This document shows, piece by piece, positions 1 to 64,000 of a stretch of 64,000 nucleotides of DNA. Made by a program: the position numbers and the translations under genes. The notes under the pieces were generated by a model. That model was not told where the DNA came from and ran no database searches. It was given only the letters and a program-made list of their open reading frames with translations. Positions within the stretch are counted from its first letter, which is position 1; each line of letters begins with the position of its first letter. The stretch is from Tepidiforma sp. (GTDB taxonomy: Bacteria; Chloroflexota; Dehalococcoidia; Tepidiformales; Tepidiformaceae), in the NCBI RefSeq assembly GCF_026003995.1, contig NZ_BPIG01000001.1, positions 1 through 64,000 of the forward strand, in the 5' to 3' direction.

Positions 1-64
1 CGTGGGACAACTTCAAACTCGCCGCCCTCCGCCGGGAGCGCCAATCGGGGACTTGACAGCCACA

Positions 65-91
65 TATACTGGGAATCTACCGGCAAGGAGG
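65..91 (+). promoter_or_regulatory. Candidate -10 box and ribosome-binding site of the CBS gene
   Basis: A TATACT hexamer lies at 65-70 and a strong AAGGAGG ribosome-binding site at 85-91, five bases before the ATG at 97. The same TATACT hexamer recurs in front of three other genes in this window. A perfect TTGACA at 53-58 is too close to serve as the -35 for this -10; it would need a weaker -10 around 73-81. Confidence 0.4.
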
Positions 92-96
92 TTCCC

Positions 97-537
97 ATGT
101 ACGGATTCGTCAGCAGCGTCCTCGCCGAGAAGGGCCGCCACGTTTACACCATCGAGCGGTCCGCTACCGTCGCCGAGGCGGTCCGCCAGATGAACGAGAA
201 GGGCATCGGCGCCCTCCTCGTCGTCGATGGCGATCGGCCGGTCGGCATCTTCACCGAGCGCGATGTCCTCCGCCGGGTCGTCGATGCCGACCGCGACCCG
301 GCGCTCACCCGCGTCGCGGAGGTCATGACCCGCGAGCCGGTCACCATCTCGCCGGATTGGCACGTCGAGGAGGCGATGGCGCTCATGACGGCCCGCCGCT
401 TCCGCCATCTGCCCGTGCTCGAAGACGGCCGTCTCGTCGGCATGATCTCCATCGGCGACCTCATGCGGTGGGTGACCATGCACCAGGAGGACCACATCCG
501 CCAGATGACGGACTACATCACCGGGCGCCTCAGCTGA
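97..537 (+). CDS. CBS-domain pair protein
   Basis: A 146-residue stand-alone protein made of two CBS domains, at about residues 10-65 and 75-130. Both have the usual GIGALLVVD / FRHLPVLED strands followed by a GIFTERD or GMISIGD turn. Such Bateman modules bind adenine nucleotides or S-adenosyl compounds and sense energy state, often acting on a separate partner. No catalytic domain is attached, so the target cannot be named. The start is fixed by AAGGAGG five bases upstream. Convergent with the enoyl-CoA hydratase gene. Family assignment is secure; role is unknown. Confidence 0.85.
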   Translation: MYGFVSSVLAEKGRHVYTIERSATVAEAVRQMNEKGIGALLVVDGDRPVGIFTERDVLRRVVDADRDPALTRVAEVMTREPVTISPDWHVEEAMALMTARRFRHLPVLEDGRLVGMISIGDLMRWVTMHQEDHIRQMTDYITGRLS

Positions 538-563
538 CCGGCACCGGGCCCGACCCGGTCAGC
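533..563. terminator. Inverted repeat spanning both stop codons of convergent genes
   Basis: GCTGACCGG (533-541) and CCGGTCAGC (555-563) form perfect 9-bp arms around a 13-base GC-rich loop. The TGA of the CBS gene (535-537) and the TGA of the opposing hydratase gene (559-561 on minus) both lie in the arms. There is no T-run, so this is a candidate bidirectional transcription end rather than a classic intrinsic terminator. Confidence 0.45.
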
Positions 564-1347
564 GCCCCTTGAACACCGGCTCCCGCCGCTCCACGAAGCT
601 GAGCGCCCCCTCCCGGTGGTCCTCCGTCGTGAACAGGGAGGCGAGCGCGTTTCCGATGTACTCGCCCATCTCGGCCATCGTGGCATGCCGGGACCGGCGC
701 AAACCCTCCTTCATATAGCGCATCGCGATGGGCGGGTTCGCCGCGATCTTCCTCGCGAGCGCCATCGCAGCCGGCAGCAGCTCATCGTGCGGCACCACCT
801 TCGAAACGAGGCCGATACCCAGCGCCTCCTGTGCGCTGATGACGTCGCCGGTGAACAGCAGCTCCGCCGCCTTCGACGGCCCGACCACCTGCGGCAGCCG
901 CCACAGCCCGCCGAGGTCGGCCACCAGCCCCCGCTTGATGAACAGCTCGCCGAACTTCGCCTGCTCGGAGGCGATTCGGATGTCGCAGAACAGCGTGAGG
1001 TCCATCCCCCAGCCGACCGCCGGGCCGTTGACGGCCGCGATGACCGGCTTGTCGCACTCGAGCACGGCCGCGGCGGCAGGCGTCGGGCGGGGTTTCACCT
1101 CCCGCAGCCGCGTCACCGTCTCATCGCGCTGTTCGCCCAGCATGATCTGCTTCACGTCGTCGCCCGAACAGAACGCCCGGCCGGCGCCGGTCAGCACGAT
1201 GCACCACGCCTCCGGGTCCCGGTGCAGCTCCCGGAACGCGTGCTCCAGCTCGGCGTACATCTGCCGGTTGAGGGCATTCATCACCTCCGGCCGGTTCAGC
1301 GTGACGACGGCGACGCGCCCGTCCCGGTCGATGCGGATGTGCTCCAT
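559..1347 (-). CDS. Enoyl-CoA hydratase/isomerase family protein
   Basis: A 262-residue crotonase-fold protein. Visible features are the N-terminal VVTLNRPEVMNAL strand, the oxyanion-hole segment AFCSGDDVKQI, the second oxyanion segment AVNGPAVGWGMDL, and RGLVADLGGLWRLP, where crotonases carry a second catalytic acid. Aspartate rather than glutamate sits there, so hydratase activity is not certain; isomerase or thioesterase-type chemistry is possible. The ORF track starts it much further upstream; I use the ATG at 1347 because the preceding reading is shadow sequence. It lies 32 bases downstream of the thiamine-diphosphate enzyme and may be cotranscribed with it. Confidence 0.85.
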   Translation of the reverse strand: MEHIRIDRDGRVAVVTLNRPEVMNALNRQMYAELEHAFRELHRDPEAWCIVLTGAGRAFCSGDDVKQIMLGEQRDETVTRLREVKPRPTPAAAAVLECDKPVIAAVNGPAVGWGMDLTLFCDIRIASEQAKFGELFIKRGLVADLGGLWRLPQVVGPSKAAELLFTGDVISAQEALGIGLVSKVVPHDELLPAAMALARKIAANPPIAMRYMKEGLRRSRHATMAEMGEYIGNALASLFTTEDHREGALSFVERREPVFKGR

Positions 1348-1379
1348 GGCCTGCCTCCAACTCCCGGCGCGCCGGGGGC

Positions 1380-3026
1380 CTACTTGAATTCGTAGCCGCC
1401 TTTCACTCCGGCCGGCTCCGGGTCCATGATGACGTTCACGCAGGCCGGCTTGCCGCTCGCGAAGGCCCGCTCGATGGCGGCCTTGATCTGCTCCGGGTGC
1501 TCCACGAACTCCCCGTGGCCGCCGAGGCCCTCCACGACCTTGTCGTAGCGCGCGTTGTCGCCCAGCACCGTCGCCGGCGTGCGCCCTTCGCCGTACTGCG
1601 CCTTCTGGCCGACATAAATCTGGTGCCAGCAGCGGTCGTTCCCGACCACCGAGACGATCGGCATCTTGAAGCGCACGAACGTATCGAAATCGAACCCGTT
1701 CAGCCCGAACGTGCCGTCGCCGTTCACCATCAGCACCTTCTTCTCCGGCGCGGCGATGGCCGCGGCCATGCAGAAGCCGGTCCCCACGCCCAGCGTGCCG
1801 AAGGGGCCCGGGTCCATCCACTGCCCGGGGTTGTTGATCGGCAGCACGCTCGCCGCCAGCGCGACGATATCGCCGCCGTCGCCGACGACGATCGTGTCGT
1901 CGTCCACGAACTCCGCGATCTCCTTGCAGAGCCGCAGGGGGTGAATCGGCACCGCGTCCGAGTTCATGAAGAACGACCGCTGCTCATCCGCCTGGTTCTC
2001 CAGCCCGCGCAGGTAAGTCATCCACTCCCGGTGCTCCGCCTTGCCGATCTCCGAGGTCAGCTGCAGCAGCGCCTGCCGGATGTTCGCTTCGATGCCGATG
2101 GTGAAATCCCGGTTCCGGCCGATATCCCGCGGGTCGATGTCGATCTGGATCACCTTCGCTGCCGGGTTCCAGGCCGGGGCCCGTCCGTACTTCAGCCGGA
2201 AGTCGATCGGCGTCCCGAGGATGACGATCACGTCCGCCTGCGCGAAGGCGGGCTTCCGCGAAAGCGAGAAGAAGTTCGGGTTGTCCTGCCGGAGCGTGCC
2301 GCGGCCCATCGCGTTCGTGTACACCGGCACATCGGCGGCGCGTGCGAACTCCGCCAGCTCCCGGTGCGCGCGGTGCCAGAACACGCCCGAGCCCGCCATC
2401 ACCATCGGCTTCTCCGCGTCCCGGATGAGCTGCGCGGCCTGCTTGATGAGCGCAGGGTCGCCCATGATCTCCCCGGTCACCCGGTAGTTCTTCGGCCATT
2501 CGAGCGAATCCTCGTCCACCCGGCCGAACAGCACGTCCGAGGGCACCTGCAGGAAGGCCGGCCCGTAGCGGCCCGTCATCGCCTCCCGGAACGCCATCGC
2601 CATGTAGTACGGAAGCCGCCGCGTCTCGTACACCGCCTGCGACCACTTCGTGATCGGCTTCATCACGTCGAGCAGCTCGATATCCTGCAGCGATCCCATG
2701 TCGTACTGCCGCAGCGGCGACCGCCCGCCGATGACCACCATCGGGCTCGAGGCCTGGTACGCGTTCGCTACCGCCGTCACGACGTCCGTCACGCCCGGGC
2801 CGGCGGTGACGACCGCCACCCCCGGCTTGAAGGTGATGCGCGAATAGCCGTCGGCTGCGTGCCCGGCCGATTGTTCGTGCCGCGTATCCACGATGCCGAT
2901 GCCGTTGTTCAGGCATCCCTCGTAGATGTTCTGGATGTGCCCGCCGGAGAGCGTGAAGATGTGGCTCACGCCCTCCTGCTTGATCATCCGGGCGATGATT
3001 TCGCCCCCGTCGATCATGGTGCCCAT
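1380..3026 (-). CDS. Thiamine-diphosphate enzyme of the acetolactate synthase/oxalyl-CoA decarboxylase family
   Basis: A 548-residue protein with the three-domain layout of ThDP-dependent 2-keto-acid enzymes. The N-terminal pyrimidine-binding domain carries the catalytic glutamate in RHEQSAGHAADGYSR (about E51). A central Rossmann domain follows, then a C-terminal diphosphate-binding domain with GDGTFGLNGFDFDTF (from about residue 436). Family members include acetolactate synthase, oxalyl-CoA decarboxylase and 2-hydroxyacyl-CoA lyase. The sequence does not separate these, but neighbouring acyl-CoA genes favour a CoA-related substrate. No small regulatory subunit is nearby, which argues against branched-chain amino-acid synthesis. 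Confidence 0.8.
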   Translation of the reverse strand: MGTMIDGGEIIARMIKQEGVSHIFTLSGGHIQNIYEGCLNNGIGIVDTRHEQSAGHAADGYSRITFKPGVAVVTAGPGVTDVVTAVANAYQASSPMVVIGGRSPLRQYDMGSLQDIELLDVMKPITKWSQAVYETRRLPYYMAMAFREAMTGRYGPAFLQVPSDVLFGRVDEDSLEWPKNYRVTGEIMGDPALIKQAAQLIRDAEKPMVMAGSGVFWHRAHRELAEFARAADVPVYTNAMGRGTLRQDNPNFFSLSRKPAFAQADVIVILGTPIDFRLKYGRAPAWNPAAKVIQIDIDPRDIGRNRDFTIGIEANIRQALLQLTSEIGKAEHREWMTYLRGLENQADEQRSFFMNSDAVPIHPLRLCKEIAEFVDDDTIVVGDGGDIVALAASVLPINNPGQWMDPGPFGTLGVGTGFCMAAAIAAPEKKVLMVNGDGTFGLNGFDFDTFVRFKMPIVSVVGNDRCWHQIYVGQKAQYGEGRTPATVLGDNARYDKVVEGLGGHGEFVEHPEQIKAAIERAFASGKPACVNVIMDPEPAGVKGGYEFK

Positions 3027-3062
3027 CGCGTGCTCCGGGTTGGGGTAGATGCAGTGCCCGCG

Positions 3063-3068
3063 AGTATA
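3063..3068 (-). promoter_or_regulatory. Candidate -10 box (TATACT) of the ThDP enzyme gene
   Basis: On the minus strand TATACT occurs about 37 bases before the ATG at 3026, within the 69-base gap to the next gene. It would give a leader of about 30 bases. No convincing -35 hexamer is visible at 16-18 bases upstream. Confidence 0.35.
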
Positions 3069-3095
3069 CGCAGCTGCCCCGCTCGCCGCTCGGGC

Positions 3096-3815
3096 TCAGA
3101 GCTTCGCAGCCATCCACTCCTCCGCCAGCCGCACGACGTCCGGTCCGATCTCGAAGTGGCCGCCGGGCAGCCACTGGAGGTCCTTTTCGCCCGGCAGCGC
3201 CGCGAAGAGCGCCTCCGTCCGCTCGCGTGGGATCAGCTCATCGTTCAGCTTGCCGACGATGCGCACCGCCACGCCGCCCAGCTTCGCCGCGTCCGAATCC
3301 GGGCCGGCAGCGCTCCCGGCGAGCCCGCCTTCGCCCACGAGGCAGAACGCAGCTGCCCGGAAGCGGCCGCTCCGCGCAACGGCTGCCAGCCCGATCATGC
3401 TCCCGAGCGAATACCCGACGTAGCCCAGCCTGCCGGTATCGATCGGGAGCGCGCCCGGCAGCAGCTCGAGCATCCGCGCCACCTCCGCGGCGAACTGTGC
3501 CCGCACCGCCTCGTACCGCTCCGGCTGGCGGAAGAGCGCCATCGGGTCGTGGGTCTGGCGCTCACCGTGCAGCGGCGCATCCAGCCCCGCGCACACCCAG
3601 CCCCGTTTCGCCCACCGCTGGCCGACCTCGCTCACCCAGTAGTCTTCCTTCGAGCCCATCCCCGGGTGCTGGATGAGTACGAGCGGCATCGGCTCCTCGG
3701 CGCCGGCGGGCAGGTACGCCACCCCCGGCACGAGCTCCTCGCCGCACCTGAACCAGAAATTCACCTCGCGAATGTCCCCGAAGAGGGATTCCCGAATCTG
3801 CAATTGGCCGTTCAT
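3096..3815 (-). CDS. Alpha/beta hydrolase, dienelactone-hydrolase-like
   Basis: A 239-residue soluble hydrolase. The nucleophile elbow is GYSLG (about residues 134-138, Ser136), IQHPGMGSKEDYW is the oxyanion-hole loop after strand 3, and GGHFEIGPD near the C terminus supplies the histidine. The substrate is unknown; an ester or acyl-CoA-related compound is compatible with the neighbourhood. The start at 3815 is preceded by a GGGGG purine run, and the longer ORF-track version adds only shadow sequence. A 260-base intergenic region separates it from the divergent glycosyltransferase gene; it contains an unassigned TTGACG-N17-AACGAT on the plus strand and nothing else I recognise. Confidence 0.8.
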   Translation of the reverse strand: MNGQLQIRESLFGDIREVNFWFRCGEELVPGVAYLPAGAEEPMPLVLIQHPGMGSKEDYWVSEVGQRWAKRGWVCAGLDAPLHGERQTHDPMALFRQPERYEAVRAQFAAEVARMLELLPGALPIDTGRLGYVGYSLGSMIGLAAVARSGRFRAAAFCLVGEGGLAGSAAGPDSDAAKLGGVAVRIVGKLNDELIPRERTEALFAALPGEKDLQWLPGGHFEIGPDVVRLAEEWMAAKL

Positions 3816-4075
3816 CTCGACCCCCGATTTCCCGGAAAAATTCTTCGATTCCGGGCCTTGACGCTTACGCCTGCCCGGCGAACGATGCATCTGCGGCCCT
3901 CGTGCCGCAGCGCCTAGTCTGCCCTCCGGGGCAGAACGGGGGAACCAGTTTTCGGGGCGAATCCGCCCCGGCCGGCCGGCATCCCGGGCGGCGAAGGCGG
4001 AGCGGCTATCTCCGGCCGCAGCCCGGCAGCTAACCTCGGCGGCGTAGGAAGACCGAGTTCGAGGCCACCCCGCAC

Positions 4076-5827
4076 ATGGTCTCCAGGCCTTCCGCACCCG
4101 TCGCATCTCCTGCCCCGCGCAGCTGCGAACTGCCGCAGCTCTCCGTCAGCGCCCATTCGCCGTTCTGGGAGCGGCTCGGCAACGCCCTGCCCCTCTTCCT
4201 CTCCCTCTTCCTCGTCAGCTTCATCTTCTGGGGCCCGTTCAAGGCGCCCCTCCTCTTCGCCGTCCTCTCCACGGCTTTTTTCGTCTACTGGCTCCTCCGC
4301 AGCTACTCCGTCGCCATCGCCTGCGCTATCGGCCTCCGCCGCATCGCCCGCTGGAAGCAGACCGACTGGCGCGCGAAGTACGAGGCGCACGTCGCCCGCA
4401 CCGGCCAGCCGGACCGCTGGGCATGGCCCCGGCACCTCGTCATCATCCCCAACTACCGCGAATCCGAAGAGGGCCTCGCCCGCACGGTCGATTCCCTCGC
4501 CGCCCAGTCCGTCGCGAAGCAGCTCGTCGTCGTCCTCGCCATGGAGGACCGCGAAGCCGGCGCCCACGAAAAGGCGGCCCGCCTCGTCGCCCGCTACCCG
4601 GGCGTCTTCGCTGATATCTTCGCCACCTTCCACCCGGCAGGCCTGCCGGGCGAGACGCCCGGCAAGGGTTCGAACGAGGCCTGGGGCGCGCGCGAAGCCT
4701 ACCTCCGCCTCATCGAGCGGGGCGGCGACGACCTCCTCCGCTATACGGTCACGAGCTGCGACGCCGACGCCGTCTTCCATCCCTCCCACTTCGCCGCGCT
4801 GAACTACCTCTTCCTCACCGCGAAGAAGCCGTACCGCACCTTCTGGCAGCCCACCATCTTCAACTCGAACAACATCTGGGAGATCCCGGCCCCGCTCCGC
4901 ATCCCGGACGGCCTCTCCGGCATCAACCGCACCTCCAACCTCCTCATCCCCGGCAGCGTCCGCTTCCCCACCAGCTGCTACTCCCTCTCATGGCAGATGC
5001 TCCATGAGGTCGACTACTGGGACGAGGAGGTCATCCCCGAGGACTGGCACCTCTACCTGAAGTGCTCCTACAGCCTCGGCGACGACGTGAACGTCGAACC
5101 GCTCTTCCTCCCCCTCGGCAACGACTGCGTCCTGGCCGACGGCTACTGGAAGACGCTCAAGGCGCACTATGCCCAGTCCGTCCGCCACGCCTGGGGCGCA
5201 AGCGATATCCCCTACGCGTGGCGGGCCGCCATGCATCCGAAGTCGCCGCTCTCCTGGCGCCGCCGCCTGCTCCTCGCCGGTGCGGTCACGAAGGTCCACG
5301 TCCTCTGGGCCGCCCAGTGGTACATCGTCACGCTCGGCATCGTCCTCCCGGCCCGCTTCGCCGCGAAGCTCGGCGCGCCGCTCCCCGGCTGGTGGACGCA
5401 CCGCTACGAAGTGCCCGGCACCGGCTGGCACCCCGAGCACTTCCTCGAGCCCTCTCGCTGGTTCCGCATCGGCCCCGAGGGCATCTTCGAGCCCACGATG
5501 TGGCTCAACCTGCCGGGCATCCTCGTCGCGCTCTGCCTCTTCCCGCTGCTGGTCATGATCGTCTTCGAACTCCGCACGCGCGGCCCCCGGCCCGCCTACG
5601 TCTCGCGCTCCGTCTACGTCACCGGCCTGCTGATGTGGCCGCTGATGGCCGTCATCACCTTCTTCTTCGCGAGCCTCCCCGCGCTCAACGCCCAGTGGAA
5701 GCTCGCCTCCGGCAAGGGGCTCGTCTACCGCGTCGCCGAAAAGGGGAGCCGCGCCCTGCCGGCCCGCGCCCCGGCCGCTGCCGAGGCCGAATCTGCCGAG
5801 GCCGTCGCCGTCGCCGGCGGCAACTAG
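4076..5827 (+). CDS. Membrane-bound family 2 glycosyltransferase
   Basis: A 583-residue protein. Two N-terminal membrane segments (about residues 35-80) precede a cytoplasmic GT-A domain starting at LVIIPNYRE. SCDADAVFHPSHF carries the metal/nucleotide-binding DxD-type motif, and VDYWDEEVIPEDWHLYLK supplies the catalytic-acid region. At least three further membrane segments lie near residues 410-440, 480-500 and 510-535. This resembles processive or lipid-linked sugar transferases of the GT2 superfamily. A QxxRW motif of cellulose-synthase-type enzymes is not seen. Donor and acceptor are unknown and no export partner is adjacent. Confidence 0.75.
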   Translation: MVSRPSAPVASPAPRSCELPQLSVSAHSPFWERLGNALPLFLSLFLVSFIFWGPFKAPLLFAVLSTAFFVYWLLRSYSVAIACAIGLRRIARWKQTDWRAKYEAHVARTGQPDRWAWPRHLVIIPNYRESEEGLARTVDSLAAQSVAKQLVVVLAMEDREAGAHEKAARLVARYPGVFADIFATFHPAGLPGETPGKGSNEAWGAREAYLRLIERGGDDLLRYTVTSCDADAVFHPSHFAALNYLFLTAKKPYRTFWQPTIFNSNNIWEIPAPLRIPDGLSGINRTSNLLIPGSVRFPTSCYSLSWQMLHEVDYWDEEVIPEDWHLYLKCSYSLGDDVNVEPLFLPLGNDCVLADGYWKTLKAHYAQSVRHAWGASDIPYAWRAAMHPKSPLSWRRRLLLAGAVTKVHVLWAAQWYIVTLGIVLPARFAAKLGAPLPGWWTHRYEVPGTGWHPEHFLEPSRWFRIGPEGIFEPTMWLNLPGILVALCLFPLLVMIVFELRTRGPRPAYVSRSVYVTGLLMWPLMAVITFFFASLPALNAQWKLASGKGLVYRVAEKGSRALPARAPAAAEAESAEAVAVAGGN

Positions 5828-5884
5828 CCGGGCTGCTCGCGAACCGCCCGCCGATCCCGTATCGTCCCTCCGCACCCCATCCAC

Positions 5885-6690
5885 GGAGGCCCCTGCCCGT
5901 GCCCGACATCGAGTACACCCTCGAAGGCTCCACCGCCGTCCTGCGCCTCAACCGCCCCGAGAAGATGAACGCCATCACCTACGAGATGCTCGGGGCGATC
6001 GAGGACGCCATCCGGCAGGCCGGCACCGACGACCGTGTCCGCGCGCTCGTCCTCACCGGCACCGGCCGCGCCTTCAGCGCCGGCACCGACCTCCAGCAGC
6101 TTTCCAGCCAGCCGCCGACGGCCGGCCGCGCCGAATCCTACGGCCGCGCCTACGCCGAATCCCGGCCCGCGCCGTGGACGTTCGCCTCTATCGGCAAACC
6201 GACCATCGCCGCCGTCAACGGCGTCGCCGTCGGCGTCGGCGTCGAGTTCACCTCCCAGTGCGACTTCCGCATCGCCGCCGAATCCGCCCGCTTCGGCTGG
6301 GTCTTCGTCCACCGCGGCCTCGTGCCCGATACTGCGGCCGGGACGTGGCTCCTCGCCCGCATCGTCGGCCTCCAGAATGCGGCCTATCTGCTCTACTCCG
6401 GCGAAATCATCTCCGCGACCCGCGCGCTCGACATCGGTTACGTCCACGAAGTCGTGCCCGATGCCGAGCTGATGGAGCGCGCGCTCGCCTTCGCGCACAC
6501 CGTCTCGCGCGGCTCGCCGCTCGCGACCGCCGAGACGAAGCGTCTGCTCTACCGCGGCCTCACCCGCGACCCGATGGACCACCTCGCGGACAGCACCGAA
6601 ACGATCGGCCGGCTCTTCGCCAGCGAGGACTTCAAAGAAGGCGTCCGCGCCTTCCTCGAACACCGCGACCCGCAGTGGAAGGGCCGCTGA
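5885..6690 (+). CDS. Enoyl-CoA hydratase/isomerase family protein (second copy), with RBS
   Basis: A 263-residue crotonase-family protein starting at GTG 5899, nine bases after GGAGG (5885-5889, included in the interval). Motifs are VLRLNRPEKMNAIT, the oxyanion segment AFSAGTDLQQL, AVNGVAVGVGVEF, and RGLVPDTAAGTWLL at the second acid position. It is a distant paralogue of the hydratase at 559-1347. The ORF track extends this frame back to 5062 through shadow of the glycosyltransferase; the RBS and family length fix the real start. It probably acts on acyl-CoA esters; specificity cannot be read from sequence. Convergent with sufT. Confidence 0.85.
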
Positions 6691-6702
6691 GCGCCGGGCG
6701 CG

Positions 6703-7029
6703 CTACCAGATCCCGAGCGCCATCTTCACGTCCTCGCTCGCCATCGTCCGCGGGTCCCACGGCGGGTTCCAGACGATCTGGACGTCCACGTCCTTCACGC
6801 CCGGCAGCTCCCGCAGCTTCGCATACGCCTCCCCGCGGATGATCGGCCCGAGCGGGCACCCCGGGCTCGTCAGCGTCATCGTCACGAGCACGTCGCCGTT
6901 GTCGTACTGGATGTCGTACACGAGCCCGAGGTCCACGATGCTCATGTTGATCTCCGGATCCTTCACCTCCCGGAGCTTCTCCCGCAGCTGTTCGTAGGTC
7001 GGGGCCTGGGGCGTTTCGGTATCAGCCAT
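6703..7029 (-). CDS. sufT: SufT-like MIP18/DUF59 iron-sulfur assembly factor
   Basis: A 108-residue protein of the MIP18 (DUF59/PaaD-like) family, recognised by the VKDPEINMSIVDLGLVYDI opening and the TSPGCPLGP loop containing the conserved cysteine. These proteins act in Fe-S cluster maturation or transfer. It is the last gene of the suf operon and overlaps sufU by eight bases, supporting translational coupling and a role with the SUF machinery. Confidence 0.85.
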   Translation of the reverse strand: MADTETPQAPTYEQLREKLREVKDPEINMSIVDLGLVYDIQYDNGDVLVTMTLTSPGCPLGPIIRGEAYAKLRELPGVKDVDVQIVWNPPWDPRTMASEDVKMALGIW

Positions 7030-7480
7030 GTCGTTCCTCCTGTGCGGCCTGCTTCGCCTGCCGCAGGGCTTCGAGCAGCACGTTCCACGCGAGCAGCGCG
7101 CATTTCACGCGGACCGGCAGTTTCGCCACGCCTTCCAGCGCGGCGAGGTCGCCGAGCTCCGGGTCTGGGGGCGCGCCCTCGACCAGCATCGATCGTACTT
7201 TGCCGGTGACCGCCTCCGCCTCGGCCAGCGGCCGGCCCTTCAGCCGCTCCGTCAGCATCGAAGCGCTCGACTGCGAAATCGAGCACCCCTGCCCCCAGAA
7301 GCCGAGGTCGCGGATCACGCCGTCGCTGACGTCGAGGTCGAGGTGGATCTCGTCGCCGCAGACGGGGTTCACCCCCTCGGCCTGCAGCGTGGGCGCCGGC
7401 AGCGGGCCGCGGTTCCGCGGCCGCCGGTAGTGGTCCAGGATCAGCTCCCGGTAGAGGTCATCGAACAGCGGCTCGCTCAC
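7022..7480 (-). CDS. sufU: SufU-type sulfur-acceptor/scaffold protein
   Basis: A 152-residue IscU/SufU fold protein. The three conserved cysteines are in NPVCGDEI, GQGCSISQ and VRVKCALLAW. SufU is the zinc-dependent sulfur acceptor that activates SufS in Gram-positive-type SUF systems. It overlaps the 3-prime end of sufS by 23 bases. The ORF in the opposite direction over the same bases is a shadow. Confidence 0.9.
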   Translation of the reverse strand: MSEPLFDDLYRELILDHYRRPRNRGPLPAPTLQAEGVNPVCGDEIHLDLDVSDGVIRDLGFWGQGCSISQSSASMLTERLKGRPLAEAEAVTGKVRSMLVEGAPPDPELGDLAALEGVAKLPVRVKCALLAWNVLLEALRQAKQAAQEERHG

Positions 7481-8708
7481 GGCCCTCCCCGAAGACGCGG
7501 TTGACGCCCTCCAGCGCTTCGATGAGCGCCTCGAGGTCGTCCTCGCCGTTGTAGATGCTGAAGCTCGCCCGGCTCGTCGCCGGCACGCCGAGCGCGCGCA
7601 TCAGCAGCTGCGCGCAATGGTGGCCCGCCCGGATCGCCACCCCGTAGCCGTCGGCGATGGTCGCCACGTCGTGCGGGTGCGCCGCCTCCATCGCGAAGCT
7701 CACGACGCCGCCCCGCTCGGCTGCAGACGCCGGCCCGAAGATCTGCAGCCCGGGCACCCGCCCGAGCCGCTCGAGCGCCAGCGCCGTCAGCTCCTCTTCG
7801 TGGCGCCGGACGTTCGCCATGCCGATGCTCTCGAGGTACGCAATCGCCTCGCCGAAGGCGATGACGTCGGCGATGTTCGGCGTGCCTGCCTCGAATTTGT
7901 GCGGCAGGTCTGCCCAGGTCGACGTCTCCTCGCGCACCACGGCGATCATGTCGCCGCCGCCGAGGAACGGCGGCATCGCCGCGAGCAGCTCCTCCCGCGC
8001 CCACAGCACGCCGACGCCCGTCGGGCCCAGCATCTTGTGCGCCGAAAAGGCGAGGAAATCAGCCCCCAGCCCGCGCACGTCGACCGGCAGGTGCGGCACG
8101 CTCTGCGCCCCGTCGACGAGCAGCAGCGCGCCGGCGGCATGCGCCATCTCGGCGATGTCGCCGACCGGGTTGATGGTGCCGAGCACGTTCGACATCTGGG
8201 TGACCGCGACGAGCCGCGTCCGCGGCCCGATGAGCTGCCGCAGCCCGTCGAGGTCCAGCCGCCCGTCCGGGGTGATGCCCGCGTACCGCAGACGCGCCCC
8301 CTTCCGGGCCGCCAGCAGCTGCCACGGCACGATGTTCGAGTGGTGCTCCATCACCGTCAGGACGATCTCGTCGCCCTCGCTGATGCTGGCATCGCCCCAG
8401 GCGCGCGCGACGAGGTTGATCGCCTCCGTGGCGTTCCGGGTGAAAATCACTTCCTGCGGGCCGGCCGCGCCGATGAAGCGCGCGACGCTGCCGCGCGCCG
8501 CTTCGTACTGCTCGGTCGCCCGGTTCGCCAGCGTGTGGATGCCCCGGTGGATGTTCGCGTTCGACGTCTCGTAATACCGCACGAGCGCCTCGATCACCTG
8601 CCGCGGCTTTTGGGTCGTGGCCGCATTGTCGAGGTAGACGAGCCGCCGCCCGTTCACCTGCTGCCCCAGGATGGGGAAATCCCCGCGAATCCGTGCGATA
8701 TCGAGCAT
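7458..8708 (-). CDS. sufS: Cysteine desulfurase SufS
   Basis: A 416-residue group II cysteine desulfurase. SAHKMLGPTGVGVLW carries the PLP-binding lysine and RAGHHCAQLLM the catalytic cysteine (about Cys365). LDNAATTQKP and TEAINLVARAW are also typical. It takes sulfur from cysteine and passes it to SufU. Placed between the Rieske gene and sufU in the suf operon; length is normal and the frame is intact. Confidence 0.95.
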   Translation of the reverse strand: MLDIARIRGDFPILGQQVNGRRLVYLDNAATTQKPRQVIEALVRYYETSNANIHRGIHTLANRATEQYEAARGSVARFIGAAGPQEVIFTRNATEAINLVARAWGDASISEGDEIVLTVMEHHSNIVPWQLLAARKGARLRYAGITPDGRLDLDGLRQLIGPRTRLVAVTQMSNVLGTINPVGDIAEMAHAAGALLLVDGAQSVPHLPVDVRGLGADFLAFSAHKMLGPTGVGVLWAREELLAAMPPFLGGGDMIAVVREETSTWADLPHKFEAGTPNIADVIAFGEAIAYLESIGMANVRRHEEELTALALERLGRVPGLQIFGPASAAERGGVVSFAMEAAHPHDVATIADGYGVAIRAGHHCAQLLMRALGVPATSRASFSIYNGEDDLEALIEALEGVNRVFGEGRERAAVR

Positions 8709-8726
8709 CTGCCGGCCCCCTTTCGT

Positions 8727-9038
8727 TCACGCGGGCAGGTCGATCTCGACCACGCCGTCGGCGACCCGGACCGGGTAGGTGCGCACCGGGCGCACCGCGG
8801 GCAGGCAGAGCGCCCGGCCCGTCGTCACGTCGAACCGTGCGCCGTGGCGCGGGCATTCGATCTCCCGGCCGTCGAGCCGCCCCTGGTCGAGCGGCCCGCC
8901 GTCGTGCGTGCACAGGTCGTCGATCGCGTAGTAGCCCTCGCCCGTGTTGCACACGGCGATCCGGCGGCCGCCCGCCTCGACGACCTTCGCCGTCCCGGGC
9001 GCGACCTCCTCCGCGCGGAGCGTGGCCGTCCAGCCCAT
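8727..9038 (-). CDS. Rieske [2Fe-2S] ferredoxin-like protein in the suf operon
   Basis: A 103-residue single-domain Rieske protein. Cluster ligands are seen in CTHDGG and CPRHGARF (Cys-X-His ... Cys-X2-His). It resembles NirD and dioxygenase ferredoxin components. Its ATG overlaps the sufD stop as TGATG, so it is firmly within the operon. It may carry electrons for cluster assembly, but this role is inferred from position only. The longer ORF-track frame (8727-9788) continues upstream into frameshifted sufD sequence. Confidence 0.85.
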   Translation of the reverse strand: MGWTATLRAEEVAPGTAKVVEAGGRRIAVCNTGEGYYAIDDLCTHDGGPLDQGRLDGREIECPRHGARFDVTTGRALCLPAVRPVRTYPVRVADGVVEIDLPA

Positions 9039-10261
9039 CAGGCGCCCCTCACCTTCGCCTCGAGCAGCCCGAGCAGCTCCTCCCGCAGCGCGCCGTCCGG
9101 CACCCGGCTGACGACCTCCTCGAGGAAAGCCCAGACGAGCATCGCCTCGGCCGCCGGCCGCGGGATGCCGCGCGTCTGCAGGTAGAACAGCTGCTCTTCG
9201 TCCACCGGGCCGGCCGTGGCGCCGTGCGAGGCGCGGATGACGTTGCTGGTCAGGATTTCGAGCACCGGGTCGCTGTCGGCCCGCGCCGTCTTGCTCAGCA
9301 GCAGGTTCCGGTTCTCCTGGTTCGCGTCGGCGTTCTTCGCCCCGAGCCCGACGCGCGTCAGCCCGTAGTAGACCGACCGGGCAGAATCGCGCAGCGCCGC
9401 CTTGTAGAGCAGGTCGCTCCGCGTATCGGGGCCGATGTGGTCCTGCAGCGTGTAGAAGTCGACGTACTCCTCGCCGCGGCCGTACGCCAGCCCGAGCAGC
9501 TCCGAGCTCGCTGTCCCCCGGCCGACGAGCGACGACTCCAGCTGACCCTTGCACCACCCGCCCGCTCAGCACGAGCTGGAGGTTCTGGAAGGCGGCATCC
9601 CGCTCCGCCCCCAGCATCCGCTGGTACCCAAACGACCGCGTCGCCGGCCCCCAGCGATGCACAACGTAGTAGCGAACCTCGGAGCCCGGCCCCGGGAAAG
9701 ATTTCGGCCGACCGGCACCGCGAGGATCTCCGCCTCGTCCGAGCTGTACTCCTCGACCACCGTCACCCGGCTGTTCGCGACCCGTCACGATGACCGTGTG
9801 CGGCGTCGTCGAGCTGCGCGCCGCTCGACCGACCGCCGGATGCGCACCGGCGACGCCGGCTCGGCGTTCGCCGGCACATCGACGATGACCGCTTCCCGCA
9901 AAAACGCGTAGTGCAGCGCGGTGAACCGGTCCGTCCCCGCCGCTACCGCCGACCCGAGCCGCTGGGCCAGCCGCTCCGCGGTCGCGCCCTCCGCGAACCC
10001 GTGCGTCGTCACCGTGACGGCGTCGTCGGCCTCGACTGCAATCGATTCATCCTGTTCGACCGGGTAGCGCGCCAGGTCGATCGACCGCGCGTCGTAGTAC
10101 TTCCACGGCCGCGACTGGTAGCTGTCGGGCCACTCGAGTTCATCAGCCAGCGCTGCAGCCTCGGCGCGCAGGCGGGCCAGCCAGGCGGGGTCGCCGAGCT
10201 GTTCGCCCAGCGCCCGCGCGGCCGCCGTAATTCGGACCCGTTCCTCGGTTGTTGATGTCAT
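9038..10261 (-). CDS. sufD: FeS assembly protein SufD (frameshifted in this sequence)
   Basis: Restored length is about 400 residues, as expected for SufD of the SufBC2D scaffold. The N-terminal part (MTSTTEERV..., 10261 to about 9815) and C-terminal part (to 9038, including IRASHGATAGPVDEEQLFYL, which carries the conserved SufB/SufD signature) are sound. Between about 9540 and 9830 the homologous sequence hops between frames at four or five points. Recognisable pieces are VVEEYSSDEAEILAVP and SEVRYYVVHRWGPATRSFGYQR. Clustered indels in an otherwise intact operon point to consensus errors rather than a pseudogene, but this cannot be proven here. Confidence 0.8.
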
Positions 10262-10325
10262 ACAGCTCCTCCGCCGGCACGCATCGTGCCGGGCTCGCAT
10301 TGCGGGTTCGGCGGTCGGGCCGGCC

Positions 10326-11729
10326 TCAGCCGACCGCGCCCTCCATCTGCAGCTCGATCAGCCGGTTCAGCTCCACGGCGTACTCCATCGGGAGCTCCTT
10401 CACAATCGGCTCCACGAAGCCGTTCACGATCATCTTGGCCGCCGCCTCTTCCGAAAGCCCGCGGCTCATCAGGTAGAACAGCTGGTCCTCGCCAAGCTTC
10501 GAAACGTACGCCTCGTGCTGGATGTGCACGTCCGGCGCGTCGATCTCCATCGTCGGGTACGTGTCCGAGCGCGACTCCTCATCGAGCAGCAGCGCGTCGC
10601 ACCGCACCGTCGACTTCACGTTCTCGCACCCCTCGTACACCTTCAGCAGGCCCCGGTAGCTCGTCCGGCCGCCGTCCTTGCTGAGCGACTTCGAAATGAT
10701 GGTCGACGTCGTGTTCGAGGCCGCGTGCACAATCTTGCCGCCCGCGTCCTGGTGCTGCCCCTTCCCGGCAAACGCCAGCGAGAGGATCTCGCCGTGCGCG
10801 CCCGGCTCCATCAGGTACACGCTCGGGTACTTCATCGTGAGCTTCGAGCCGAGGTTGCCGTCCACCCACTCCATTACCGCGTCCTGGTACGCCACCGCGC
10901 GCTTCGTCACCAGGTTGTACACGTTGTTCGACCAGTTCTGGATGGTCGTGTACCGCACCCGCGCGCCCCGCTTCACGATGATCTCCACCACCGCGCTGTG
11001 CAGCGAGTCGCTCCGGTAGATCGGCGCCGTGCACCCCTCGACGTAGTGCACCTGGCTCCCCTCGTCCGCGATGATCAGCGTCCGCTCGAACTGCCCCATG
11101 TTCTGGGTGTTGATGCGGAAGTACGCCTGGAGCGGAATCTCCACCTTCACGCCCTTCGGCACGTAGATGAACGAACCGCCGCTCCACACCGCGCTGTTCA
11201 GCGCCGCGTACCGGTTATCGGCCGGCGGCACCACCGTCCCGAAGTACTCCTTGAAAATATCCTCGTGCTCCTTCAGCGCCTGGTCGGTGCCGAGGAAGAT
11301 GACGCCCTGCTTCTCCAGGTCCTCGCGGATGTTGTGGTACACCACCTCGGAGTCGTACTGCGCCCCGACGCCCGCGAGGTACTTCCGCTCCGCCTCCGGA
11401 ATGCCGAGCCGGTCGAACGTCCGCCGGATGTACTCCGGCACGTCATCCCACGAGCGCTCGTCCCGGTCGGTCGCCTTCACGTAGTAGTGGATGTCGTCGA
11501 AGTTGATCTCCTTCAGCTGCGGGCTGCCCCAGGGCGGGTCCTGCTTCTGCCAGAAGATCTCGAGCGCCCGCAGCCGGAACTCGCGCATCCACTGCGGCTC
11601 GCCCTTCATGTCCGAGATGATGTTCACGATCTCCCGGCTCAGGCCCTTGTTCGCCTTGAACAGCGCCTCCTCCGGGTCGTAGAACCCCCACTTGTATTCG
11701 CCAACGATCGCTTCAGGTGCCGTCGTCAT
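10326..11729 (-). CDS. sufB: FeS assembly protein SufB
   Basis: A 467-residue SufB with intact frame. Typical segments are [23 protein letters not shown], the VEGCTAPIY loop and the C-terminal [22 protein letters not shown]. It scaffolds nascent Fe-S clusters together with SufC and SufD. It lies between sufC and sufD, the usual order, with 54- and 64-base gaps. Confidence 0.95.
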
Positions 11730-11783
11730 TTCCCCTCTTCTCCTCTCGATGACGCGCGGGGCGCAGCTGCACCCCGGCGAGGG

Positions 11784-12536
<753 letters not shown>

Positions 12537-12557
12537 CAGCTTCTTCTCCTTTGTCGC

Positions 12558-13205
12558 CTATCGCAGGTCGACGGTTTCGATGATCTGCCGCTGGCCCGGC
12601 GTCCCCCGGACCAGGTACTCACAGCAGGGCGCGCCATCCACAATCCGGTTCAGCTGCTCAACGTCGCGGCCGAGCAGCAGCTCGATCGCCTTCCGGTCCG
12701 CTTCGCAGGGCAGGTCCGAAATCTGCGCAGCAGCGTGGTACGGGCACGAGGTGTTCACCAGGTGGATGCCGTCCGGCTCCAGGCGCCACTCCTCGAGAAT
12801 CCCCTCGCGCCGCAGCACCTCGGTCACCCGCGCAACAATCTCCTCGACCGCCGCCCCGTCCGGAATCTCGTCCCGGTGGCGCGATGCGAGCGACTCGGCC
12901 ACATTCGCCAGCACCTCGGCCACAACGTCCGGGCGCTGCTCCAGCCCACGGAGCATTCGCGCCATCAGGTCGGCGTACGCCGGCGGAATCGTCCCGAACG
13001 CCTTCTCCGTCGGGAAGTAGGCGTAATAGGGCCGGCCCGTCGCCTGCTTCACGGCCCGCGCTTCCACCAGCCCATCGGCCCGCAGGTTATCGAGGTGCCG
13101 CCGCACGGCCGCCGGGCTGATGTCGAACACCTCGGCCAGCGTCTCGGCGCGGGCGCCGCGGTGCTCCACGATGTAGGCGAGGATGCGGTCGCGCGTTCCC
13201 TGCAT
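12558..13205 (-). CDS. sufR: SufR-like Fe-S-sensing transcriptional regulator
   Basis: A 215-residue regulator with an N-terminal winged helix (ILAYIVEHRGARAETLAEVFDISPAAVRRHLDNL) and a C-terminal sensor half. Four cysteines in SCPYHAAA, LPCEAD and GAPCCEY fit the cluster ligands of SufR. SufR in cyanobacteria represses suf genes and itself when carrying a cluster. Its place as first gene of the suf operon and the CAAC-N6-GTTG operator just upstream agree. The ATG at 13205 has GGAGG only one base away, too close for a normal Shine-Dalgarno, and may be leaderless. Confidence 0.88.
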   Translation of the reverse strand: MQGTRDRILAYIVEHRGARAETLAEVFDISPAAVRRHLDNLRADGLVEARAVKQATGRPYYAYFPTEKAFGTIPPAYADLMARMLRGLEQRPDVVAEVLANVAESLASRHRDEIPDGAAVEEIVARVTEVLRREGILEEWRLEPDGIHLVNTSCPYHAAAQISDLPCEADRKAIELLLGRDVEQLNRIVDGAPCCEYLVRGTPGQRQIIETVDLR

Positions 13206-13211
13206 GCCTCC

Positions 13212-13240
13212 ACGGTAGCCCACTTCCGGGACTTTCGCAA
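13212..13240 (-). promoter_or_regulatory. Candidate sufR promoter, possibly leaderless
   Basis: On the minus strand TTGCGA (13240-13235) and TACCGT (13217-13212) are separated by 17 bases. Transcription would begin at or just beside the ATG at 13205. The -35 lies inside the SufR-type palindrome, so bound repressor would block polymerase. Confidence 0.45.
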
Positions 13241-13258
13241 CTTCAATGTTGCGAAAGT
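13231..13258. promoter_or_regulatory. SufR-type operator palindrome
   Basis: ACTTTCGCAAC (13231-13241), TTCAAT spacer, GTTGCGAAAGT (13248-13258): perfect 11-bp arms. The core is CAAC-N6-GTTG, the form I recall for cyanobacterial SufR binding sites. It starts 26 bases upstream of sufR and contains the last codons and the stop of the preceding YihY-like gene. Confidence 0.75.
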
Positions 13259-14196
13259 TCCGATCCCCCCCGCCCGCTCCACGCAGCCAGCAGCTCCGGC
13301 CCCGGCAGCCGCTCAGCCCGCCGCGCCTCGCGCCGCATCCGCAGCGCCCGCCCGAACTCCGCCCCGAACAGCAGGATCGACCCGTTGACGTACATCCAGA
13401 GCAAAAACGCGAGCGCCGTCCCGAAGCCCGCATAGATGGCCGTGTCGCGCGAAAAGCTCGACTGGGCAATCACCAGGGCCACGAGGTTCTTGGCAAGCTC
13501 GAACAGCACCGTCGCAAGGGCCGCCCCCGCCAGCGCATCCCGCCACGCAGGCCGCGCCGCCGGCGTCACCCGGTACAGCACCACGAACATCGTGAAGGTG
13601 ACGACCGGCGCCAGCACCAGCCCCACAATCTCAGTCATCAGCGCACGGTCCATGGGGAACGGCGCAGCCCCGTCCACCCGCGCCACCACCACCCGCGCCA
13701 TCGCGGTCGCCGCCACCGAAAGCGCAACCAGCGCACCCACCACCATGACCAGCAGGATGTCGATCAGCTTTCCCCGCCAGAACGGCCGGCTCACCTTCGC
13801 ATGCGCCGTCGCGTTCAGCCCGTTCCGCACGGCCCCGAAAATCCCGCTCGATGCCCAGACCAGGAACACCAGGCCGAACCCCAGGCTCGCCGGGCTGAAC
13901 TGCTGCGCCCTCCGCACAATCTCCTCCACATTCGCCCGCACGTCCTCCGTCTCCCGCAGCGGAACCTGCTCGAACACCCAGTCCACGATCGCCTGCCGGT
14001 CAGCAAACAGGCCGAAGACAGAGAGCGTGATCAGCCCCAGCGGGATAATGGAGAAGATTGCGTAATACGCGATCGCCGCCGCATAGGTCGTGCAGTTGTC
14101 GTCCAGGTAGCCGCGTACCGCCGCCGCGACGACATCGACCGGCGCCCGGACCGGCCCCGGGACCGCCCTCCAAGAGCGCCCGGCGCGCGTTCTCAT
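13243..14196 (-). CDS. YihY/BrkB-family membrane protein
   Basis: A 317-residue integral membrane protein of the YihY/BrkB family. The characteristic N-terminal DNCTTYAAAIAYYAIFSIIPL and about six hydrophobic segments are present, with ALAFLLWMYVNGSILLFGAEF near the C terminus. The family was once called RNase BN; its molecular role is unclear. Its stop codon falls inside the SufR operator, so the last codons double as regulatory DNA. Same strand as the suf operon but unlikely to share its function. Confidence 0.85.
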   Translation of the reverse strand: MRTRAGRSWRAVPGPVRAPVDVVAAAVRGYLDDNCTTYAAAIAYYAIFSIIPLGLITLSVFGLFADRQAIVDWVFEQVPLRETEDVRANVEEIVRRAQQFSPASLGFGLVFLVWASSGIFGAVRNGLNATAHAKVSRPFWRGKLIDILLVMVVGALVALSVAATAMARVVVARVDGAAPFPMDRALMTEIVGLVLAPVVTFTMFVVLYRVTPAARPAWRDALAGAALATVLFELAKNLVALVIAQSSFSRDTAIYAGFGTALAFLLWMYVNGSILLFGAEFGRALRMRREARRAERLPGPELLAAWSGRGGSELSQH

Positions 14197-14200
14197 CGCC

Positions 14201-15316
14201 TCATCTTAGGCGCAGGGCCGCGCTCCCGGGAACCGCGCCAGCCGCCAGCGCCTCCAGCGCCTCCTGCCACATCGGCCCGACCCGCTCCCACCCGAACCGC
14301 CGTGCAGCCGCCCGGAACGGCTCGCGCGGCGGCAGCGGCCCCGTGAGCAGCGCCCGGAGCCGCGCCATCAGCCCCGCTTCATCCTCCCAGAGCAGGTCGT
14401 GGTGCTCCGCCGGCACCAGCTCCGGGTAGGCATACCGCCGCGGCGCACACGGAATGCACCCCGCCGCCATCGCCTCCACCATCCCAATGCCGAAGAACTC
14501 GTGCCGCGTCGTGCTCACCGCGATATCGGCCATCCGCAGCAGCCGCGCGTACTCCTCCCGCGAGGCCGCGAACCCGAAGTGCAGCAAGCGGTCGGCCAGC
14601 GTCTCGCGGATGCGCCACATCGCCGGGCTCGGGTTCTCCCCCGGCTCGCCCGCGATGATGAGCTGGAATGGCACCCCCTCCTCCGCCAGCCGCCGCACGG
14701 CCCGCTCGAACAGCTCCGGCGCCTTGTCGAACTCCCACCGGTGGTTCCACAGGAGCGTACGCGGCTCCCCGCGCTCCTCCGGGCCCTCGAGCCAGCCGAG
14801 TTCAGACCCCGACCGGCAGCACCAGGCTCTTCGCCGCGATCGCGGCGATCCCCTCCGCCGTGAGCCAGTTGTTCGGCTCCCGCTCAAGCTGCCGGAACGC
14901 CCCCAGCAGGTCCGCCCGGTGGAACTCCGAATTGAACGCCGCCGCATCGGCCGCCAGCGCGCTCCGGTAGTTGATCTGCCCGAACCACGAGTTGAACTTC
15001 GTCCCGCGCAGCCGCGGATAGGTCACCTGGTTCTCGTGGAAGTACACCATCGCCGGCGTCCCGCCCAGCCGCCGCCGCGTCAGTGCGAGGAACTCCGCGA
15101 GGTCGACCATATCCGTCGCAACCACCACGTCGAACGCTCCCGCCCACCCGCTCGAACTGCCGCGCCAGCTCCTCCGCGCCCCGCCGCATCCGCCGCCGCC
15201 ATCCGCCCGCCGGCAGCGCCAGCACCTCCCAGTCAAGCCGCGTGTGCTGCAGCAGCCCGGTCAGGAACGCCCGGTGGCTCCCGCCATCGAACGGCTGGAG
15301 AAACAGCCCGCCGCAT
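14201..15316 (-). CDS. tRNA-queuosine mannosyltransferase-like glycosyltransferase (frameshifted)
   Basis: Restored length is about 370 residues. The N-terminal LFLQPFDGGSHRAFL and YFHENQVTYPR segments are hallmarks of the DUF3524 domain. The C-terminal GT-B half has TRHEFFGIGMVEAMAAGC, followed by RRYAYPELVP. This combination matches the GTDC1 family, whose animal member adds mannose to queuosine in tRNA-Asp. The presence of queA in the same window fits a queuosine-related role, but the substrate is inferred. At least two indels interrupt the gene, near 15140 and at a G run near 14815. A third near 15308 is likely, because no start codon exists in frame; ATG 15316 would serve after a one-base correction. 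Confidence 0.65.
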
Positions 15317-15326
15317 CCCTCGCAAC

Positions 15327-15698
15327 CTACAGGTGGCCCAGCTCGGCCAGCCGCTGGAGCGCCGCCTCGAGTCTCCCGGTCCTCCGGGTCCACCGACCGG
15401 TACTGCGCGCACGCAGTGGCCCCCGTACTTCTCCACGAGGTACCAGTCGTCGTCGATGATGAAATCCGGCCGCGGCTCGACCCGGCGGGTCCTTGTCGAA
15501 CATCCCGTCCACCCACTCCGAAAGCCCGTGGAGGTGCACCACCCGCTCGACATGCGCCAGCCCGGCCGCGCTCCAGACGTACACCCGGTGGCCGGCCGCC
15601 TTCAGCCGCTGCATCGCCTCCCGCGCGCCCGGGCGGAGCGCGTTCGTGTGCTGGTCGATGTGCACCAGCGTCTGGTCGACATCGAAGAAGATGTTCAC
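15327..15698 (-). CDS. Small HAD-superfamily phosphatase (frameshifted)
   Basis: About 123 residues after correction. FFDVDQTLVHID is the HAD motif I (DxDxT), VYVWSAAG motif II, and PDFIIDDDWYLVEKYGG motif III/IV with its acidic pair. No cap domain fits, so it is a minimal HAD phosphatase of unknown substrate. A GTG start at 15698 with GGGAGGG upstream overlaps a TGA in another frame. However, the frame is also open into the preceding wecA-like gene, so a fusion cannot be excluded. Three indels lie near 15490, 15410 and 15370. Confidence 0.6.
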   Translation of the reverse strand: MNIFFDVDQTLVHIDQHTNALRPGAREAMQRLKAAGHRVYVWSAAGLAHVERVVHLHGLSEWVDGMFDKDPPGRAAAGFHHRRRLVPRGEVRGPLRARSTGRWTRRTGRLEAALQRLAELGHL

Positions 15699-16785
15699 CC
15701 GCGTGTCGCCCTCCCGCGGCGCCGGCGCCCGGCCCCGCCACGCCAGCATCCGCGCCGAATTCCACATCGTTCGCCCGTAGCCGAGCGCGAGCACCAGCCC
15801 GATGCCGAACGCCAGCACCCCGGCGCTCACCACCGCCGAGCCGACGCTCTTGTACCACGTGTGCGCCAGCAGCGCCGCCGCCGCAGAACACCGCCGTGAG
15901 CGCGTACACCGCCAGCGTCACCCGCACGCCCGGTGAGCCCGAGCAGCCGCTCGATCCGGTCGTGGAAGTGGTCGAAGTCGGCATGCATCGGGTTCCGCCC
16001 GTCGAGGAACCGCCGGAGGAACGCCACCGCCGTATCCAGCACCGGCAGCCCGAGCGCCACCAGCGGGATGTAGAGCGGCACCCGCCCCGTCTCGTCGAGC
16101 GCCCCCGCCACGCTCAGGCCGGCCAGGGTGAACCCGAGGAAATACGCCCCCGAATCGCCGAGGAACCGCCGCGCCTTTCCCGAGATTGAACGGGAGGAAC
16201 CCGAGGGATGCCCCGAACAGCGCCGCGAAGAGCATCGCGATGAGGTCGTGGCCGAGGTCCCACGCGATGTACGACATCGTCCCCGAGACCATCGCCGCCA
16301 TCCCGGCCGCGACCCCGTCCTGCCCGTCCACAAGGTTCACGGCATTCGTCACCAGCACGATCCACGCCACCGTCACGACCGGGTCGAGCGGCCCCAGCGC
16401 CACCGCTTCCCCGCCCGGCAGCGTCATCCGGTCGACGTGGAACCCGGAGAGGTAGAGCGCCAGCGCCGCCAGCACGTGCGTGCCGAAGCTTGAACCGCCA
16501 GTCGAGGTCGCGGAAGTCGTCCCGCGCGCCCATCGCGCAGACGATGCCGCCGCATACGCCGAGCATCAGGAACTGCCGCCGGTCCTCGCTCACGAACTCC
16601 CGCGCCTGCCCGGAAAACGCCGCCATCACGAACGGCGCCGCCACGAACCCGGCGAGGATGCTGATCCCGCCGATGCGCGGCATCAGTTCGCCTTTCCGCC
16701 CCCGCTTCGTCGGCAGGCGGAGCAGCCACGTGAGCGGCAGCGCCACCGCGAACGCAGCCAGCGCCGTGCCGACCTCAAGCCACAC
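15695..16785 (-). CDS. WecA/TagO-like polyprenyl-phosphate GlcNAc-1-phosphate transferase (frameshifted)
   Basis: A polytopic membrane enzyme of the MraY/WecA family, about 360 residues once restored. Motifs are RIGGISILAGF, MGARDDFRDL, NAVNLVDGQDGVAAG, FLGDSGAYFLGF and MHADFDHFHDRI; the last is typical of WecA/TagO rather than MraY. It would start a lipid-linked glycan by moving a sugar-phosphate from a UDP-sugar to undecaprenyl phosphate. Start is GTG 16785. Extra single bases near 16487, 16190, 15935 and 15890 shift the frame; correcting each restores continuous membrane segments. The 3-prime boundary is uncertain. Confidence 0.7.
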
Positions 16786-16845
16786 GCGTCATCACCGGCA
16801 TCTCCCGCGGCATGCTGCGCATGGTACGCCGGCGCGCCGCTGAGG

Positions 16846-17542
16846 TCAGCCCCGGGCGGCCACCGTATGCGCCACCAGCTGGCCGTCGTGCATCTCCAGC
16901 ACGCGGTCCGCCATCTCGGCCATCGCCATGTCGTGGGTGACCATCAGCCCGAGCTTATCGCGCCCCTTCACTTCGGCGATGAGCGATTCGACGACCTGCT
17001 TGCCGCGCGCCGAATCGAGGCTCGCCGTCGGCTCGTCCACCAGCACCAGCTCGGGGTCGTTCATCAGCGCCCGCGCGATGGCGACGCGCTGCCGCTCGCC
17101 GCCGCTCAGCTCGGTCGCCAGCGCATCCCGCCGGGCCGCGAGCCCCAGCTCCTCGAGCAGCTGGTCGGCCCGCGCCCGGGCCGCCTTCAGGTCGCTCCCG
17201 TTGATGCGCGCCATCACGAGCAGGTTCTCCCGCGCCGTCAGGTAGGGCAGCAGGTTGTTCGCCTGGAAGACGAACCCGACCTTCTGGCGCCGGTATTCCG
17301 CCAGCTCCTTCCCCCGCAGCCGGGCGATGTCCCGGCCGTTCACCTCGATCGCTGCCGCGCGTCGGGGTCAGCAGGCCGCCGATCATCGCCAGCATCGTCG
17401 TCTTGCCGGAGCCGCTCGGGCCGACGATGGCCACGAATTCGCCCGGCTCCGTCGCGAAGCTCACCCCGCGGACGGCGTGGACCGCGCGCTCGCCTTCGCC
17501 ATAAATCTTTTCGAGGTTCTCGACCTTCAAGCGGATGCTCAT
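16846..17542 (-). CDS. ABC transporter ATP-binding protein, MacB/LolD type (one frameshift)
   Basis: A cytoplasmic ATPase of about 230 residues. Walker A is GPSGSGKTT, the Q-loop VGFVFQANNLLPYLTA, the signature LSGGERQR and Walker B LVLVDEPTASLD. One indel near 17355, between LLTPTRG and IEVNGRDIARL, splits it into two ORF-track entries. It is adjacent to an FtsX-like permease, so the pair forms an exporter or mechanotransmission-type ABC system rather than a classic importer. Confidence 0.8.
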
Positions 17543-17573
17543 CCCGTTGCTCCCTTCTCGCTGCCGCCGCGGG

Positions 17574-18677
17574 CTACTGCTGCTGCCCGAGCGCGATGAT
17601 CGGGTCGACCTTCGCCACCTGCCGCCCGGAGAACAGCACGCCGAGGACGGCCATCAACAGCAGCAGCGCGCTCGTCGTCACGAACGTCCCCGTCGTGAAG
17701 GCGATCGGAACCGGGTCCGGCACCTGCTTGATGCCCTCGTTCGTCAGCCACGCCAGCGGCACCGCGATCGCCACGCCGCCGAGCGCCACCAGCAGCGCCT
17801 GCACCAGCAGCTGCCGGAAAATGAAGCCCGTCGTCGCGCCGACCGCCTTCAGCACCCCGATCTGGGGCGTCTTCTGCAGCGTCAGCACGTAGAAGAACAC
17901 GCCGATCACGAGCCCGCCGATCAGGTAGCCGAACACTTGCAGCGCCTGCACCGTCGACTGCTGGCCGGACACGCCTTCGATGTTCGCGAACGCCGTGCTC
18001 TTCGAGACGGCCTCCCAGCCGGTGCCGCGCTTCCCCGCGAGCCCCTCGCCCTTCAGCAGCACCACCGAAGCGACGGGCGTCCCCGGCGCATTCGTGCCGT
18101 ACTTCATCTCCTGCCAGGTGCTCCGCAGCATGTACACCGAGGGCTGGAAGAAGAAGGCGCCCTCGTTCAGCTCGCCGACGATGGTGAACTCCCGCTCCTG
18201 CAGCCGGATCGCCAGCCGCACCGTATCGCCCACCTTCAGCCCGGAGGCGCGGAGGAACTGCCGGTCGGCCAGCAGGCCGTTCGCGTCGGCCGGCGTGAGC
18301 GCCCGGCCCTCCTTCACCGGCGGCTCGCCGATCGTGCCCGGGTCGTACCCCAGCACGGCCGCCGACTTCACCTTCCCGTCGTTGCGGGTGTAGTTCACCG
18401 CCATGTAGCCGAGCGGCGCCGATTCCCGCGCGCCCGACTCGCTTTCGATGCGCTCCACCGTCTCCCTGCTCAATTCGGAGCGGATGACGCTCAGCCCCGC
18501 CCGGTCCGAATAGGCGATAGCGTCGGCATCGAAGTTGCGCAGCGCCCGCCCCGCCTGCTCGTTCAGGCCGACGCCGAGCCCGTTGATCATCAGCACGAGG
18601 TAGCTGATGAGCGTGACGATCAGCCCGACGAGCGCGAACTGCAGCTTCCGCCGCCGGATTTCCAGGAAACCGATCAC
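17574..18677 (-). CDS. ABC transporter permease, FtsX/MacB-like (DevC type)
   Basis: A 367-residue membrane protein. A first transmembrane segment near residues 14-36 is followed by a large extracytoplasmic domain (about 40-245). Three C-terminal membrane segments follow (VFGYLIGGLVIGVFFYVLTL; FRQLLVQALLVALGGVAIAVPL; ALLLLMAVLGVLFSG). This is the FtsX/MacB permease layout used for export of lipoproteins, lipids or peptides. It overlaps the TetR gene by four bases (ATGA), placing regulator, permease and ATPase in one operon. The substrate is unknown. Confidence 0.82.
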   Translation of the reverse strand: MIGFLEIRRRKLQFALVGLIVTLISYLVLMINGLGVGLNEQAGRALRNFDADAIAYSDRAGLSVIRSELSRETVERIESESGARESAPLGYMAVNYTRNDGKVKSAAVLGYDPGTIGEPPVKEGRALTPADANGLLADRQFLRASGLKVGDTVRLAIRLQEREFTIVGELNEGAFFFQPSVYMLRSTWQEMKYGTNAPGTPVASVVLLKGEGLAGKRGTGWEAVSKSTAFANIEGVSGQQSTVQALQVFGYLIGGLVIGVFFYVLTLQKTPQIGVLKAVGATTGFIFRQLLVQALLVALGGVAIAVPLAWLTNEGIKQVPDPVPIAFTTGTFVTTSALLLLMAVLGVLFSGRQVAKVDPIIALGQQQ

Positions 18678-19276
18678 CGCGATACCTCCTCAGGTTCCGG
18701 TCGAATGCCATCGAGAATCAGGTCCACGCACCGCTCGAACGACGCCGCCGGGCCGCCGGGGAAGCGGCCCGGCATCATCGGCGGCAGCAGCCCGTGGGAA
18801 AAGAGCGCTGCCACCAGCAGGTGCGTCACGGCATCCGGGTCCGCGCCGGGGCGGACGAGCCCCGCCCGCGCTGCGGCGCACAGGTAGATTCGCAGCCGCT
18901 CCATCACCGCCTCGCTCGGCCCCAGCAGCCAGGCGTGGTAGGCCGGCAGGTGCTCCCATTCGGCCAGCGCCGTCCGGACGCCGCGCCCGGCCCCGGCGAA
19001 CGCCTGCAGCACCATGCGCAGGTACGGCCGCAGCTCCGCATCGAGGTCCGCCGGCTCCTCCGGCAGGGGCGCCGCCGAGAGCCGCGCGACTGCTTCGGCG
19101 TGCCCACGCGCCAGCGCCGCCCCGATGAGCTCCTCCTTCGAAGCGAAGTGCCGGAAGAGCGTCACTTCGTTCACGCCGGCGCGCGCCGCGATCTTCCGCG
19201 TCGTCGCCCCGCGGAAGCCCTCTTCGTCGAACACCTCCCGCGCAGCGGTCAGCAGCCGTTCGACGGTCGCATCCAT
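18674..19276 (-). CDS. TetR-family transcriptional regulator
   Basis: About 200 residues. The N-terminal helix-turn-helix reads LLTAAREVFDEEGFRGATTRKIAARAGVNEVTLFRHFASKEEL. The rest is a helical ligand-binding domain without obvious signature. I use the ATG at 19276; the ORF track allows one at 19294, which would put the start inside the flanking palindrome. First gene of an operon with an ABC exporter, so autoregulation and drug- or lipid-responsive control of the exporter is the natural inference. Confidence 0.85.
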   Translation of the reverse strand: MDATVERLLTAAREVFDEEGFRGATTRKIAARAGVNEVTLFRHFASKEELIGAALARGHAEAVARLSAAPLPEEPADLDAELRPYLRMVLQAFAGAGRGVRTALAEWEHLPAYHAWLLGPSEAVMERLRIYLCAAARAGLVRPGADPDAVTHLLVAALFSHGLLPPMMPGRFPGGPAASFERCVDLILDGIRPEPEEVSR

Positions 19277-19294
19277 CGCCGTCCAGCGTATCAT

Positions 19295-19306
19295 GCAAGC
19301 GCTTGC
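19295..19306. promoter_or_regulatory. Candidate TetR operator palindrome
   Basis: GCAAGCGCTTGC is a perfect 12-bp palindrome located 18 bases upstream of the chosen tetR start and 41 bases before the divergent phosphatase gene. Position and symmetry fit a TetR-family site controlling both directions. Confidence 0.5.
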
Positions 19307-19347
19307 TTGCGCGTGACCCGGCTCACCGCCGCCGCTACCATCGAGAC

Positions 19348-19851
19348 GTGCTCCAGGAGCCGTCGTTCGACCTCCCCGCCCACGCCCTCCCCCCGCGCGC
19401 CAGCCTCGTCGCCGAACCGGGCGCGCTCCCCGGCCTCCGCAGCGCCATCTGGATGGGGGGCGCCCACAGCCTCCGCGGCGAACCGCTCCACCCGGCCGCG
19501 CTCGAAACCGCCTGGCTGGTGGACTGCGCCGGCGACATGCCGCGCCCCTACCGCGATGCCGCAGGCCTCCACATCGCCTGCGTCTTCGCCGACCTGGAGG
19601 CGCTCGTCCTCCCCTCCCGCCACATCCTCCCCGTCGTCGACCGGCTCGCTGCGGCCGTCACCGCGCCCGCGGCCGCGCCCGCCGGCGTCTACATCATGTG
19701 CACCCACGGGATGAACCGCAGCGGCCTCGTCGCCGGCCTCCTGCTCCGCCGCCTCGGCCTCGATGCCGACGGCGCGGTCGCGGCGATCCGCGCCGCCCGC
19801 CCCGGCGCCCTCTCCAACGGCTCGTTCGTCGATCTCCTCCGCCGCGCCTGA
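19348..19851 (+). CDS. Dual-specificity/tyrosine phosphatase-like protein
   Basis: A 167-residue protein from GTG 19348 (the ORF track begins 15 codons earlier). The P-loop CTHGMNRSG matches the C-X5-R active site of cysteine-dependent phosphatases, with a preceding HILPVVDRL helix typical of the dual-specificity fold. The general-acid aspartate cannot be assigned with certainty. Divergent from the TetR operon and convergent with trmD, with four bases between stop codons. Substrate unknown. Confidence 0.7.
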   Translation: MLQEPSFDLPAHALPPRASLVAEPGALPGLRSAIWMGGAHSLRGEPLHPAALETAWLVDCAGDMPRPYRDAAGLHIACVFADLEALVLPSRHILPVVDRLAAAVTAPAAAPAGVYIMCTHGMNRSGLVAGLLLRRLGLDADGAVAAIRAARPGALSNGSFVDLLRRA

Positions 19852-19855
19852 GGCG

Positions 19856-20560
19856 TCAGCCAGGGTCGTCCTCTTCTTCCTTCCCTTCGAGCAAGTCCGG
19901 TCGCCGTTCCCGGGTCCGCTCGAGCCGCTGCTGCCGCCGCCACGCCTCGATCTTCGCGTGGTGCCCGCTCAGCAGCACCTCCGGCACGCTCCATCCTTTG
20001 TACTCCGCCGGCCGCGTGTATTGCGGGTGCTCCAGCAGCCCGTCGGCGAACGACTCCTCCTCCGGCGAGGCCGCATCGCCCAGCGCCCCCGGGATGTGTC
20101 GCGTCACCGCGTCGATCAGCACCATCGCCGGCAGCTCGCCGCCGGTCAGCACGTAGTCCCCGATCGAAATCTCGCGGTCGACGAAGTGTTCGACGAACCG
20201 CTCGTCCACGCCCTCGTACCGCCCGCAGACGAGGATGAGCCGCGGCTCCGCGGCCAGCTCCCGCACGATGCGGTCGTTCAGCCGTTCGCCCGCCGGCGTC
20301 AGGTAGACGACGAGCCCCCGCTCCGGCGCCCGCGCCCGCACGAACTCCAGCGCACGGTCCAGCACGTCGACCCGCATCACCATCCCCTGCCCGCCGCCGA
20401 ACGGGTAGTCGTCGACCGTCCGGTGCCGGTCCGTCGCGTGCTCGCGGATGTCATAGATGTGGAGGTCGAGCAGCCCGTCTTCGCGCGCCCGCTTCACGAT
20501 CGACACATCCAGCGGCCCGCGGAACGCCTCCGGGAAGAGCGTCAGCACGTCGATGCGCAT
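19856..20560 (-). CDS. trmD: tRNA (guanine-37-N1)-methyltransferase TrmD
   Basis: A 234-residue SPOUT methyltransferase. Signatures are [37 protein letters not shown] and [14 protein letters not shown] (the SAM-binding knot). It methylates G37 next to the anticodon to prevent frameshifting. The usual partners rpsP, rimM and rplS are not adjacent. The ORF track joins it to upstream shadow; ATG 20560 is the family start. Confidence 0.95.
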
Positions 20561-20607
20561 CGCACCCGAGGTTCGGCCATGCCGGCGCCGGCGGCAAGCC
20601 CTGCTGC

Positions 20608-21093
20608 CTAGCCGCCGTGCTCCACCGGCCCCGCGAGCAGGTCCGCGACGTGGTCCAGCAGCGGCAGCAGCACGTCCATCCCCTGCCGGACGGCCTTCGG
20701 GTTGCCCGGCAGATTCACGATGAGTGTCCGCCCGCGCGTCACCGCCAGCCCCCGCGTCAGCGCTGCGAACGGTGTGTGCTGGAGCCCGTTCACCACCAGC
20801 GCGACCGCGATCCCGAGCGCCTCCCGCTCGGCCACGTCCCGCGTCGCCTCGGGCGTCACGTCGCGCGGCGTCAGCCCCGTCCCGCCCGTCGTCACGATGA
20901 CGTCCGCCACCCCGGCATCGGCCCACGCCCGCAGCCGCTCCGCGATGACCGCGCGCTCATCCGGCACCACCCCGCGGGCGACGACCTCGTGGCCCGCCCC
21001 TGCCGCCAGCTCGGCGATGAGGGGCCCGCCGAGGTCTTCCCGCTCCCCGGCAGCGCCCCGGTCCGAAACCGTCAGGATGGCAACCCGCGCCAT
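20608..21093 (-). CDS. MoaB/MogA-family molybdopterin adenylyltransferase
   Basis: A 161-residue protein with [18 protein letters not shown] and [18 protein letters not shown], the two conserved blocks of MogA/MoaB, which adenylylates molybdopterin during molybdenum-cofactor synthesis. No other cofactor genes are nearby. Divergent from the mraZ promoter. Confidence 0.9.
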
Positions 21094-21139
21094 GCCGTCA
21101 TCCTACCCTCCCGGCCATGCCGGGGCCGGAAAAAAGTGG

Positions 21140-21169
21140 TTGACAGGCCATTTCGGGGGAGCCTACCAT
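21140..21169 (+). promoter_or_regulatory. dcw cluster promoter
   Basis: TTGACA (21140-21145), 18-base spacer, TACCAT (21164-21169). The likely start of transcription is about 21176, immediately at the first TGGGG box. This is the best -35/-10 pair in the window. Confidence 0.65.
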
Positions 21170-21174
21170 GCGCA

Positions 21175-21232
21175 TGGGGGTGAAGTGGGGAGAAATGGGG
21201 AGCCTGTAGGCCCCCGGTCCCCGGAAATGGGG
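21175..21232 (+). promoter_or_regulatory. MraZ-type operator boxes (TGGGG repeats)
   Basis: TGGGG occurs at 21175, 21186 and 21196 (steps of 11 and 10 bases) and again at 21228, about three helical turns further on. MraZ proteins bind direct TGGG-type repeats spaced about one helical turn apart in front of their own gene, so these are probable autoregulatory sites. Confidence 0.65.
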
Positions 21233-21269
21233 AACGCTCCAGCGCCCGCCCCCGGAAAGTGATGAGGGC

Positions 21270-21740
21270 ATGCAGACGCGCTTCTCAGGCGCCTACGACT
21301 ACACGCTGGACGACCGGGGCCGGGTGCCGATCCCCCCGGCCTTCCGCGATGCCCTCAAGCCCGGCGGCTACATCGGCGCCGGCGCCGACCAGTGCCTGCA
21401 CGTCTACACGCTCGAGGAGTTCGAACGGCAGGCCGCCATCTTCGACAACCTCCCCGAGGGCGACCCCCTCGCCGAGGACGCCCGCCGTGACTTCTACGCC
21501 AACTTCTGGCCGACCCAGCTCGACGGCCAGGGGCGCATCAACCTCCGCGACGACCTCGCCAGCCGCGCCGGCATCAGCCAGGACGCGCGCGACGTCAAAG
21601 TCGTCGGCGTCGGCCGCCGGATCGAAATCTGGAACGCCGCCGCCTACGCCGCCCGCGAAGCCGAGCGCAAGCGCGCCCGCGCCGAGATCGCCGCTGCCGG
21701 CTTCGCTGCGGCCCAGCCGACACCCCAGGGAGGAGCGTAA
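21270..21740 (+). CDS. mraZ: Transcriptional regulator MraZ
   Basis: A 156-residue AbrB-like protein with two tandem SpoVT/AbrB halves (FSGAYDYTLDDRGRVPIPPAFRD; FWPTQLDGQGRINLRDDLASRAG). First gene of the dcw cluster, as in most bacteria, and likely to bind the TGGGG boxes upstream. The C-terminal 20-30 residues are alanine-rich and variable. Confidence 0.95.
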   Translation: MQTRFSGAYDYTLDDRGRVPIPPAFRDALKPGGYIGAGADQCLHVYTLEEFERQAAIFDNLPEGDPLAEDARRDFYANFWPTQLDGQGRINLRDDLASRAGISQDARDVKVVGVGRRIEIWNAAAYAAREAERKRARAEIAAAGFAAAQPTPQGGA

Positions 21741-21741
21741 C

Positions 21742-22719
21742 GTGGTCGTCATGACGTCCTCCCTGCCCATCCACCAGCCCGTCCTCCTCGACGAAGTCCT
21801 GCACTACCTGGACGTGCGGGGGGACGGCACCTACATCGACTGCACCGCCGGGCTCGGCGGTCATTCCGAAGCCATCGTCCGCCGGCTTGGCCCCGGCGGC
21901 CGGCTCCTCTGCATCGACCAGGACGCCGAGGCGCTGGAGTTCGCGCGCGCGAGGCTGGCACCGTTTGGGAGGCGGGTCAGCTTCGTCCACGCGAACTTCC
22001 GCGAACTCGACCGGGTTGCAGCGGAAGCAGGTGTCACGGCTGCCGATGGCATCCTCCTCGACCTGGGCTTCTCCTCCTTCCAGGTCGAAAGCGCCCATCG
22101 CGGGTTCGCCTTCTCGCTCGAAGGCCCCCTCGATATGCGCATGGACCCATCGGCCGGCGGCCCCACTGCCGCCGACATCGTGAACACCTGGGATGAAGCG
22201 TCGCTCGCAGCGCTCTTCTTCGACTACGGCGAAGAGCGGCAGGCGCGGCGGATTGCGCGGGCCATCGTGGCAGCGCGCGCCCGCCAGCCCCTGCGGACGA
22301 CCACCCAGCTCGCCAGTGTCGTCGGGCAGGCCGTGGGGGGTGCCGGGAGACGCACCCCAATTCACCCCGCCACCAAAGTCTTCCAGGCGCTCCGGATCCA
22401 GGTGAACGGTGAACTCGACAGCCTTCACCAGGTGCTTCCGCTCGCCCACGGCCTGCTCGACCCTGGAAACGATGCCCGCCGGCCCGGCCGCCTCGTGGTC
22501 ATCAGTTTCCATTCCCTCGAAGACCGCATCGTGAAGCGGTACTTCCAGCGCGAGGCCGCGGCCTGCATCTGTCCGCCCGGCCTCCCCGAATGCCGCTGCG
22601 GCCACCGGCCCACGCTCACCATCCTCACCCGCCGGGCCGTCCGGCCTTCCGCCGCGGAAATCGACCGCAACCCGCGCGCCCGCAGCGCCGTCCTCCGGGC
22701 CGCCGAGCGGAGGGCCTAG
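21742..22719 (+). CDS. rsmH: 16S rRNA (cytosine-1402-N4)-methyltransferase RsmH
   Basis: A 325-residue SAM-dependent methyltransferase with HQPVLLDEVLHYL, TAGLGGHSEAI, DGILLDLGFSSFQ and ISFHSLEDRIVKRYF. GTG 21742 is chosen because AGGGAGGAG ends seven bases before it; ATG 21751 is the alternative. It begins two bases after the mraZ stop. Confidence 0.93.
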   Translation: MVVMTSSLPIHQPVLLDEVLHYLDVRGDGTYIDCTAGLGGHSEAIVRRLGPGGRLLCIDQDAEALEFARARLAPFGRRVSFVHANFRELDRVAAEAGVTAADGILLDLGFSSFQVESAHRGFAFSLEGPLDMRMDPSAGGPTAADIVNTWDEASLAALFFDYGEERQARRIARAIVAARARQPLRTTTQLASVVGQAVGGAGRRTPIHPATKVFQALRIQVNGELDSLHQVLPLAHGLLDPGNDARRPGRLVVISFHSLEDRIVKRYFQREAAACICPPGLPECRCGHRPTLTILTRRAVRPSAAEIDRNPRARSAVLRAAERRA

Positions 22720-22721
22720 CC

Positions 22722-23156
22722 ATGGCCGCCATCAACCACCCGCTCGGCGGCGTCCGCCGTCCGCTCGGGCTCCCGATTCCCGGGTTTCGGATCAACTGGG
22801 GCGTCGCCGCGGCCGTGGCCTTCCTCCTCTTCGCCGCGCTCCTGCCCGTCCTCCAGAACAGCTTCGTCACCAGCCAGGGCTTCGATGTCCAGGCCTCCCA
22901 GCGCCAGCAGGCGCGGCTCCGCTCCGAGATTTCGCTCCTCGAAGCCGATGTCGCCCGCCTCACCTCCCAGGCCCGCATCGAGCGGCGCGCCCAGGAGATC
23001 GGCCTCGTCAAAGCCGGCGACCCGATCTACGTCACCGTCCAGGAACCCGGCCCCGCGCCGGCGAAACTTCCCGCGGAGTATCTCCCCCCGCCGGCGCCCC
23101 AGCCTGCGCCGGCCGACTCCTGGTGGAAGTCCCTCCTCCGCTGGCGTCCCTGGTAG
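22722..23156 (+). CDS. FtsL/DivIC-like septum protein
   Basis: A 144-residue bitopic protein. It has a short cytoplasmic N terminus, one membrane helix (about residues 26-48), a coiled-coil (SQRQQARLRSEISLLEADVARLTSQARIERRAQEIG) and a proline-rich C terminus. Position between rsmH and the transpeptidase gene is the classic ftsL locus. Sequence similarity in this family is low, so the name rests on topology and synteny. Confidence 0.75.
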   Translation: MAAINHPLGGVRRPLGLPIPGFRINWGVAAAVAFLLFAALLPVLQNSFVTSQGFDVQASQRQQARLRSEISLLEADVARLTSQARIERRAQEIGLVKAGDPIYVTVQEPGPAPAKLPAEYLPPPAPQPAPADSWWKSLLRWRPW

Positions 23157-23204
23157 CCAGCACCACACCCGCCGTCGGACCCCGGCGGCCGGAGGCGCGT
23201 TCGG

Positions 23205-24947
23205 ATGACCATCCAGAAAGCGCGGCCCAGCCGCCGCGTCTGGCTCCCCGCGTTGTTCCTCGGCCTCTTCGGGGCCGTCCTCGCCGCGCGCCTCGTCCAG
23301 CTCCAGGTCCTCCAGCACGAGGCGTACGCCGCCCAGGCCCGCAGCGAGCTCCTCGGCAGCTCCACCATCTACGCCCGCCGCGGCGCCATCCTCGACCGGA
23401 ACGGCGGCGTCCTCGCCACCTCCGTCGATACCTGGGACGTCTACCTCAACACCCGCGCCTGGCGCACGCCGGAAACCCGCGCCGCCGTCCTCGAAAAAGT
23501 CAGCGCCATCACCCGCATCCCCCGCGCCGATATCGAAACCCGCCTCGCGGCCAGCGGCGCCGTCGAAACCCGCATCGCCATCGACCTCGACTTCGAACTC
23601 GGCCGCCAGCTCATCGAGGCCGATCTCCCCGGCGTCGTCCTCCTCCCCAACACCGCGCGCGTCCACCCTGAAGGCGACCTCGCGGCGGCCGTTCTCGGCT
23701 TCACCGGCCTCGACAACACCGGCCTCGCCGGCATCGAAGCCTTCTACAACGACATCCTGCAGGGCAAAGCCGGCAAGGCCGTCTACGAGCGCGATACCCT
23801 CGGCGACCCCATCCCCTACGGCCAGTACGTCGCCACCGAACCCGTCCCCGGCGACGACCTCGTCCTCACCATCGACCGCTACCTCCAGCGCCTCGCCGAG
23901 GAGATGCTCGCCGCCGCCGTCAAAGAGCACCGCGCCTCGGGCGGCAGCATCATCGTGATGGACCCCTCGAACGGCGAAATTCTCGCCAACGCGACCCTCC
24001 CCACCGTCCGCTTCTCCACCCTCGAGCAGGACCTCGAATCCGCCACCGAAGAGAAGAGCCCGTTCAAGAACATCGCCGTCACCGACACCTACGAACCCGG
24101 CTCGGTGATGAAGGTCGTCACCGCCGCCGCCGCCATCGACGCCGGCGTCGTCACCCCGGATACCACCTATGTAGATAATGGTGTCGTGGATGTGGAGGGG
24201 GTGCTCCTCAAGAACTGGGACGACGGCGTCTACGGCACGCAAACGATGACCGGCGTGCTCCAGCACTCCATCAACTCCGGCGCCGTCTTCATGCAGCAGA
24301 AGCTCGGCACCCGGCTCTTCCAGTCCTACCTCGATGCGTTCGGCTTCGGCAAACCCACCGGCATCGACCTCCCCGGCGAGGCGAGCGGCTTCTTCCGCCG
24401 CCCCGAAGACCCGGGCTATTCGCCGGTCGACGTCGCCACCCAGTCCTTCGGGCAGTCGATCAGCGTCACGCCGGTCCAGATGATGCAGGCCATCGCTGCC
24501 TGCATCAACGGCGGCAACCTCATCACCCCCCACGTCGTCAAAGCCCGCATCCGGCCCGACGGCTCCCGGGTCGATGTCCAGCCCGCCGTCGTCCGCCGCG
24601 TCATCTCGCAGGCTGCCAGCGACGCGGTCCGCCGGATGATGGGCGACGTCGTCACGCAGGACCCCGACGGCTGGGGCCGCAACCCCGCCCGCTACACCGC
24701 CGGCGGCAAGTCCGGCACCGCCAACATCCCCGTCTGGGGCACCTACACCGACGACCAGCAGATCGTCTCCTTCATGGGGTTCGCGCCTCTCGAAAACCCC
24801 CGCATCCTCGTCCTCGTCCGCCTCGACCAGAACCGCAACCTGCTGACCGGCACCCAGGCCGCCGGCCCCATCTTCGCCCGCTACGTCGATGAGGCCCTCC
24901 GCTACCTGGGCGTCCCTCCAGAGAAAGGAACGGCAACCGCGCGATGA
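23205..24947 (+). CDS. ftsI: Penicillin-binding protein 2/FtsI transpeptidase
   Basis: A 580-residue class B penicillin-binding protein. An N-terminal membrane anchor (about residues 12-33) precedes a pedestal domain starting at IYARRGAILDRNG and a transpeptidase domain. Active-site motifs are SVMK (Ser300), SIN (about 355-357) and KSGT (about 502). No PASTA repeats follow. It crosslinks septal peptidoglycan with FtsW. Its TGA overlaps the murF ATG. Confidence 0.92.
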   Translation: MTIQKARPSRRVWLPALFLGLFGAVLAARLVQLQVLQHEAYAAQARSELLGSSTIYARRGAILDRNGGVLATSVDTWDVYLNTRAWRTPETRAAVLEKVSAITRIPRADIETRLAASGAVETRIAIDLDFELGRQLIEADLPGVVLLPNTARVHPEGDLAAAVLGFTGLDNTGLAGIEAFYNDILQGKAGKAVYERDTLGDPIPYGQYVATEPVPGDDLVLTIDRYLQRLAEEMLAAAVKEHRASGGSIIVMDPSNGEILANATLPTVRFSTLEQDLESATEEKSPFKNIAVTDTYEPGSVMKVVTAAAAIDAGVVTPDTTYVDNGVVDVEGVLLKNWDDGVYGTQTMTGVLQHSINSGAVFMQQKLGTRLFQSYLDAFGFGKPTGIDLPGEASGFFRRPEDPGYSPVDVATQSFGQSISVTPVQMMQAIAACINGGNLITPHVVKARIRPDGSRVDVQPAVVRRVISQAASDAVRRMMGDVVTQDPDGWGRNPARYTAGGKSGTANIPVWGTYTDDQQIVSFMGFAPLENPRILVLVRLDQNRNLLTGTQAAGPIFARYVDEALRYLGVPPEKGTATAR

Positions 24948-26345
24948 CCGGCCACATCACCACCGACTTCATCGCCGAGGAGATGTCCCGCCGCGGCTAC
25001 CGGGTCGAATTCGGCGGCTCCGCCGAGGTCACCGGAGGTGCTGCCGATTCCCGCACCGTCCGCCCCGGCGAGCTCTTCTGCGCCTTCCCCGGCGAACGCA
25101 CCCACGGCGACGCCTACGTCGCCGACGCCTTCGCCGCGGGCGCCGTCGCCGCCATCTGCTCGCGGCCGCCGGCCGACGTGCCCCCGGGCCGCACCCTCGT
25201 CGTCGCCCCGGACACCACGAAGGCCGTCGGCGAACTCGCCCGCGCGTGGCGCCTCGCCTGCAACCCCCGCGTCGTCGGCGTGACGGGCACCGTCGGTAAG
25301 ACCACGGCGAAGGATCTCTGCGCCGCCGCCCTCGCGCGCCATTTCCGCGTCTACAGCCGCCGCGGCAACTACAACTCCCGCGAAGGCCTTCCCCTCGCGC
25401 TCCTCGGCCTCCGCCGCGACGACGAGGTGGCCGTCCTCGAAATCGCCATGGATAGCCGCGGCGAAATCGCCTACCTCGCCTCCATCGCCCTGCCCGAAAT
25501 CGGCGGCGTCCTCAACATCGGCCTCACCCACATCGAAAAGCTCGGCTCCATCGAAGCCATCGCCGAGGAGAAGCTCTCCCTCGCCCGCGCGCTGCCGGCC
25601 TCCGGCACCGCCATCCTCAACATGGACGACCCCCGCATCGCGCCCGAGGCAGCCCGGCTGCCCTGCCGCGTCATCGGCTTCGGCGCGCCCGGGTCCGGCG
25701 CCGCGCTGGTCGTGAGCGATGCCGCCGCGCGCGGCCTCGAAGGCACCTCCTTTACCGTCGCGTACGAAGGCCGCGCCGCTCGCGTCGATGCGCCGCTCCC
25801 CGGCCTCCACACCATCCCCGCGGCCCTCTTCACCATCGCGGCCGGCATCGCCCTCGGCCTCCCGTTCGAAGATGCGGCCGCTGCCGTCTCCGCCGCCGAG
25901 CTGCCGGACCGCCGCATCGCCGTCCGCCGCAGCGATACCGGCGCCACCATCCTCGACGACCGCTACAACTCCAGCCCGGCTTCGCTCGCCGGCGCGCTGC
26001 GCCTCCTCCGCGACGCCGAAGGCCGCCGCATCGCCCTCCTCGGCAAGATGGCCGAGCTCGGCGACTTCGAAGAGCAGGAGCACCGGGCCGCCGGCGCCCT
26101 CGCCGCCGAGTGCGCCGATGTCCTCATCGCTGTCGGCGAAACCTGCCGGAGTGCGATGGCGCTTGCGTCCGGTGCCCGCGACGCCGGCCACCGCGCACGT
26201 CCGCTGGTTCGCCGACCCGCGACGACGCCGCCCGCTGCGGCCCGCGCCATCCTCGCGCCCCGGCGACACGATCCTCCTCAAGGCCTCCCGCTCGCGAGGC
26301 GCTTCGAGACCAGGTCCTGCCCGCTCCTGGAGGTGCGAACCGTGA
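24944..26345 (+). CDS. murF: UDP-MurNAc-tripeptide--D-Ala-D-Ala ligase MurF (frameshifted near the end)
   Basis: A Mur ligase of about 465 residues. The N-terminal domain binds the UDP-sugar. The ATP site is GTVGKTTAKD, and GNYNSREGLPLALL, LNIGLTHIEKLGS and ILDDRYNSSPAS are MurF-specific. At about 26190 the frame changes: the conserved ending RPGDTILLKASRSRG is in a different frame from the rest, and the last 20 residues are uncertain. The intended stop is probably the TGA at 26343 overlapping the mraY GTG. No murE precedes it. Confidence 0.85.
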
Positions 26346-27348
26346 TCCACGCCCTCTTCTCCGGCGTCGCCATCGCGTTCGCGGTCCTCGCGCTCGCCCT
26401 CGGCTGAGCCCATCCTCCGCTACCTCCGCCGCCGGCAGCATCGGCAAGCAGCATCTCCGAGTACCTGCGCCGGATACGCACCAGAAGAAGGCCGGCACCC
26501 CCACGTTCGGCGGCCTCATCATCTGGCTGCACCGACCCTCCTCGTCGACCGCCGATCGCGGTCGACTGGTGGGACCACCGGTCCATCCTCCTGCCCCTCG
26601 CGCGTCATCGCCGTCGACCGGCGCCGCCGGCTTCGTCGACGACCTCGGGACGCTGCAGCACCGCACGCCAGAAGGCGGCCTCGCGCTGGACGCTTCAAGC
26701 TCGGCGTTCTCCGCCGTTCCTCGCCTCTCGGCGCCGCCTTCGTCCTCTACCGCCACATCGAGGTCCAGTCCATCAACGTCCCCTGCGCCGGTTCAGCTGC
26801 GCGCTCGGCCTCCTCTACATCCCGCTCGCTGCCGCCGTCATCGTCGCCTCCACCACGCGCCGTCGCCGTCACCGACGGCCTCGATGCGCTCGCCGGCGGG
26901 CACCACGCTCATCGCCTTCATCGCCTACGGGATCATCGCCTTCATCCAGGGCCAGGAGTTCGTCGCCACCTTCGCCTTCATCATCGCCGGCGCCAACCTC
27001 GGCTTTCTCTGGTACAACGCCCACCCGGCCCGCGTCTTCATGGGCGACACCGGCGCACTCGCCCTCGGCTCCTCGCTCGCCGTCGTCGCGCTCATGACCG
27101 GCCAGTGGCTCCTGCTGCCGCTCATCGGCTTCATCTTCGTCGTCGAAGCCGGCTGCGCGACGTCATCCAGGTCGGCTACGTACAAGCTCACCGGCCGCAA
27201 GCGCTTCTTCCGGCACGCGCCCCCTTCCACCACCACCTCGAGCGCGTCGGCTGGGCCGAGACGCAGATCGTCACCGCGCTTCTGGATCATCGGCATCGCC
27301 GCCGCAATGCTCGGCGTCGCCCTCGCGCTGGAGGTGCCGGAGCGATGA
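26342..27348 (+). CDS. mraY: Phospho-MurNAc-pentapeptide transferase MraY (heavily frameshifted)
   Basis: The locus has MraY length (about 335 residues) and recognisable blocks: DTHQKKAGTPTFGGLIIW, GAAGFVDDLG, the region VAVTDGLDALAGGTTL, RVFMGDTGALALGSSLAVVAL and, read with corrections, FHHHLERVGWAETQIV. Between 26400 and 27290 about ten small insertions or deletions move the frame back and forth. The enzyme makes lipid I and is essential in peptidoglycan producers, and start (GTGA with murF) and stop (ATGA with murD) overlaps are preserved. Poor consensus is therefore far likelier than decay. Confidence 0.8.
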
Positions 27349-28740
27349 GCGCCGCGCCCGCCGGTCTCCCGCCGCTCGAAGGTCTCCCGGTGCTCGTCTA
27401 CTCGATGGGCATCGAAGGGCGCGACCTCGCCCGCTGGCTCATCGCCCGCGGCGCCCGCGTCACCATCTCCGACACCCGCACCGATGCCGCCCTTGCCGCG
27501 GCTGGCGCCGAAACGCCCGAAGGCGTCGAACGCGTCGTCACCGGCCAGCCCCTGCTCGACCCGGCTGGCTTCGGCCTCGTCGCCGTCTCCCAGTCCATCC
27601 TCCGCTACGACCCGGCCCTCGCCCGGGCGCGCGAGCTCGGCATCCCGATCACCTCCCAGATGCGGCTCTTCCTCCAGCTCTGCCCGGGCCGGACCATCGG
27701 CATCACCGGCTCGAGCGGCAAGTCCACCACCACCGCGCTCGTCGGCGCCATGGCCAGCGCCGCCGGCATCGAGTTCGTCCTCGGCGGCAACATCGGCGAA
27801 CCCCTCCTCGCGCGTCTCGGCGAAATTCGCCCCGAGACCACCGTCATCCTCGAAATCAGCCACACCCAGCTCCAGTACACCGACCGCTCGCCCCACATCG
27901 CGGCCGTCACGAACGTGACGCCGAACCACCTCGACCAGTTCTCATGGGATGAGTACGTCGGCCTCAAGCGCAACCATATCGCCCACCAGTCCCGCGGCGA
28001 CGTCGCCGTCCTCAACGCCGATAACCCGGTGACCCGGGCGTTCATGGCCTCCGCCCGCGGCCGCCTCGCGGTCACCTCCATCGAAGGGCCCATCGATCTC
28101 GACGGCGCCTGCATCGAAGAGGGCGACATCGTCATCCGCCGCGGCAGCCGCGACCACGCCGGTCCTGCCCGTCGGCGACGTCCGGCTCCGCGGCCGCCAC
28201 AACCTCGCCAATGCCGTCATGGCCTGCGCCATTGCCGCCGAGGCCGGCTGGCCCGTGACCGCGATGGCCCGCGCCATCCGCACCTTCGCCGGCGTGCCGC
28301 ACCGCCTCGAGATCGTCGGCCGCGCCGGCGGGGCCCTCTGGGTCAACGACTCCATCGCCACCAGCCCCGAGCGGACCGTCGCCGGGCTTCGCTCCTTCAC
28401 CGAGCCCGTCGTCCTCCTCCTCGGCGGCCGCGACAAGCACCTCCCGCTCGACCTCCTGCAGGAGGCCGTCCGCGAGCGCTGCCGCGCCGTCGTCTGCTTC
28501 GGCGAATCCGGGCCGCTCTTCCACGACGCCGTCCGCGGCCTCGTCGATGTCGCCCTCCTCGTCGACACGCTCGACGCCGCCATCGACGCCGCGTCCGGCC
28601 TCGCCCGCCCCGGCGACGTCGTCCTCCTCTCCCCCGGCGGCACGAGCTTCGACGCCTACCCCAACTTCGAAGCCCGCGGCGCGCACTTCCGCCAGCTCGT
28701 CCGCGCGCTCCCGGGCTTCACCGAGGAGGTGGCGCCATAG
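27345..28740 (+). CDS. murD: MurD-family UDP-MurNAc-L-alanine--glutamate ligase (one frameshift)
   Basis: A Mur ligase of about 465 residues. The ATP site is GITGSSGKSTTT; EISHTQLQYT and NVTPNHLDQFSWDEYVGLKR follow. A one-base insertion near 28160 (GCCGGTCCTG for expected GCCGTCCTG) separates the C-terminal domain. Two motifs differ from Escherichia coli MurD: NDSIAT where NDSKAT is usual, and LSPGGTSFD where LSPACASLD is usual. These positions line the glutamate site, so a MurD2-like or otherwise altered substrate preference is possible. Confidence 0.85.
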
Positions 28741-29924
28741 CAGCCGCACGCACCGGCGACTGGACCCCCGGCCGCCCCGACTACATGCTCGTGGCCCTCG
28801 TCGGCATTCTCACGGCCTTCGGGCTCGTGGCTGTCTACAGCGCCTCCTTCGTCCGCAGCCTCGTCGATTTCGGCGACCCGTACTACTTCGTCATCCGCCA
28901 GGCCGTCTGGGCGCTCGGCGGCGCCGTCGGCATGTTCGTCATGGCCCGGCTCGATTACCGCCGGCTCCGGCCGCTCGCCGTGCCGCTCATGGGCATCACC
29001 ATCGTCCTCCTCGTCGCCGTCATCGTCATCGGCGTCGAAGGCGGCGGCGCGCGCCGCTGGATCGGTGTCGGCGAACTCACCCTCCAGCCGGCCGAGTTCG
29101 CCAAGCTCACCGTCATCATCTACCTCGCGGCCTGGCTCGCCTCCCGCGGCGGCAGCCTCCGCAGCTTCGAACACGGCCTCGTGCCGTTCGTGCTCATCAT
29201 CGGCACCGTCAGCGCCCTCATCCTCCTCCAGCCGAACCTCGGCACCACGCTCATCATCCTCGCCATCACGGTGACGATGTTCTGGGTCGCCGGCGCCTCG
29301 CTCATCCAGATGGTCGCCCTCCTCGGCAGCGGCCTCGTCGCCATCACCGTCCTCGCCCTCGGGGCGGGCTACCGCGCCGAACGCGTCACCGCCTTCCTCC
29401 ACGCCGAGAAAGACCCCGACGGCATCGGCTTCCAGACGCTGCAGGCGCTCATCGCCGTCGGCAACGGCGGCGTCACCGGCCTCGGCCTCGGCGCCAGCCG
29501 CGCCAAGTTCTTCTACCTGCCCGAATCTCACACCGACGGCATCTTCGCTATCATCGGCGAGGAGCTCGGGCTGCTCGCAGGCCTCGCCATCCTGCTCCTC
29601 TACGTCCTCCTCATGATTCGCGGATACCAGGTCGCGCGCCGCGCCCGCGACGAATTCGGCCAGCTCGTGGCGACCGGCATTACGACCTGGGTCGCCGTGC
29701 AGGCCTTCCTCAACATCGGCGGCATCCTCCGCGTCATCCCGCTGACCGGCGTGCCGCTCCCCTTCCTCAGCTTCGGCAGCAACGCGCTCGCCGCGCTCCT
29801 GCTCGCGATGGGTGTGCTCGTCAGCATCTCCCGCTACGGCAGCGACCGCGGCGGCTACCTCGACCAGCACCCCGTGGAGCGCCGGCCGAAGGGCGCCATC
29901 GTCCGCCGGGAGGGCAGTCCATGA
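28737..29924 (+). CDS. ftsW: Lipid II polymerase/flippase-family protein FtsW
   Basis: A SEDS-family polytopic protein of about 395 residues with around ten membrane helices. Typical segments are GLVAVYSASF, GARRWIGVGELTLQPAEFAKL, LLQPNLGTTLII, AKFFYLPESHTDGIFAIIGEELG and VPLPFLSFGSNALAALLLAMG. It polymerises glycan strands with FtsI at the septum. No ATG, GTG, TTG or CTG precedes the conserved GRPDY before helix 1. The only well-placed start is an ATA at 28737, seven bases after GGAGG and overlapping the murD stop (ATAG). The conservative alternative is ATG 28785. Confidence 0.88.
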   Translation: MAAARTGDWTPGRPDYMLVALVGILTAFGLVAVYSASFVRSLVDFGDPYYFVIRQAVWALGGAVGMFVMARLDYRRLRPLAVPLMGITIVLLVAVIVIGVEGGGARRWIGVGELTLQPAEFAKLTVIIYLAAWLASRGGSLRSFEHGLVPFVLIIGTVSALILLQPNLGTTLIILAITVTMFWVAGASLIQMVALLGSGLVAITVLALGAGYRAERVTAFLHAEKDPDGIGFQTLQALIAVGNGGVTGLGLGASRAKFFYLPESHTDGIFAIIGEELGLLAGLAILLLYVLLMIRGYQVARRARDEFGQLVATGITTWVAVQAFLNIGGILRVIPLTGVPLPFLSFGSNALAALLLAMGVLVSISRYGSDRGGYLDQHPVERRPKGAIVRREGSP

Positions 29925-31009
29925 CGGCGATCGTGCTCACCGGCGGCGGCACCGGCGGCCATCTCTTCCCCGCCATCGCCGTGGCGGCGGCCCTCCGCGC
30001 CCTCGAGCCGGCCCCGGCGCTCGTCTTCCTCGGCCCGGCGAACCGCGGCGAGCGGGCGACCATCGAAGCCGCCGGGCTCCCCTTCGAAGAAGTTCCCGCC
30101 GCTCCCATCCGCGGCCGCTCGTCGCTCGGCCTGCTCCGCAGCATCGCCATCCTCGCCCGCGGCACCGGCCGCGCCGTCCGCCTCCTCCGCCGCCACCGCG
30201 CCGCCGCGGTCTTCAGCACCGGCGGCTACGGCAGCTTCCCGGTGAGCCTCGCCGCGTGGCTCCTCCGCCGGCCGCTCGTCGTCTTCCTCCCCGATGTCGC
30301 GCCGGGGCTCGCCGTCCGCGTCGAACAGCGGCTCGCTTCCCGTCTCGCGACCTCGACGCCGGCCGCGCTCGACCACCTCCCCCGGGGAAAGACCTCCGTC
30401 ACCGGCTACCCCGTGCGGCCGGAGTTCTTCAGCCTCAGCCGCGATGCCGCCCGGGCCGCGCTCGGCCTCGGCCCGGCCGACCGGCTCGTCGTCATCGCCG
30501 GCGCTTCGCAGGGCTCCCGCGCCCTCAACGAAGCTGTCTTCGGCCGGCTGGCCGACCTCCTCCGGGCCGCCGCCGTGATCCACGTGACCGGCCAGTCCGG
30601 CCTCGAAGCGGCCGAACGGGCGCGCGCCGCCCTCCCGGCCGACCTCGCCGCGCGCTACCACCCCGCCCCCTTCCGCGCCGACCTCCCGGCCGTGATGGTC
30701 GCCGCCGACCTCGGCGTCTTCCGCGCCGGCGCCAGCATCCTCGGCGAGCTCCCCGCCGCCGGGCTGCCCGCCATCCTCGTGCCCGGCGCCTTCGCCGGCG
30801 GCCACCAGCGCGATAACGCCGCGTGGCTCGCCGCACAGGGCGCCGCCGAGGTGCTCGACGAAGCGGACCTGCCCGCGCTCGCCGACCGTGTCCTCGCGCT
30901 CCTCGCGGACGACGCCCGGCGCGAAGCCATGCGCGCCGCCGCCCGCGCGCTCGCCCGCCCATCGGCCGCCGCCGATATCGCGCGGCTCGTCATGGAGGCC
31001 GCCCGGTGA
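29921..31009 (+). CDS. murG: UDP-GlcNAc:lipid I GlcNAc transferase MurG
   Basis: A 362-residue GT-B glycosyltransferase. LTGGGTGGHLFPAIAVA is the N-terminal glycine loop, STGGYGSFPVSLAAWLL the acceptor region, and GASQGSRALNEAV with FRAGASILGELPAAGLPAILVP the UDP-GlcNAc site. It converts lipid I to lipid II at the inner face of the membrane. ATGA overlap with ftsW. Confidence 0.95.
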   Translation: MTAIVLTGGGTGGHLFPAIAVAAALRALEPAPALVFLGPANRGERATIEAAGLPFEEVPAAPIRGRSSLGLLRSIAILARGTGRAVRLLRRHRAAAVFSTGGYGSFPVSLAAWLLRRPLVVFLPDVAPGLAVRVEQRLASRLATSTPAALDHLPRGKTSVTGYPVRPEFFSLSRDAARAALGLGPADRLVVIAGASQGSRALNEAVFGRLADLLRAAAVIHVTGQSGLEAAERARAALPADLAARYHPAPFRADLPAVMVAADLGVFRAGASILGELPAAGLPAILVPGAFAGGHQRDNAAWLAAQGAAEVLDEADLPALADRVLALLADDARREAMRAAARALARPSAAADIARLVMEAAR

Positions 31010-32382
31010 CCGCCGACATCCGCGGCCCGGTCCACCTCGTCGGCATCGGCGGCATCCACATGTCCGCCATCGGCATCCTGCTGCGCCAGCGGGGCATCGC
31101 CGTCTCCGGCAGCGACCTCCGCCGCTCCCACCTCACCGACCAGCTCGAAGCGCTCGGCGCGCAGGTCTTCGAAGGCCACGACGCCGCCCACCTGCCGCCT
31201 GATACCGCGCTCGTCGTCGCCACCGCCGCCGCCCGGCCCGACAATCCCGAGCTCGTCGAAGCCCGCCGCCGCGGCGTCCCGGTCATCCTCCGCGCCGAGA
31301 TGGTCGCGCGCCTCCTCGAAGGAAAGCGGCTCGTCGCCGTCGCTGGCTCCCACGGCAAGACCACCACGTCTTCGCTCATCGCCTTCATCCTCGCCCGCGC
31401 CGGCCTCGCGCCGATGTACCTCCTCGGCGGCGAATCCCCCGACCTCGGCGGCCACGCGGCATGGGGCGAGGGCGACATCGCCGTCGTCGAGGCCGACGAA
31501 TACCGCCGCGCCTTCCTCGAATACACCCCCGCGATCGCTGTCATCACGACCGTCGAGCCGGACCATCTCGATGATTTCGGCACCCCGGAAGCCTACGAAG
31601 CTGCCTTCGTCGCGTTCGGCCGGCGCGTCCGGCCCGGCGGCCTCCTCCTCGCCTGCGCCGACGACCCCGGCGCCCGCCGCGTCAGCGACCTGCTCGGCGA
31701 CGACCCGCTCCGCCACGAAACCTACGGCGCGGAAGGCGTCCGCTACTGGCGCGCCTCCGGCATCGAGCTCGGTCCCGGAGGCGGTAGCTTCACGCTCGAG
31801 CGCGGCGGAACCCCGATCGGCCAGCTCACCGTCCGGGTCCCCGGCCTCCACCTCGTCCGCAATGCGACGGCCGCCGCCGCCGTCGCCCTCCACCTCGGCG
31901 TCGGCTTCGAGGCGGTTCGCGAGGCCGTCGCGGCGTTCCGGGGTGCCCGGCGCCGGTTCGAGCTCACCGGCGAAGCCGGCGGCGTCACGGTCATGGACGA
32001 CTACGCCCACCATCCGACCGAGGTCCGCGCCCTCGTCGCCGCGGCCCGCGCCGCCTTCCCCGGCCGGCGGCTCATCGGCATCCACCAGCCGCACACCTAC
32101 AGCCGGATCGCCTACCTCTGGGACGACTGGCTCGCGTGCTTCGACGGGCTCGATGACCTGCTCATCGTCGAAACCTACGCCGCCCGCGAAGACCCGGCCG
32201 CCGGGCGCTCCGCCCGCGACCTCGCCGCCGCCATCGCCCGGCCGCCCGCGCGCTACGCCGCCGATTTCGCGGAGGCCGTCCGCATCGCCCGCGGCATCGT
32301 CCGCCCCGGCGACGTCGTCATCACCATCGGCGCCGGCGACGTGAACGAAGTCGGCCCCATGCTGCTGGAGGCCCTCCGGTGA
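31006..32382 (+). CDS. murC: UDP-MurNAc--L-alanine ligase MurC
   Basis: A 458-residue Mur ligase from GTG 31006. VHLVGIGGIHMSAIG is the N-terminal Rossmann loop (histidine replaces the more usual glycine). GSHGKTTTSS is the ATP site, TTVEPDHLDDF a conserved Mur motif, and VMDDYAHHPTEV and GIHQPHTYSR are MurC-specific. It adds L-Ala to UDP-MurNAc. GTGA overlap with murG and with murB. Confidence 0.95.
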   Translation: MTADIRGPVHLVGIGGIHMSAIGILLRQRGIAVSGSDLRRSHLTDQLEALGAQVFEGHDAAHLPPDTALVVATAAARPDNPELVEARRRGVPVILRAEMVARLLEGKRLVAVAGSHGKTTTSSLIAFILARAGLAPMYLLGGESPDLGGHAAWGEGDIAVVEADEYRRAFLEYTPAIAVITTVEPDHLDDFGTPEAYEAAFVAFGRRVRPGGLLLACADDPGARRVSDLLGDDPLRHETYGAEGVRYWRASGIELGPGGGSFTLERGGTPIGQLTVRVPGLHLVRNATAAAAVALHLGVGFEAVREAVAAFRGARRRFELTGEAGGVTVMDDYAHHPTEVRALVAAARAAFPGRRLIGIHQPHTYSRIAYLWDDWLACFDGLDDLLIVETYAAREDPAAGRSARDLAAAIARPPARYAADFAEAVRIARGIVRPGDVVITIGAGDVNEVGPMLLEALR

Positions 32383-33290
32383 GCGCCCTCGAACGCCTCG
32401 CTGCCGCGCTCGAACCCCTCGGCGAGCTGCGCAGCGCCGAGCCGCTCGCCCGCCACACCACCTTCGGCATCGGCGGGCCCGCCGACCTCTTCCTGACCGT
32501 CCGCTCCGGCGAGGCGCTCGGCCGCGCGCTCACCGCCGCAGCCGATGCCGACGTCCCCGTCTTCATCCTCGGCTCCGGCAGCAACATTCTCGTCGCCGAC
32601 GCCGGCATCCGCGGCCTCGTCATCGACAACCGCGCCCGCGCGGAACAGCTCGACGGCCCGACGGCCCGCATCGAGAGCGGCGCCAGTTTCGCCGCCTTCG
32701 CCCGCCGGATGTGCCGCCGCGGCCTCGACGGCCTCACCTGGGCCGTGGGCATCCCCGGCACGCTCGGCGGCGCCGTCGTCTACAACGCCGGCGCCTACGG
32801 CGGCTGCCTCGCCGACGTCCTTCGCCGCGTCCGCATCCAGGAGCCCTCCGGCCGCGCCGAGTGGGTCGACGCCGCCGACCTCCGCCTCGTCTACCGCGGC
32901 AGCCGCTTCACCCGCGGCGAACTCCGCGGCCGCGCCGTCCTCGAATGCGAGCTCGAGCTCTTCCCGGCCGACCCCGCCGACCTCCTCCGCCGCGCCGCCG
33001 CCTTCGATGAGAAGCGGCTCGCTGCCCAGCCCCGCGGCCGCAGCGCCGGCTCCACCTTCAAGAATCCGCCCGAAGCCCCGGCATGGAAGCTCATCGACGC
33101 CGTGGGCATGCGCGGCATGCGCCGCGGCGACGCCGCCATCTCCGACAAGCACGCCAACTTCTTCGTCAACGAAGGAAACGCTGCCGCCGCCGATGTTCGC
33201 TGGCTCATCGAGGAAGCCCGCCGGCGCGTGTTCGAGCGCTTCGGCATCCGCCTCGAAACCGAAGTCGAATTCGTGGGGGCATGGACATGA
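32379..33290 (+). CDS. murB: UDP-N-acetylenolpyruvoylglucosamine reductase MurB
   Basis: A 303-residue FAD enzyme. HTTFGIGGPADLFL starts the FAD domain, ILGSGSNILVAD binds the cofactor, and GIPGTLGGAVVYNAGAYGG is the type signature. GSTFKNP contains the proton-donor serine. It reduces UDP-GlcNAc-enolpyruvate to UDP-MurNAc. GTG start overlapping the murC stop. Confidence 0.95.
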   Translation: MSALERLAAALEPLGELRSAEPLARHTTFGIGGPADLFLTVRSGEALGRALTAAADADVPVFILGSGSNILVADAGIRGLVIDNRARAEQLDGPTARIESGASFAAFARRMCRRGLDGLTWAVGIPGTLGGAVVYNAGAYGGCLADVLRRVRIQEPSGRAEWVDAADLRLVYRGSRFTRGELRGRAVLECELELFPADPADLLRRAAAFDEKRLAAQPRGRSAGSTFKNPPEAPAWKLIDAVGMRGMRRGDAAISDKHANFFVNEGNAAAADVRWLIEEARRRVFERFGIRLETEVEFVGAWT

Positions 33291-34339
33291 GCCGCCAGCG
33301 CGTCGCCGTCATCTTCGGGGGCCGCTCCGGCGAGCACGAGGTCTCCATCGTCTCCGCCCGCAGCGTCATGGCCGCGCTCGACCCGGCGCGCTGGGAGCCC
33401 GTGCCGATCGGCATCTCCCGCACCGGCGACTGGCTGAGCCCGGAAGAGACCCGCGCCGCGCTCGAGGCCGGCGCGCGCGCCTTCACCGGTCTCGGCCAGC
33501 CGCTCCTTCGCGCGCACGACGCCCTCGCCGCCCTCGCCGGCTGCGAGGTCGCCTTCCCGCTCGTCCACGGCACCTTCGGGGAAGACGGCACCCTCCAGGG
33601 GTTCCTCGAGATGGCCGGCATCCCCTACGCCGGCGCCGGTGTCGCCGCGTCCGCGATCGGCATGGACAAGGCGCTCATGAAGGCCATCTTCCGCGAAGCC
33701 GGGATCCCCGTGGCCCGGTATTCCGTCATCCGATCATGGGAGTATACACTTCACCAAAATATGTCTATGGCCCTCATCGACGAGGCGATCGGCTACCCCT
33801 GCTTCGTCAAGCCGGCGAACGGGGGCTCCAGCGTGGGCATCACGAAAGTCCGCTCCCGCGAAGACCTGCCCCGCGCCTTCGAAGCGGCCTTCGCCTACGA
33901 CACCACGGCCGTCGTCGAAGAAGCCATCCCCGGCCGCGAGCTCGAAGTCTCCGTCCTCGGCAACGACCAGCCCGAGGCCAGCACCGTCGGCGAAATCGTC
34001 CCCGACCGCGAGTTCTACGACTACGCCTCGAAGTACGACCCGGCCTCGAAGACTGAGCTGTACATCCCGGCGCCCGTCACCGAAGCCGTCGCCGCCGAGG
34101 TGCGCAGCCTCGCCCTCCGCATGTACCGCGTCATGGGCTGCGAAGGCTACGCCCGGGTCGATTTCTTCCTCACCGCCGGCGACCGCGTCATCGCCAACGA
34201 AGTCAACACCATCCCCGGCTTCACCAGCATCAGCATGTACCCGAAGCTCTGGGAAGCCTCCGGCCTGCCCTATCGCGAGCTGCTCACCCGCATCCTCGAG
34301 CTCGCCTTCGAACGCCACGCGCGGAGGCCGCAGCCGTGA
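33287..34339 (+). CDS. ddl: D-alanine--D-alanine ligase
   Basis: A 350-residue ATP-grasp enzyme. IFGGRSGEHEVSIVSARS, PLVHGTFGEDGTLQGFLE, CFVKPANGGSSVGITKV and NEVNTIPGFTSISMYPKLW are all canonical. ATG 33287 (ATGA with murB) has a GGGGG run seven bases before; ATG 33281 is too close to it. A patch at about 33727-33772 is AT-rich and encodes RSWEYTLHQNMSMALIDE, unlike the codon use around it, but the frame stays open. Confidence 0.95.
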   Translation: MSRQRVAVIFGGRSGEHEVSIVSARSVMAALDPARWEPVPIGISRTGDWLSPEETRAALEAGARAFTGLGQPLLRAHDALAALAGCEVAFPLVHGTFGEDGTLQGFLEMAGIPYAGAGVAASAIGMDKALMKAIFREAGIPVARYSVIRSWEYTLHQNMSMALIDEAIGYPCFVKPANGGSSVGITKVRSREDLPRAFEAAFAYDTTAVVEEAIPGRELEVSVLGNDQPEASTVGEIVPDREFYDYASKYDPASKTELYIPAPVTEAVAAEVRSLALRMYRVMGCEGYARVDFFLTAGDRVIANEVNTIPGFTSISMYPKLWEASGLPYRELLTRILELAFERHARRPQP

Positions 34340-35217
34340 TCATCCGCAGAAACCGCGGCCAGCAGCCGGGCGTCGTCAGGGCGATCGTCCGCCGGACGCG
34401 TCCCGCCGTCGGCGGAAACGGCCCGCGCCGCGAAATCGTCCGCCGCCGCCCACTCGTCATCGGCGAAGGCGTCGTCCCCGCGCAGGCCCGCCCGCGCGTC
34501 CGCTTCGCGCTCCCCGGCCGCCGCTTCGTCACGGTGTTCGGCGGCCTCGCCGTCATCGCAGCGCTCGCGGCCGGCACCGGCTGGCTCTACCGCTCGCCCT
34601 ACCTGCGCGTCCAGTCCGTCGAGGTCGTCGGCACCGCCCGCATGTCCGATGGCACCGTCGTGGCCGCAGCCGACCTCCTCGGCCGCAGCATGCTCACCGC
34701 CGACCTCGCCGCAGCGCAGCGGGCCGTCTACCAGCTTCCCCTCGTCAGCTCCGTCCGCATCGAGCGCGACTGGCCTTCCGCCGTCCGCATCATCGTCGAA
34801 GAGCGCCGCCCCTGGGGCACGTGGGAGCAGGCCGGCGTCGACTACCTCATCGACCGCGAAGGCGTCGTCATCGCCGTCGGCGAGCGCCTGCCCGCCGGCG
34901 CCCCGGCCATCCGCAGCTCCGAGCCCGGCTCCCGCCTCGTCGGCGACCGCGTCGACTACCAGGCCGTCGATGCCGCCGCCGAGATCTACGAGCTCCTGCC
35001 CCGCCAGCTTGGCACCACCGTCGAAGAGGTCGCCTTCATCAAAGGCAAAGGCGTCCAGGTGACTACGGCCGACGGCCAGGTCGCTCTCTTCGGAGATTCC
35101 AGCTCCATCGCCTACAAGCTCGCCGTCTGGGCCGCCCTCGCCGCCGAGGCCCGCCAGCGGCACATCGCCTACACCACCATCGACCTGCGCTACGGCAACC
35201 GCCCGGTGCTGCAGTAG
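34336..35217 (+). CDS. ftsQ: Cell-division protein FtsQ/DivIB
   Basis: A 293-residue bitopic protein. It has a long basic cytoplasmic N terminus (about 60 residues), one membrane helix (FVTVFGGLAVIAALAAGTGWLY), a POTRA domain (LRVQSVEVVGTARMSDGTVVAAADLLGRSML) and a beta domain. It links the FtsL/DivIC module to FtsA/FtsZ recruitment. GTG start overlapping the ddl stop. Confidence 0.9.
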   Translation: MIIRRNRGQQPGVVRAIVRRTRPAVGGNGPRREIVRRRPLVIGEGVVPAQARPRVRFALPGRRFVTVFGGLAVIAALAAGTGWLYRSPYLRVQSVEVVGTARMSDGTVVAAADLLGRSMLTADLAAAQRAVYQLPLVSSVRIERDWPSAVRIIVEERRPWGTWEQAGVDYLIDREGVVIAVGERLPAGAPAIRSSEPGSRLVGDRVDYQAVDAAAEIYELLPRQLGTTVEEVAFIKGKGVQVTTADGQVALFGDSSSIAYKLAVWAALAAEARQRHIAYTTIDLRYGNRPVLQ

Positions 35218-35240
35218 AGGAAGCGAGGAAAGGGGGAACC

Positions 35241-36485
35241 ATGCGTCGACGCTCCACCGTAGCCGCCATCGATGTCGGATCCACCAAGGTCGCCGTCGTC
35301 GTCGGCGACATCGCCGAGACCGGGGAGACCCGCATCCTCGGCGTCGGGGTCGCGCCGGCCGCCGGCCTCTCCCGCGGCGTCATCGACAACATCCAGAGCG
35401 CGCGGGAAGCCATCTCCATCGCAGTCGAAAAGGCCGAGCAAGCGTGCGGCATGCGCATCCTCTCCGCCGTCGTCGGCATCTCCGGCGGCCACATCGCCAG
35501 CCAGAACAATCGCGGCATCGTCGCCATCCCGGACCGCACCCGCCCCATCTCCGCCGACGACCGCGCCCGTGTCCTCGAAGCCGCCGGGCAGGTCGCCATC
35601 CCCACCAACCGCCAGGTCATCCACGTCGTCCCCCGCACCTACTGGGTCGAAGGCACCGAGCCCGTCTCCGACCCGGTCGGCATGTTCGGCTCGCGCCTCG
35701 ATGCCGAGGTGCACATCGTCTCCGGCGCCGTCTCCGCCATCCAGAACCTCACGAAGTGCGTCGAAGGCGCCGGTGTCCAGGTCGACGACATCATCCTCGA
35801 AAGCCTTGCCTCCGCCGAGAGCGTCCTCACCGAGCAGGAGAAGCAGCAGGGCGTCGCGCTCGTCGACATCGGCGGCAGCACCACCTCAATCGCCGTCTTC
35901 GATGAAGGCGCCGTCGCCCACACCGCTTGCCTCCCGATTGCAGGCTCCCACCTCACCGCCGACCTCGCCCGCGTGCTCCGCTGCCCGTGGGAAAGCGCCG
36001 AGACCGTGAAATGCACCGTCGGCGCCGCCTATGCCGACCCCGCCATGGCCGGCGAAACCGTCGAACTCCAGGTCTTCGGCACCCAGTCGACGAAGCACGT
36101 CCCGCTCGACCACGTCTGCGCCATCCTCCAGGCCCGCACCGAGGAGATCCTCGAGATGGTCGGCGTCGAACTGAAGCGCGTCGGCTACCTGGACCGCATC
36201 GCCGCCGGGCTCGTCCTCACCGGCGGCAGCAGCCAGCTCCGCGGCCTGCCGGAAGTCGCCGAATCCCGCCTCGACCTTCCCGCCCGCCTCGGCCGCCCCC
36301 ACGGCTACAGCGGCCTCTCCGACCTCATCGGCACCCCCGCCTTCGCGACCTCCATCGGGCTCGTTCGCTACGCCCTCGCCAGCCGCGAACGGCCCGGCGA
36401 ATTCGCCGCACCCGCGTCCGATGGAAGAGGCCGCGGGCTGCTCGACCGCATCCTCAGCATCGGGAGGTCGCTCATCCCCCAGTAA
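35241..36485 (+). CDS. ftsA: Cell-division protein FtsA
   Basis: A 414-residue actin-fold protein. VAAIDVGSTKVAVVVGD (phosphate 1), VALVDIGGSTTSIAVF (phosphate 2) and GLVLTGGSSQLRGL (adenosine) mark the nucleotide site. A 1C-type insert lies in the first half. The C terminus GLLDRILSIGRSLIPQ is an amphipathic membrane-targeting helix, so it should anchor FtsZ filaments. AGGAAAGGGGG precedes ATG 35241. Confidence 0.93.
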   Translation: MRRRSTVAAIDVGSTKVAVVVGDIAETGETRILGVGVAPAAGLSRGVIDNIQSAREAISIAVEKAEQACGMRILSAVVGISGGHIASQNNRGIVAIPDRTRPISADDRARVLEAAGQVAIPTNRQVIHVVPRTYWVEGTEPVSDPVGMFGSRLDAEVHIVSGAVSAIQNLTKCVEGAGVQVDDIILESLASAESVLTEQEKQQGVALVDIGGSTTSIAVFDEGAVAHTACLPIAGSHLTADLARVLRCPWESAETVKCTVGAAYADPAMAGETVELQVFGTQSTKHVPLDHVCAILQARTEEILEMVGVELKRVGYLDRIAAGLVLTGGSSQLRGLPEVAESRLDLPARLGRPHGYSGLSDLIGTPAFATSIGLVRYALASRERPGEFAAPASDGRGRGLLDRILSIGRSLIPQ

Positions 36486-36556
36486 GCAGCCCGATCAGCG
36501 AACCGCCAACCTCGCCGCATCACAGCCTCATTCGATTGGAAGGGAAGGACACCGAT

Positions 36557-37675
36557 ATGAGCATGCGCTACGACATCGAACTGCTGCCGGATATCAAAGT
36601 CGTCGGCGTCGGCGGCGGCGGCTGCAACGCCGTCAACCGGATGGTTCGCGCCAAGATCCCAGGCGTCCAGTTCATCGCCTGCAACACCGATGCCCAGGCG
36701 CTCGCCACGTCCGAAGCGCCGACCCGCCTCCGCATCGGCGAAAAGCTCACCAAAGGCCTCGGTGTCGGCGGCGACCCTGCCCGCGGCGAACGAGCCGCCG
36801 ATGAAAGCCGCGACGAAATCTACGACCTCCTCCGGGGCACCGAGATGGTCTTCGTCACCGCCGGCATGGGCGGCGGCACCGGCACCGGCGCCGCGCCCAT
36901 CGTCGCCGAGATCGCCAAGGAGTGCGGCGCCCTCACCATCGGCGTCGTCACCAAGCCCTTCCCCTGGGAAGGCTCCCGCCGCATGAAGCAGGCCGAGGAG
37001 GGTATCGCTCGCCTGCGCGACAAGGTCGATACCCTCATCGCCATCCCCAACGGCCGCCTCATCGAAATCTGCCCGCCGAACGCCACCGTCGAGGAAGCCT
37101 TCGAGACCGCCGACGACGTCCTCCGGCAGGCCATCCAGTCCATCTCGAACATCATCAGCCAGAATGGCTCGATCAACCTCGACTTCAACGACGTCCGCAC
37201 CATCATGAGCGAGGCCGGCCCCGCGCTCCTCGCGGTCGGCAAGGGTTCCGGCGAAAACCGCGCCGTCGAAGCAGCCCGCTCCGCCACCCAGAGCCCCATC
37301 CTCGACCAGTCCATCGAAGGCGCCCACAACGTCCTGTTCAACGTCACCCATAGCGGAGCGCTCGGCCTTCGCGAGCTCGACGCAGCGGCCCGCACCATCG
37401 CCGAGGTCGTCGACCCCGCTGCCAATATCATCTTCGGCACCGTCGTCGACCCCCGCGTCGGCGACGAAGTCCACATTACCGTCATCGCCACCGGGTTCAC
37501 GCCCCGCGCCGCCACCATCGGCGACCCCCTCGAAGCCGACCGCGGCCGGCTGCGCGACTTCAACCTCCCCGGCGTCAACAGCATGGAAGATGCGGAGCTG
37601 CCTGCCTTCCTCCGCCGGAACATCCGCTCGCTCAACGCGGAACGCGACGGCATCGGCCGCGTTGCGCGCCTCTGA
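36557..37675 (+). CDS. ftsZ: Cell-division GTPase FtsZ
   Basis: A 372-residue tubulin homologue. VVGVGGGGCNAVNRM begins the fold, GMGGGTGTGAAP is the tubulin signature and NLDFNDVRTIM the T7 synergy loop. A short linker leads to the conserved peptide DAELPAFLRR, which binds FtsA; unusually about 18 more residues follow it. Last gene of the dcw cluster. Confidence 0.96.
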   Translation: MSMRYDIELLPDIKVVGVGGGGCNAVNRMVRAKIPGVQFIACNTDAQALATSEAPTRLRIGEKLTKGLGVGGDPARGERAADESRDEIYDLLRGTEMVFVTAGMGGGTGTGAAPIVAEIAKECGALTIGVVTKPFPWEGSRRMKQAEEGIARLRDKVDTLIAIPNGRLIEICPPNATVEEAFETADDVLRQAIQSISNIISQNGSINLDFNDVRTIMSEAGPALLAVGKGSGENRAVEAARSATQSPILDQSIEGAHNVLFNVTHSGALGLRELDAAARTIAEVVDPAANIIFGTVVDPRVGDEVHITVIATGFTPRAATIGDPLEADRGRLRDFNLPGVNSMEDAELPAFLRRNIRSLNAERDGIGRVARL

Positions 37676-37678
37676 ATC

Positions 37679-37839
37679 AAAAAAGGCTGAAAGGAGGGAA
37701 CTACCTAACCGAACGCGCAAAAGCCCGGAAGGACACTCCCCTTCTCGGGAAGCGGGGGCTCGGTGCAATGGGAGATGGCATCGAGCCCCTGGCTTTTGCC
37801 GCGACGGCTACCCCGCCGGTAGCTCCCCCGCTTTCAGCC
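37679..37839 (-). ncRNA. Strongly structured RNA candidate with U6 end, 6S-like layout
   Basis: The minus strand forms a closing helix of 21 bp with one bulge, joining 37839-37818 to 37705-37685 and ending in six U residues (37684-37679). Inside are GCAAAAGCC/GGCUUUUGC (37791-37799 with 37717-37725) and a 12-position hairpin at 37755-37789. Small hairpins also lie at 37728-37744 and at 37807-37823. The last competes with the inner part of the closing helix, as in a switch. Two G-U pairs in the closing helix and the U-run favour minus; one G-U pair in the long hairpin favours plus. I do not recognise the family. Long closing stem, internal bubble and apical stem recall 6S RNA, but a terminator or riboswitch-like element is possible. 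Confidence 0.5.
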
Positions 37840-37945
37840 GGACGCGTAACGTAACACACCGGTCAAGCAAAAGACCAGACGTTTTCTGCAATCGGCCCTA
37901 TCGCAGGTCGTGGATTGGGCTCTGGTCCGCCGCGGCCCGTCGCCG

Positions 37946-38170
37946 TCAGCTCCCCGGCCCGGCGCTCGTGCCGCGGCCCCCGGCGGTCCCCGGCTCGTCC
38001 GCTTCGAAGCCCGGGCAGTCGCGCACCGGCAGCGGCGGGTACTTCCGGAACCGCGCATCGACCCGCGACCGCCCGCACAGCCAGAACACCGAGCCCCGCC
38101 CGCTCACCACGCGCTGCGCCCACGCACACCCCGCGCACAGCCCGACCCGCGCTCGCTCGCCCCCGTCCAT
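37946..38170 (-). CDS. Small cysteine-containing protein of unknown function
   Basis: A 74-residue protein starting at ATG 38170. The core ARVGLCAGCAWAQRVVSGRG followed by FRKYPPLPVRDCPGFE has four cysteines (CxxC, one in VFWLC and one in RDCPGFE). I recall similar short proteins with the RxSxFxxC ... CPGFE pattern from GC-rich bacteria; they probably bind zinc, but no function is known to me. The ORF-track version is extended through the heptamer repeat, which encodes only GSWELGV repeats. It is the only sensible gene between ftsZ and the CoA-transferase; the remaining bases hold the structured RNA and tandem repeats. Confidence 0.55.
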   Translation of the reverse strand: MDGGERARVGLCAGCAWAQRVVSGRGSVFWLCGRSRVDARFRKYPPLPVRDCPGFEADEPGTAGGRGTSAGPGS

Positions 38171-38193
38171 CCCTCCATTATCCCCTCTCGCGT

Positions 38194-38241
38194 CCCGCTC
38201 TCCCGCTCTCCCGCTCTCCCGCTCTCCCTTTCTCCCTCTCT
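38194..38241. repeat. Octamer tandem repeat (CCCGCTCT)n
   Basis: Four perfect copies of CCCGCTCT at 38194-38225 are followed by two degenerate units (CCCTTTCT, CCCTCTCT) up to about 38241. Pure pyrimidine except for the G. It abuts the heptamer repeat that follows. Confidence 0.9.
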
Positions 38242-38297
38242 CCCAACTCCCAACTCCCAACTCCCAACTCCCAACTCCCAACTCCCAACTCCCAACT
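38242..38297. repeat. Heptamer tandem repeat (CCCAACT)8
   Basis: Eight perfect copies of CCCAACT, 56 bases. It lies between the divergent small cysteine gene and the CoA-transferase gene, 43 bases before the latter. Read as protein on minus it gives the GSWELGV repeats in the ORF track, which I regard as noncoding. Short tandem heptamers of this type vary in copy number. Confidence 0.95.
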
Positions 38298-38340
38298 CCT
38301 TTATCATCCGCACACTTTATCCCTCCCATGGAGCACCTCT

Positions 38341-39597
38341 ATGCCCGGAGCCCTCGAAGGTGTGCGCGTCCTCGATTGCACCCAGATCATCGCCGGCCCC
38401 CTCGCCGCCTCGCTCCTTTCCGAAATGGGCGCCGACGTCATCAAGGTCGAACCCCTCGAAGGCGAACCCTGGCGCCTCCAGGCGGAGATCATCCCGAAAG
38501 AGAGCAAGAACTTCCTCGTCCAGAACCGCGGCAAGCGCGGCCTCGCGCTCAACTTCAAAGACCCGCGCGTCGCCCCCATCCGCGACCGCCTCATCGCCCG
38601 CGCCGATGTCCTCATCACCAACTACCGCCCCGGCGTCCCGGAAGCTCTCGGCATCGACTACGAATCCGCCCGCCGCGTGAACCCGGCCATCATCTACGCC
38701 GAGAACACCGCCTTCGGAAAGGAAGGCCCCGACGCGATGCGCCGCGGCTACGACATCGTCGCCCAGGCGATGAGCGGCCTCAGCACCTCCAATCCCAACC
38801 TCCAGAACGGCCTGCCGATGCCCGTCGCCTTCGCTCCCGCCGATGTCGTGACCGGGTTCGCGCTCGCCTGGGCGATCACCGCCGCGCTCTACCACCGCCA
38901 GCGCACGGGCGAAGGCCAGGCCATCAACTCGAGCCTCCTCCTCTCCGCCCTCGCGCTGCAGGCCGGCTCCCGCGAAATCGTCGCCATCGATGAGCCCGTG
39001 CGCTACGAGAAGCTCGCCCACCTCGCCGAGGCCCGCGCCCGCGGCGCGACCATGGAGGAGATCATCCGCGAACGCCGCCGCTTCGCCCCGGAGCTCGCCG
39101 GCAACATCTACTACCGCCCCTACAAGACGAAGGATTCCTACCTCGTCGTCGGCTGCCTCGGCCCCGGGCCGCGCGCCCGCTTCCGCGAGGCGCTCGGCAT
39201 CACCGACCCCCGCTACGAGCCCGGTTTCGACCCCGCCCGCCTCGCCGAGGTCGGCGCCGAGCTGGTCCGCCTCTGCGAAGCGAAATTCCTCGAACGCACC
39301 AACGACGAGTGGCTGGCGCACCTCGAACAGTACGACATCGCCTGCGGCCCCGTCCGCTTCGTCGAAGAGCTCTTCGATGACCCGCAGGTCCTCGCCAACG
39401 GCTACATCCTCGACTACGAGCACGCGCTCCTTGGGCCCATGCGCGGCCCGGCGCCCGTCGTGCAGATGTCAGCGACCCCGACGCGCATCCAGCGCGCCTC
39501 CCCCGCGCTCGGCGAACACACCGCGGACGTCCTGCGCGAAGCCGGATTCTCCGACGCCGACATCGAACGGTTTCGCGCCGACGGGCTCGTCGCCTGA
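38341..39597 (+). CDS. CaiB/BaiF family CoA-transferase
   Basis: A 418-residue class III CoA-transferase. LEGVRVLDCTQIIAGPLAASLLSEMGADVIKVE is the family opening, and the MGADVIKVEP loop and YDIVAQAMSGL helix border the active site. An aspartate expected near residue 170 is not clearly assignable. Enzymes of this family move CoA between organic acids (formate/oxalate, carnitine, bile acids, others). The ThDP enzyme at 1.4-3 kb could be metabolically linked but is far away. No adjacent partner names the substrate. Confidence 0.88.
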   Translation: MPGALEGVRVLDCTQIIAGPLAASLLSEMGADVIKVEPLEGEPWRLQAEIIPKESKNFLVQNRGKRGLALNFKDPRVAPIRDRLIARADVLITNYRPGVPEALGIDYESARRVNPAIIYAENTAFGKEGPDAMRRGYDIVAQAMSGLSTSNPNLQNGLPMPVAFAPADVVTGFALAWAITAALYHRQRTGEGQAINSSLLLSALALQAGSREIVAIDEPVRYEKLAHLAEARARGATMEEIIRERRRFAPELAGNIYYRPYKTKDSYLVVGCLGPGPRARFREALGITDPRYEPGFDPARLAEVGAELVRLCEAKFLERTNDEWLAHLEQYDIACGPVRFVEELFDDPQVLANGYILDYEHALLGPMRGPAPVVQMSATPTRIQRASPALGEHTADVLREAGFSDADIERFRADGLVA

Positions 39598-39735
39598 AGG
39601 CCAACGCCCCTTGCAGCAGCCGCGAAAAATTTGAGCAGTTGCAAGGTTAAGAAACGATTGAACTGCTCGATGCGCGGACCTATCCTCCTTCATGGAGGTG
39701 CGGCCATGAAGCGCATGATTGTCGCGGTCCTCATC

Positions 39736-39743
39736 GGGGGGGG
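39736..39743 (+). repeat. G8 homopolymer in a signal-peptide region
   Basis: Eight consecutive G bases within the hydrophobic core of the signal peptide. Seven would keep the reading frame. Either a sequencing miscount or a slippage (phase-variation) site. Confidence 0.7.
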
Positions 39744-40111
39744 CAGGGCTCTCAGCCTTGACCCTCGCGTTCGCCGACTGGATACAGGACTTCTCGGTCT
39801 GGCCAGGGCAGCAAACAAAAACTGCCTACTTCTACTCGACTGAGTACTGTTATCCTCAGCAGTCACAGGTGTACTACCGGTTCTGGGAAACTGTACCGGT
39901 AACGGGCTGGACCGGAGGCGTGACGATACAGTCCTTTACAGCCAACGGCGGCTTGCAGACCGGAACACTGACGCTGTACTACGTTTCAGCTACGACGTGG
40001 GCCCCGGGTCAAGGTTGGTGGGGAGGCACAGTCTTCCCGTTCGTTCCCCTCAGTGGAGGTACGCTCAGCCGGACCCCCAATCAGTCGTACACTATCACGC
40101 CGTCACAGCCA

Positions 40112-40151
40112 GCCTATATTGAGGTCGTAGTGCCTATATTGAGGTCGTAGT
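40112..40151. repeat. Exact 20-bp tandem duplication
   Basis: GCCTATATTGAGGTCGTAGT occurs twice in immediate succession (40112-40131 and 40132-40151). The unit length is not a multiple of three, so the second copy shifts the frame of the secreted protein. Confidence 0.95.
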
Positions 40152-40230
40152 GGCTGACGCAAACGTTTCCGTTGGCTGCAGGTGGTCCAACTACGTGCGA
40201 TTGTTCCCGTACTGAACAAGGAGGAAAGCT

Positions 40231-40833
40231 ATGTCCCAGCTCACGACCCTCAACCAGCGCAGCGGCCTCCCCCTGCCCGGCCCCCGCGGCCTCGCCGTGA
40301 CTGCCGCGGCGGTGGCCGCCATCGTCGCCGGCGTCGTGTTCGCCATCGTCCGCACCGGCGGCGCCGATGAGTCCCGCCCCGTGCCCGATCATGCGCTCGC
40401 GGGCTCGGCAGATATCGGTAAGGCCTTCGCCGAGCTCGCCGGCCGCGCCGGGCTGAACGTCGCGATGCCCGCGTCCCCCGACGGGCTCGTTCCCGCGGCC
40501 GTCGCCCTCGAGCCTGGCCCGCCCGGCAGCGCCGCGGGAACGCTCGTCCTCGACTACTACGCCGGCCCGGCGCCGAAGGACGCTGCGGCCCTCGCCGCTT
40601 ACGCCGGCCCGCGCGTCCAGGTCATCTACCGGCCGGGCGCCGGGGCCCCGCCCGCCGGCGGCGCGGTTCTCTCGCTCGACGGCCGCGACATCGCCGTCCA
40701 GCGGGCCGAGGGCGCGGCCGTCTACTACGTCCCCTTCGCGGGCGGCCTCGCCGAGGTTCGCAGCTGGTCGACCGGCAGCGAGCCGGCCCCGTCGGACGAA
40801 GCCCTCGCGCCGCTCCTCGCGTCCATCAAGTAG
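40231..40833 (+). CDS. Membrane-anchored protein of unknown function
   Basis: A 200-residue protein. A short basic N terminus and one membrane helix (about residues 20-41, LAVTAAAVAAIVAGVVFAIV) are followed by an extracytoplasmic alanine/glycine/proline-rich domain of about 155 residues without recognisable motif or cysteines. RBS AAGGAGG lies eight bases before ATG 40231, and the restored stop of the secreted-protein gene is 15 bases upstream, so the two may be cotranscribed. Composition resembles anti-sigma-factor-type sensors, but no helix-turn-helix partner exists, so that is speculation. Confidence 0.7.
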   Translation: MSQLTTLNQRSGLPLPGPRGLAVTAAAVAAIVAGVVFAIVRTGGADESRPVPDHALAGSADIGKAFAELAGRAGLNVAMPASPDGLVPAAVALEPGPPGSAAGTLVLDYYAGPAPKDAAALAAYAGPRVQVIYRPGAGAPPAGGAVLSLDGRDIAVQRAEGAAVYYVPFAGGLAEVRSWSTGSEPAPSDEALAPLLASIK

Positions 40834-40864
40834 CCCGTTCCGCTTCGAACAATCGCGCGCAGCC

Positions 40865-40891
40865 GCGGGGCCCGGCACTGCCGGGCCCCGC
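40865..40891. terminator. Bidirectional terminator hairpin
   Basis: GCGGGGCCCGGC / ACT / GCCGGGCCCCGC: perfect 12-bp arms with a three-base loop, followed on plus by TTCGTTCG. It lies between the convergent ends of the membrane-anchored protein gene and queA. Confidence 0.8.
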
Positions 40892-40914
40892 TTCGTTCGC
40901 ACCGCCGCGCCCCG

Positions 40915-41931
40915 TCACAGGATCAGCATCGCGTCGCCGAAGCTGTAGAACCGGTAGCGTTCGCGCACCGCCTCCCGGTACGCCGCCATCACGAAGTCGT
41001 ACCCGGCGAACGCGCACACCAGCATCAGCAGCGTCGATTTCGGCAGGTGGAAGTTCGTCATCAGCACGTCCACCGCCCGGAACTCGTCCCCCGGCAGGAT
41101 CTTCAGCGACGTCCAGCCCGCGTACGGGACGACCTCCCCGCACTCCCGCGCCACGTGCTCCAGCGTCCGCACCACGGTCGTCCCGACGGCGACCACCCGC
41201 CGCCCCTCGGCCCGCGCCCGCTGGACGCGAACCGCCGCCTCCTCGGGCACGGTGATGTGCTCCGCGTGGAGGTCGAACTCCCGCGGGTCGTCGACGTTCA
41301 CTGGCTTGAAGGTCCCCGGCCCGACCTCCAGCGTCACCGCCGTCCGCTCGATGCCGGCGGCTTCCAGCCGCGCCAGCAGCTCCGGCGTGAAGTGCAGCCC
41401 GGCCGTCGGCGCCGCCGCGCTGCGCGCCTCGCGGCTGTAGACCGTCTGGTAGCGCTCCGGGTCGCCCCGGAACTGCGTGATGTACGGCGGCAGCGGCACC
41501 TCGCCCACTCGCGCGGGGTCGAACGGCCGCGCGAACTCCAGCACCACCGTCTCGCCGTTCCGGCCGGCGCACACGGCCTCGAGCTCGCTCTCGTGCGTAT
41601 CGAACACGAACCGGCGCCCTTCGGCCGCCCGGCGGGCCGGTTTCATCAGCACCTCCCAGCGCGTATCCGTGAACGGCCGCACGAGCAGGATTTCGACCGT
41701 CCCGCCCGTGTCGGCCCGCCGCCCGAACAGCCGCGCCGCCATCACCCGCGTGTCGTTCACCACCAGCAGGTCGCCCGGCCGGAGCAGCCCCGGAAGGTCG
41801 CGCACGATGCGGTGGTCGATGCGCTGCGCCGCGCGGTCGAGCACCATCAGCCGGGCGGCGTCCCGCGGCTCGGCCGGCTCCTGCGCGATCAGCTCCGGCG
41901 GCAGGTCGTAGGCGAAATCGTCCGTCCGCAT
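40915..41931 (-). CDS. queA: tRNA preQ1-34 S-adenosylmethionine ribosyltransferase-isomerase QueA
   Basis: A 338-residue enzyme with DFAYDLPPELIAQEP, LLVVNDTRVMAARLFG, PLPPYI, SAAAPTAGLHFT and TNFHLPKSTLLMLVCAF, all QueA hallmarks. It transfers the ribosyl moiety of SAM to preQ1 in tRNA to form epoxyqueuosine. A queuosine-mannosylating-like gene at 14.2-15.3 kb would act downstream of it. Confidence 0.95.
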   Translation of the reverse strand: MRTDDFAYDLPPELIAQEPAEPRDAARLMVLDRAAQRIDHRIVRDLPGLLRPGDLLVVNDTRVMAARLFGRRADTGGTVEILLVRPFTDTRWEVLMKPARRAAEGRRFVFDTHESELEAVCAGRNGETVVLEFARPFDPARVGEVPLPPYITQFRGDPERYQTVYSREARSAAAPTAGLHFTPELLARLEAAGIERTAVTLEVGPGTFKPVNVDDPREFDLHAEHITVPEEAAVRVQRARAEGRRVVAVGTTVVRTLEHVARECGEVVPYAGWTSLKILPGDEFRAVDVLMTNFHLPKSTLLMLVCAFAGYDFVMAAYREAVRERYRFYSFGDAMLIL

Positions 41932-41976
41932 GGCTCCAGCATTGCGCCTTCACGGCCAGCGATCTACGGTGCCCCC

Positions 41977-42336
41977 ATGGCCATCGACCCCATCCGGCCC
42001 GGGGCCGACGACGCCGGGGGCGGCGAAACCACCCTCGCCATCGAGCGGAGCGCCATCCGCCGCGTTACCGCCGAGCAGGTCGAGATCCAGCGCAGCGCCG
42101 TCGGCGTCGCCGCCTTCGACCGCGGCACCATCCGACAGTCCGATGCCGGGGTCGTCGTCGGCCGGTCCGTCGCCGTCGATCAGGTCCGCGTCGGCATCCT
42201 CGCCTCCCCCGTCGTCCGGGGCGACGTCCACACGCTGCTCGACCTCCGTTCGGCCGTCGCTATCGGCTTCGGGATGGTGCTGGGGAAGGTCGCCGTCGAA
42301 GCGGTCCGCGCGCTGGCCCGGAAACTCCTTCCCTGA
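41977..42336 (+). CDS. Repeat-containing small protein, possible beta-helix
   Basis: A 119-residue protein. After a charged N terminus it shows about four units of roughly 15 residues (ERSAIRRVTAEQVEI, QRSAVGVAAFDRGTI, RQSDAGVVVGRSVAV, DQVRVGILASPVVRG), the spacing of a short beta-helix as in bactofilin-like proteins. A hydrophobic or amphipathic C-terminal stretch follows (LRSAVAIGFGMVLGKVAVEAV). No family name is certain. Divergent from queA. Its last 77 bases overlap the 3-prime end of rlmN on the other strand, which is unusual and lowers confidence in one of the two C termini. Confidence 0.6.
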   Translation: MAIDPIRPGADDAGGGETTLAIERSAIRRVTAEQVEIQRSAVGVAAFDRGTIRQSDAGVVVGRSVAVDQVRVGILASPVVRGDVHTLLDLRSAVAIGFGMVLGKVAVEAVRALARKLLP

Positions 42337-43432
42337 CCTCGATCTCCCCCGGAGCGATGACCGCGCGCTCCGCTTCGTCGGTCCGCAGCTGCCCGCACGC
42401 CGCCGAGATCTCGGTTCCCTTTTCGACGCGCACCGTGCAGTTCACACCGGCCTCCCGCAGGATGCGCTCGAAGGCGAGCACCCGCTGCCGGGCCGGCCGC
42501 CGGTAGCCGCCCGCCGTCGGGTTCACCGGGATGAGATTGACGTGCGCCCCGGTGCCGCGGACCAGCCGCGCCAGCTCGCGCGCTGTCTCGTCGCTGTCGT
42601 TCTCCCCCGCGATGAGCGCGTACTCGAACGTCACCCGCCGGCCCGTCCGGTCGAAGTACCGCTTCGCCGCCGCCATGATCTCCCGCACCGACTGCGGCCC
42701 CGCCGTGGGGACCAGCCGCCGCCGGAGCGCGTCGTTCGGGGCATGGAGCGAAACCGCCAGCCCCACCTGCAGTCCTTCCTCCGCCAGCCGGTCGATCCCG
42801 CGGATGACGCCCACCGTCGAAATCGTGATGTGCCGCTGCCCGAGGCCGAAACACCGCGGGTCCGTCAGGATCCGCACGGCCTCGATGGTCGCCGCGTAGT
42901 TCGCCAGCGGCTCCCCCATCCCCATGAAGACGATGTTGGTGACGTGTTCGCCCCGGTCCCGCAGCAGCCGGCCGATGTGCACCGCCTGCGCGACGATTTC
43001 GCCTGCCGTCAGGTTCCGCTCGAACCCCATCTGCCCGGTCGCGCAGAAGACGCAGCCCATCGCGCAGCCCGCCTGCGTCGACACGCACACCGTCGAGCGC
43101 CGCCGGCCGCCCGGCTTCGAAGGCGGGTACTGCATCAGCACCGTCTCGATGAGCGTCCCGCCGGCCATCTCGAGCAGCAGTTTCGTCGTCAGGCCGTCGT
43201 CGCTCGCGACCCGCCGCACCTCGCGCGCCGGCGAAAGGTCGAGCCGCTCAGCGAGCGCCGCGCGCAGGCTCGCCGGCAGCTGCCGCATCGCCTCGAACGA
43301 CTCGGCGAACTCGCGGTAAGCCGCGTGGAGCACCTGGTCGGCCCGGTAGCGGGGCGCCGCGAGGTCGGCGAGCAGGGCTTCCAGCTCGCCAGGCAGCAGC
43401 CCGTACAGCGATGCGCGCCCCTCCGCGGTCAT
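42260..43432 (-). CDS. rlmN: Dual 23S rRNA/tRNA adenine-C2 methyltransferase RlmN
   Basis: A 390-residue radical-SAM enzyme. The cluster motif is CAMGCVFC (CxxxCxxC), with VFMGMGEPLANY, TISTVGVIRGI and SLHAPNDALRRRLVP. The final AACGQLR contains the methyl-carrying cysteine. It methylates A2503 of 23S rRNA and A37 of some tRNAs. The last 25 residues are a basic proline/arginine tail overlapping the opposing gene. ATG overlaps the fmt stop. Confidence 0.95.
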   Translation of the reverse strand: MTAEGRASLYGLLPGELEALLADLAAPRYRADQVLHAAYREFAESFEAMRQLPASLRAALAERLDLSPAREVRRVASDDGLTTKLLLEMAGGTLIETVLMQYPPSKPGGRRRSTVCVSTQAGCAMGCVFCATGQMGFERNLTAGEIVAQAVHIGRLLRDRGEHVTNIVFMGMGEPLANYAATIEAVRILTDPRCFGLGQRHITISTVGVIRGIDRLAEEGLQVGLAVSLHAPNDALRRRLVPTAGPQSVREIMAAAKRYFDRTGRRVTFEYALIAGENDSDETARELARLVRGTGAHVNLIPVNPTAGGYRRPARQRVLAFERILREAGVNCTVRVEKGTEISAACGQLRTDEAERAVIAPGEIEVREGVSGPARGPLRRRPSPAPSRSR

Positions 43433-44373
43433 GCCAGCCCCACAACCGGTTCGAGCTGGCCCCGCTCACCCGCGGCGAACGCCCGCCCCGGCGCCCGCCG
43501 GCCGCCGGGCCGCTGCACCTCGACGAGCACCAGCCACCCGTCGGCGAACCGGATGGCCGGCTCGCCGTCCAGCAGCCGCATCGCTCCAGCGGGCGCTGCC
43601 GGACCCTCCGCGACCCGCCCCCGCCAGATGCGCAGCGGCTCGCCGCGGTACAGGACGAACGCGCCCGGCCACGGGTCGTAGGCGCGGACCGCGCGCTCCG
43701 CTTCGGCGGCCGTCATCGCCGCCCGGAGGCGGCCGTCCTCCTTGCGCACCAGCCCGCAGTACGTCGCCAGCGCCTCGTCCTGCGGCTCCGCCGTCAGCGT
43801 GCCGTCCAGCCAGCCGGGAAGCACCCGGACGAGCTCGCGCGCGCCGAGGTCCGCCAGCCGCGCCTCGAGCGTCCCCGCCGTGTCGTCCGGCCGAATCGGC
43901 TCCTCGGCCCGGGAAATCACCGGGCCGGCGTCCATCTTCAGCACCAGCTGCATGATGCTCACGCCGGTGATCGTATCACCGGCGAGGATGGCCGCCGTGA
44001 TGGGCGATGCCCCCCGCCAGCGCGGCAGCAGCGACGCGTGGACGTTCACGAACCCCCGCCGCGGGATATCCAGCAGCCGCTGCGGCAGGATCTTCCCGTA
44101 CGCCGCCACGACAGCTGCATCGAGCGCCAGCCCTTCGATCTGCGCCGCGAACTCCGCCGTCCGCACGGATTCCGGCTGCGCGACCGGGAGCCCCAGCTCC
44201 AGCGCCGCCGTCTTCACCGCCGGCGGCGTCAGCCGGCCGCCCCGCCCCGCCGGCCGGTCGGGCTGCGTCACCACCAGCGGGATCGCGTACCCTGCCGCCG
44301 CCAGCGCGCGCAGCGACGGCACGGCGAACTCCGGCGAGCCGAAGAACGCAACCCGGCCCGTCACCGCCGCCAC
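43429..44373 (-). CDS. fmt: Methionyl-tRNA formyltransferase
   Basis: A 314-residue enzyme with VAFFGSPEFAVPSL, VVTQPDRPAGRG, NVHASLLPRWRGASPI (catalytic Asn-His region) and IMQLVLKMDAGPV. It formylates initiator Met-tRNA. It overlaps rlmN by four bases and the upstream peptide-binding protein gene by 13. A def gene, often paired with fmt, is not next to it. Confidence 0.95.
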   Translation of the reverse strand: MAAVTGRVAFFGSPEFAVPSLRALAAAGYAIPLVVTQPDRPAGRGGRLTPPAVKTAALELGLPVAQPESVRTAEFAAQIEGLALDAAVVAAYGKILPQRLLDIPRRGFVNVHASLLPRWRGASPITAAILAGDTITGVSIMQLVLKMDAGPVISRAEEPIRPDDTAGTLEARLADLGARELVRVLPGWLDGTLTAEPQDEALATYCGLVRKEDGRLRAAMTAAEAERAVRAYDPWPGAFVLYRGEPLRIWRGRVAEGPAAPAGAMRLLDGEPAIRFADGWLVLVEVQRPGGRRAPGRAFAAGERGQLEPVVGLA

Positions 44374-46001
44374 CGGTGCACGTCCGTGAAGCGGCTCGCG
44401 CTCGTGAACAGCACGCCCGGCTCCGCGTCACGCAGCCAGGAGGGGTGGACCACCACCGCGCCCGCAGCCGCCAGCACGAGGCTCGGCTGGATGCCCTGCC
44501 ACACGTCCTGCAGCTGCCTGTAGGCGTCCTGCCGCACCTCCGGGTCCGTCGAGGTCCGCCCCCGCGCGATGAGGTCGTCGACCACCGCATCTTCGAAGTT
44601 CGCGAGGTTCAGGCCGGCCGCGCCCAGCTGCGAGCTGTGCCAGCCGAAGTAGAGGTCCGGGTCCGGCCCCTGGTCCCACATCACGACTGCCGCTTCGTAC
44701 TTCCGCTCCTGCAGGAAGTCGCGCCGCAGCACCGAGAACGTCGTGCTCGCGACCGTCGCACGGATGCCGAGCGCCTCCAGCTGCTTCGCGACCGCGTTCG
44801 CGAGCGCCACCCGCTCCGGCGCGTTGTCCGTCCGGATGGTGAAGCGGAACTCCTGCCCTTCGCGCACGAGGATCCCGGTCGTCGGGTGGGGCTGCCAGCC
44901 GGCCTCCTGCAGCAGCTGCCGCGCCCGGCTCAGGTCCTGCGCCTTCGCGTCGAACTCTTCCGCGTACGCCCACGTCCCGGGCACGACCGGCGAGGCCGTC
45001 GCGCGCCCGACGCCGTGGAAGACCTCCTCCACCAGTCGGTCCCGGTCCAGCGCCAGCGAAAGCGCCTGCCGCACCCGTTCGTCCCGGAACAGCGAGTTCG
45101 AGTTGTTCAGGTAGAGCAGCGCCAGCATCGGCCGGGCCGCTGCTGTGAACGTCTTCCCGCCGACCCCCCGCACCTCGTCGAGTTGCGCTGGCGTCCGCGG
45201 CCCGCGGAGGTAGATGCCGTCCGTCTCGCCCGCGGTGAACGCCCGGATCGCCTGCGGCTCATCCGGGTAGAACTTCAGCACGATGCGGTCGATGCCCGGC
45301 CGCCCGAGGTAGTACGACGTGTTCGCCACGAGGGTCGCGCTGCCCGCCTCCAGCGATTCCAGCCGGTAGGGCCCGCTTCCGACCGGGCGCGCGTTGAAGG
45401 TGTCGCTCTCCAGCGCCTGCGCGCCCTTCCCGCCGAGCAGGTGCTCCGGCAGGATGCCGACCGTCGCACTCCGCGCGAGGAACGGCGCCGAAGGCTGCCG
45501 CAGCCGGATGACCACCGTGCTCAGGTCCGGCGTCTCCACCGTCACGCCGTTCCAGCCTTCGGCCATCGCCGCGTCGTCGAAATCCGGGTCCTGCAACAGC
45601 CGTACGGTGTACGCCACGTCCCGGCTGGTCACCGGCTCGCCGTCGTGCCAGCGGGCGTTCGCCCGGATGCGGAAGGTGTAGGTCGCGCCCCCGTCGGACA
45701 CCTCTGGCATCTCCGCCGCGAGGTCCGGGATGACCTTGCCGTCCTTCGAAACGCGCACCAGCCCCGAGAACACCAGCGCCGAGAGGTCGGCATCCACCTC
45801 GTTCGCATTCACGAAGAGCGGGTTCACCCGCTGCCACGTCCCGGCGACGGCCTCCGTGTAGGTCGCGCCGCCCGGGAGGACGACCGCATCGTTGCCGGTG
45901 ACGCGAAGGCCCAACGCTACGGCCGCCGCCAGCATGGCGGCCGCGATGCTCCCGATGGCCACGAACGCGAGGCGCGACGGCGCCCGACCGTTCGGTTCCA
46001 T
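44361..46001 (-). CDS. Peptide/nickel-type ABC substrate-binding protein
   Basis: A 546-residue family 5 extracellular solute-binding protein. One N-terminal hydrophobic anchor (about residues 10-32, no lipobox cysteine seen) precedes the mature domain. Conserved ARWHDGEPVTSRDVAYTVRLL and DERVRQALSLALDRDRLV are typical of OppA/DppA. No permease or ATPase genes are adjacent, so it is an orphan binding protein or works with a system elsewhere. Confidence 0.88.
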   Translation of the reverse strand: MEPNGRAPSRLAFVAIGSIAAAMLAAAVALGLRVTGNDAVVLPGGATYTEAVAGTWQRVNPLFVNANEVDADLSALVFSGLVRVSKDGKVIPDLAAEMPEVSDGGATYTFRIRANARWHDGEPVTSRDVAYTVRLLQDPDFDDAAMAEGWNGVTVETPDLSTVVIRLRQPSAPFLARSATVGILPEHLLGGKGAQALESDTFNARPVGSGPYRLESLEAGSATLVANTSYYLGRPGIDRIVLKFYPDEPQAIRAFTAGETDGIYLRGPRTPAQLDEVRGVGGKTFTAAARPMLALLYLNNSNSLFRDERVRQALSLALDRDRLVEEVFHGVGRATASPVVPGTWAYAEEFDAKAQDLSRARQLLQEAGWQPHPTTGILVREGQEFRFTIRTDNAPERVALANAVAKQLEALGIRATVASTTFSVLRRDFLQERKYEAAVVMWDQGPDPDLYFGWHSSQLGAAGLNLANFEDAVVDDLIARGRTSTDPEVRQDAYRQLQDVWQGIQPSLVLAAAGAVVVHPSWLRDAEPGVLFTSASRFTDVHRWRR

Positions 46002-46008
46002 CAGCCCC

Positions 46009-46227
46009 CTACTGCCACTGCACGCTCAGGAACGATACGAAGATGAACACGATGACGAGCAGGATCGTCGCCTGGAAGAGCGTCCGCTCGAGTCCCCGCT
46101 TCGTCCGGTAGACCGAGCCGCCCGACATTCCGCCAAGGGCTGCGCCGAAGCCGCTCCCCTTCACCTGCAGCAGCACGACGAGGATGAGCAGCGCCGAAAC
46201 GAAAATCTGGAAGAGATTCATCAGCAT
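46009..46227 (-). CDS. secG: Preprotein translocase subunit SecG
   Basis: A 72-residue protein with two membrane helices (FQIFVSALLILVVLLQ and LFQATILLVIVFIFVSFL) around the conserved GSGFGAALGG loop. It assists SecYE during export. ATG 46227 or 46221 may be the start. It lies six bases downstream of yvcK. Confidence 0.9.
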   Translation of the reverse strand: MLMNLFQIFVSALLILVVLLQVKGSGFGAALGGMSGGSVYRTKRGLERTLFQATILLVIVFIFVSFLSVQWQ

Positions 46228-46233
46228 GGGAGC

Positions 46234-47586
46234 CTACCGGGTGAGCGCGACCGGCTCCTCCCTCGGGAGCGCCCGCCGCGATGGGATGTTCAACGTATCG
46301 CGCTGATCGTACAGCCGCATGATCGTAGCCGCGAGCTTGTGCGGGTCGTGCCGGTAACGGTTCTCTTCCGCGACGACGTCCGCCTCCACGAGCCGGATGC
46401 CCGGGTGCGCCCGCAGCGCTTCGTTCGAAACCTTCACCGCCTCGGCATGCCATGCCTCCGGCAGCGCCGGCGCGATGTTGTTGTTCGCCACCACCACCTG
46501 CACGATGCCCTGTCCCGCGTGCCGTTCGAGCGCCTCCACGTGCTCCGCCACGCCGAACCCGTCCGTCTCCCCGTGCTGGGTCGCCACGTTGCAGACGAAC
46601 ACCCGCAGCGCCGCGGTCTGCTGGAGCGCCTTCCGGATGCCTTCGACCAGCAGGTTCGGCAGCACGCTCGTGTACAGGCTGCCGGGGCCGATGACCACCA
46701 TGTCCGCATCGAGAATCGCCCGCACCGCGTCGGGGTGAGCCTCCGCGTCGGGTGGGTTCAGGTACACCTCGCGGATCGCCGCCCCCCGCTCGGTGATGTT
46801 GTGCTCGCCGTGGACCACCTCGTTCTCGTGCGTCCGCGCGCTCAGCGTCACGTCCTCCAGCGTCGAGGGCAGGATCGTCCCGCGCACGTTGAGGACGCGG
46901 CTCGCTTCGTGGATCGCCGCCTCGAAGTTCCCCGTCACCTCCGACATCGCCACGATGAACAGGTTGCCGAACGAGTGGCCCTCCAGCCCGGCACCGTTCG
47001 TGAACCGGTACTGGAAGAGCTTCGTCATGAGCGGCTCCGCCTCGGCCAGCGCCGCGATGCACTGCCGCAGGTCGCCCGGGGCCACCACGCCGAACTCCTG
47101 CCGCAGCCGGCCGGTGCTCCCGCCGTCGTCCGCGACGGTCACGATGGCGGTGAGGTTGCTCGTGTAGTTCTTCAGGCCCCGCAGCAGCGTCGAAAGGCCG
47201 GTGCCGCCGCCGATGGCCACGATCTTCGGCCCGCGGCTCAGGAACCGCTTTGCATAAATCGCCTCGGCAAGGTTCTGGTCCCGCCAGTCCGGCCGGATGA
47301 AGGCGTACAGCAGCGACTGGTTCAGCTTGTAGACCGCGAGGCTCACCGTCCCCAGCGAGGCCGTGATGAACAGCAAACCGCGCATCCACCGGGGGATGAA
47401 CTGCAGCGTCAGGTAGTAGAAGATGCCCGGCAGCGGCGCCTGCAGATACGCCTCCCGCAGCATGTAGGCGAGCCCCAGCCCCATCAGCACGACGCCGAAG
47501 AGCAGCAGCACCAGCCACCGCTTGATGTGCATGCCCGGGTAGAGCCACTTCAGCGCTGAGTGGTCCCGGACCTTGCGCCACGTCAT
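46234..47586 (-). CDS. YvcK/CofD-like protein with N-terminal membrane domain
   Basis: A 450-residue protein. Two or three N-terminal membrane segments (about residues 25-105) precede a YvcK/CofD domain starting KIVAIGGGTGLSTLLRGLKNYTSNLTAIVTVADDGGSTGRLR. GPGSLYTSVLPNLLV is also conserved. YvcK proteins bind UDP-GlcNAc and influence carbon flow and cell-wall synthesis. The membrane extension is common in some phyla and fits a wall-related role. ATG 47586 is chosen over 47604 because an extended -10 ends eight bases before it. Confidence 0.85.
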   Translation of the reverse strand: MTWRKVRDHSALKWLYPGMHIKRWLVLLLFGVVLMGLGLAYMLREAYLQAPLPGIFYYLTLQFIPRWMRGLLFITASLGTVSLAVYKLNQSLLYAFIRPDWRDQNLAEAIYAKRFLSRGPKIVAIGGGTGLSTLLRGLKNYTSNLTAIVTVADDGGSTGRLRQEFGVVAPGDLRQCIAALAEAEPLMTKLFQYRFTNGAGLEGHSFGNLFIVAMSEVTGNFEAAIHEASRVLNVRGTILPSTLEDVTLSARTHENEVVHGEHNITERGAAIREVYLNPPDAEAHPDAVRAILDADMVVIGPGSLYTSVLPNLLVEGIRKALQQTAALRVFVCNVATQHGETDGFGVAEHVEALERHAGQGIVQVVVANNNIAPALPEAWHAEAVKVSNEALRAHPGIRLVEADVVAEENRYRHDPHKLAATIMRLYDQRDTLNIPSRRALPREEPVALTR

Positions 47587-47594
47587 AGCCGGCA

Positions 47595-47603
47595 AGTATA
47601 CCA
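47595..47603 (-). promoter_or_regulatory. Extended -10 promoter of yvcK, probably leaderless
   Basis: TGGTATACT on the minus strand (TGN plus TATACT) ends eight bases before ATG 47586, so transcription should begin at or within a base or two of the start codon. No matching -35. Confidence 0.5.
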
Positions 47604-47632
47604 CCGGGGGTCGATATCGTTCGGGCAGTTGA

Positions 47633-49105
47633 TCATTTCTTCAGCTCCCGTTCCAGCAGCTCCTGCACCACCTGCGCGTTCGCCCGCCCCCGCGTCTCCC
47701 GCATCACCTGGCCGATGAGGAACTTGACGGCCGTCTCCTTCCCCGCGTGGTAATCCGCCACCGCCTTAGGGTTCGCCGCGATCGCCTTCCGGACCAGCCC
47801 CGCAAGCTCATCCTGCCCGCCGATCTGGGCCAGGCCCTGCCGTTCGATGATCGCCTGCGCGCTCTCGCCGGAGGCGACCATCTGGTCGAACACCTCCTTG
47901 CCGACGAGCGCCGTTATGGCGCCGCTGGCCACCTGCTCGATCAGCCCCGCCAGCGCAGCCGGCTCGAGCGGGAACCGGTCGATCTCCGCCTGGTTCGCGT
48001 TCAGCCAGCGCGCCACCTCGCCCAGCATCCAGTTCGCCGCCAGCTTCGCCCGGCGCGCCTCGTCGCCGCTCAGCGCGGCCATCAGCTGCTCGAAGTACTC
48101 TGCCCGCGGCCGCTCTTCCGCCAGCGTCGCCGCTTCGTAGGCGCTCAGCCCGAGCGCCCGGTAGCGCTCGACCTTCGCCGCCGGCAGCTCCGGCATCCGC
48201 GCGCGCACCCGCTCCACGAACGCCGCGCTCAGCCGCAGCGGCGGCAGGTCGGGCTCGGGAAAGTAGCGGTAATCGTGCGCGTGCTCTTTGCTCCGCTGGC
48301 TCAGCGTCGCCTGCCGCTCGTCCGACCAGCCGCGGGTCTCCTGCTCGATCCGCCCGCCCGCCTCCAGCACCCCGATCTGGCGCTTCGCCTCGAAGACCAG
48401 CGCGTCGTGCACGGCCCGGAAGCTGTTCATGTTCTTGATTTCGACCTTCGTGCCGAAGGCGGTGTCGCCGCGCCGCCGCACCGAGATGTTCGCGTCGCAG
48501 CGGAAGTCGCCCTCCTCCATGTTGGCATTGCTGACGCCGATGTAGCGCAGCACCTGCCGCAGCCGGACGAGGTACTCGCGCGCCTCGGCGGCGCTCCGGA
48601 TGTCCGGTTCGCTCACGATCTCCATCAGCGGCGTCCCGGAACGGTTGACGTCGATCAGGCTGTACGGCTCGCCGGTCACCGGGTCCACCCGGTGGAGCAG
48701 CCGCGCCGTGTCCTCTTCCATGTGCACGCGCGTGATGCCGACCCGCCGCCGCTCGCCGTCGACCTCCACCTCGAGCCATCCCTCCCGGCAGATCGGCAGG
48801 TCGTACTGCGAAATCTGGTAGCCCTTCATCAGGTCCGGGTAGTGGTAGTTCTTCCGGTCGAACTTGCTGAACGGCGCGATAGAACAGTTCAGCGCCAGCC
48901 CCGTGAGGACGATGTCCTCGATCGCCTTCTCGTTGATGACGGGCAGGACGCCCGGCATCCCGAGGCAGACCGGGCAGACGTGCGTGTTCGGCTCCGCCCC
49001 CGAGTAGTCGGCGCTGCACCCGCAGAACATCTTGCTGGCGGTCTTGAGCTGGCAGTGCACTTCGAGGCCGATGACGACCTCGTAATCAGTCGCGATGGCG
49101 GTCAC
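47633..49105 (-). CDS. gatB: Aspartyl/glutamyl-tRNA amidotransferase subunit B
   Basis: A 490-residue Gat[24 protein letters not shown] begins it; zinc cysteines lie in MFCGC and [29 protein letters not shown] and [12 protein letters not shown] are characteristic, and a YqeY-like C-terminal domain follows. It transamidates misacylated Gln/Asn tRNAs. GTG start 49105 follows GGAGGGAAGTGC. gatA and gatC are not adjacent. Confidence 0.95.
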
Positions 49106-49136
49106 GCACTTCCCTCCGCCGTGTGGCCACCTCCCG

Positions 49137-49142
49137 AGTATA
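49137..49142 (-). promoter_or_regulatory. Candidate -10 box (TATACT) of gatB
   Basis: TATACT on minus, 31 bases before the GTG start; leader about 25 bases including GGAGGG. Same hexamer as in front of yvcK, the ThDP gene and the CBS gene. Confidence 0.45.
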
Positions 49143-49196
49143 GGCGCGGGCCCGGCAACGGGTAACCGGGGGAATGCCGGATCTCGAACCCCGCCA

Positions 49197-50003
49197 TCAC
49201 ACGCCGGCCGCCTTCAGCCCGAGCCGCACCGCGACGAGGATGAGCGCCCCCGCCAGCGCGCGGAGGATGATGCCGCCGTGGAGCCGGTGCGCCAGCCGCG
49301 CCCCGACCTGCGCGCCGGGAATCGCCCCGGCAGCGAGCAGCAGCGCCTCCGCCAGCGCCCGGTCCCAGCCCAGCACGCCCTGTGCGAAATGCACCGCCGT
49401 CCCCTCGGCCGCCATGAACATCAGCACGAAGTGCGACGTCGCCGCCGCGATGTGCACCGGGAAGTGCAGCATCGTCGCCATGATCGGCACGTGGATGATG
49501 CCGCCGCCGATGCCCAGCAGGCTGCTGATGAAGCCCACCGCCGTGCTGATCAGCACGCCCTTCCAGAGGTGGTACGAATAGGTGAACGTGTTGCCGTGGA
49601 TGTCCCGGATGGTCCGCCGCACCACGCCCCGCCCCTGCACCGGCGGCACGATCGCCTGGTTGTGCCGGCGGATGAGCAGGTAGAGCCCCACCCCCGCGAG
49701 CAGCAGCGCGAATATCGCATCGAACAGCCGCCGTGGCACGTAGCCGACCGCGATCGCGCCGGCCACCGCCCCCGGGAACGTGCCGATGATGAACCACCAC
49801 GCCGAGCGGAAGTCGATCCGCTTCTGCAGCCCGTACGCCAGCGACCCCGATGCCGCATTCGCACACACGACGAGCAGCGAAATCGCCGTGATCTGCTCCG
49901 GGTCCTTGTCCGGGTACACGAGCAGGAGGACGGGCACGAGGACGAACCCGCCGCCAGCCCCGACCAGCGTGCCGAACGCACCTACGGCGAACCCGAGCAG
50001 CAC
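49197..50003 (-). CDS. TSUP (TauE/SafE) family membrane transporter
   Basis: A 268-residue membrane protein with about eight helices and the duplicated GxxGxGGGxxxVP motif ([17 protein letters not shown] and [14 protein letters not shown]). TSUP proteins export or import sulfite, sulfoacetate and related anions. Start taken at GTG 50003, though the hydrophobic reading is open slightly further. A second family member lies at 56872-57675. Confidence 0.85.
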
Positions 50004-50092
50004 GAGAAGGGGGTCGGTCGGCTCCAGGGCGGTCCCTCGCGAATCCGTTACCTCGAGTTTCGCCCTTCCGCGCGGACCGGTCTACCGGCCAA

Positions 50093-51889
50093 TCACACCG
50101 GGATGCCGCCCTCGTCGGCGTAGTCGCCCCGCCGCCCGAACGCCCGGCCGCGGAGCCGGTCGAACATCCCGCCGAGCCGGTCCTGCAGGTGCGCCCAGCG
50201 CCGCTCGATGCGGCCCCGGAGCCAGCCCCGCGTCGAGCCCGTCTCCCGATACCGCGCGTACCGCGCTTCCAGCCGCCGCTTCGGCCGCATCCGCCGCAGG
50301 CGCGCCAGCTCGCGGACCAGCGCCCGCCGGAGCAGCGCCGCCGCTTCTGCGTGGTCGGTGTGCGCGCCTTCCCCCGGCTCCGGCACGGTGTGGTCGACGA
50401 TGCCCAGCCGCAGGCAGTCGTGCGAGGTCAGCCGCAGCCGCTCCGCGACCTCTGCCGGCCCGCCTTCGAGCACCGCCGCCGCGTCCTCCGGCCGGACCAC
50501 TTCGTAGACGGCGTTATCGAGCATGAGCACCCGGTCGGCCGCCGCCATCGCCATCGCCGCTTCGGAATTCCCTTCGCCCGTGATGACGGCCACCGTCGGC
50601 GAGGCTGCGCTCAGCATCGCCGCCATGCACCCGGCGATCGCGGCGCCCTGCCCCGCCTCTTCCGCTGCCAGCGACGGGTCGGCGCCCGCCGTATCCACCA
50701 GCGTCACCACCGGCAGCCCGAGCCGCGACCCGAGCCGAATCGCCCGCTCCGCCTTCCGGAAGCCGGCGGGCCCGATGAGCCCGCTCTGCTCGCCGCCGTG
50801 CGGCCGCACCTGCCCGACGAACACCGCTGCCTCGCCGTCCAGCGCGCCGATGCCCGCCACGATGGCGGGGTCATCCGTCCCGCTCCGGTCGCCATGCAGC
50901 TCGAAGAACGCGGTGGTCATCCGCGCGATGAACTCCCGCGCGGTCGGCCGCTTCTCGTGGCGCGAAAGCTGCACCTGCTGCCAGGCCGGCCGCGGCGTGT
51001 GGTGGACGTGGCCCGGCCGCGCCCCCTGCCCGGCGTTCGCGCCGTTCTGCCGGTCCAGCAGGTCCAGCAGACCCGCCAGCGTGTCCCGCAGTTGCGGCCG
51101 CGCCACCACCGCATCGATCAGGCCGTGCTGCAGGTGCGCTTCCGAGGTGTGCGCCCCCTCCGGCAGCCCGTTCTTCGCCGATTCCTCCAGCGCCCGCAGC
51201 GCCGCATACCCGACGAGCGCGTTCGGCTCGGCGACCAGCACGTCGGCGAGGTTGATGAAGCCCGAATACGCCGACCCCGTCGTCGGGTCCGTCAGCACGC
51301 AAAGGTACGGCAGCCCCTGTTCGCGGTGGCGTTCGATGGCGACGGCGATCCGCGGCCCCTGCATCAGGGCGAGCAGCCCCTCCTGCATCCGGGTCCCGGA
51401 CGTCGAGCAGACGAGGACCACCGGCAGCCGCCGCGAGGCCGCGCGTTCGAACGCCCGCGCCAGCCGTTCGCCCGCTGCCACGCCGATCGACCCGCCGAGG
51501 AACGCGAAATCGACCACGCCCACGACGACGTCGTGGCCGCCGATGGCGCCCCGGCCCGTCACGGCCGCCTCGGTCAGGCGCGTCCGCCGCTGCTCCTGGA
51601 TGACCCGCGACCGGTACGAATACCGCTTGCTCCCGGGGAACGAGAGCGGGTCGATCGCCGAGACGGCGCGGTCGTCCTCGTGGAAGGTGCCGAGGTCGAG
51701 CAGCGTGGCGAGCCGCTCCTGCGCCGTCAGGTGGAAGTGGAACCCGCAGGCGTGGCACACCCGGAACCGTTCGTACAGCCGCGAGCCTTCGAGGTTCGCC
51801 CCGCACGAGAGGCACCGCTCCGGCTGCCGTTCGGGTTCGCTCCGCGGGGCCTCCTCGCCCCGCCGCAGGATGCTTCGAATCCCTTTCAC
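50093..51889 (-). CDS. Fused acetyl-CoA carboxylase carboxyltransferase (AccD-AccA)
   Basis: A 598-residue fusion. The N-terminal AccD half has the zinc ribbon CLSCGANL...CHACGF (Cys26, 29, 45, 48) and the crotonase-like GSIGVAAGERLARAFE / STSGTRMQEG core. The AccA half starts near residue 310 and contains HGDRSGTDDPAIVAGIG and VDTAGADPSLAAEEAGQGAAIA. Together they transfer carboxyl from biotin to acetyl-CoA, giving malonyl-CoA for the fatty-acid genes downstream in coordinates. Biotin carboxylase and carrier genes are not in the window. Confidence 0.93.
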   Translation of the reverse strand: MKGIRSILRRGEEAPRSEPERQPERCLSCGANLEGSRLYERFRVCHACGFHFHLTAQERLATLLDLGTFHEDDRAVSAIDPLSFPGSKRYSYRSRVIQEQRRTRLTEAAVTGRGAIGGHDVVVGVVDFAFLGGSIGVAAGERLARAFERAASRRLPVVLVCSTSGTRMQEGLLALMQGPRIAVAIERHREQGLPYLCVLTDPTTGSAYSGFINLADVLVAEPNALVGYAALRALEESAKNGLPEGAHTSEAHLQHGLIDAVVARPQLRDTLAGLLDLLDRQNGANAGQGARPGHVHHTPRPAWQQVQLSRHEKRPTAREFIARMTTAFFELHGDRSGTDDPAIVAGIGALDGEAAVFVGQVRPHGGEQSGLIGPAGFRKAERAIRLGSRLGLPVVTLVDTAGADPSLAAEEAGQGAAIAGCMAAMLSAASPTVAVITGEGNSEAAMAMAAADRVLMLDNAVYEVVRPEDAAAVLEGGPAEVAERLRLTSHDCLRLGIVDHTVPEPGEGAHTDHAEAAALLRRALVRELARLRRMRPKRRLEARYARYRETGSTRGWLRGRIERRWAHLQDRLGGMFDRLRGRAFGRRGDYADEGGIPV

Positions 51890-51904
51890 GCTGGCTCCAG
51901 TCTA

Positions 51905-54373
51905 TCAGGCCTCGTCATCCGCGCCCTCGCGCGCCAGCACCCGCCGCGAATCGCCCTCCTCCCGCGGCCCGACGATGCCCTCCGCCTCCAGCATCTCGAG
52001 AATCTTCGCCGCCTTCAGGTAGCCCACCCGGAGCCGCCGCTGCAGCAGCGCCGGCGAAATCCGCTGGTGCTTCGCTGCCAGCGCCCGCGCCTGGATGACC
52101 GCCGGGTCGTCCTCCTCCACCGCGATGTCCGCATCGCCGCCGTTCTGCGCCGCCAGCGCCTCCTCCAGCAGCGCGTCGGCCGTCTCCGGCGCCAGCGCCC
52201 GGAACCGGTCGTCCTTCCAGAACGTCACCAGCCGCTCCACTTCCGCGTCCGACAGGTACACACCCTGGATGCGAATCGGCTTCCCGGCATCGCGCGGCAG
52301 GTAGAGCATGTCGCCCCGGCCCAGCAGCTTCTCCGCGCCGCCCATGTCGAGGATCGTCCGCGAGTCCGTCTGCGACGTCACCGCGAACGCGATCCGGGTC
52401 GGGAAGTTCGCCTTGATGAGGCCGGTCACGACATCGACCGACGGCCGCTGCGTCGCCACGATGAGGTGGATGCCCGTCGCGCGCGCCAGCTGCGCCAGCC
52501 GGCAGATCAGCTTCTCCACCTCGAAGGGCGCCGCCATCATCAGGTCCGCCAGCTCGTCGATGATCACCACCCAGTACGGCAGCTTCTTCAGCGTCCGCGG
52601 GTGCTTGTTGTACCCCTCGATGTTCCGCACGCCGAGCTCGGCGAACTTCTTGTAGCGCGCCTCCATCTCCCCGACGACCGCCTGCAGCACCCCGACCACC
52701 TTGTCCATGTCCACGATGACTTCGCTGAAGGCCATGTGCGGGATGCCCGAGTACCCGACCAGCTCCACCCGCTTCGGGTCCACCATCACGAACCGCACGT
52801 CGTCCGGCGTGGCGTTCATCATGATGCAGGCGATGATCGCGTTCATGCAGACGCTCTTGCCCGAGCCCGTCGCCCCGGCGATGAGCAGGTGCGGCATCGC
52901 CGCGAGGTCGGCCACCACCGGCGCCCCCGCCACCCCCTTGCCCAGCGCGATCGCGAGCTTCGACTTCCGCGCGACCTCCGCGAACTCCTTCGTCTCCATC
53001 ACGGACCGCAGCGTCACCACCGTCGCGCTGTCGTTCGGCACCTCGATGCCGACGATCGCCCGGCCCGGCACCGGCGCTTCGATGCGCAGGCTCGGGGCCG
53101 CAAGCGCCAGCGCGAGGTCGTTCTGCAGCGCCGTGATCTTGTTCACCCGCACCCGCGTCCGCGAGACCTCGACCCGCTCCGTCCGCGGGCGGCCGTCCGG
53201 CCCGAGCAGCGGCTTGCCGTTCTCGTCCCGCAGCGGCACGTCCTTGTAGCGCACCTCCCAGCCCGGCTCGACGCCGAACTGCGTCACCGTCGGCCCTTCG
53301 TTGATCTCCACCACCGTCGCATCGACGCCGAAGCTCGCGAGCGTATCGACGATGAGCTGCGCGCGGGCGGCGTTGTCGTGCCGGCGGCTCGCGCTCGGCT
53401 GCGGCGGGTTCAGCAGCTCCATCGCCGGCAGGTGCCAGCCGCTCCGCGTCTCGAGCGGCAGCCCGAGCTGCTCCGGCTCGCCCGGCTCCTCTTCCGCCGA
53501 CGCCTCCGCGCTCCCTTCAGGTCCGAACGCCGACGGCAGCTCCTCCTCGGCGGCCGGCGGCGCAGGCTCCTCGGCTGGCACCTCCGTGAACGCCGCCGCC
53601 GCGCCGACGCCCACCGGCGATGCCGGTGCGCCCGGCTCGATCCGCGGCCGGAACACCACCGGCGGCGGCTCCAGCGAGGGCCCGGCGGGCTGCAGCCGGC
53701 CGTACTCCGCCGCCCCGATGACGACCTCCTCCTCCCGCTCGGGCCGCCGGAAGATGAACGCAATCCACCGCCCGGCTGCCGCCGCGGCCCGGTGCGGCAG
53801 CCGCCGCTCCCACGCCTCCTGCAGCCAGAGCGGGACGTGCACCGCCACCCACCGGGTCGGACCTGGCGCCAGCAGCGCCGCCGCGATGATGAACAGGCTC
53901 AGCCAGGCGACCTTCCCGAGCAGCCCGGCCACCAGCAGCTGGCCGAACCGCCCGCCGAGGCTCACCTCCGCAAACTCCACCGTCCCGATGCGCCACTGCG
54001 CCTCGTTCAGCCCGAGCAGCCCCCACGTGAACAGCCCCAGCGCGATGACGCCTGCCGTCCGCTGCACGAGCAGCCGCCGGTCGAGATACCAGCCGCGCCA
54101 GGTCACGACCGCGCCGTAGAGCGCCCATGCCGCCAGCACGATGAGCCCGAAGCCGATGCCCCGGAGGACGGCGTCCCGCGCCCGCTCGAGCGCCGCCGCG
54201 CCGTCGAACAGCGCAATCCAGGCAGCGAATGCCGCCACCGCCAGGGCGGCCGCCGCCTCTTTCCACCATCGCCGAAGGAGAGCGAACTGGCTTCGCCGCG
54301 CGCCCGCGCGGGAGCTCCGCTTCGCCGGCGTGCGCGCCGGGCGGGCCCGGCCCTTCGTCGTGCGTGCCGCCAT
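51905..54373 (-). CDS. ftsK: DNA translocase FtsK/SpoIIIE
   Basis: An 822-residue protein. Four N-terminal membrane helices (about residues 30-180), an acidic/proline-rich linker (about 190-330) and the motor domain follow one another. Walker A is GATGSGKSVC (near residue 500) and Walker B VVIIDELADLMM. The C-terminal winged-helix gamma domain includes RLRVGYLKAAKILEMLE. It pumps chromosome DNA through the closing septum toward the terminus. Intact, normal length. Confidence 0.95.
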   Translation of the reverse strand: MAARTTKGRARPARTPAKRSSRAGARRSQFALLRRWWKEAAAALAVAAFAAWIALFDGAAALERARDAVLRGIGFGLIVLAAWALYGAVVTWRGWYLDRRLLVQRTAGVIALGLFTWGLLGLNEAQWRIGTVEFAEVSLGGRFGQLLVAGLLGKVAWLSLFIIAAALLAPGPTRWVAVHVPLWLQEAWERRLPHRAAAAAGRWIAFIFRRPEREEEVVIGAAEYGRLQPAGPSLEPPPVVFRPRIEPGAPASPVGVGAAAAFTEVPAEEPAPPAAEEELPSAFGPEGSAEASAEEEPGEPEQLGLPLETRSGWHLPAMELLNPPQPSASRRHDNAARAQLIVDTLASFGVDATVVEINEGPTVTQFGVEPGWEVRYKDVPLRDENGKPLLGPDGRPRTERVEVSRTRVRVNKITALQNDLALALAAPSLRIEAPVPGRAIVGIEVPNDSATVVTLRSVMETKEFAEVARKSKLAIALGKGVAGAPVVADLAAMPHLLIAGATGSGKSVCMNAIIACIMMNATPDDVRFVMVDPKRVELVGYSGIPHMAFSEVIVDMDKVVGVLQAVVGEMEARYKKFAELGVRNIEGYNKHPRTLKKLPYWVVIIDELADLMMAAPFEVEKLICRLAQLARATGIHLIVATQRPSVDVVTGLIKANFPTRIAFAVTSQTDSRTILDMGGAEKLLGRGDMLYLPRDAGKPIRIQGVYLSDAEVERLVTFWKDDRFRALAPETADALLEEALAAQNGGDADIAVEEDDPAVIQARALAAKHQRISPALLQRRLRVGYLKAAKILEMLEAEGIVGPREEGDSRRVLAREGADDEA

Positions 54374-54448
54374 ACGACCTGCACTCCTCAGCTGCCGGCC
54401 GAAACCCCCCGCTGGCCCCGGCCACGCGCCCCCAGAATCTTTGCCGAC

Positions 54449-56107
54449 CTAGACCTCGACCGTCACGGTCAGCACCATCGGGCGCCTGCGCGTCTCATCA
54501 TAAAGGAACTTGCTGACCCCGTCCCTGATCCGGTTGTTGATGTCGCCGAACTCCGCGTAGTGCTCGGCCCCCTGCAGCGCCTTCGCCACCACCTCGCGCG
54601 TCCGCTCCGCGAGGTCCTCACGCTCTTCTAGGTCCACGAATCCCCGCGCCAGGATCTCCGCCGGCCGCTCCAGCGCGCCCGTCTGCTTGTCGACCGCCAC
54701 GATGACGACCACGACCCCGTCGGTCGAAAGGTGTGCACGGTCGCGCAGGATGTGCTGGTCCACGTCGCCGATGCCCAGCCCGTCGACGTACACGTAGCTC
54801 GCCGGCACGCGGTCGCCGAGCCAGGCCGCCTCCTCGTCGATCTCCAGCACGTCGCCGTCCGTGAGCACGAACGCGTTCCCCGCCGGCACACCGACCGACT
54901 CCGCCAGCCGCGCGTGCACCACGAGGTGCCGGTACTCCCCGTGGATTGGCACGAAGTACTCCGGCTGCAGGAGCCCCTGGATGATCTTCAGCTCCTCCCG
55001 GCTCGCGTGGCCGCGGACGTGGATGTTCGACACCCGGTTGTAGAGCACGTCGGCTCCCAGCCGGAACAGGTTGTCGACGTTCCGGTATACCGCTTGCTCG
55101 TTCCCCGGGATCGGCGACGCCGAGAGCACCACCGTGTCGCCCTTCGTGATCTGGATGTGCCGGTGATCGCCGTTCGCCATCCGGGTGAGCGCGCTCGTCG
55201 GCTCGCCCTGGCTGCCCGTCGTCACTACCACCAGCTTCGAGGGCGGCGTGTTCCGCATCTCTTCGACCCCGATGATCGTGCCCTCCGGCGCCTGCAGGTA
55301 GCCGAGCTGCCGCGCCATCGCCACGTTGTCGATCATCGACCGCCCGGTCACGAACACCTTCCGGTTGGTGAACACCGCCGCATCGACCACCTGCTGCACC
55401 CGCGAAATCAGCGACGCGAACGTCGCCACGATGACCCGCCCCGGCGCGTTCACCATGATCTGCTTCAGCGCCTCGCCGACGAGCTGCTCGCTCGGCGTGT
55501 AGCCGTCGACCTCGGCATAAGTCGAGTCCGCCATCAGCAGCAGGCAGCCCTCCGCGCCGATCTGCGCCAGCCGGATGAGATCCGTGTGCTGGTCCATCAC
55601 CGGCGTGTGGTCGAGCTTGAAGTCGCCCGTGTGCACCACCGGCCCGAGCGGCGTCCGGATGATCAGCCCGCAGGCATCCGGGATCGAATGCGCCACCGTG
55701 AAGAACTCCACCTGGAACACGCCGGCCTCGATGACCTGGCCCGGCTCCACCACGTGCGTCTTCGCCTTCTGCGCCAGCCGGTGCTCCTGCAGCTTCACCC
55801 GGATGAGCCCGTCGGTCAGCCGCGTGCTGTATACCGGCACGTCGAACTCCCGCAGGAAGTACGGCAGCGCCCCGACGTGGTCCTCGTGCCCGTGCGTCAG
55901 GAACACGGCCCGGACCTTCTCCTTCCGTTCGCGAAGGTACGTGAAGTCCGGGATGACGAGGTCGACCCCGAGCATCTCTTCCTCGGGGAACATCAGGCCG
56001 ACGTCGATCACGATGATGTCGTCGGCGTACTCCAGCACCATCATGTTGCGGCCGATTTCGCCCAGGCCGCCAAGGGGAATCACGCGAAGCGTCGTTTTCG
56101 AAGTCAT
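54449..56107 (-). CDS. rnj: Ribonuclease J
   Basis: A 552-residue metallo-beta-lactamase/beta-CASP nuclease. LTHGHEDHVGALPYFL holds the zinc ligands, LDHTPVMDQHTDL is a beta-CASP motif, and TGSQGEPTSALTRMA and VHVRGHASREELK-type segments (here IHVRGHASREEL) are RNase J-specific. It performs 5-prime exonucleolytic and endonucleolytic RNA decay. The C-terminal domain is present. Confidence 0.95.
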   Translation of the reverse strand: MTSKTTLRVIPLGGLGEIGRNMMVLEYADDIIVIDVGLMFPEEEMLGVDLVIPDFTYLRERKEKVRAVFLTHGHEDHVGALPYFLREFDVPVYSTRLTDGLIRVKLQEHRLAQKAKTHVVEPGQVIEAGVFQVEFFTVAHSIPDACGLIIRTPLGPVVHTGDFKLDHTPVMDQHTDLIRLAQIGAEGCLLLMADSTYAEVDGYTPSEQLVGEALKQIMVNAPGRVIVATFASLISRVQQVVDAAVFTNRKVFVTGRSMIDNVAMARQLGYLQAPEGTIIGVEEMRNTPPSKLVVVTTGSQGEPTSALTRMANGDHRHIQITKGDTVVLSASPIPGNEQAVYRNVDNLFRLGADVLYNRVSNIHVRGHASREELKIIQGLLQPEYFVPIHGEYRHLVVHARLAESVGVPAGNAFVLTDGDVLEIDEEAAWLGDRVPASYVYVDGLGIGDVDQHILRDRAHLSTDGVVVVIVAVDKQTGALERPAEILARGFVDLEEREDLAERTREVVAKALQGAEHYAEFGDINNRIRDGVSKFLYDETRRRPMVLTVTVEV

Positions 56108-56113
56108 GGGTTC

Positions 56114-56875
56114 CTATTCGAACAGGGGAATTTGCTGCGGACCAGCCGGGGCGGCCCCGGCCCCGCCGCCCGGCGCGGCGGCCGGGGCAGGCGAAGGCGG
56201 CGCGGAGGCCGCCGGCTGCGGGGCCGGCGACGGTTTCGAGGATGTCGCGGCCGGCGGCTCCCCGGCAGCAGTCTCCGCCGCCGGCGCCGCCGGCGCAGTC
56301 AGCCCCGCGCGCGCCCGCGCGAGGATGTCCCGCAGCCCGCGGAAATCGTCGATGAGCACCTGCCGCAGCGCGCCCTGGTGGAGCGCCGCCGCCGGGTGGT
56401 ACATCGGCACGATGAGCCGGCCGTCGACCTCCTTCGGTCGGCCGTGGATGCGCGAAATCGTCTGCTGCGGGAACCACCGCGCCATCGAAAACCGGCCCAG
56501 CGTCACGATGACCAGCGGGTCCACGAGGTCGATCTGGAGGTCGAGGTACTCAGCGCAGGCCTCGATTTCGCCCGGCAGCGGGTCGCGGTTCCCCGGCGGC
56601 CGGCACTTCAGCACGTTGCAGATGTAGACCTCCTCCCTCCGGAGGCCCGCCTCGGCGATGAGTTCGCTGAGGAACTGCCCCGCCGCGCCCACGAACGGCC
56701 GGCCTTGCCGGTCTTCGTTCAGCCCCGGCGCCTCGCCGATGAACATCACCTCCGCATCGAGCGGACCCTCCCCGGGCACCGCGTGCGTCCGCGTCTCCGC
56801 CAGCGCGCACATCCGGCAGGCGCGGATCACGTCGTACAGCTCCCGCGCCCGCTCCTCCTTCGAGACCGCGATCAC
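56114..56875 (-). CDS. Family 4 uracil-DNA glycosylase with Pro/Ala tail
   Basis: A 253-residue protein from GTG 56875. The glycosylase domain (about residues 1-190) has CRMCALAETRTHAVPGEG and CNVLKCRPPGNRD, which supply the four Fe-S cysteines. FIGEAPGLNEDRQGRPFVG is the catalytic motif and MYHPAAALH the uracil-contact motif. The last 60 residues are a Pro/Ala low-complexity tail ending QQIPLFE, which resembles a sliding-clamp-binding peptide (QxxxxLF). That reading is inference. GTGA overlap with the upstream transporter. Confidence 0.9.
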   Translation of the reverse strand: MIAVSKEERARELYDVIRACRMCALAETRTHAVPGEGPLDAEVMFIGEAPGLNEDRQGRPFVGAAGQFLSELIAEAGLRREEVYICNVLKCRPPGNRDPLPGEIEACAEYLDLQIDLVDPLVIVTLGRFSMARWFPQQTISRIHGRPKEVDGRLIVPMYHPAAALHQGALRQVLIDDFRGLRDILARARAGLTAPAAPAAETAAGEPPAATSSKPSPAPQPAASAPPSPAPAAAPGGGAGAAPAGPQQIPLFE

Positions 56876-57675
56876 GGATGCACCCCCTCCGCCGCCGGGG
56901 CGGGCAGGGCGCTCCGCAGCCGCCGCGTCGCGGTCACCAGCATCTGCACGCCGATGGCCGAGAGCACCACCGCGAACACGACCTGCAGCCCCCGCCCGCT
57001 GAGCTGCGTCGCCAGCCCCGCCCCGGCCACCGCGCCGGGGATCGCCGCCGGCGTAATCCACTTCGCCGCGGCCGTATCCACCGTGCCCTGCCGGTAGTGC
57101 GTCAGCGCGCCCAGCGCCGAGGCGAGCACGATGACCACGAGCGAAATCCCCTGCGCCGCGTGCTGCTCCGTGCCGAGCACCAGCACCATCGCCGGCACGA
57201 AAATCGCGCCGCCGCCGATGCCGAGCGCGCCGCTCGCGAGGCCGCCCGTTAGCCCGATCGCCGCGGCGATCGCCGCTTCGGCCCCCGGCCCCGGCTCCAG
57301 CCACCCGCCGGAAGGCGCGAAGAACAGCAGGCGGAGCGACACCGCCAGCAGGAAGAGCCCGAACAGCTGCCGCAGCCGCAGCGCCGGGATGCGAAGCGCG
57401 ATGCGCGCCCCCGCCACGGCGCCCGCCATCGCGCCCGCCGCCAGCCCGCCGAAGAGCAGCCAGTCGAAATGGCCCGCCGCCCCGTACAGCACGGCGGCCA
57501 CCGCGGCCGTCGCCGTGATCACCACCAGTGAGGTGCCGTGCGCCACGTGCTGCCGCATCCGCAGCGGCCCCGTCATGAGCGGGACCATCACCGCGCCGCC
57601 GCCCCCGCCGAGCAGCCCGCTCAGCACCCCGCCCGAAAACCCCGCCAGCGCCGACCACCGGCCGCGGGCGCTCAC
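56872..57675 (-). CDS. TSUP (TauE/SafE) family membrane transporter, second copy
   Basis: A 267-residue membrane protein with two GxxxGxxGGGGG-type motifs (GVLSGLLGGGGGAVMVPLM and GALGIGGGAIFVPAMVL) and about eight helices. GTG 57675 overlaps the tatC stop and its own TGA overlaps the udg start, so it is cotranscribed with both. The ORF track fuses it to tatC shadow. Anion substrate unknown. Confidence 0.85.
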   Translation of the reverse strand: MSARGRWSALAGFSGGVLSGLLGGGGGAVMVPLMTGPLRMRQHVAHGTSLVVITATAAVAAVLYGAAGHFDWLLFGGLAAGAMAGAVAGARIALRIPALRLRQLFGLFLLAVSLRLLFFAPSGGWLEPGPGAEAAIAAAIGLTGGLASGALGIGGGAIFVPAMVLVLGTEQHAAQGISLVVIVLASALGALTHYRQGTVDTAAAKWITPAAIPGAVAGAGLATQLSGRGLQVVFAVVLSAIGVQMLVTATRRLRSALPAPAAEGVHP

Positions 57676-58478
57676 GGCCCCGCTCCCCCCGGCTTCGGCC
57701 GCTTCGGCTGGACGGCCCACGCCATCACGATGCCGATGAAGTACAGCCCCAGCAGCGGCCCGGCGACGAACGTCTGCGTAATCGGGTCCGGCGTCGGCGT
57801 CACGATCGCCGCGATGATGAAGACGACCACCACCGCATACCGCCAGAAACTCAGCAGCTGCCGCGCACGCACGAGCCCAAGCCGCGCCGCGATCGCCAGC
57901 ACCATCGGCAGCTCGAACGAAATGCCCACCCAGAAGACGATGCGCGTCACGAAATCGACGTACTGCTTGATGCCGATCACGTTGTCGATCTCGTCGCTCC
58001 CGAGTTCGAGCAGGAAGCCGAGCGAGGCCGGCAGGATGACCCAGTAGGCGAACGCCATGCCCGCGAGCAAAAAGAACGCCGCCCCGATGATGCCCGGCAG
58101 CAGGATCTTCCGCTCCCGCGGCGTCAGCCCCGGGACGATGAACGCCAGCAGCTGGTAGATCACCACGGGCGAGGCGACGATGACGCCGCCGTAGAGGCCG
58201 ATCTTGACGATGATCCCGATGCGGTCCGTCGGCGAAAAGCTCGAGACCCGGAAGTCCTCCACCCGGTCGCGCGCCGGCGCCACCATCCAGCCGAGGATCG
58301 TCTCCCAGAAGTAGAAGCAGACGATGACGCCGATGAGCACCGCGACCCCGCTCACCATCACGCGGTAGCGGAGCTCCTTCAGGTGCTCCAGCAGCGTCAT
58401 CTCCGGGCCGCCGGAATACCCGCCCGCCTCGGCTGGCGGCGCGGCAGCGCCCTGCTCGCGAATCGGTTCGGCGACCAT
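57672..58478 (-). CDS. tatC: Sec-independent translocase subunit TatC
   Basis: A 268-residue protein with six membrane helices. TLLEHLKELRYRVM is the conserved N-terminal signal-recognition segment and FYFWETILGWMVAP begins the first periplasmic region. FVTRIVFWVGISFELPMVL and AAIVTPTPDPITQ are typical of TatC. It binds twin-arginine signal peptides together with TatB. Five bases from tatB. Confidence 0.95.
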   Translation of the reverse strand: MVAEPIREQGAAAPPAEAGGYSGGPEMTLLEHLKELRYRVMVSGVAVLIGVIVCFYFWETILGWMVAPARDRVEDFRVSSFSPTDRIGIIVKIGLYGGVIVASPVVIYQLLAFIVPGLTPRERKILLPGIIGAAFFLLAGMAFAYWVILPASLGFLLELGSDEIDNVIGIKQYVDFVTRIVFWVGISFELPMVLAIAARLGLVRARQLLSFWRYAVVVVFIIAAIVTPTPDPITQTFVAGPLLGLYFIGIVMAWAVQPKRPKPGGAGP

Positions 58479-58483
58479 CCGGG

Positions 58484-58921
58484 TCAGAACACCAGCGGCG
58501 GCGCCGGCGTCTCACCGCCCGCGTTCCCGGGCCGCGCCTCCGCGGTCTGGCCGGCCGGCTCGCCGGCTCCCGCCGCCGCCTGCTCGCTCACCTGCGGGGC
58601 AGCCAGCGCCTGGCTCGCCTCAGCTTCGGCGGCGCGGAAATTCGCATCGAGTTCAGCCAGCCCCTGGTTCAGCTTCGCCTGCTCCTCGCGCAGCGTCTTC
58701 TGCGCCAGGTCGAGCTCCCCGCGCATCGTCCGGTACTGCTCGTCGAGGTAATCGATCTCGTCCCGGAACTCATCCCGCACTGCGCGCGCGTACATTTGCA
58801 TCTGCCGCACCGCCCGCCCGATCTGGTACGCCATCTGCGGCAGCCGCTCAGGCCCCACCACCACCAGCAGCAGGACGAGGATGAGCAGCAACTCCTGGTA
58901 GCCGATGCCCAGGAACTCCAC
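58484..58921 (-). CDS. tatB: Sec-independent translocase subunit TatA/TatB
   Basis: A 145-residue protein: short N-terminal membrane helix (LLLILVLLLVVVGPERLPQ), a hinge and amphipathic helix, then a long charged helix and a Pro/Ala tail. The GPERLP motif with acidic residue and the long cytoplasmic part favour TatB over TatA. It pairs with the adjacent tatC. Confidence 0.85.
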   Translation of the reverse strand: MEFLGIGYQELLLILVLLLVVVGPERLPQMAYQIGRAVRQMQMYARAVRDEFRDEIDYLDEQYRTMRGELDLAQKTLREEQAKLNQGLAELDANFRAAEAEASQALAAPQVSEQAAAGAGEPAGQTAEARPGNAGGETPAPPLVF

Positions 58922-58969
58922 GCGTCCCTCCCCGGGGGGCGGACCCGCGCCCCGGACGGCGCGGGCGCC

Positions 58970-59230
58970 TTACTTGTCTTCGACTCCGTGGTCCTTCAAG
59001 TAGTCTACGGCGTCCTGCACGGTCACGATCTTTTCCGCGTCTTCATCGCTGATCTCGAGCCCGTTCACGTCGTTCGCGAACTCCTCCTCGAGCGACATGA
59101 TCAGCTCGACGAGGTCCAGCGAGTCGGCGTTCAGGTCGTCCACAAACGACGCGCTGGGGACGACCTCGTCCTCCTCCACGCCGAGCTGCTCGACCACGAT
59201 TTTCCGAACACGTTCGAATACGGTTGCCAC
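58970..59230 (-). CDS. acpP: Acyl carrier protein
   Basis: An 86-residue acidic helical protein. [21 protein letters not shown] contains the serine that takes the phosphopantetheine arm. I use GTG 59230 ([16 protein letters not shown]) instead of the ORF-track start. It carries growing acyl chains for FabD and FabG just upstream. Confidence 0.95.
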
Positions 59231-59252
59231 GGTCCTGGTTTCTCCTCGGGAT

Positions 59253-59768
59253 TTACGATTGCTGGGTAGGGTCCGTTGTCGTTCTTGACTCGCGGCCTGC
59301 CGGCTCTTCACCGCTCCGACCCGGGCCGTCTGCCGGCCCCCGGAGCCGTTCGCTGACCGTCCGCAGGACGCCGTTCACGAAGCTCGGCGAGGTGTCGCCT
59401 CCGTAGCGATGCGCGAGTTCGACCGCCTCGTTGATGACCGCAGCGACCGGCGCAGCGTCGTCCGAGACGAGTTCCCATATTGCAAGCCGCAGGATGTTGC
59501 GGTCAACGATGGCCAGCGTGCTCACCGGGTACTTCGGCGCCGCCGCCTGGATCTGCCGGTCGAGCTCCGGCCGCATCGCCTGCACCCCTTCGATGGCGGC
59601 GATGCCCCGCCGCTCCCACTCCTCCCCGCGGAGCGCCGGCCGCTTCTCGCGCTCTTCCCGGAGCCGACGGCGGAACGCCGCCTCCGGCGGGTGGCCCGAG
59701 GTTTCGCCTTCGTAGAGCGCTTCGAGGGTGAGCTGCCGGATGAGGCGGTGCGGGCTGACGGCGGTCAC
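59253..59768 (-). CDS. nusB: Transcription antitermination factor NusB
   Basis: A 171-residue helical protein. [15 protein letters not shown] and the C-terminal [26 protein letters not shown] are the NusB hallmarks. It helps antitermination of rRNA operons with NusE. GTG 59768 overlaps the fabG stop. Its position between fabG and acpP is unusual. Confidence 0.92.
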
Positions 59769-60514
59769 GCCATCACCATACCGCCATCCACGTGAATGCA
59801 CTGCCCCGTGATGTACGCCGCGCCGTCCCCCGCGAGGAACGCGACCAGCGGCGCCACCTCCTCCGGGCCGGCCAGCCGCCCCAGCGGAATCTGCGACTTC
59901 GCCCACGCCACCGCCTGCTCCGTCATCCCCTGGATGATGTCCGTCTCGATGAAGCCCGGCGCGACCGCGTTCACCGTCACGCCCCGCGAGGCCACCTCCC
60001 GCGCCAGCGCCCGCGTGAAGCCGATGAGTCCCGCCTTCGCCGCCGCGTAGTTCGCCTGCCCCGCATTCCCCATCACGCCGACCACGCTCGTGATGTTGAT
60101 CACCCGCCCGGCTTTCGACCGGAGCAGCGGCCGCATCGCCGCCCGCGTCACGAGGAACGCCCCGCGCAGGTTCACCTGGTGGACCGCGTCCCAGTCGTCG
60201 TCGCTCATTCGCATCAGCAGGCCGTCGCGCGTGATGCCGGCGTTGTTCACGAGGATGTCGAGCCCGCCGAACCGCTCCGCGGCCGCCTTCACCATGGCGG
60301 CCGCCTCATCGGCGTTCGCTACGTCGCCGCCGACCGCGAATGCATCGCCGCCGAGCGCCCGGATCTCCGCGGCGACCTCTTCGGCCAGCGCGCCGTTCGA
60401 ACGGTAGTTCACCGCCACCCTGGCCCCGCGCCGCCCCAGTTCGAGGCAGATTGCCCGGCCGATGCCCCGGCTGCCGCCGGTCACCAGCGCCGCCCGGCCG
60501 TCCAGCTCACCCAT
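59765..60514 (-). CDS. fabG: 3-oxoacyl-ACP reductase FabG
   Basis: A 249-residue short-chain dehydrogenase. VTGGSRGIGRAI binds NADPH and NNAGITRDGLLMRM is conserved. The catalytic set Ser-Tyr-Lys appears in INITSVVGVMGNAGQANYAAAKAGL. It reduces 3-ketoacyl-ACP. ATG 60514 is preferred over the longer ORF-track start. Overlaps fabD by eight bases. Confidence 0.93.
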   Translation of the reverse strand: MGELDGRAALVTGGSRGIGRAICLELGRRGARVAVNYRSNGALAEEVAAEIRALGGDAFAVGGDVANADEAAAMVKAAAERFGGLDILVNNAGITRDGLLMRMSDDDWDAVHQVNLRGAFLVTRAAMRPLLRSKAGRVINITSVVGVMGNAGQANYAAAKAGLIGFTRALAREVASRGVTVNAVAPGFIETDIIQGMTEQAVAWAKSQIPLGRLAGPEEVAPLVAFLAGDGAAYITGQCIHVDGGMVMA

Positions 60515-61469
60515 CGGGCAGCTGCACCCGCACCGACGCCGCATCGTTGACGTTGATGCAGGTCGATTTCCGCAGCATCCGCTTGATGATCGCGGTCAGC
60601 ACCCGCCCCGGTCCGAACTCGATGAACGTCTCGATGCCCTGTTCGCCGAGGAACTCGACCGTCCGGCTCCACTGCACGGGCCGGCAGACCTGGTCGACCA
60701 GCTCGTGCCGGATCGCCAGTTCGTCCTGCGTCGGCGTCGCCGTCACGTTCAGCACCACCGGCACCGCCGGGTCGGCCAGCGAGGCTGTCGCGACCGGCTG
60801 CACCATGCCGTCGGCCGCCGGCCGCATGAGCGAACTGTGGAACGCACCGCTCACGCTCAGCGGGATGACCTTCACCGCGCCGCGCGCCTTGGCGTAATCC
60901 AGCGCGCGCACCACCGCTTCGCGCCGCCCGCCGATGACCACCTGGCCCGGCGCGTTGACGTTGCAGACCTCGGCGCCCGCCTCCCGGCAGATCTCTTCGC
61001 AGTCGGTCAGGTCGAGCCCCAGCACGGCGGCCATCGTCCCGGGGTTTTTCTCCCCCGCCGCCTGCATCAGCTCGCCGCGCGTCCGCAGCAGGCGGATCGC
61101 CTCGTCGAACGGCAGCGCGCCGGCCGCCACCAGCGCCGAGTACTCGCCGAGCGAGTGCCCGGCCACGAACGCCGGCCGCTCCAGCAGCTTCGGCGAGACC
61201 TCCGTGGCGACTTTCAGCAGTGCGAGGCTCGTGACCGCGATCGCCGGCTGCGCGTTCTTCGTCTGCTGCAGCTCGTCCTCCGGCCCTTCGAAGCAGAGCC
61301 GGCTCAGCCGGAACCCGAGAATCTCATCGGCGCGGTCGTACAGTTCGCGCGCCGAGGGGAACTGCTCGTAGAGGTCTTTGCCCATGCCGACGGCCTGGGC
61401 ACCCTGGCCCGGGAACACGAACGCCCGGTCCTTGCGAACCGGGTCGCTGTAGATGAGGAACGGTTCCAG
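60507..61469 (-). CDS. fabD: Malonyl-CoA:ACP transacylase FabD
   Basis: About 320 residues. FVFPGQGAQAVGMGKDLYE, the nucleophile elbow GHSLGEYSALVAAG and SGAFHSSLM with the catalytic histidine are clear. No ATG, GTG or TTG is well placed before FVFPGQGAQ. A CTG at 61469 lies eight bases after a GGAG sequence and gives LEPFLIYSDPVRKDRAF..., which I take as the start with reservation. The ORF track extends through rpmF shadow. Confidence 0.88.
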   Translation of the reverse strand: MEPFLIYSDPVRKDRAFVFPGQGAQAVGMGKDLYEQFPSARELYDRADEILGFRLSRLCFEGPEDELQQTKNAQPAIAVTSLALLKVATEVSPKLLERPAFVAGHSLGEYSALVAAGALPFDEAIRLLRTRGELMQAAGEKNPGTMAAVLGLDLTDCEEICREAGAEVCNVNAPGQVVIGGRREAVVRALDYAKARGAVKVIPLSVSGAFHSSLMRPAADGMVQPVATASLADPAVPVVLNVTATPTQDELAIRHELVDQVCRPVQWSRTVEFLGEQGIETFIEFGPGRVLTAIIKRMLRKSTCINVNDAASVRVQLPDG

Positions 61470-61486
61470 GGCCGTCGCTCCGAAAG

Positions 61487-61681
61487 TTAGTCGAGCTCCG
61501 GTTCGGGCAGCTGAATCACTTCCCGCCCCCGGTAGGTCCCGCAGATCGGGCACGCGTGGTGCGCCAGCCGGGGAGCCTTGCACCGCGGACAATCGATGAT
61601 GTGCGGCATCCGGATCTTCAGATGCGAGCGGCGCTTCCCCTGGCGCGAAGCTGCGTATTTCCGCTTGGGCAGCGGCGGCAT
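61487..61681 (-). CDS. rpmF: Ribosomal protein L32
   Basis: A 64-residue basic protein: MPPLPKRKYAASRQGKRRSH followed by the zinc ribbon CPRCKAPRLAHHACPICG. Four cysteines are retained, so this is the zinc-binding (C+) form. Between yceD and fabD, with a GGAG-type RBS upstream. Confidence 0.95.
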   Translation of the reverse strand: MPPLPKRKYAASRQGKRRSHLKIRMPHIIDCPRCKAPRLAHHACPICGTYRGREVIQLPEPELD

Positions 61682-61701
61682 AGCGGCTCTCCTTCAGGTC
61701 G

Positions 61702-62208
61702 TTACCCATGCTTCCGAGGTTGCAGTGTGAGCAGCCCCGCCCATCGCGGGTCGATCGGTGCGCGCTCGCACTGGCAGGTTTCCATGCCGAGGTCCGTCCC
61801 GCATTCGGGGCACAGCCCCGGGCAGTCCGGCCGACACAGCGGCTGCATGGCAGCCGCCATCACCGTATATTGCCGGACCGCCTCACTAATGTCGATCTCG
61901 TTGTCCAGCCCGATGAGGAACGTGTCCTCGTCCTCCCCTTCGATCGGTTCGACCCAGTGCCCGTCCACCAGGTCCACCTGCTGCCGGTAGAACTCCTCGA
62001 ACGCCACCGTCTCCGGGTACGCGAACGCCACCAGGCAGCGGCTGCACTGCGCCTCGATGAGCACATCCGCCCGGCACCGGACCAGCACACCCCGCGGCAC
62101 CCGCACCAGCTCCACGCTCCCCCGGTGGACCGGCTCCTCCGGCTCGATGACGTGGCGCCGGCTCGCGCCGACCTCCGATTTCAGCAGCCCCGCAACGTTG
62201 AAGCGCAT
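61702..62208 (-). CDS. yceD: YceD/DUF177 family protein
   Basis: A 168-residue protein with C-terminal CRPDCPGLCPECGTDLG, the DUF177 signature. CSRCLVAFAYPETVAFEEFY also matches. YceD homologues sit before rpmF in most bacteria and have been linked to 23S rRNA maturation. ATG 62208 follows AGGAGGGGGCGGAGGG. First gene of the lipid/ribosome operon. Confidence 0.88.
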   Translation of the reverse strand: MRFNVAGLLKSEVGASRRHVIEPEEPVHRGSVELVRVPRGVLVRCRADVLIEAQCSRCLVAFAYPETVAFEEFYRQQVDLVDGHWVEPIEGEDEDTFLIGLDNEIDISEAVRQYTVMAAAMQPLCRPDCPGLCPECGTDLGMETCQCERAPIDPRWAGLLTLQPRKHG

Positions 62209-62426
62209 CCCTCCGCCCCCTCCTGTGGTCCTTCCTCTCATTGAACCCCATTTCGCAGCGCCCCGGTAGGTTCGCCACCGCGGCGGCGGATGCCGCACGC
62301 CATAACTCCCTGACTTTCGTGATGATTCGGCCAAAATGCCGCCCCGCCCGTTGAGCGGCGCCAGCGGCCACCCTAGGCTGTTGCCCCGGGGCTTTGCCGT
62401 TACGGTTAGCCTGCCCCGGATGGCCC

Positions 62427-63125
62427 ATGTCGCTCATCACCGACGTCCGCACGCTCCAGGAAATCGACGACGAGGCCGCCTCCCTCGAATCCGCCCTCGC
62501 CGAGGTCGAAGCCCGCCTCGCCCGCTCCGAGGCGCTGGAAGCCGCCGAAGCCGCCTTCGCCGCCGCCGATACCGCCTTCCAGGAGGTCCGCCGCGCCCAG
62601 CGCGACCTCGAAGCGTCCGTCGCCGCCCTTACCGCGAAAATCGTCCCCGAAGAGACCCGCCTCTACGACGGCTCCGTCCGCAACCCGAAGGAGCTCACCG
62701 CCATCCAGCACGAGGTCGAGCACCTCAAGAGCCAGCGCAGCGGCCTCGAAGACCGGCTCCTCGAGGTGATGGAGGCGTTCGAGGCCGCGTCCGCGGCCCG
62801 CGCTGCCGCCGAGGCCGACCTCGCCGCCGCCCGCCGCGCCCGCGCCGCAGACGTCGAAGCGCTCGAGACGAAGCGCGCCGACCTCGCGGCTCGCCTCGCC
62901 GATGCCCGCGCCCGCCGCGACGCCCAGGCGGCGCGCATCCCGCCGTCCGCCCTCCGCCTCTACGACGATATCCGCCGCCGCCGCGGCCATGCCGTCGCCC
63001 GCATCCAGGGCTCCAGCTGCACCGGCTGCCGCGTCGCCATCCCCGAAAGCATCCGCCGAAAGACCTTCGACCCGGAAGCGCTCGCCCAGTGCCCCAACTG
63101 CGAACGCATCCTCTACGTCGGGTAG
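62427..63125 (+). CDS. C4-type zinc-ribbon coiled-coil protein
   Basis: A 232-residue protein. Residues about 10-170 form a long alpha-helical coiled coil rich in Ala/Glu/Arg. The C-terminal domain GSSCTGCRVAIPESIRRKTF and AQCPNCERILYVG is a four-cysteine zinc ribbon (PF02591-like). Such proteins are widespread and poorly characterised; a nucleic-acid or chaperone role has been suggested for some. The start is ATG 62427; the ORF track begins 11 codons earlier. Six bases separate it from the following recombinase-like gene, so the two are probably cotranscribed. Confidence 0.85.
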   Translation: MSLITDVRTLQEIDDEAASLESALAEVEARLARSEALEAAEAAFAAADTAFQEVRRAQRDLEASVAALTAKIVPEETRLYDGSVRNPKELTAIQHEVEHLKSQRSGLEDRLLEVMEAFEAASAARAAAEADLAAARRARAADVEALETKRADLAARLADARARRDAQAARIPPSALRLYDDIRRRRGHAVARIQGSSCTGCRVAIPESIRRKTFDPEALAQCPNCERILYVG

Positions 63126-63131
63126 GCGCCC

Positions 63132-64000
63132 GTGCAGGCCATCGGCTACTTCTCTGCCTCCGCCCGCCGCAACGGTCAGAAGCGCAGCATCGGCGAGCAG
63201 AACCGCGCCTTCCTCGATTTCTGCCAGCGCTCCGGGTACGAGGTCGCCGCAACCTTCGCCGACCCTGATGAGGCGTCATCCGCCGGCTTCGACCAGCTCC
63301 TCGAGTTCCTCCAGCGGCCCGGCCGGACGTTCACCGTCGTCGTCATCGATGCCCTCTCCGCCCTCGGGCCGGACCTCGGCGCGGCCGCCCTCCGCCTCCT
63401 CGAACTCGAGCACGGCGGCGCGACCGTCCTCCTCGCCCACAACGGCAGCGAAGCCTTCAAGGCGCTCGTCGATACCTGGGCCGAGCGCGGCGAAGGCACA
63501 CCGATCTCCGAACGCGTCCGCTCCGCCATGCGCCGCAAAGCCGTCCGCGGCGAAGTCCTCGGCCGGCCGCCCTACGGCTATCGCGTCGGCCCCCGCCGCC
63601 GCCTCGAGCTCGTCCCCGAAGAGGCCGTCGTCGTCCGCTACATCTTCCGCCTCTACCTCGGTGAGAACCTCGGCATCCGGAAGATCGCCGGCCGCCTCAA
63701 CGAAGAGAACATCCCCACCCGCCGCGGCGGCCGCTGGAGCATGGTCACCGTCCGCGACATCCTCCGGAACCGGGCCTACCTCGGCCACTACTCCCGCTTC
63801 GGCACCACCGTCACTGGCAGCCACCCCGCCCTCGTCTCGCCCGAGGACTTCCGCCGCGTGCAGGACCGCCTCCAGTCCCGCCACGCCCCGGCCCGCCAGC
63901 GGAGCGTCACGCCCTTCCTGCTCTCCGGCCTCGTCTACTGCGCCCGCTGCGGCAACAAGATGATCGGCGTCAGCCGGCGCCAGTCCTGGCTCACGCGCTC
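63132..64000 (+). CDS. Serine-recombinase-like protein lacking catalytic arginines (partial)
   Basis: The first 289 residues of a protein that runs past the window. It has an N-terminal resolvase-like fold (AIGYFSASARRNGQ ... VVVIDALSALG), then a recombinase domain (RRKAVRGEVLGRPPYGYRV, NEENIPTRRGGRWSMVTVRDILRNRAYLG). A zinc-ribbon start follows (LSGLVYCARCGNKM), as in large serine recombinases. Aligned with resolvases (GYARVST; DRLSR), the nucleophile serine and one aspartate remain, but three arginines that activate the phosphate are Ser/Ala. It is therefore probably not an ordinary recombinase. GTG start 63132. Confidence 0.75.
   Translation, partial: MQAIGYFSASARRNGQKRSIGEQNRAFLDFCQRSGYEVAATFADPDEASSAGFDQLLEFLQRPGRTFTVVVIDALSALGPDLGAAALRLLELEHGGATVLLAHNGSEAFKALVDTWAERGEGTPISERVRSAMRRKAVRGEVLGRPPYGYRVGPRRRLELVPEEAVVVRYIFRLYLGENLGIRKIAGRLNEENIPTRRGGRWSMVTVRDILRNRAYLGHYSRFGTTVTGSHPALVSPEDFRRVQDRLQSRHAPARQRSVTPFLLSGLVYCARCGNKMIGVSRRQSWLTR

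Follow-up and report, generated by a model that had tools for sequence, protein, structure and literature searches.

A perfect SufR-type palindrome at the predicted leaderless promoter of sufR in Tepidiforma and its conservation within the family

Upstream of sufR, the gene that heads the suf cluster in the hot-spring bacterium Tepidiforma, there is a perfect palindrome. Most likely, with a probability that we put at roughly 0.8, it serves SufR, an Fe-S-cluster-sensing repressor, as its only autoregulatory operator, at a leaderless promoter. The predicted operator lies on the minus strand at 13231..13258 of the window, that is, of the whole 64,000-nt stretch of DNA analyzed here, and consists of 11-bp arms (13231-13241 and 13248-13258; ACTTTCGCAAC-N6-GTTGCGAAAGT in the minus-strand reading), a 6-nt loop and a CAAC-N6-GTTG core at 13238-13251. 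From 13258 to the sufR start, the minus strand reads, in order, ACTTTCGCAAC ATTGAA GTTGCGAAAGT CCCGGAAGTGGGC TACCGT GGAGGC ATG, with 25 nt from the end of the operator to the start of the gene. This reading bears out the first-pass annotation with respect to the arms and the core of the palindrome, its end 25 bases before sufR and its coverage of the -35 hexamer TTGCGA, which, at 13240-13235, falls within the right arm. The site, its conservation, its single-target specificity, the geometry of the promoter, the linkage to suf and the cysteine triad of SufR were all computed here.

Taken alone, the core has little meaning because the 2.84-Mb genome contains 9 bare CAAC-N6-GTTG sequences compared to 8 matches to the reversed control pattern; in the 64,000-nt window, the core has a sole match, with 0.27 expected. 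When up to 3 mismatches are tolerated, the longer pattern ACTTTNNCAACN6GTTGNNAAAGT is found at one site in the 2.84-Mb genome, at sufR, and at exactly one site per genome, each time at sufR, in all 12 family genomes (the genome of the window and 11 relatives). Furthermore, a scan of 464 kb of the genome for inverted repeats with perfect arms of at least 11 and loops of 3-10 yielded 24 perfect repeats, among which the operator palindrome is the only AT-rich one, and no AT-rich perfect palindromes appeared across six order-1 Markov genomes of equal size.

Tepidiforma belongs to the class Dehalococcoidia of the phylum Chloroflexota (PMC10284905). Searching for CAAC-N6-GTTG palindromes at the suf operons of relatives had been proposed as a check, and within the Tepidiforma family the operator is kept in 33/33 sufR loci examined, which represent 15 genera, and each of these loci heads a sufR-sufC-sufB cluster, with sufC ~650-690 nt and sufB ~1400-1500 nt downstream. 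Among the 15 genus representatives, no variation is seen in operator columns C2, T3, T4, A10, C11, T19, A25 and A26, and next to none in T5, G21 and A24. The exact core is present in all six species of the window's genus, and degenerate forms are found elsewhere in the family, where the right half is frequently GTAG or GTCG; thus, the perfect palindrome is a trait of the window's genus within a degenerate family motif. Operator scores in the family range from 12 to 18 of 18, compared to a shuffled mean of 9.3, with 2% of the shuffles reaching 12, and the maximum over the remaining 412 gene upstreams for which a score was computed, in 464 kb of the genome, is 12. Outside the family, 39 other suf-linked loci of Dehalococcoidia score 8-13, with the best scores in most of the other families of this class close to background, and in 28 loci that belong to other Chloroflexota classes, no CAAC-N6-GTTG was found within 160 nt. 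Within the family, where the operator is kept, the recognition-helix region AAVRRHLD(N/H)LRADG of SufR hardly varies; it is different in families that lack the motif. Farther afield, a suf cluster of the actinomycete Nonomuraea, which came from the plasmid search (L157), encodes a similar recognition helix, LTPAAVRRHLDALLADG, and exact CAAC-N6-GTTG is absent from the 300 nt upstream of it; two cyanobacterial plasmid matches (L158, L159) show neither CAAC-N6-GTTG nor suf linkage in the stretch read. As judged from these sequences, the operator is a trait of the Tepidiforma family, and its status as a general non-cyanobacterial suf operator is not supported. In another Chloroflexota family (f80), the SufR homologues (L130-L145) share a distinct AT-rich upstream element, approximately ATATTTATGATATTTATCTA, adjoining TTGACAA, which is possibly another operator type.

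In the window, sufR (12558..13205) is followed after 21 nt by sufC (11784..12536; TIGR01978, 349.9 bits) and then by sufB (10326..11729; TIGR01980, 707.6 bits), all on the minus strand. A tblastn search with the open frame that follows sufB in T. flava detects a sufD region (9041..10276, minus strand), the frame of which is interrupted in the assembly (76% over 412 residues at 10276-9041, with a further fragment, at 9803-9495, in a different frame). In Tepidiforma flava, sufD is one open frame, and its presence in the window as pieces in two frames fits either assembly indels or a young pseudogene. Elsewhere in the window, at 14800-16800, a glycosyltransferase gene and the genes that follow it appear to be broken up among several frames, and little coding sequence was called there, which again suggests indel errors in the assembly.

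On its upstream side, the operator overlaps a gene for a yihY-family membrane protein (13243..14196, minus strand; TIGR00765, 89.4 bits), which has its own leaderless-type promoter, TAAGAT, and the last codons and stop of which (TGA, 13245-13243) are located within the operator. With its perfect stem and 6-nt loop located at the stop codon of yihY, the palindrome could be taken for a hairpin in the yihY RNA or for a terminator of that transcript; this explanation can hardly be entertained, however, and was rejected because the palindrome has no T-run and received no call in a terminator scan, because the pairing is often not kept, and because the spacing of the operator tracks the sufR start and not the position of the yihY stop, which shifts by as much as 503 nt. 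Specifically, operator position 20 is no longer T in 8/15 genera, and seven of these eight have lost its pairing with position 9, one being compensated, so that the sequence of the half-site is better preserved than the stem. The yihY stop is within the operator in 6/6 loci of the genus and also, at other places in the site, in L007, L018 and L091; in the remaining loci, it lies 5 to 503 nt upstream of the operator. Thus, the overlap of regulatory and coding DNA that was pointed out at first is there, insofar as the stop codon is inside the operator, but it is incidental because, in other genera, the stop is found elsewhere in the site or up to 503 nt away.

The promoter of sufR has the layout TTGCGA-17-TACCGT-6-ATG on the minus strand, with the -35 element at 13235..13240, within the right half of the operator and 17 nt from the -10 element, which is of the TANNNT type and is located at 13212..13217; judging by the position of the latter, transcription is predicted to start at 13205, with the A of the ATG. 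The -10 element is the one initially proposed, but its distance from the ATG is 6 nt instead of seven. That sufR transcription is leaderless, with the start placed from the position of the promoter, is well supported by comparison of sequences. In 32/33 family sufR loci, TANNNT precedes the start codon by 5-8 nt, the exception being L019, with GATACT in its place. Genome-wide, TANNNT is near-absent close to starts except at gaps of ~6-8, where it precedes 21, 13 and 13 genes, respectively, among the 415 genes called in 464 kb with a home-made codon-score caller; these 47 genes show a weak TTG, set 17 nt from the -10 hexamer on its upstream side as in sufR, and almost no Shine-Dalgarno motif. 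In three congeners, L003, L005 and L006, the ATG is closely preceded by in-frame stops, the -10 itself making a stop, which rule out an upstream start in these loci, so that the ATG is the start. A GTG located 18 nt upstream of the ATG was considered as the start of sufR and rejected in view of the same in-frame stops. The GGAGG at 13207..13211 (minus strand), 1 nt from the ATG, is probably no working Shine-Dalgarno sequence: motifs of this kind peak at a gap of 5-10 in the 464 kb, and GGAGG is not conserved, with GGAAG, GGTGG, GGGCG and GCTCA seen in relatives. On computational grounds, then, the two original suggestions of a leaderless promoter and of a GGAGG too near the ATG to act normally both hold. 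A generic sigma-70 consensus scan called no promoter at this site, which is unsurprising for a high-GC promoter of the TANNNT type.

In total, ~11% of the called genes (47/415, in window positions 1-64000 and the following 400 kb; L105-L124) have TANNNT 6-8 nt before the start, and leaderless genes look common in Tepidiforma by this count. A published survey of TANNNT leaderless genes reports an average of 4.7% across 4 Chloroflexi genomes (PMC3160421), compared to the ~11% of leaderless-type genes in Tepidiforma, the methods being different and ours home-made. The TANNNT leaderless genes of high-GC bacteria described in that survey resemble sufR, with a Pribnow-like box ~12 bp upstream of the start and no Shine-Dalgarno sequence (PMC3160421).

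The distance between the operator end and the start codon falls into two classes across the 33 family loci, 24-27 nt in 14 and 34-37 nt in 19, with none between; the choice of the start codon moves the distance in single loci by 3 nt at most. The two classes are separated by one DNA turn. Near-class operators contain the -35, which is a poor box (for example, TTGCGA or TAGCTA), whereas far-class operators abut separate, good -35 boxes such as TTGAGT and TTGAAT. On the sufR tree, which has many weak forks, the distance classes require at least two changes on well-supported branches, so that the operator appears to have shifted, on more than one occasion, by roughly one turn of the helix. So could SufR be an activator or a dual regulator at this operator, aiding RNA polymerase at a poor -35? 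The location of the operator centre near -39.5 or -49.5, on the upstream side, also fits activation and in this respect counts against the SufR-operator reading; the poor -35 boxes of the near class and the helical phase fixed between the two classes point the same way. Nevertheless, we consider activation improbable, given that the characterised SufR proteins are suf repressors and that the far-class promoters have a good -35 of their own. A further idea, doubtful in our estimation, is that the long, family-specific operator CTTT-N2-CAAC-N6-GTNG-N2-AAAG is locked to one face of the DNA and has moved by one full turn at least twice, and that SufR exerts its effect by contacting RNA polymerase in a defined manner from upstream, instead of simply blocking the -10 and the start as in Streptomyces.

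The product of sufR is a winged-helix regulator of 215 aa, with an N-terminal winged helix-turn-helix (Pfam HTH_20, HTH_24 and HTH_DeoR above gathering) and a cysteine triad, Cys154, Cys167 and Cys195 (CX12CX27C), that is kept in 88/88 aligned homologues. The cyanobacterial four-Cys motif CX12CX13CX14C is found in none of these 88, the third cyanobacterial Cys being absent, and the match of SufR to TIGR02702, although it spans nearly the full length of the profile (E 1.3e-16), reaches 60.9 bits, below the cut-off of 178.8, which counts against the SufR-operator reading. With this score and the missing motif, we have to conclude that the protein is not a member of the cyanobacterial SufR equivalog. 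A search of solved structures returned only a weak Lrs14-like match. Elsewhere in the genome, at G000:C4:241944-243212 (L125, L128), there is a tandem pair of SufR-type winged-helix genes with CX12CXnC that is unlinked to suf, and one of these paralogues scores 74.6 bits against TIGR02702, above the suf-linked SufR. Paralogues of the SufR type that lie apart from suf and have the cysteine pattern of SufR number at least two in the genome, so that this pattern alone does not identify a suf regulator. Such paralogues could bind the site, which is another point against the SufR-operator reading, and the palindrome might accordingly be used by one of them or by some other dimeric winged-helix protein; this is very unlikely, however, considering that the operator was found only at sufR in the 12 family genomes and that a linked sufR accompanies it in 33/33 loci.

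Returning to SufR itself as the regulator, we infer binding, cluster, repression and signal from the characterised SufR proteins; in the literature, SufR represses suf by way of CAAC-N6-GTTG. By this analogy, SufR would bind as a dimer, with a cluster on Cys154/167/195, to the two CTTT-N2-CAAC half-sites, the centre of which is near -39.5, and, once bound, would cover the -35 and keep RNA polymerase off the leaderless sufR promoter. When clusters are plentiful, sufR-sufC-sufB-sufD would be kept low, and loss of or damage to the cluster would release the repression.

The first-pass annotation described this arrangement as extending a cyanobacterial regulatory logic to a non-cyanobacterial suf operon, a step that had already been made: SufR of Streptomyces avermitilis binds CAAC-N6-GTTG, as cited in PMC11995493, and M. 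tuberculosis sufR has been found by experiment to be transcribed leaderless (PMC6034842). The sufRBDCSU operon of S. avermitilis, as cited in the same paper, shares with Tepidiforma an autoregulated first suf gene and the CAAC-N6-GTTG core, but the operator there overlaps the -10 and the start site, whereas that of Tepidiforma is upstream, over the -35; the Tepidiforma family also conserves the CTTT/AAAG arms on either side, and the two operators are compared here over the core. In M. tuberculosis, which belongs to a different phylum, SufR (Rv1460) is likewise encoded by the first suf gene, with a leaderless transcript that is mapped there and predicted here, and C203, C216 and C244, each required for function, have the same X12 and X27 spacing as Cys154/167/195 of Tepidiforma (PMC6034842); a word search of that paper for CAAC, palindrome and inverted repeat retrieved no operator sequence for M. 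tuberculosis sufR. In cyanobacteria (Synechocystis), as here, CAAC-N6-GTTG forms a perfect palindrome in suf promoters, and SufR is a helix-type DNA-binding protein with a C-terminal cluster site (PMC8593673). However, cyanobacterial sufR is apart from sufBCDS, with a high-affinity and a low-affinity site between them (PMC6034842), whereas in Tepidiforma it heads the cluster, and the third Cys of the cyanobacterial CX12CX13CX14C is lacking in Tepidiforma SufR. In the C. glutamicum protein, an additional presumed ligand precedes the first Cys by four residues (PMC11995493), at a position that is not Cys in Tepidiforma.

Thus, with both main elements known from Actinobacteria, the Tepidiforma case extends a known system, and the features that are the family's own are the different position of the predicted operator and its apparent shift by one turn. 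A suf-linked SufR with a predicted operator is now documented in a family of Chloroflexota, together with computational evidence that leaderless genes may be common in Tepidiforma, and the 33 promoters make up a natural series that shows which operator bases matter and includes a jump by one helical turn.
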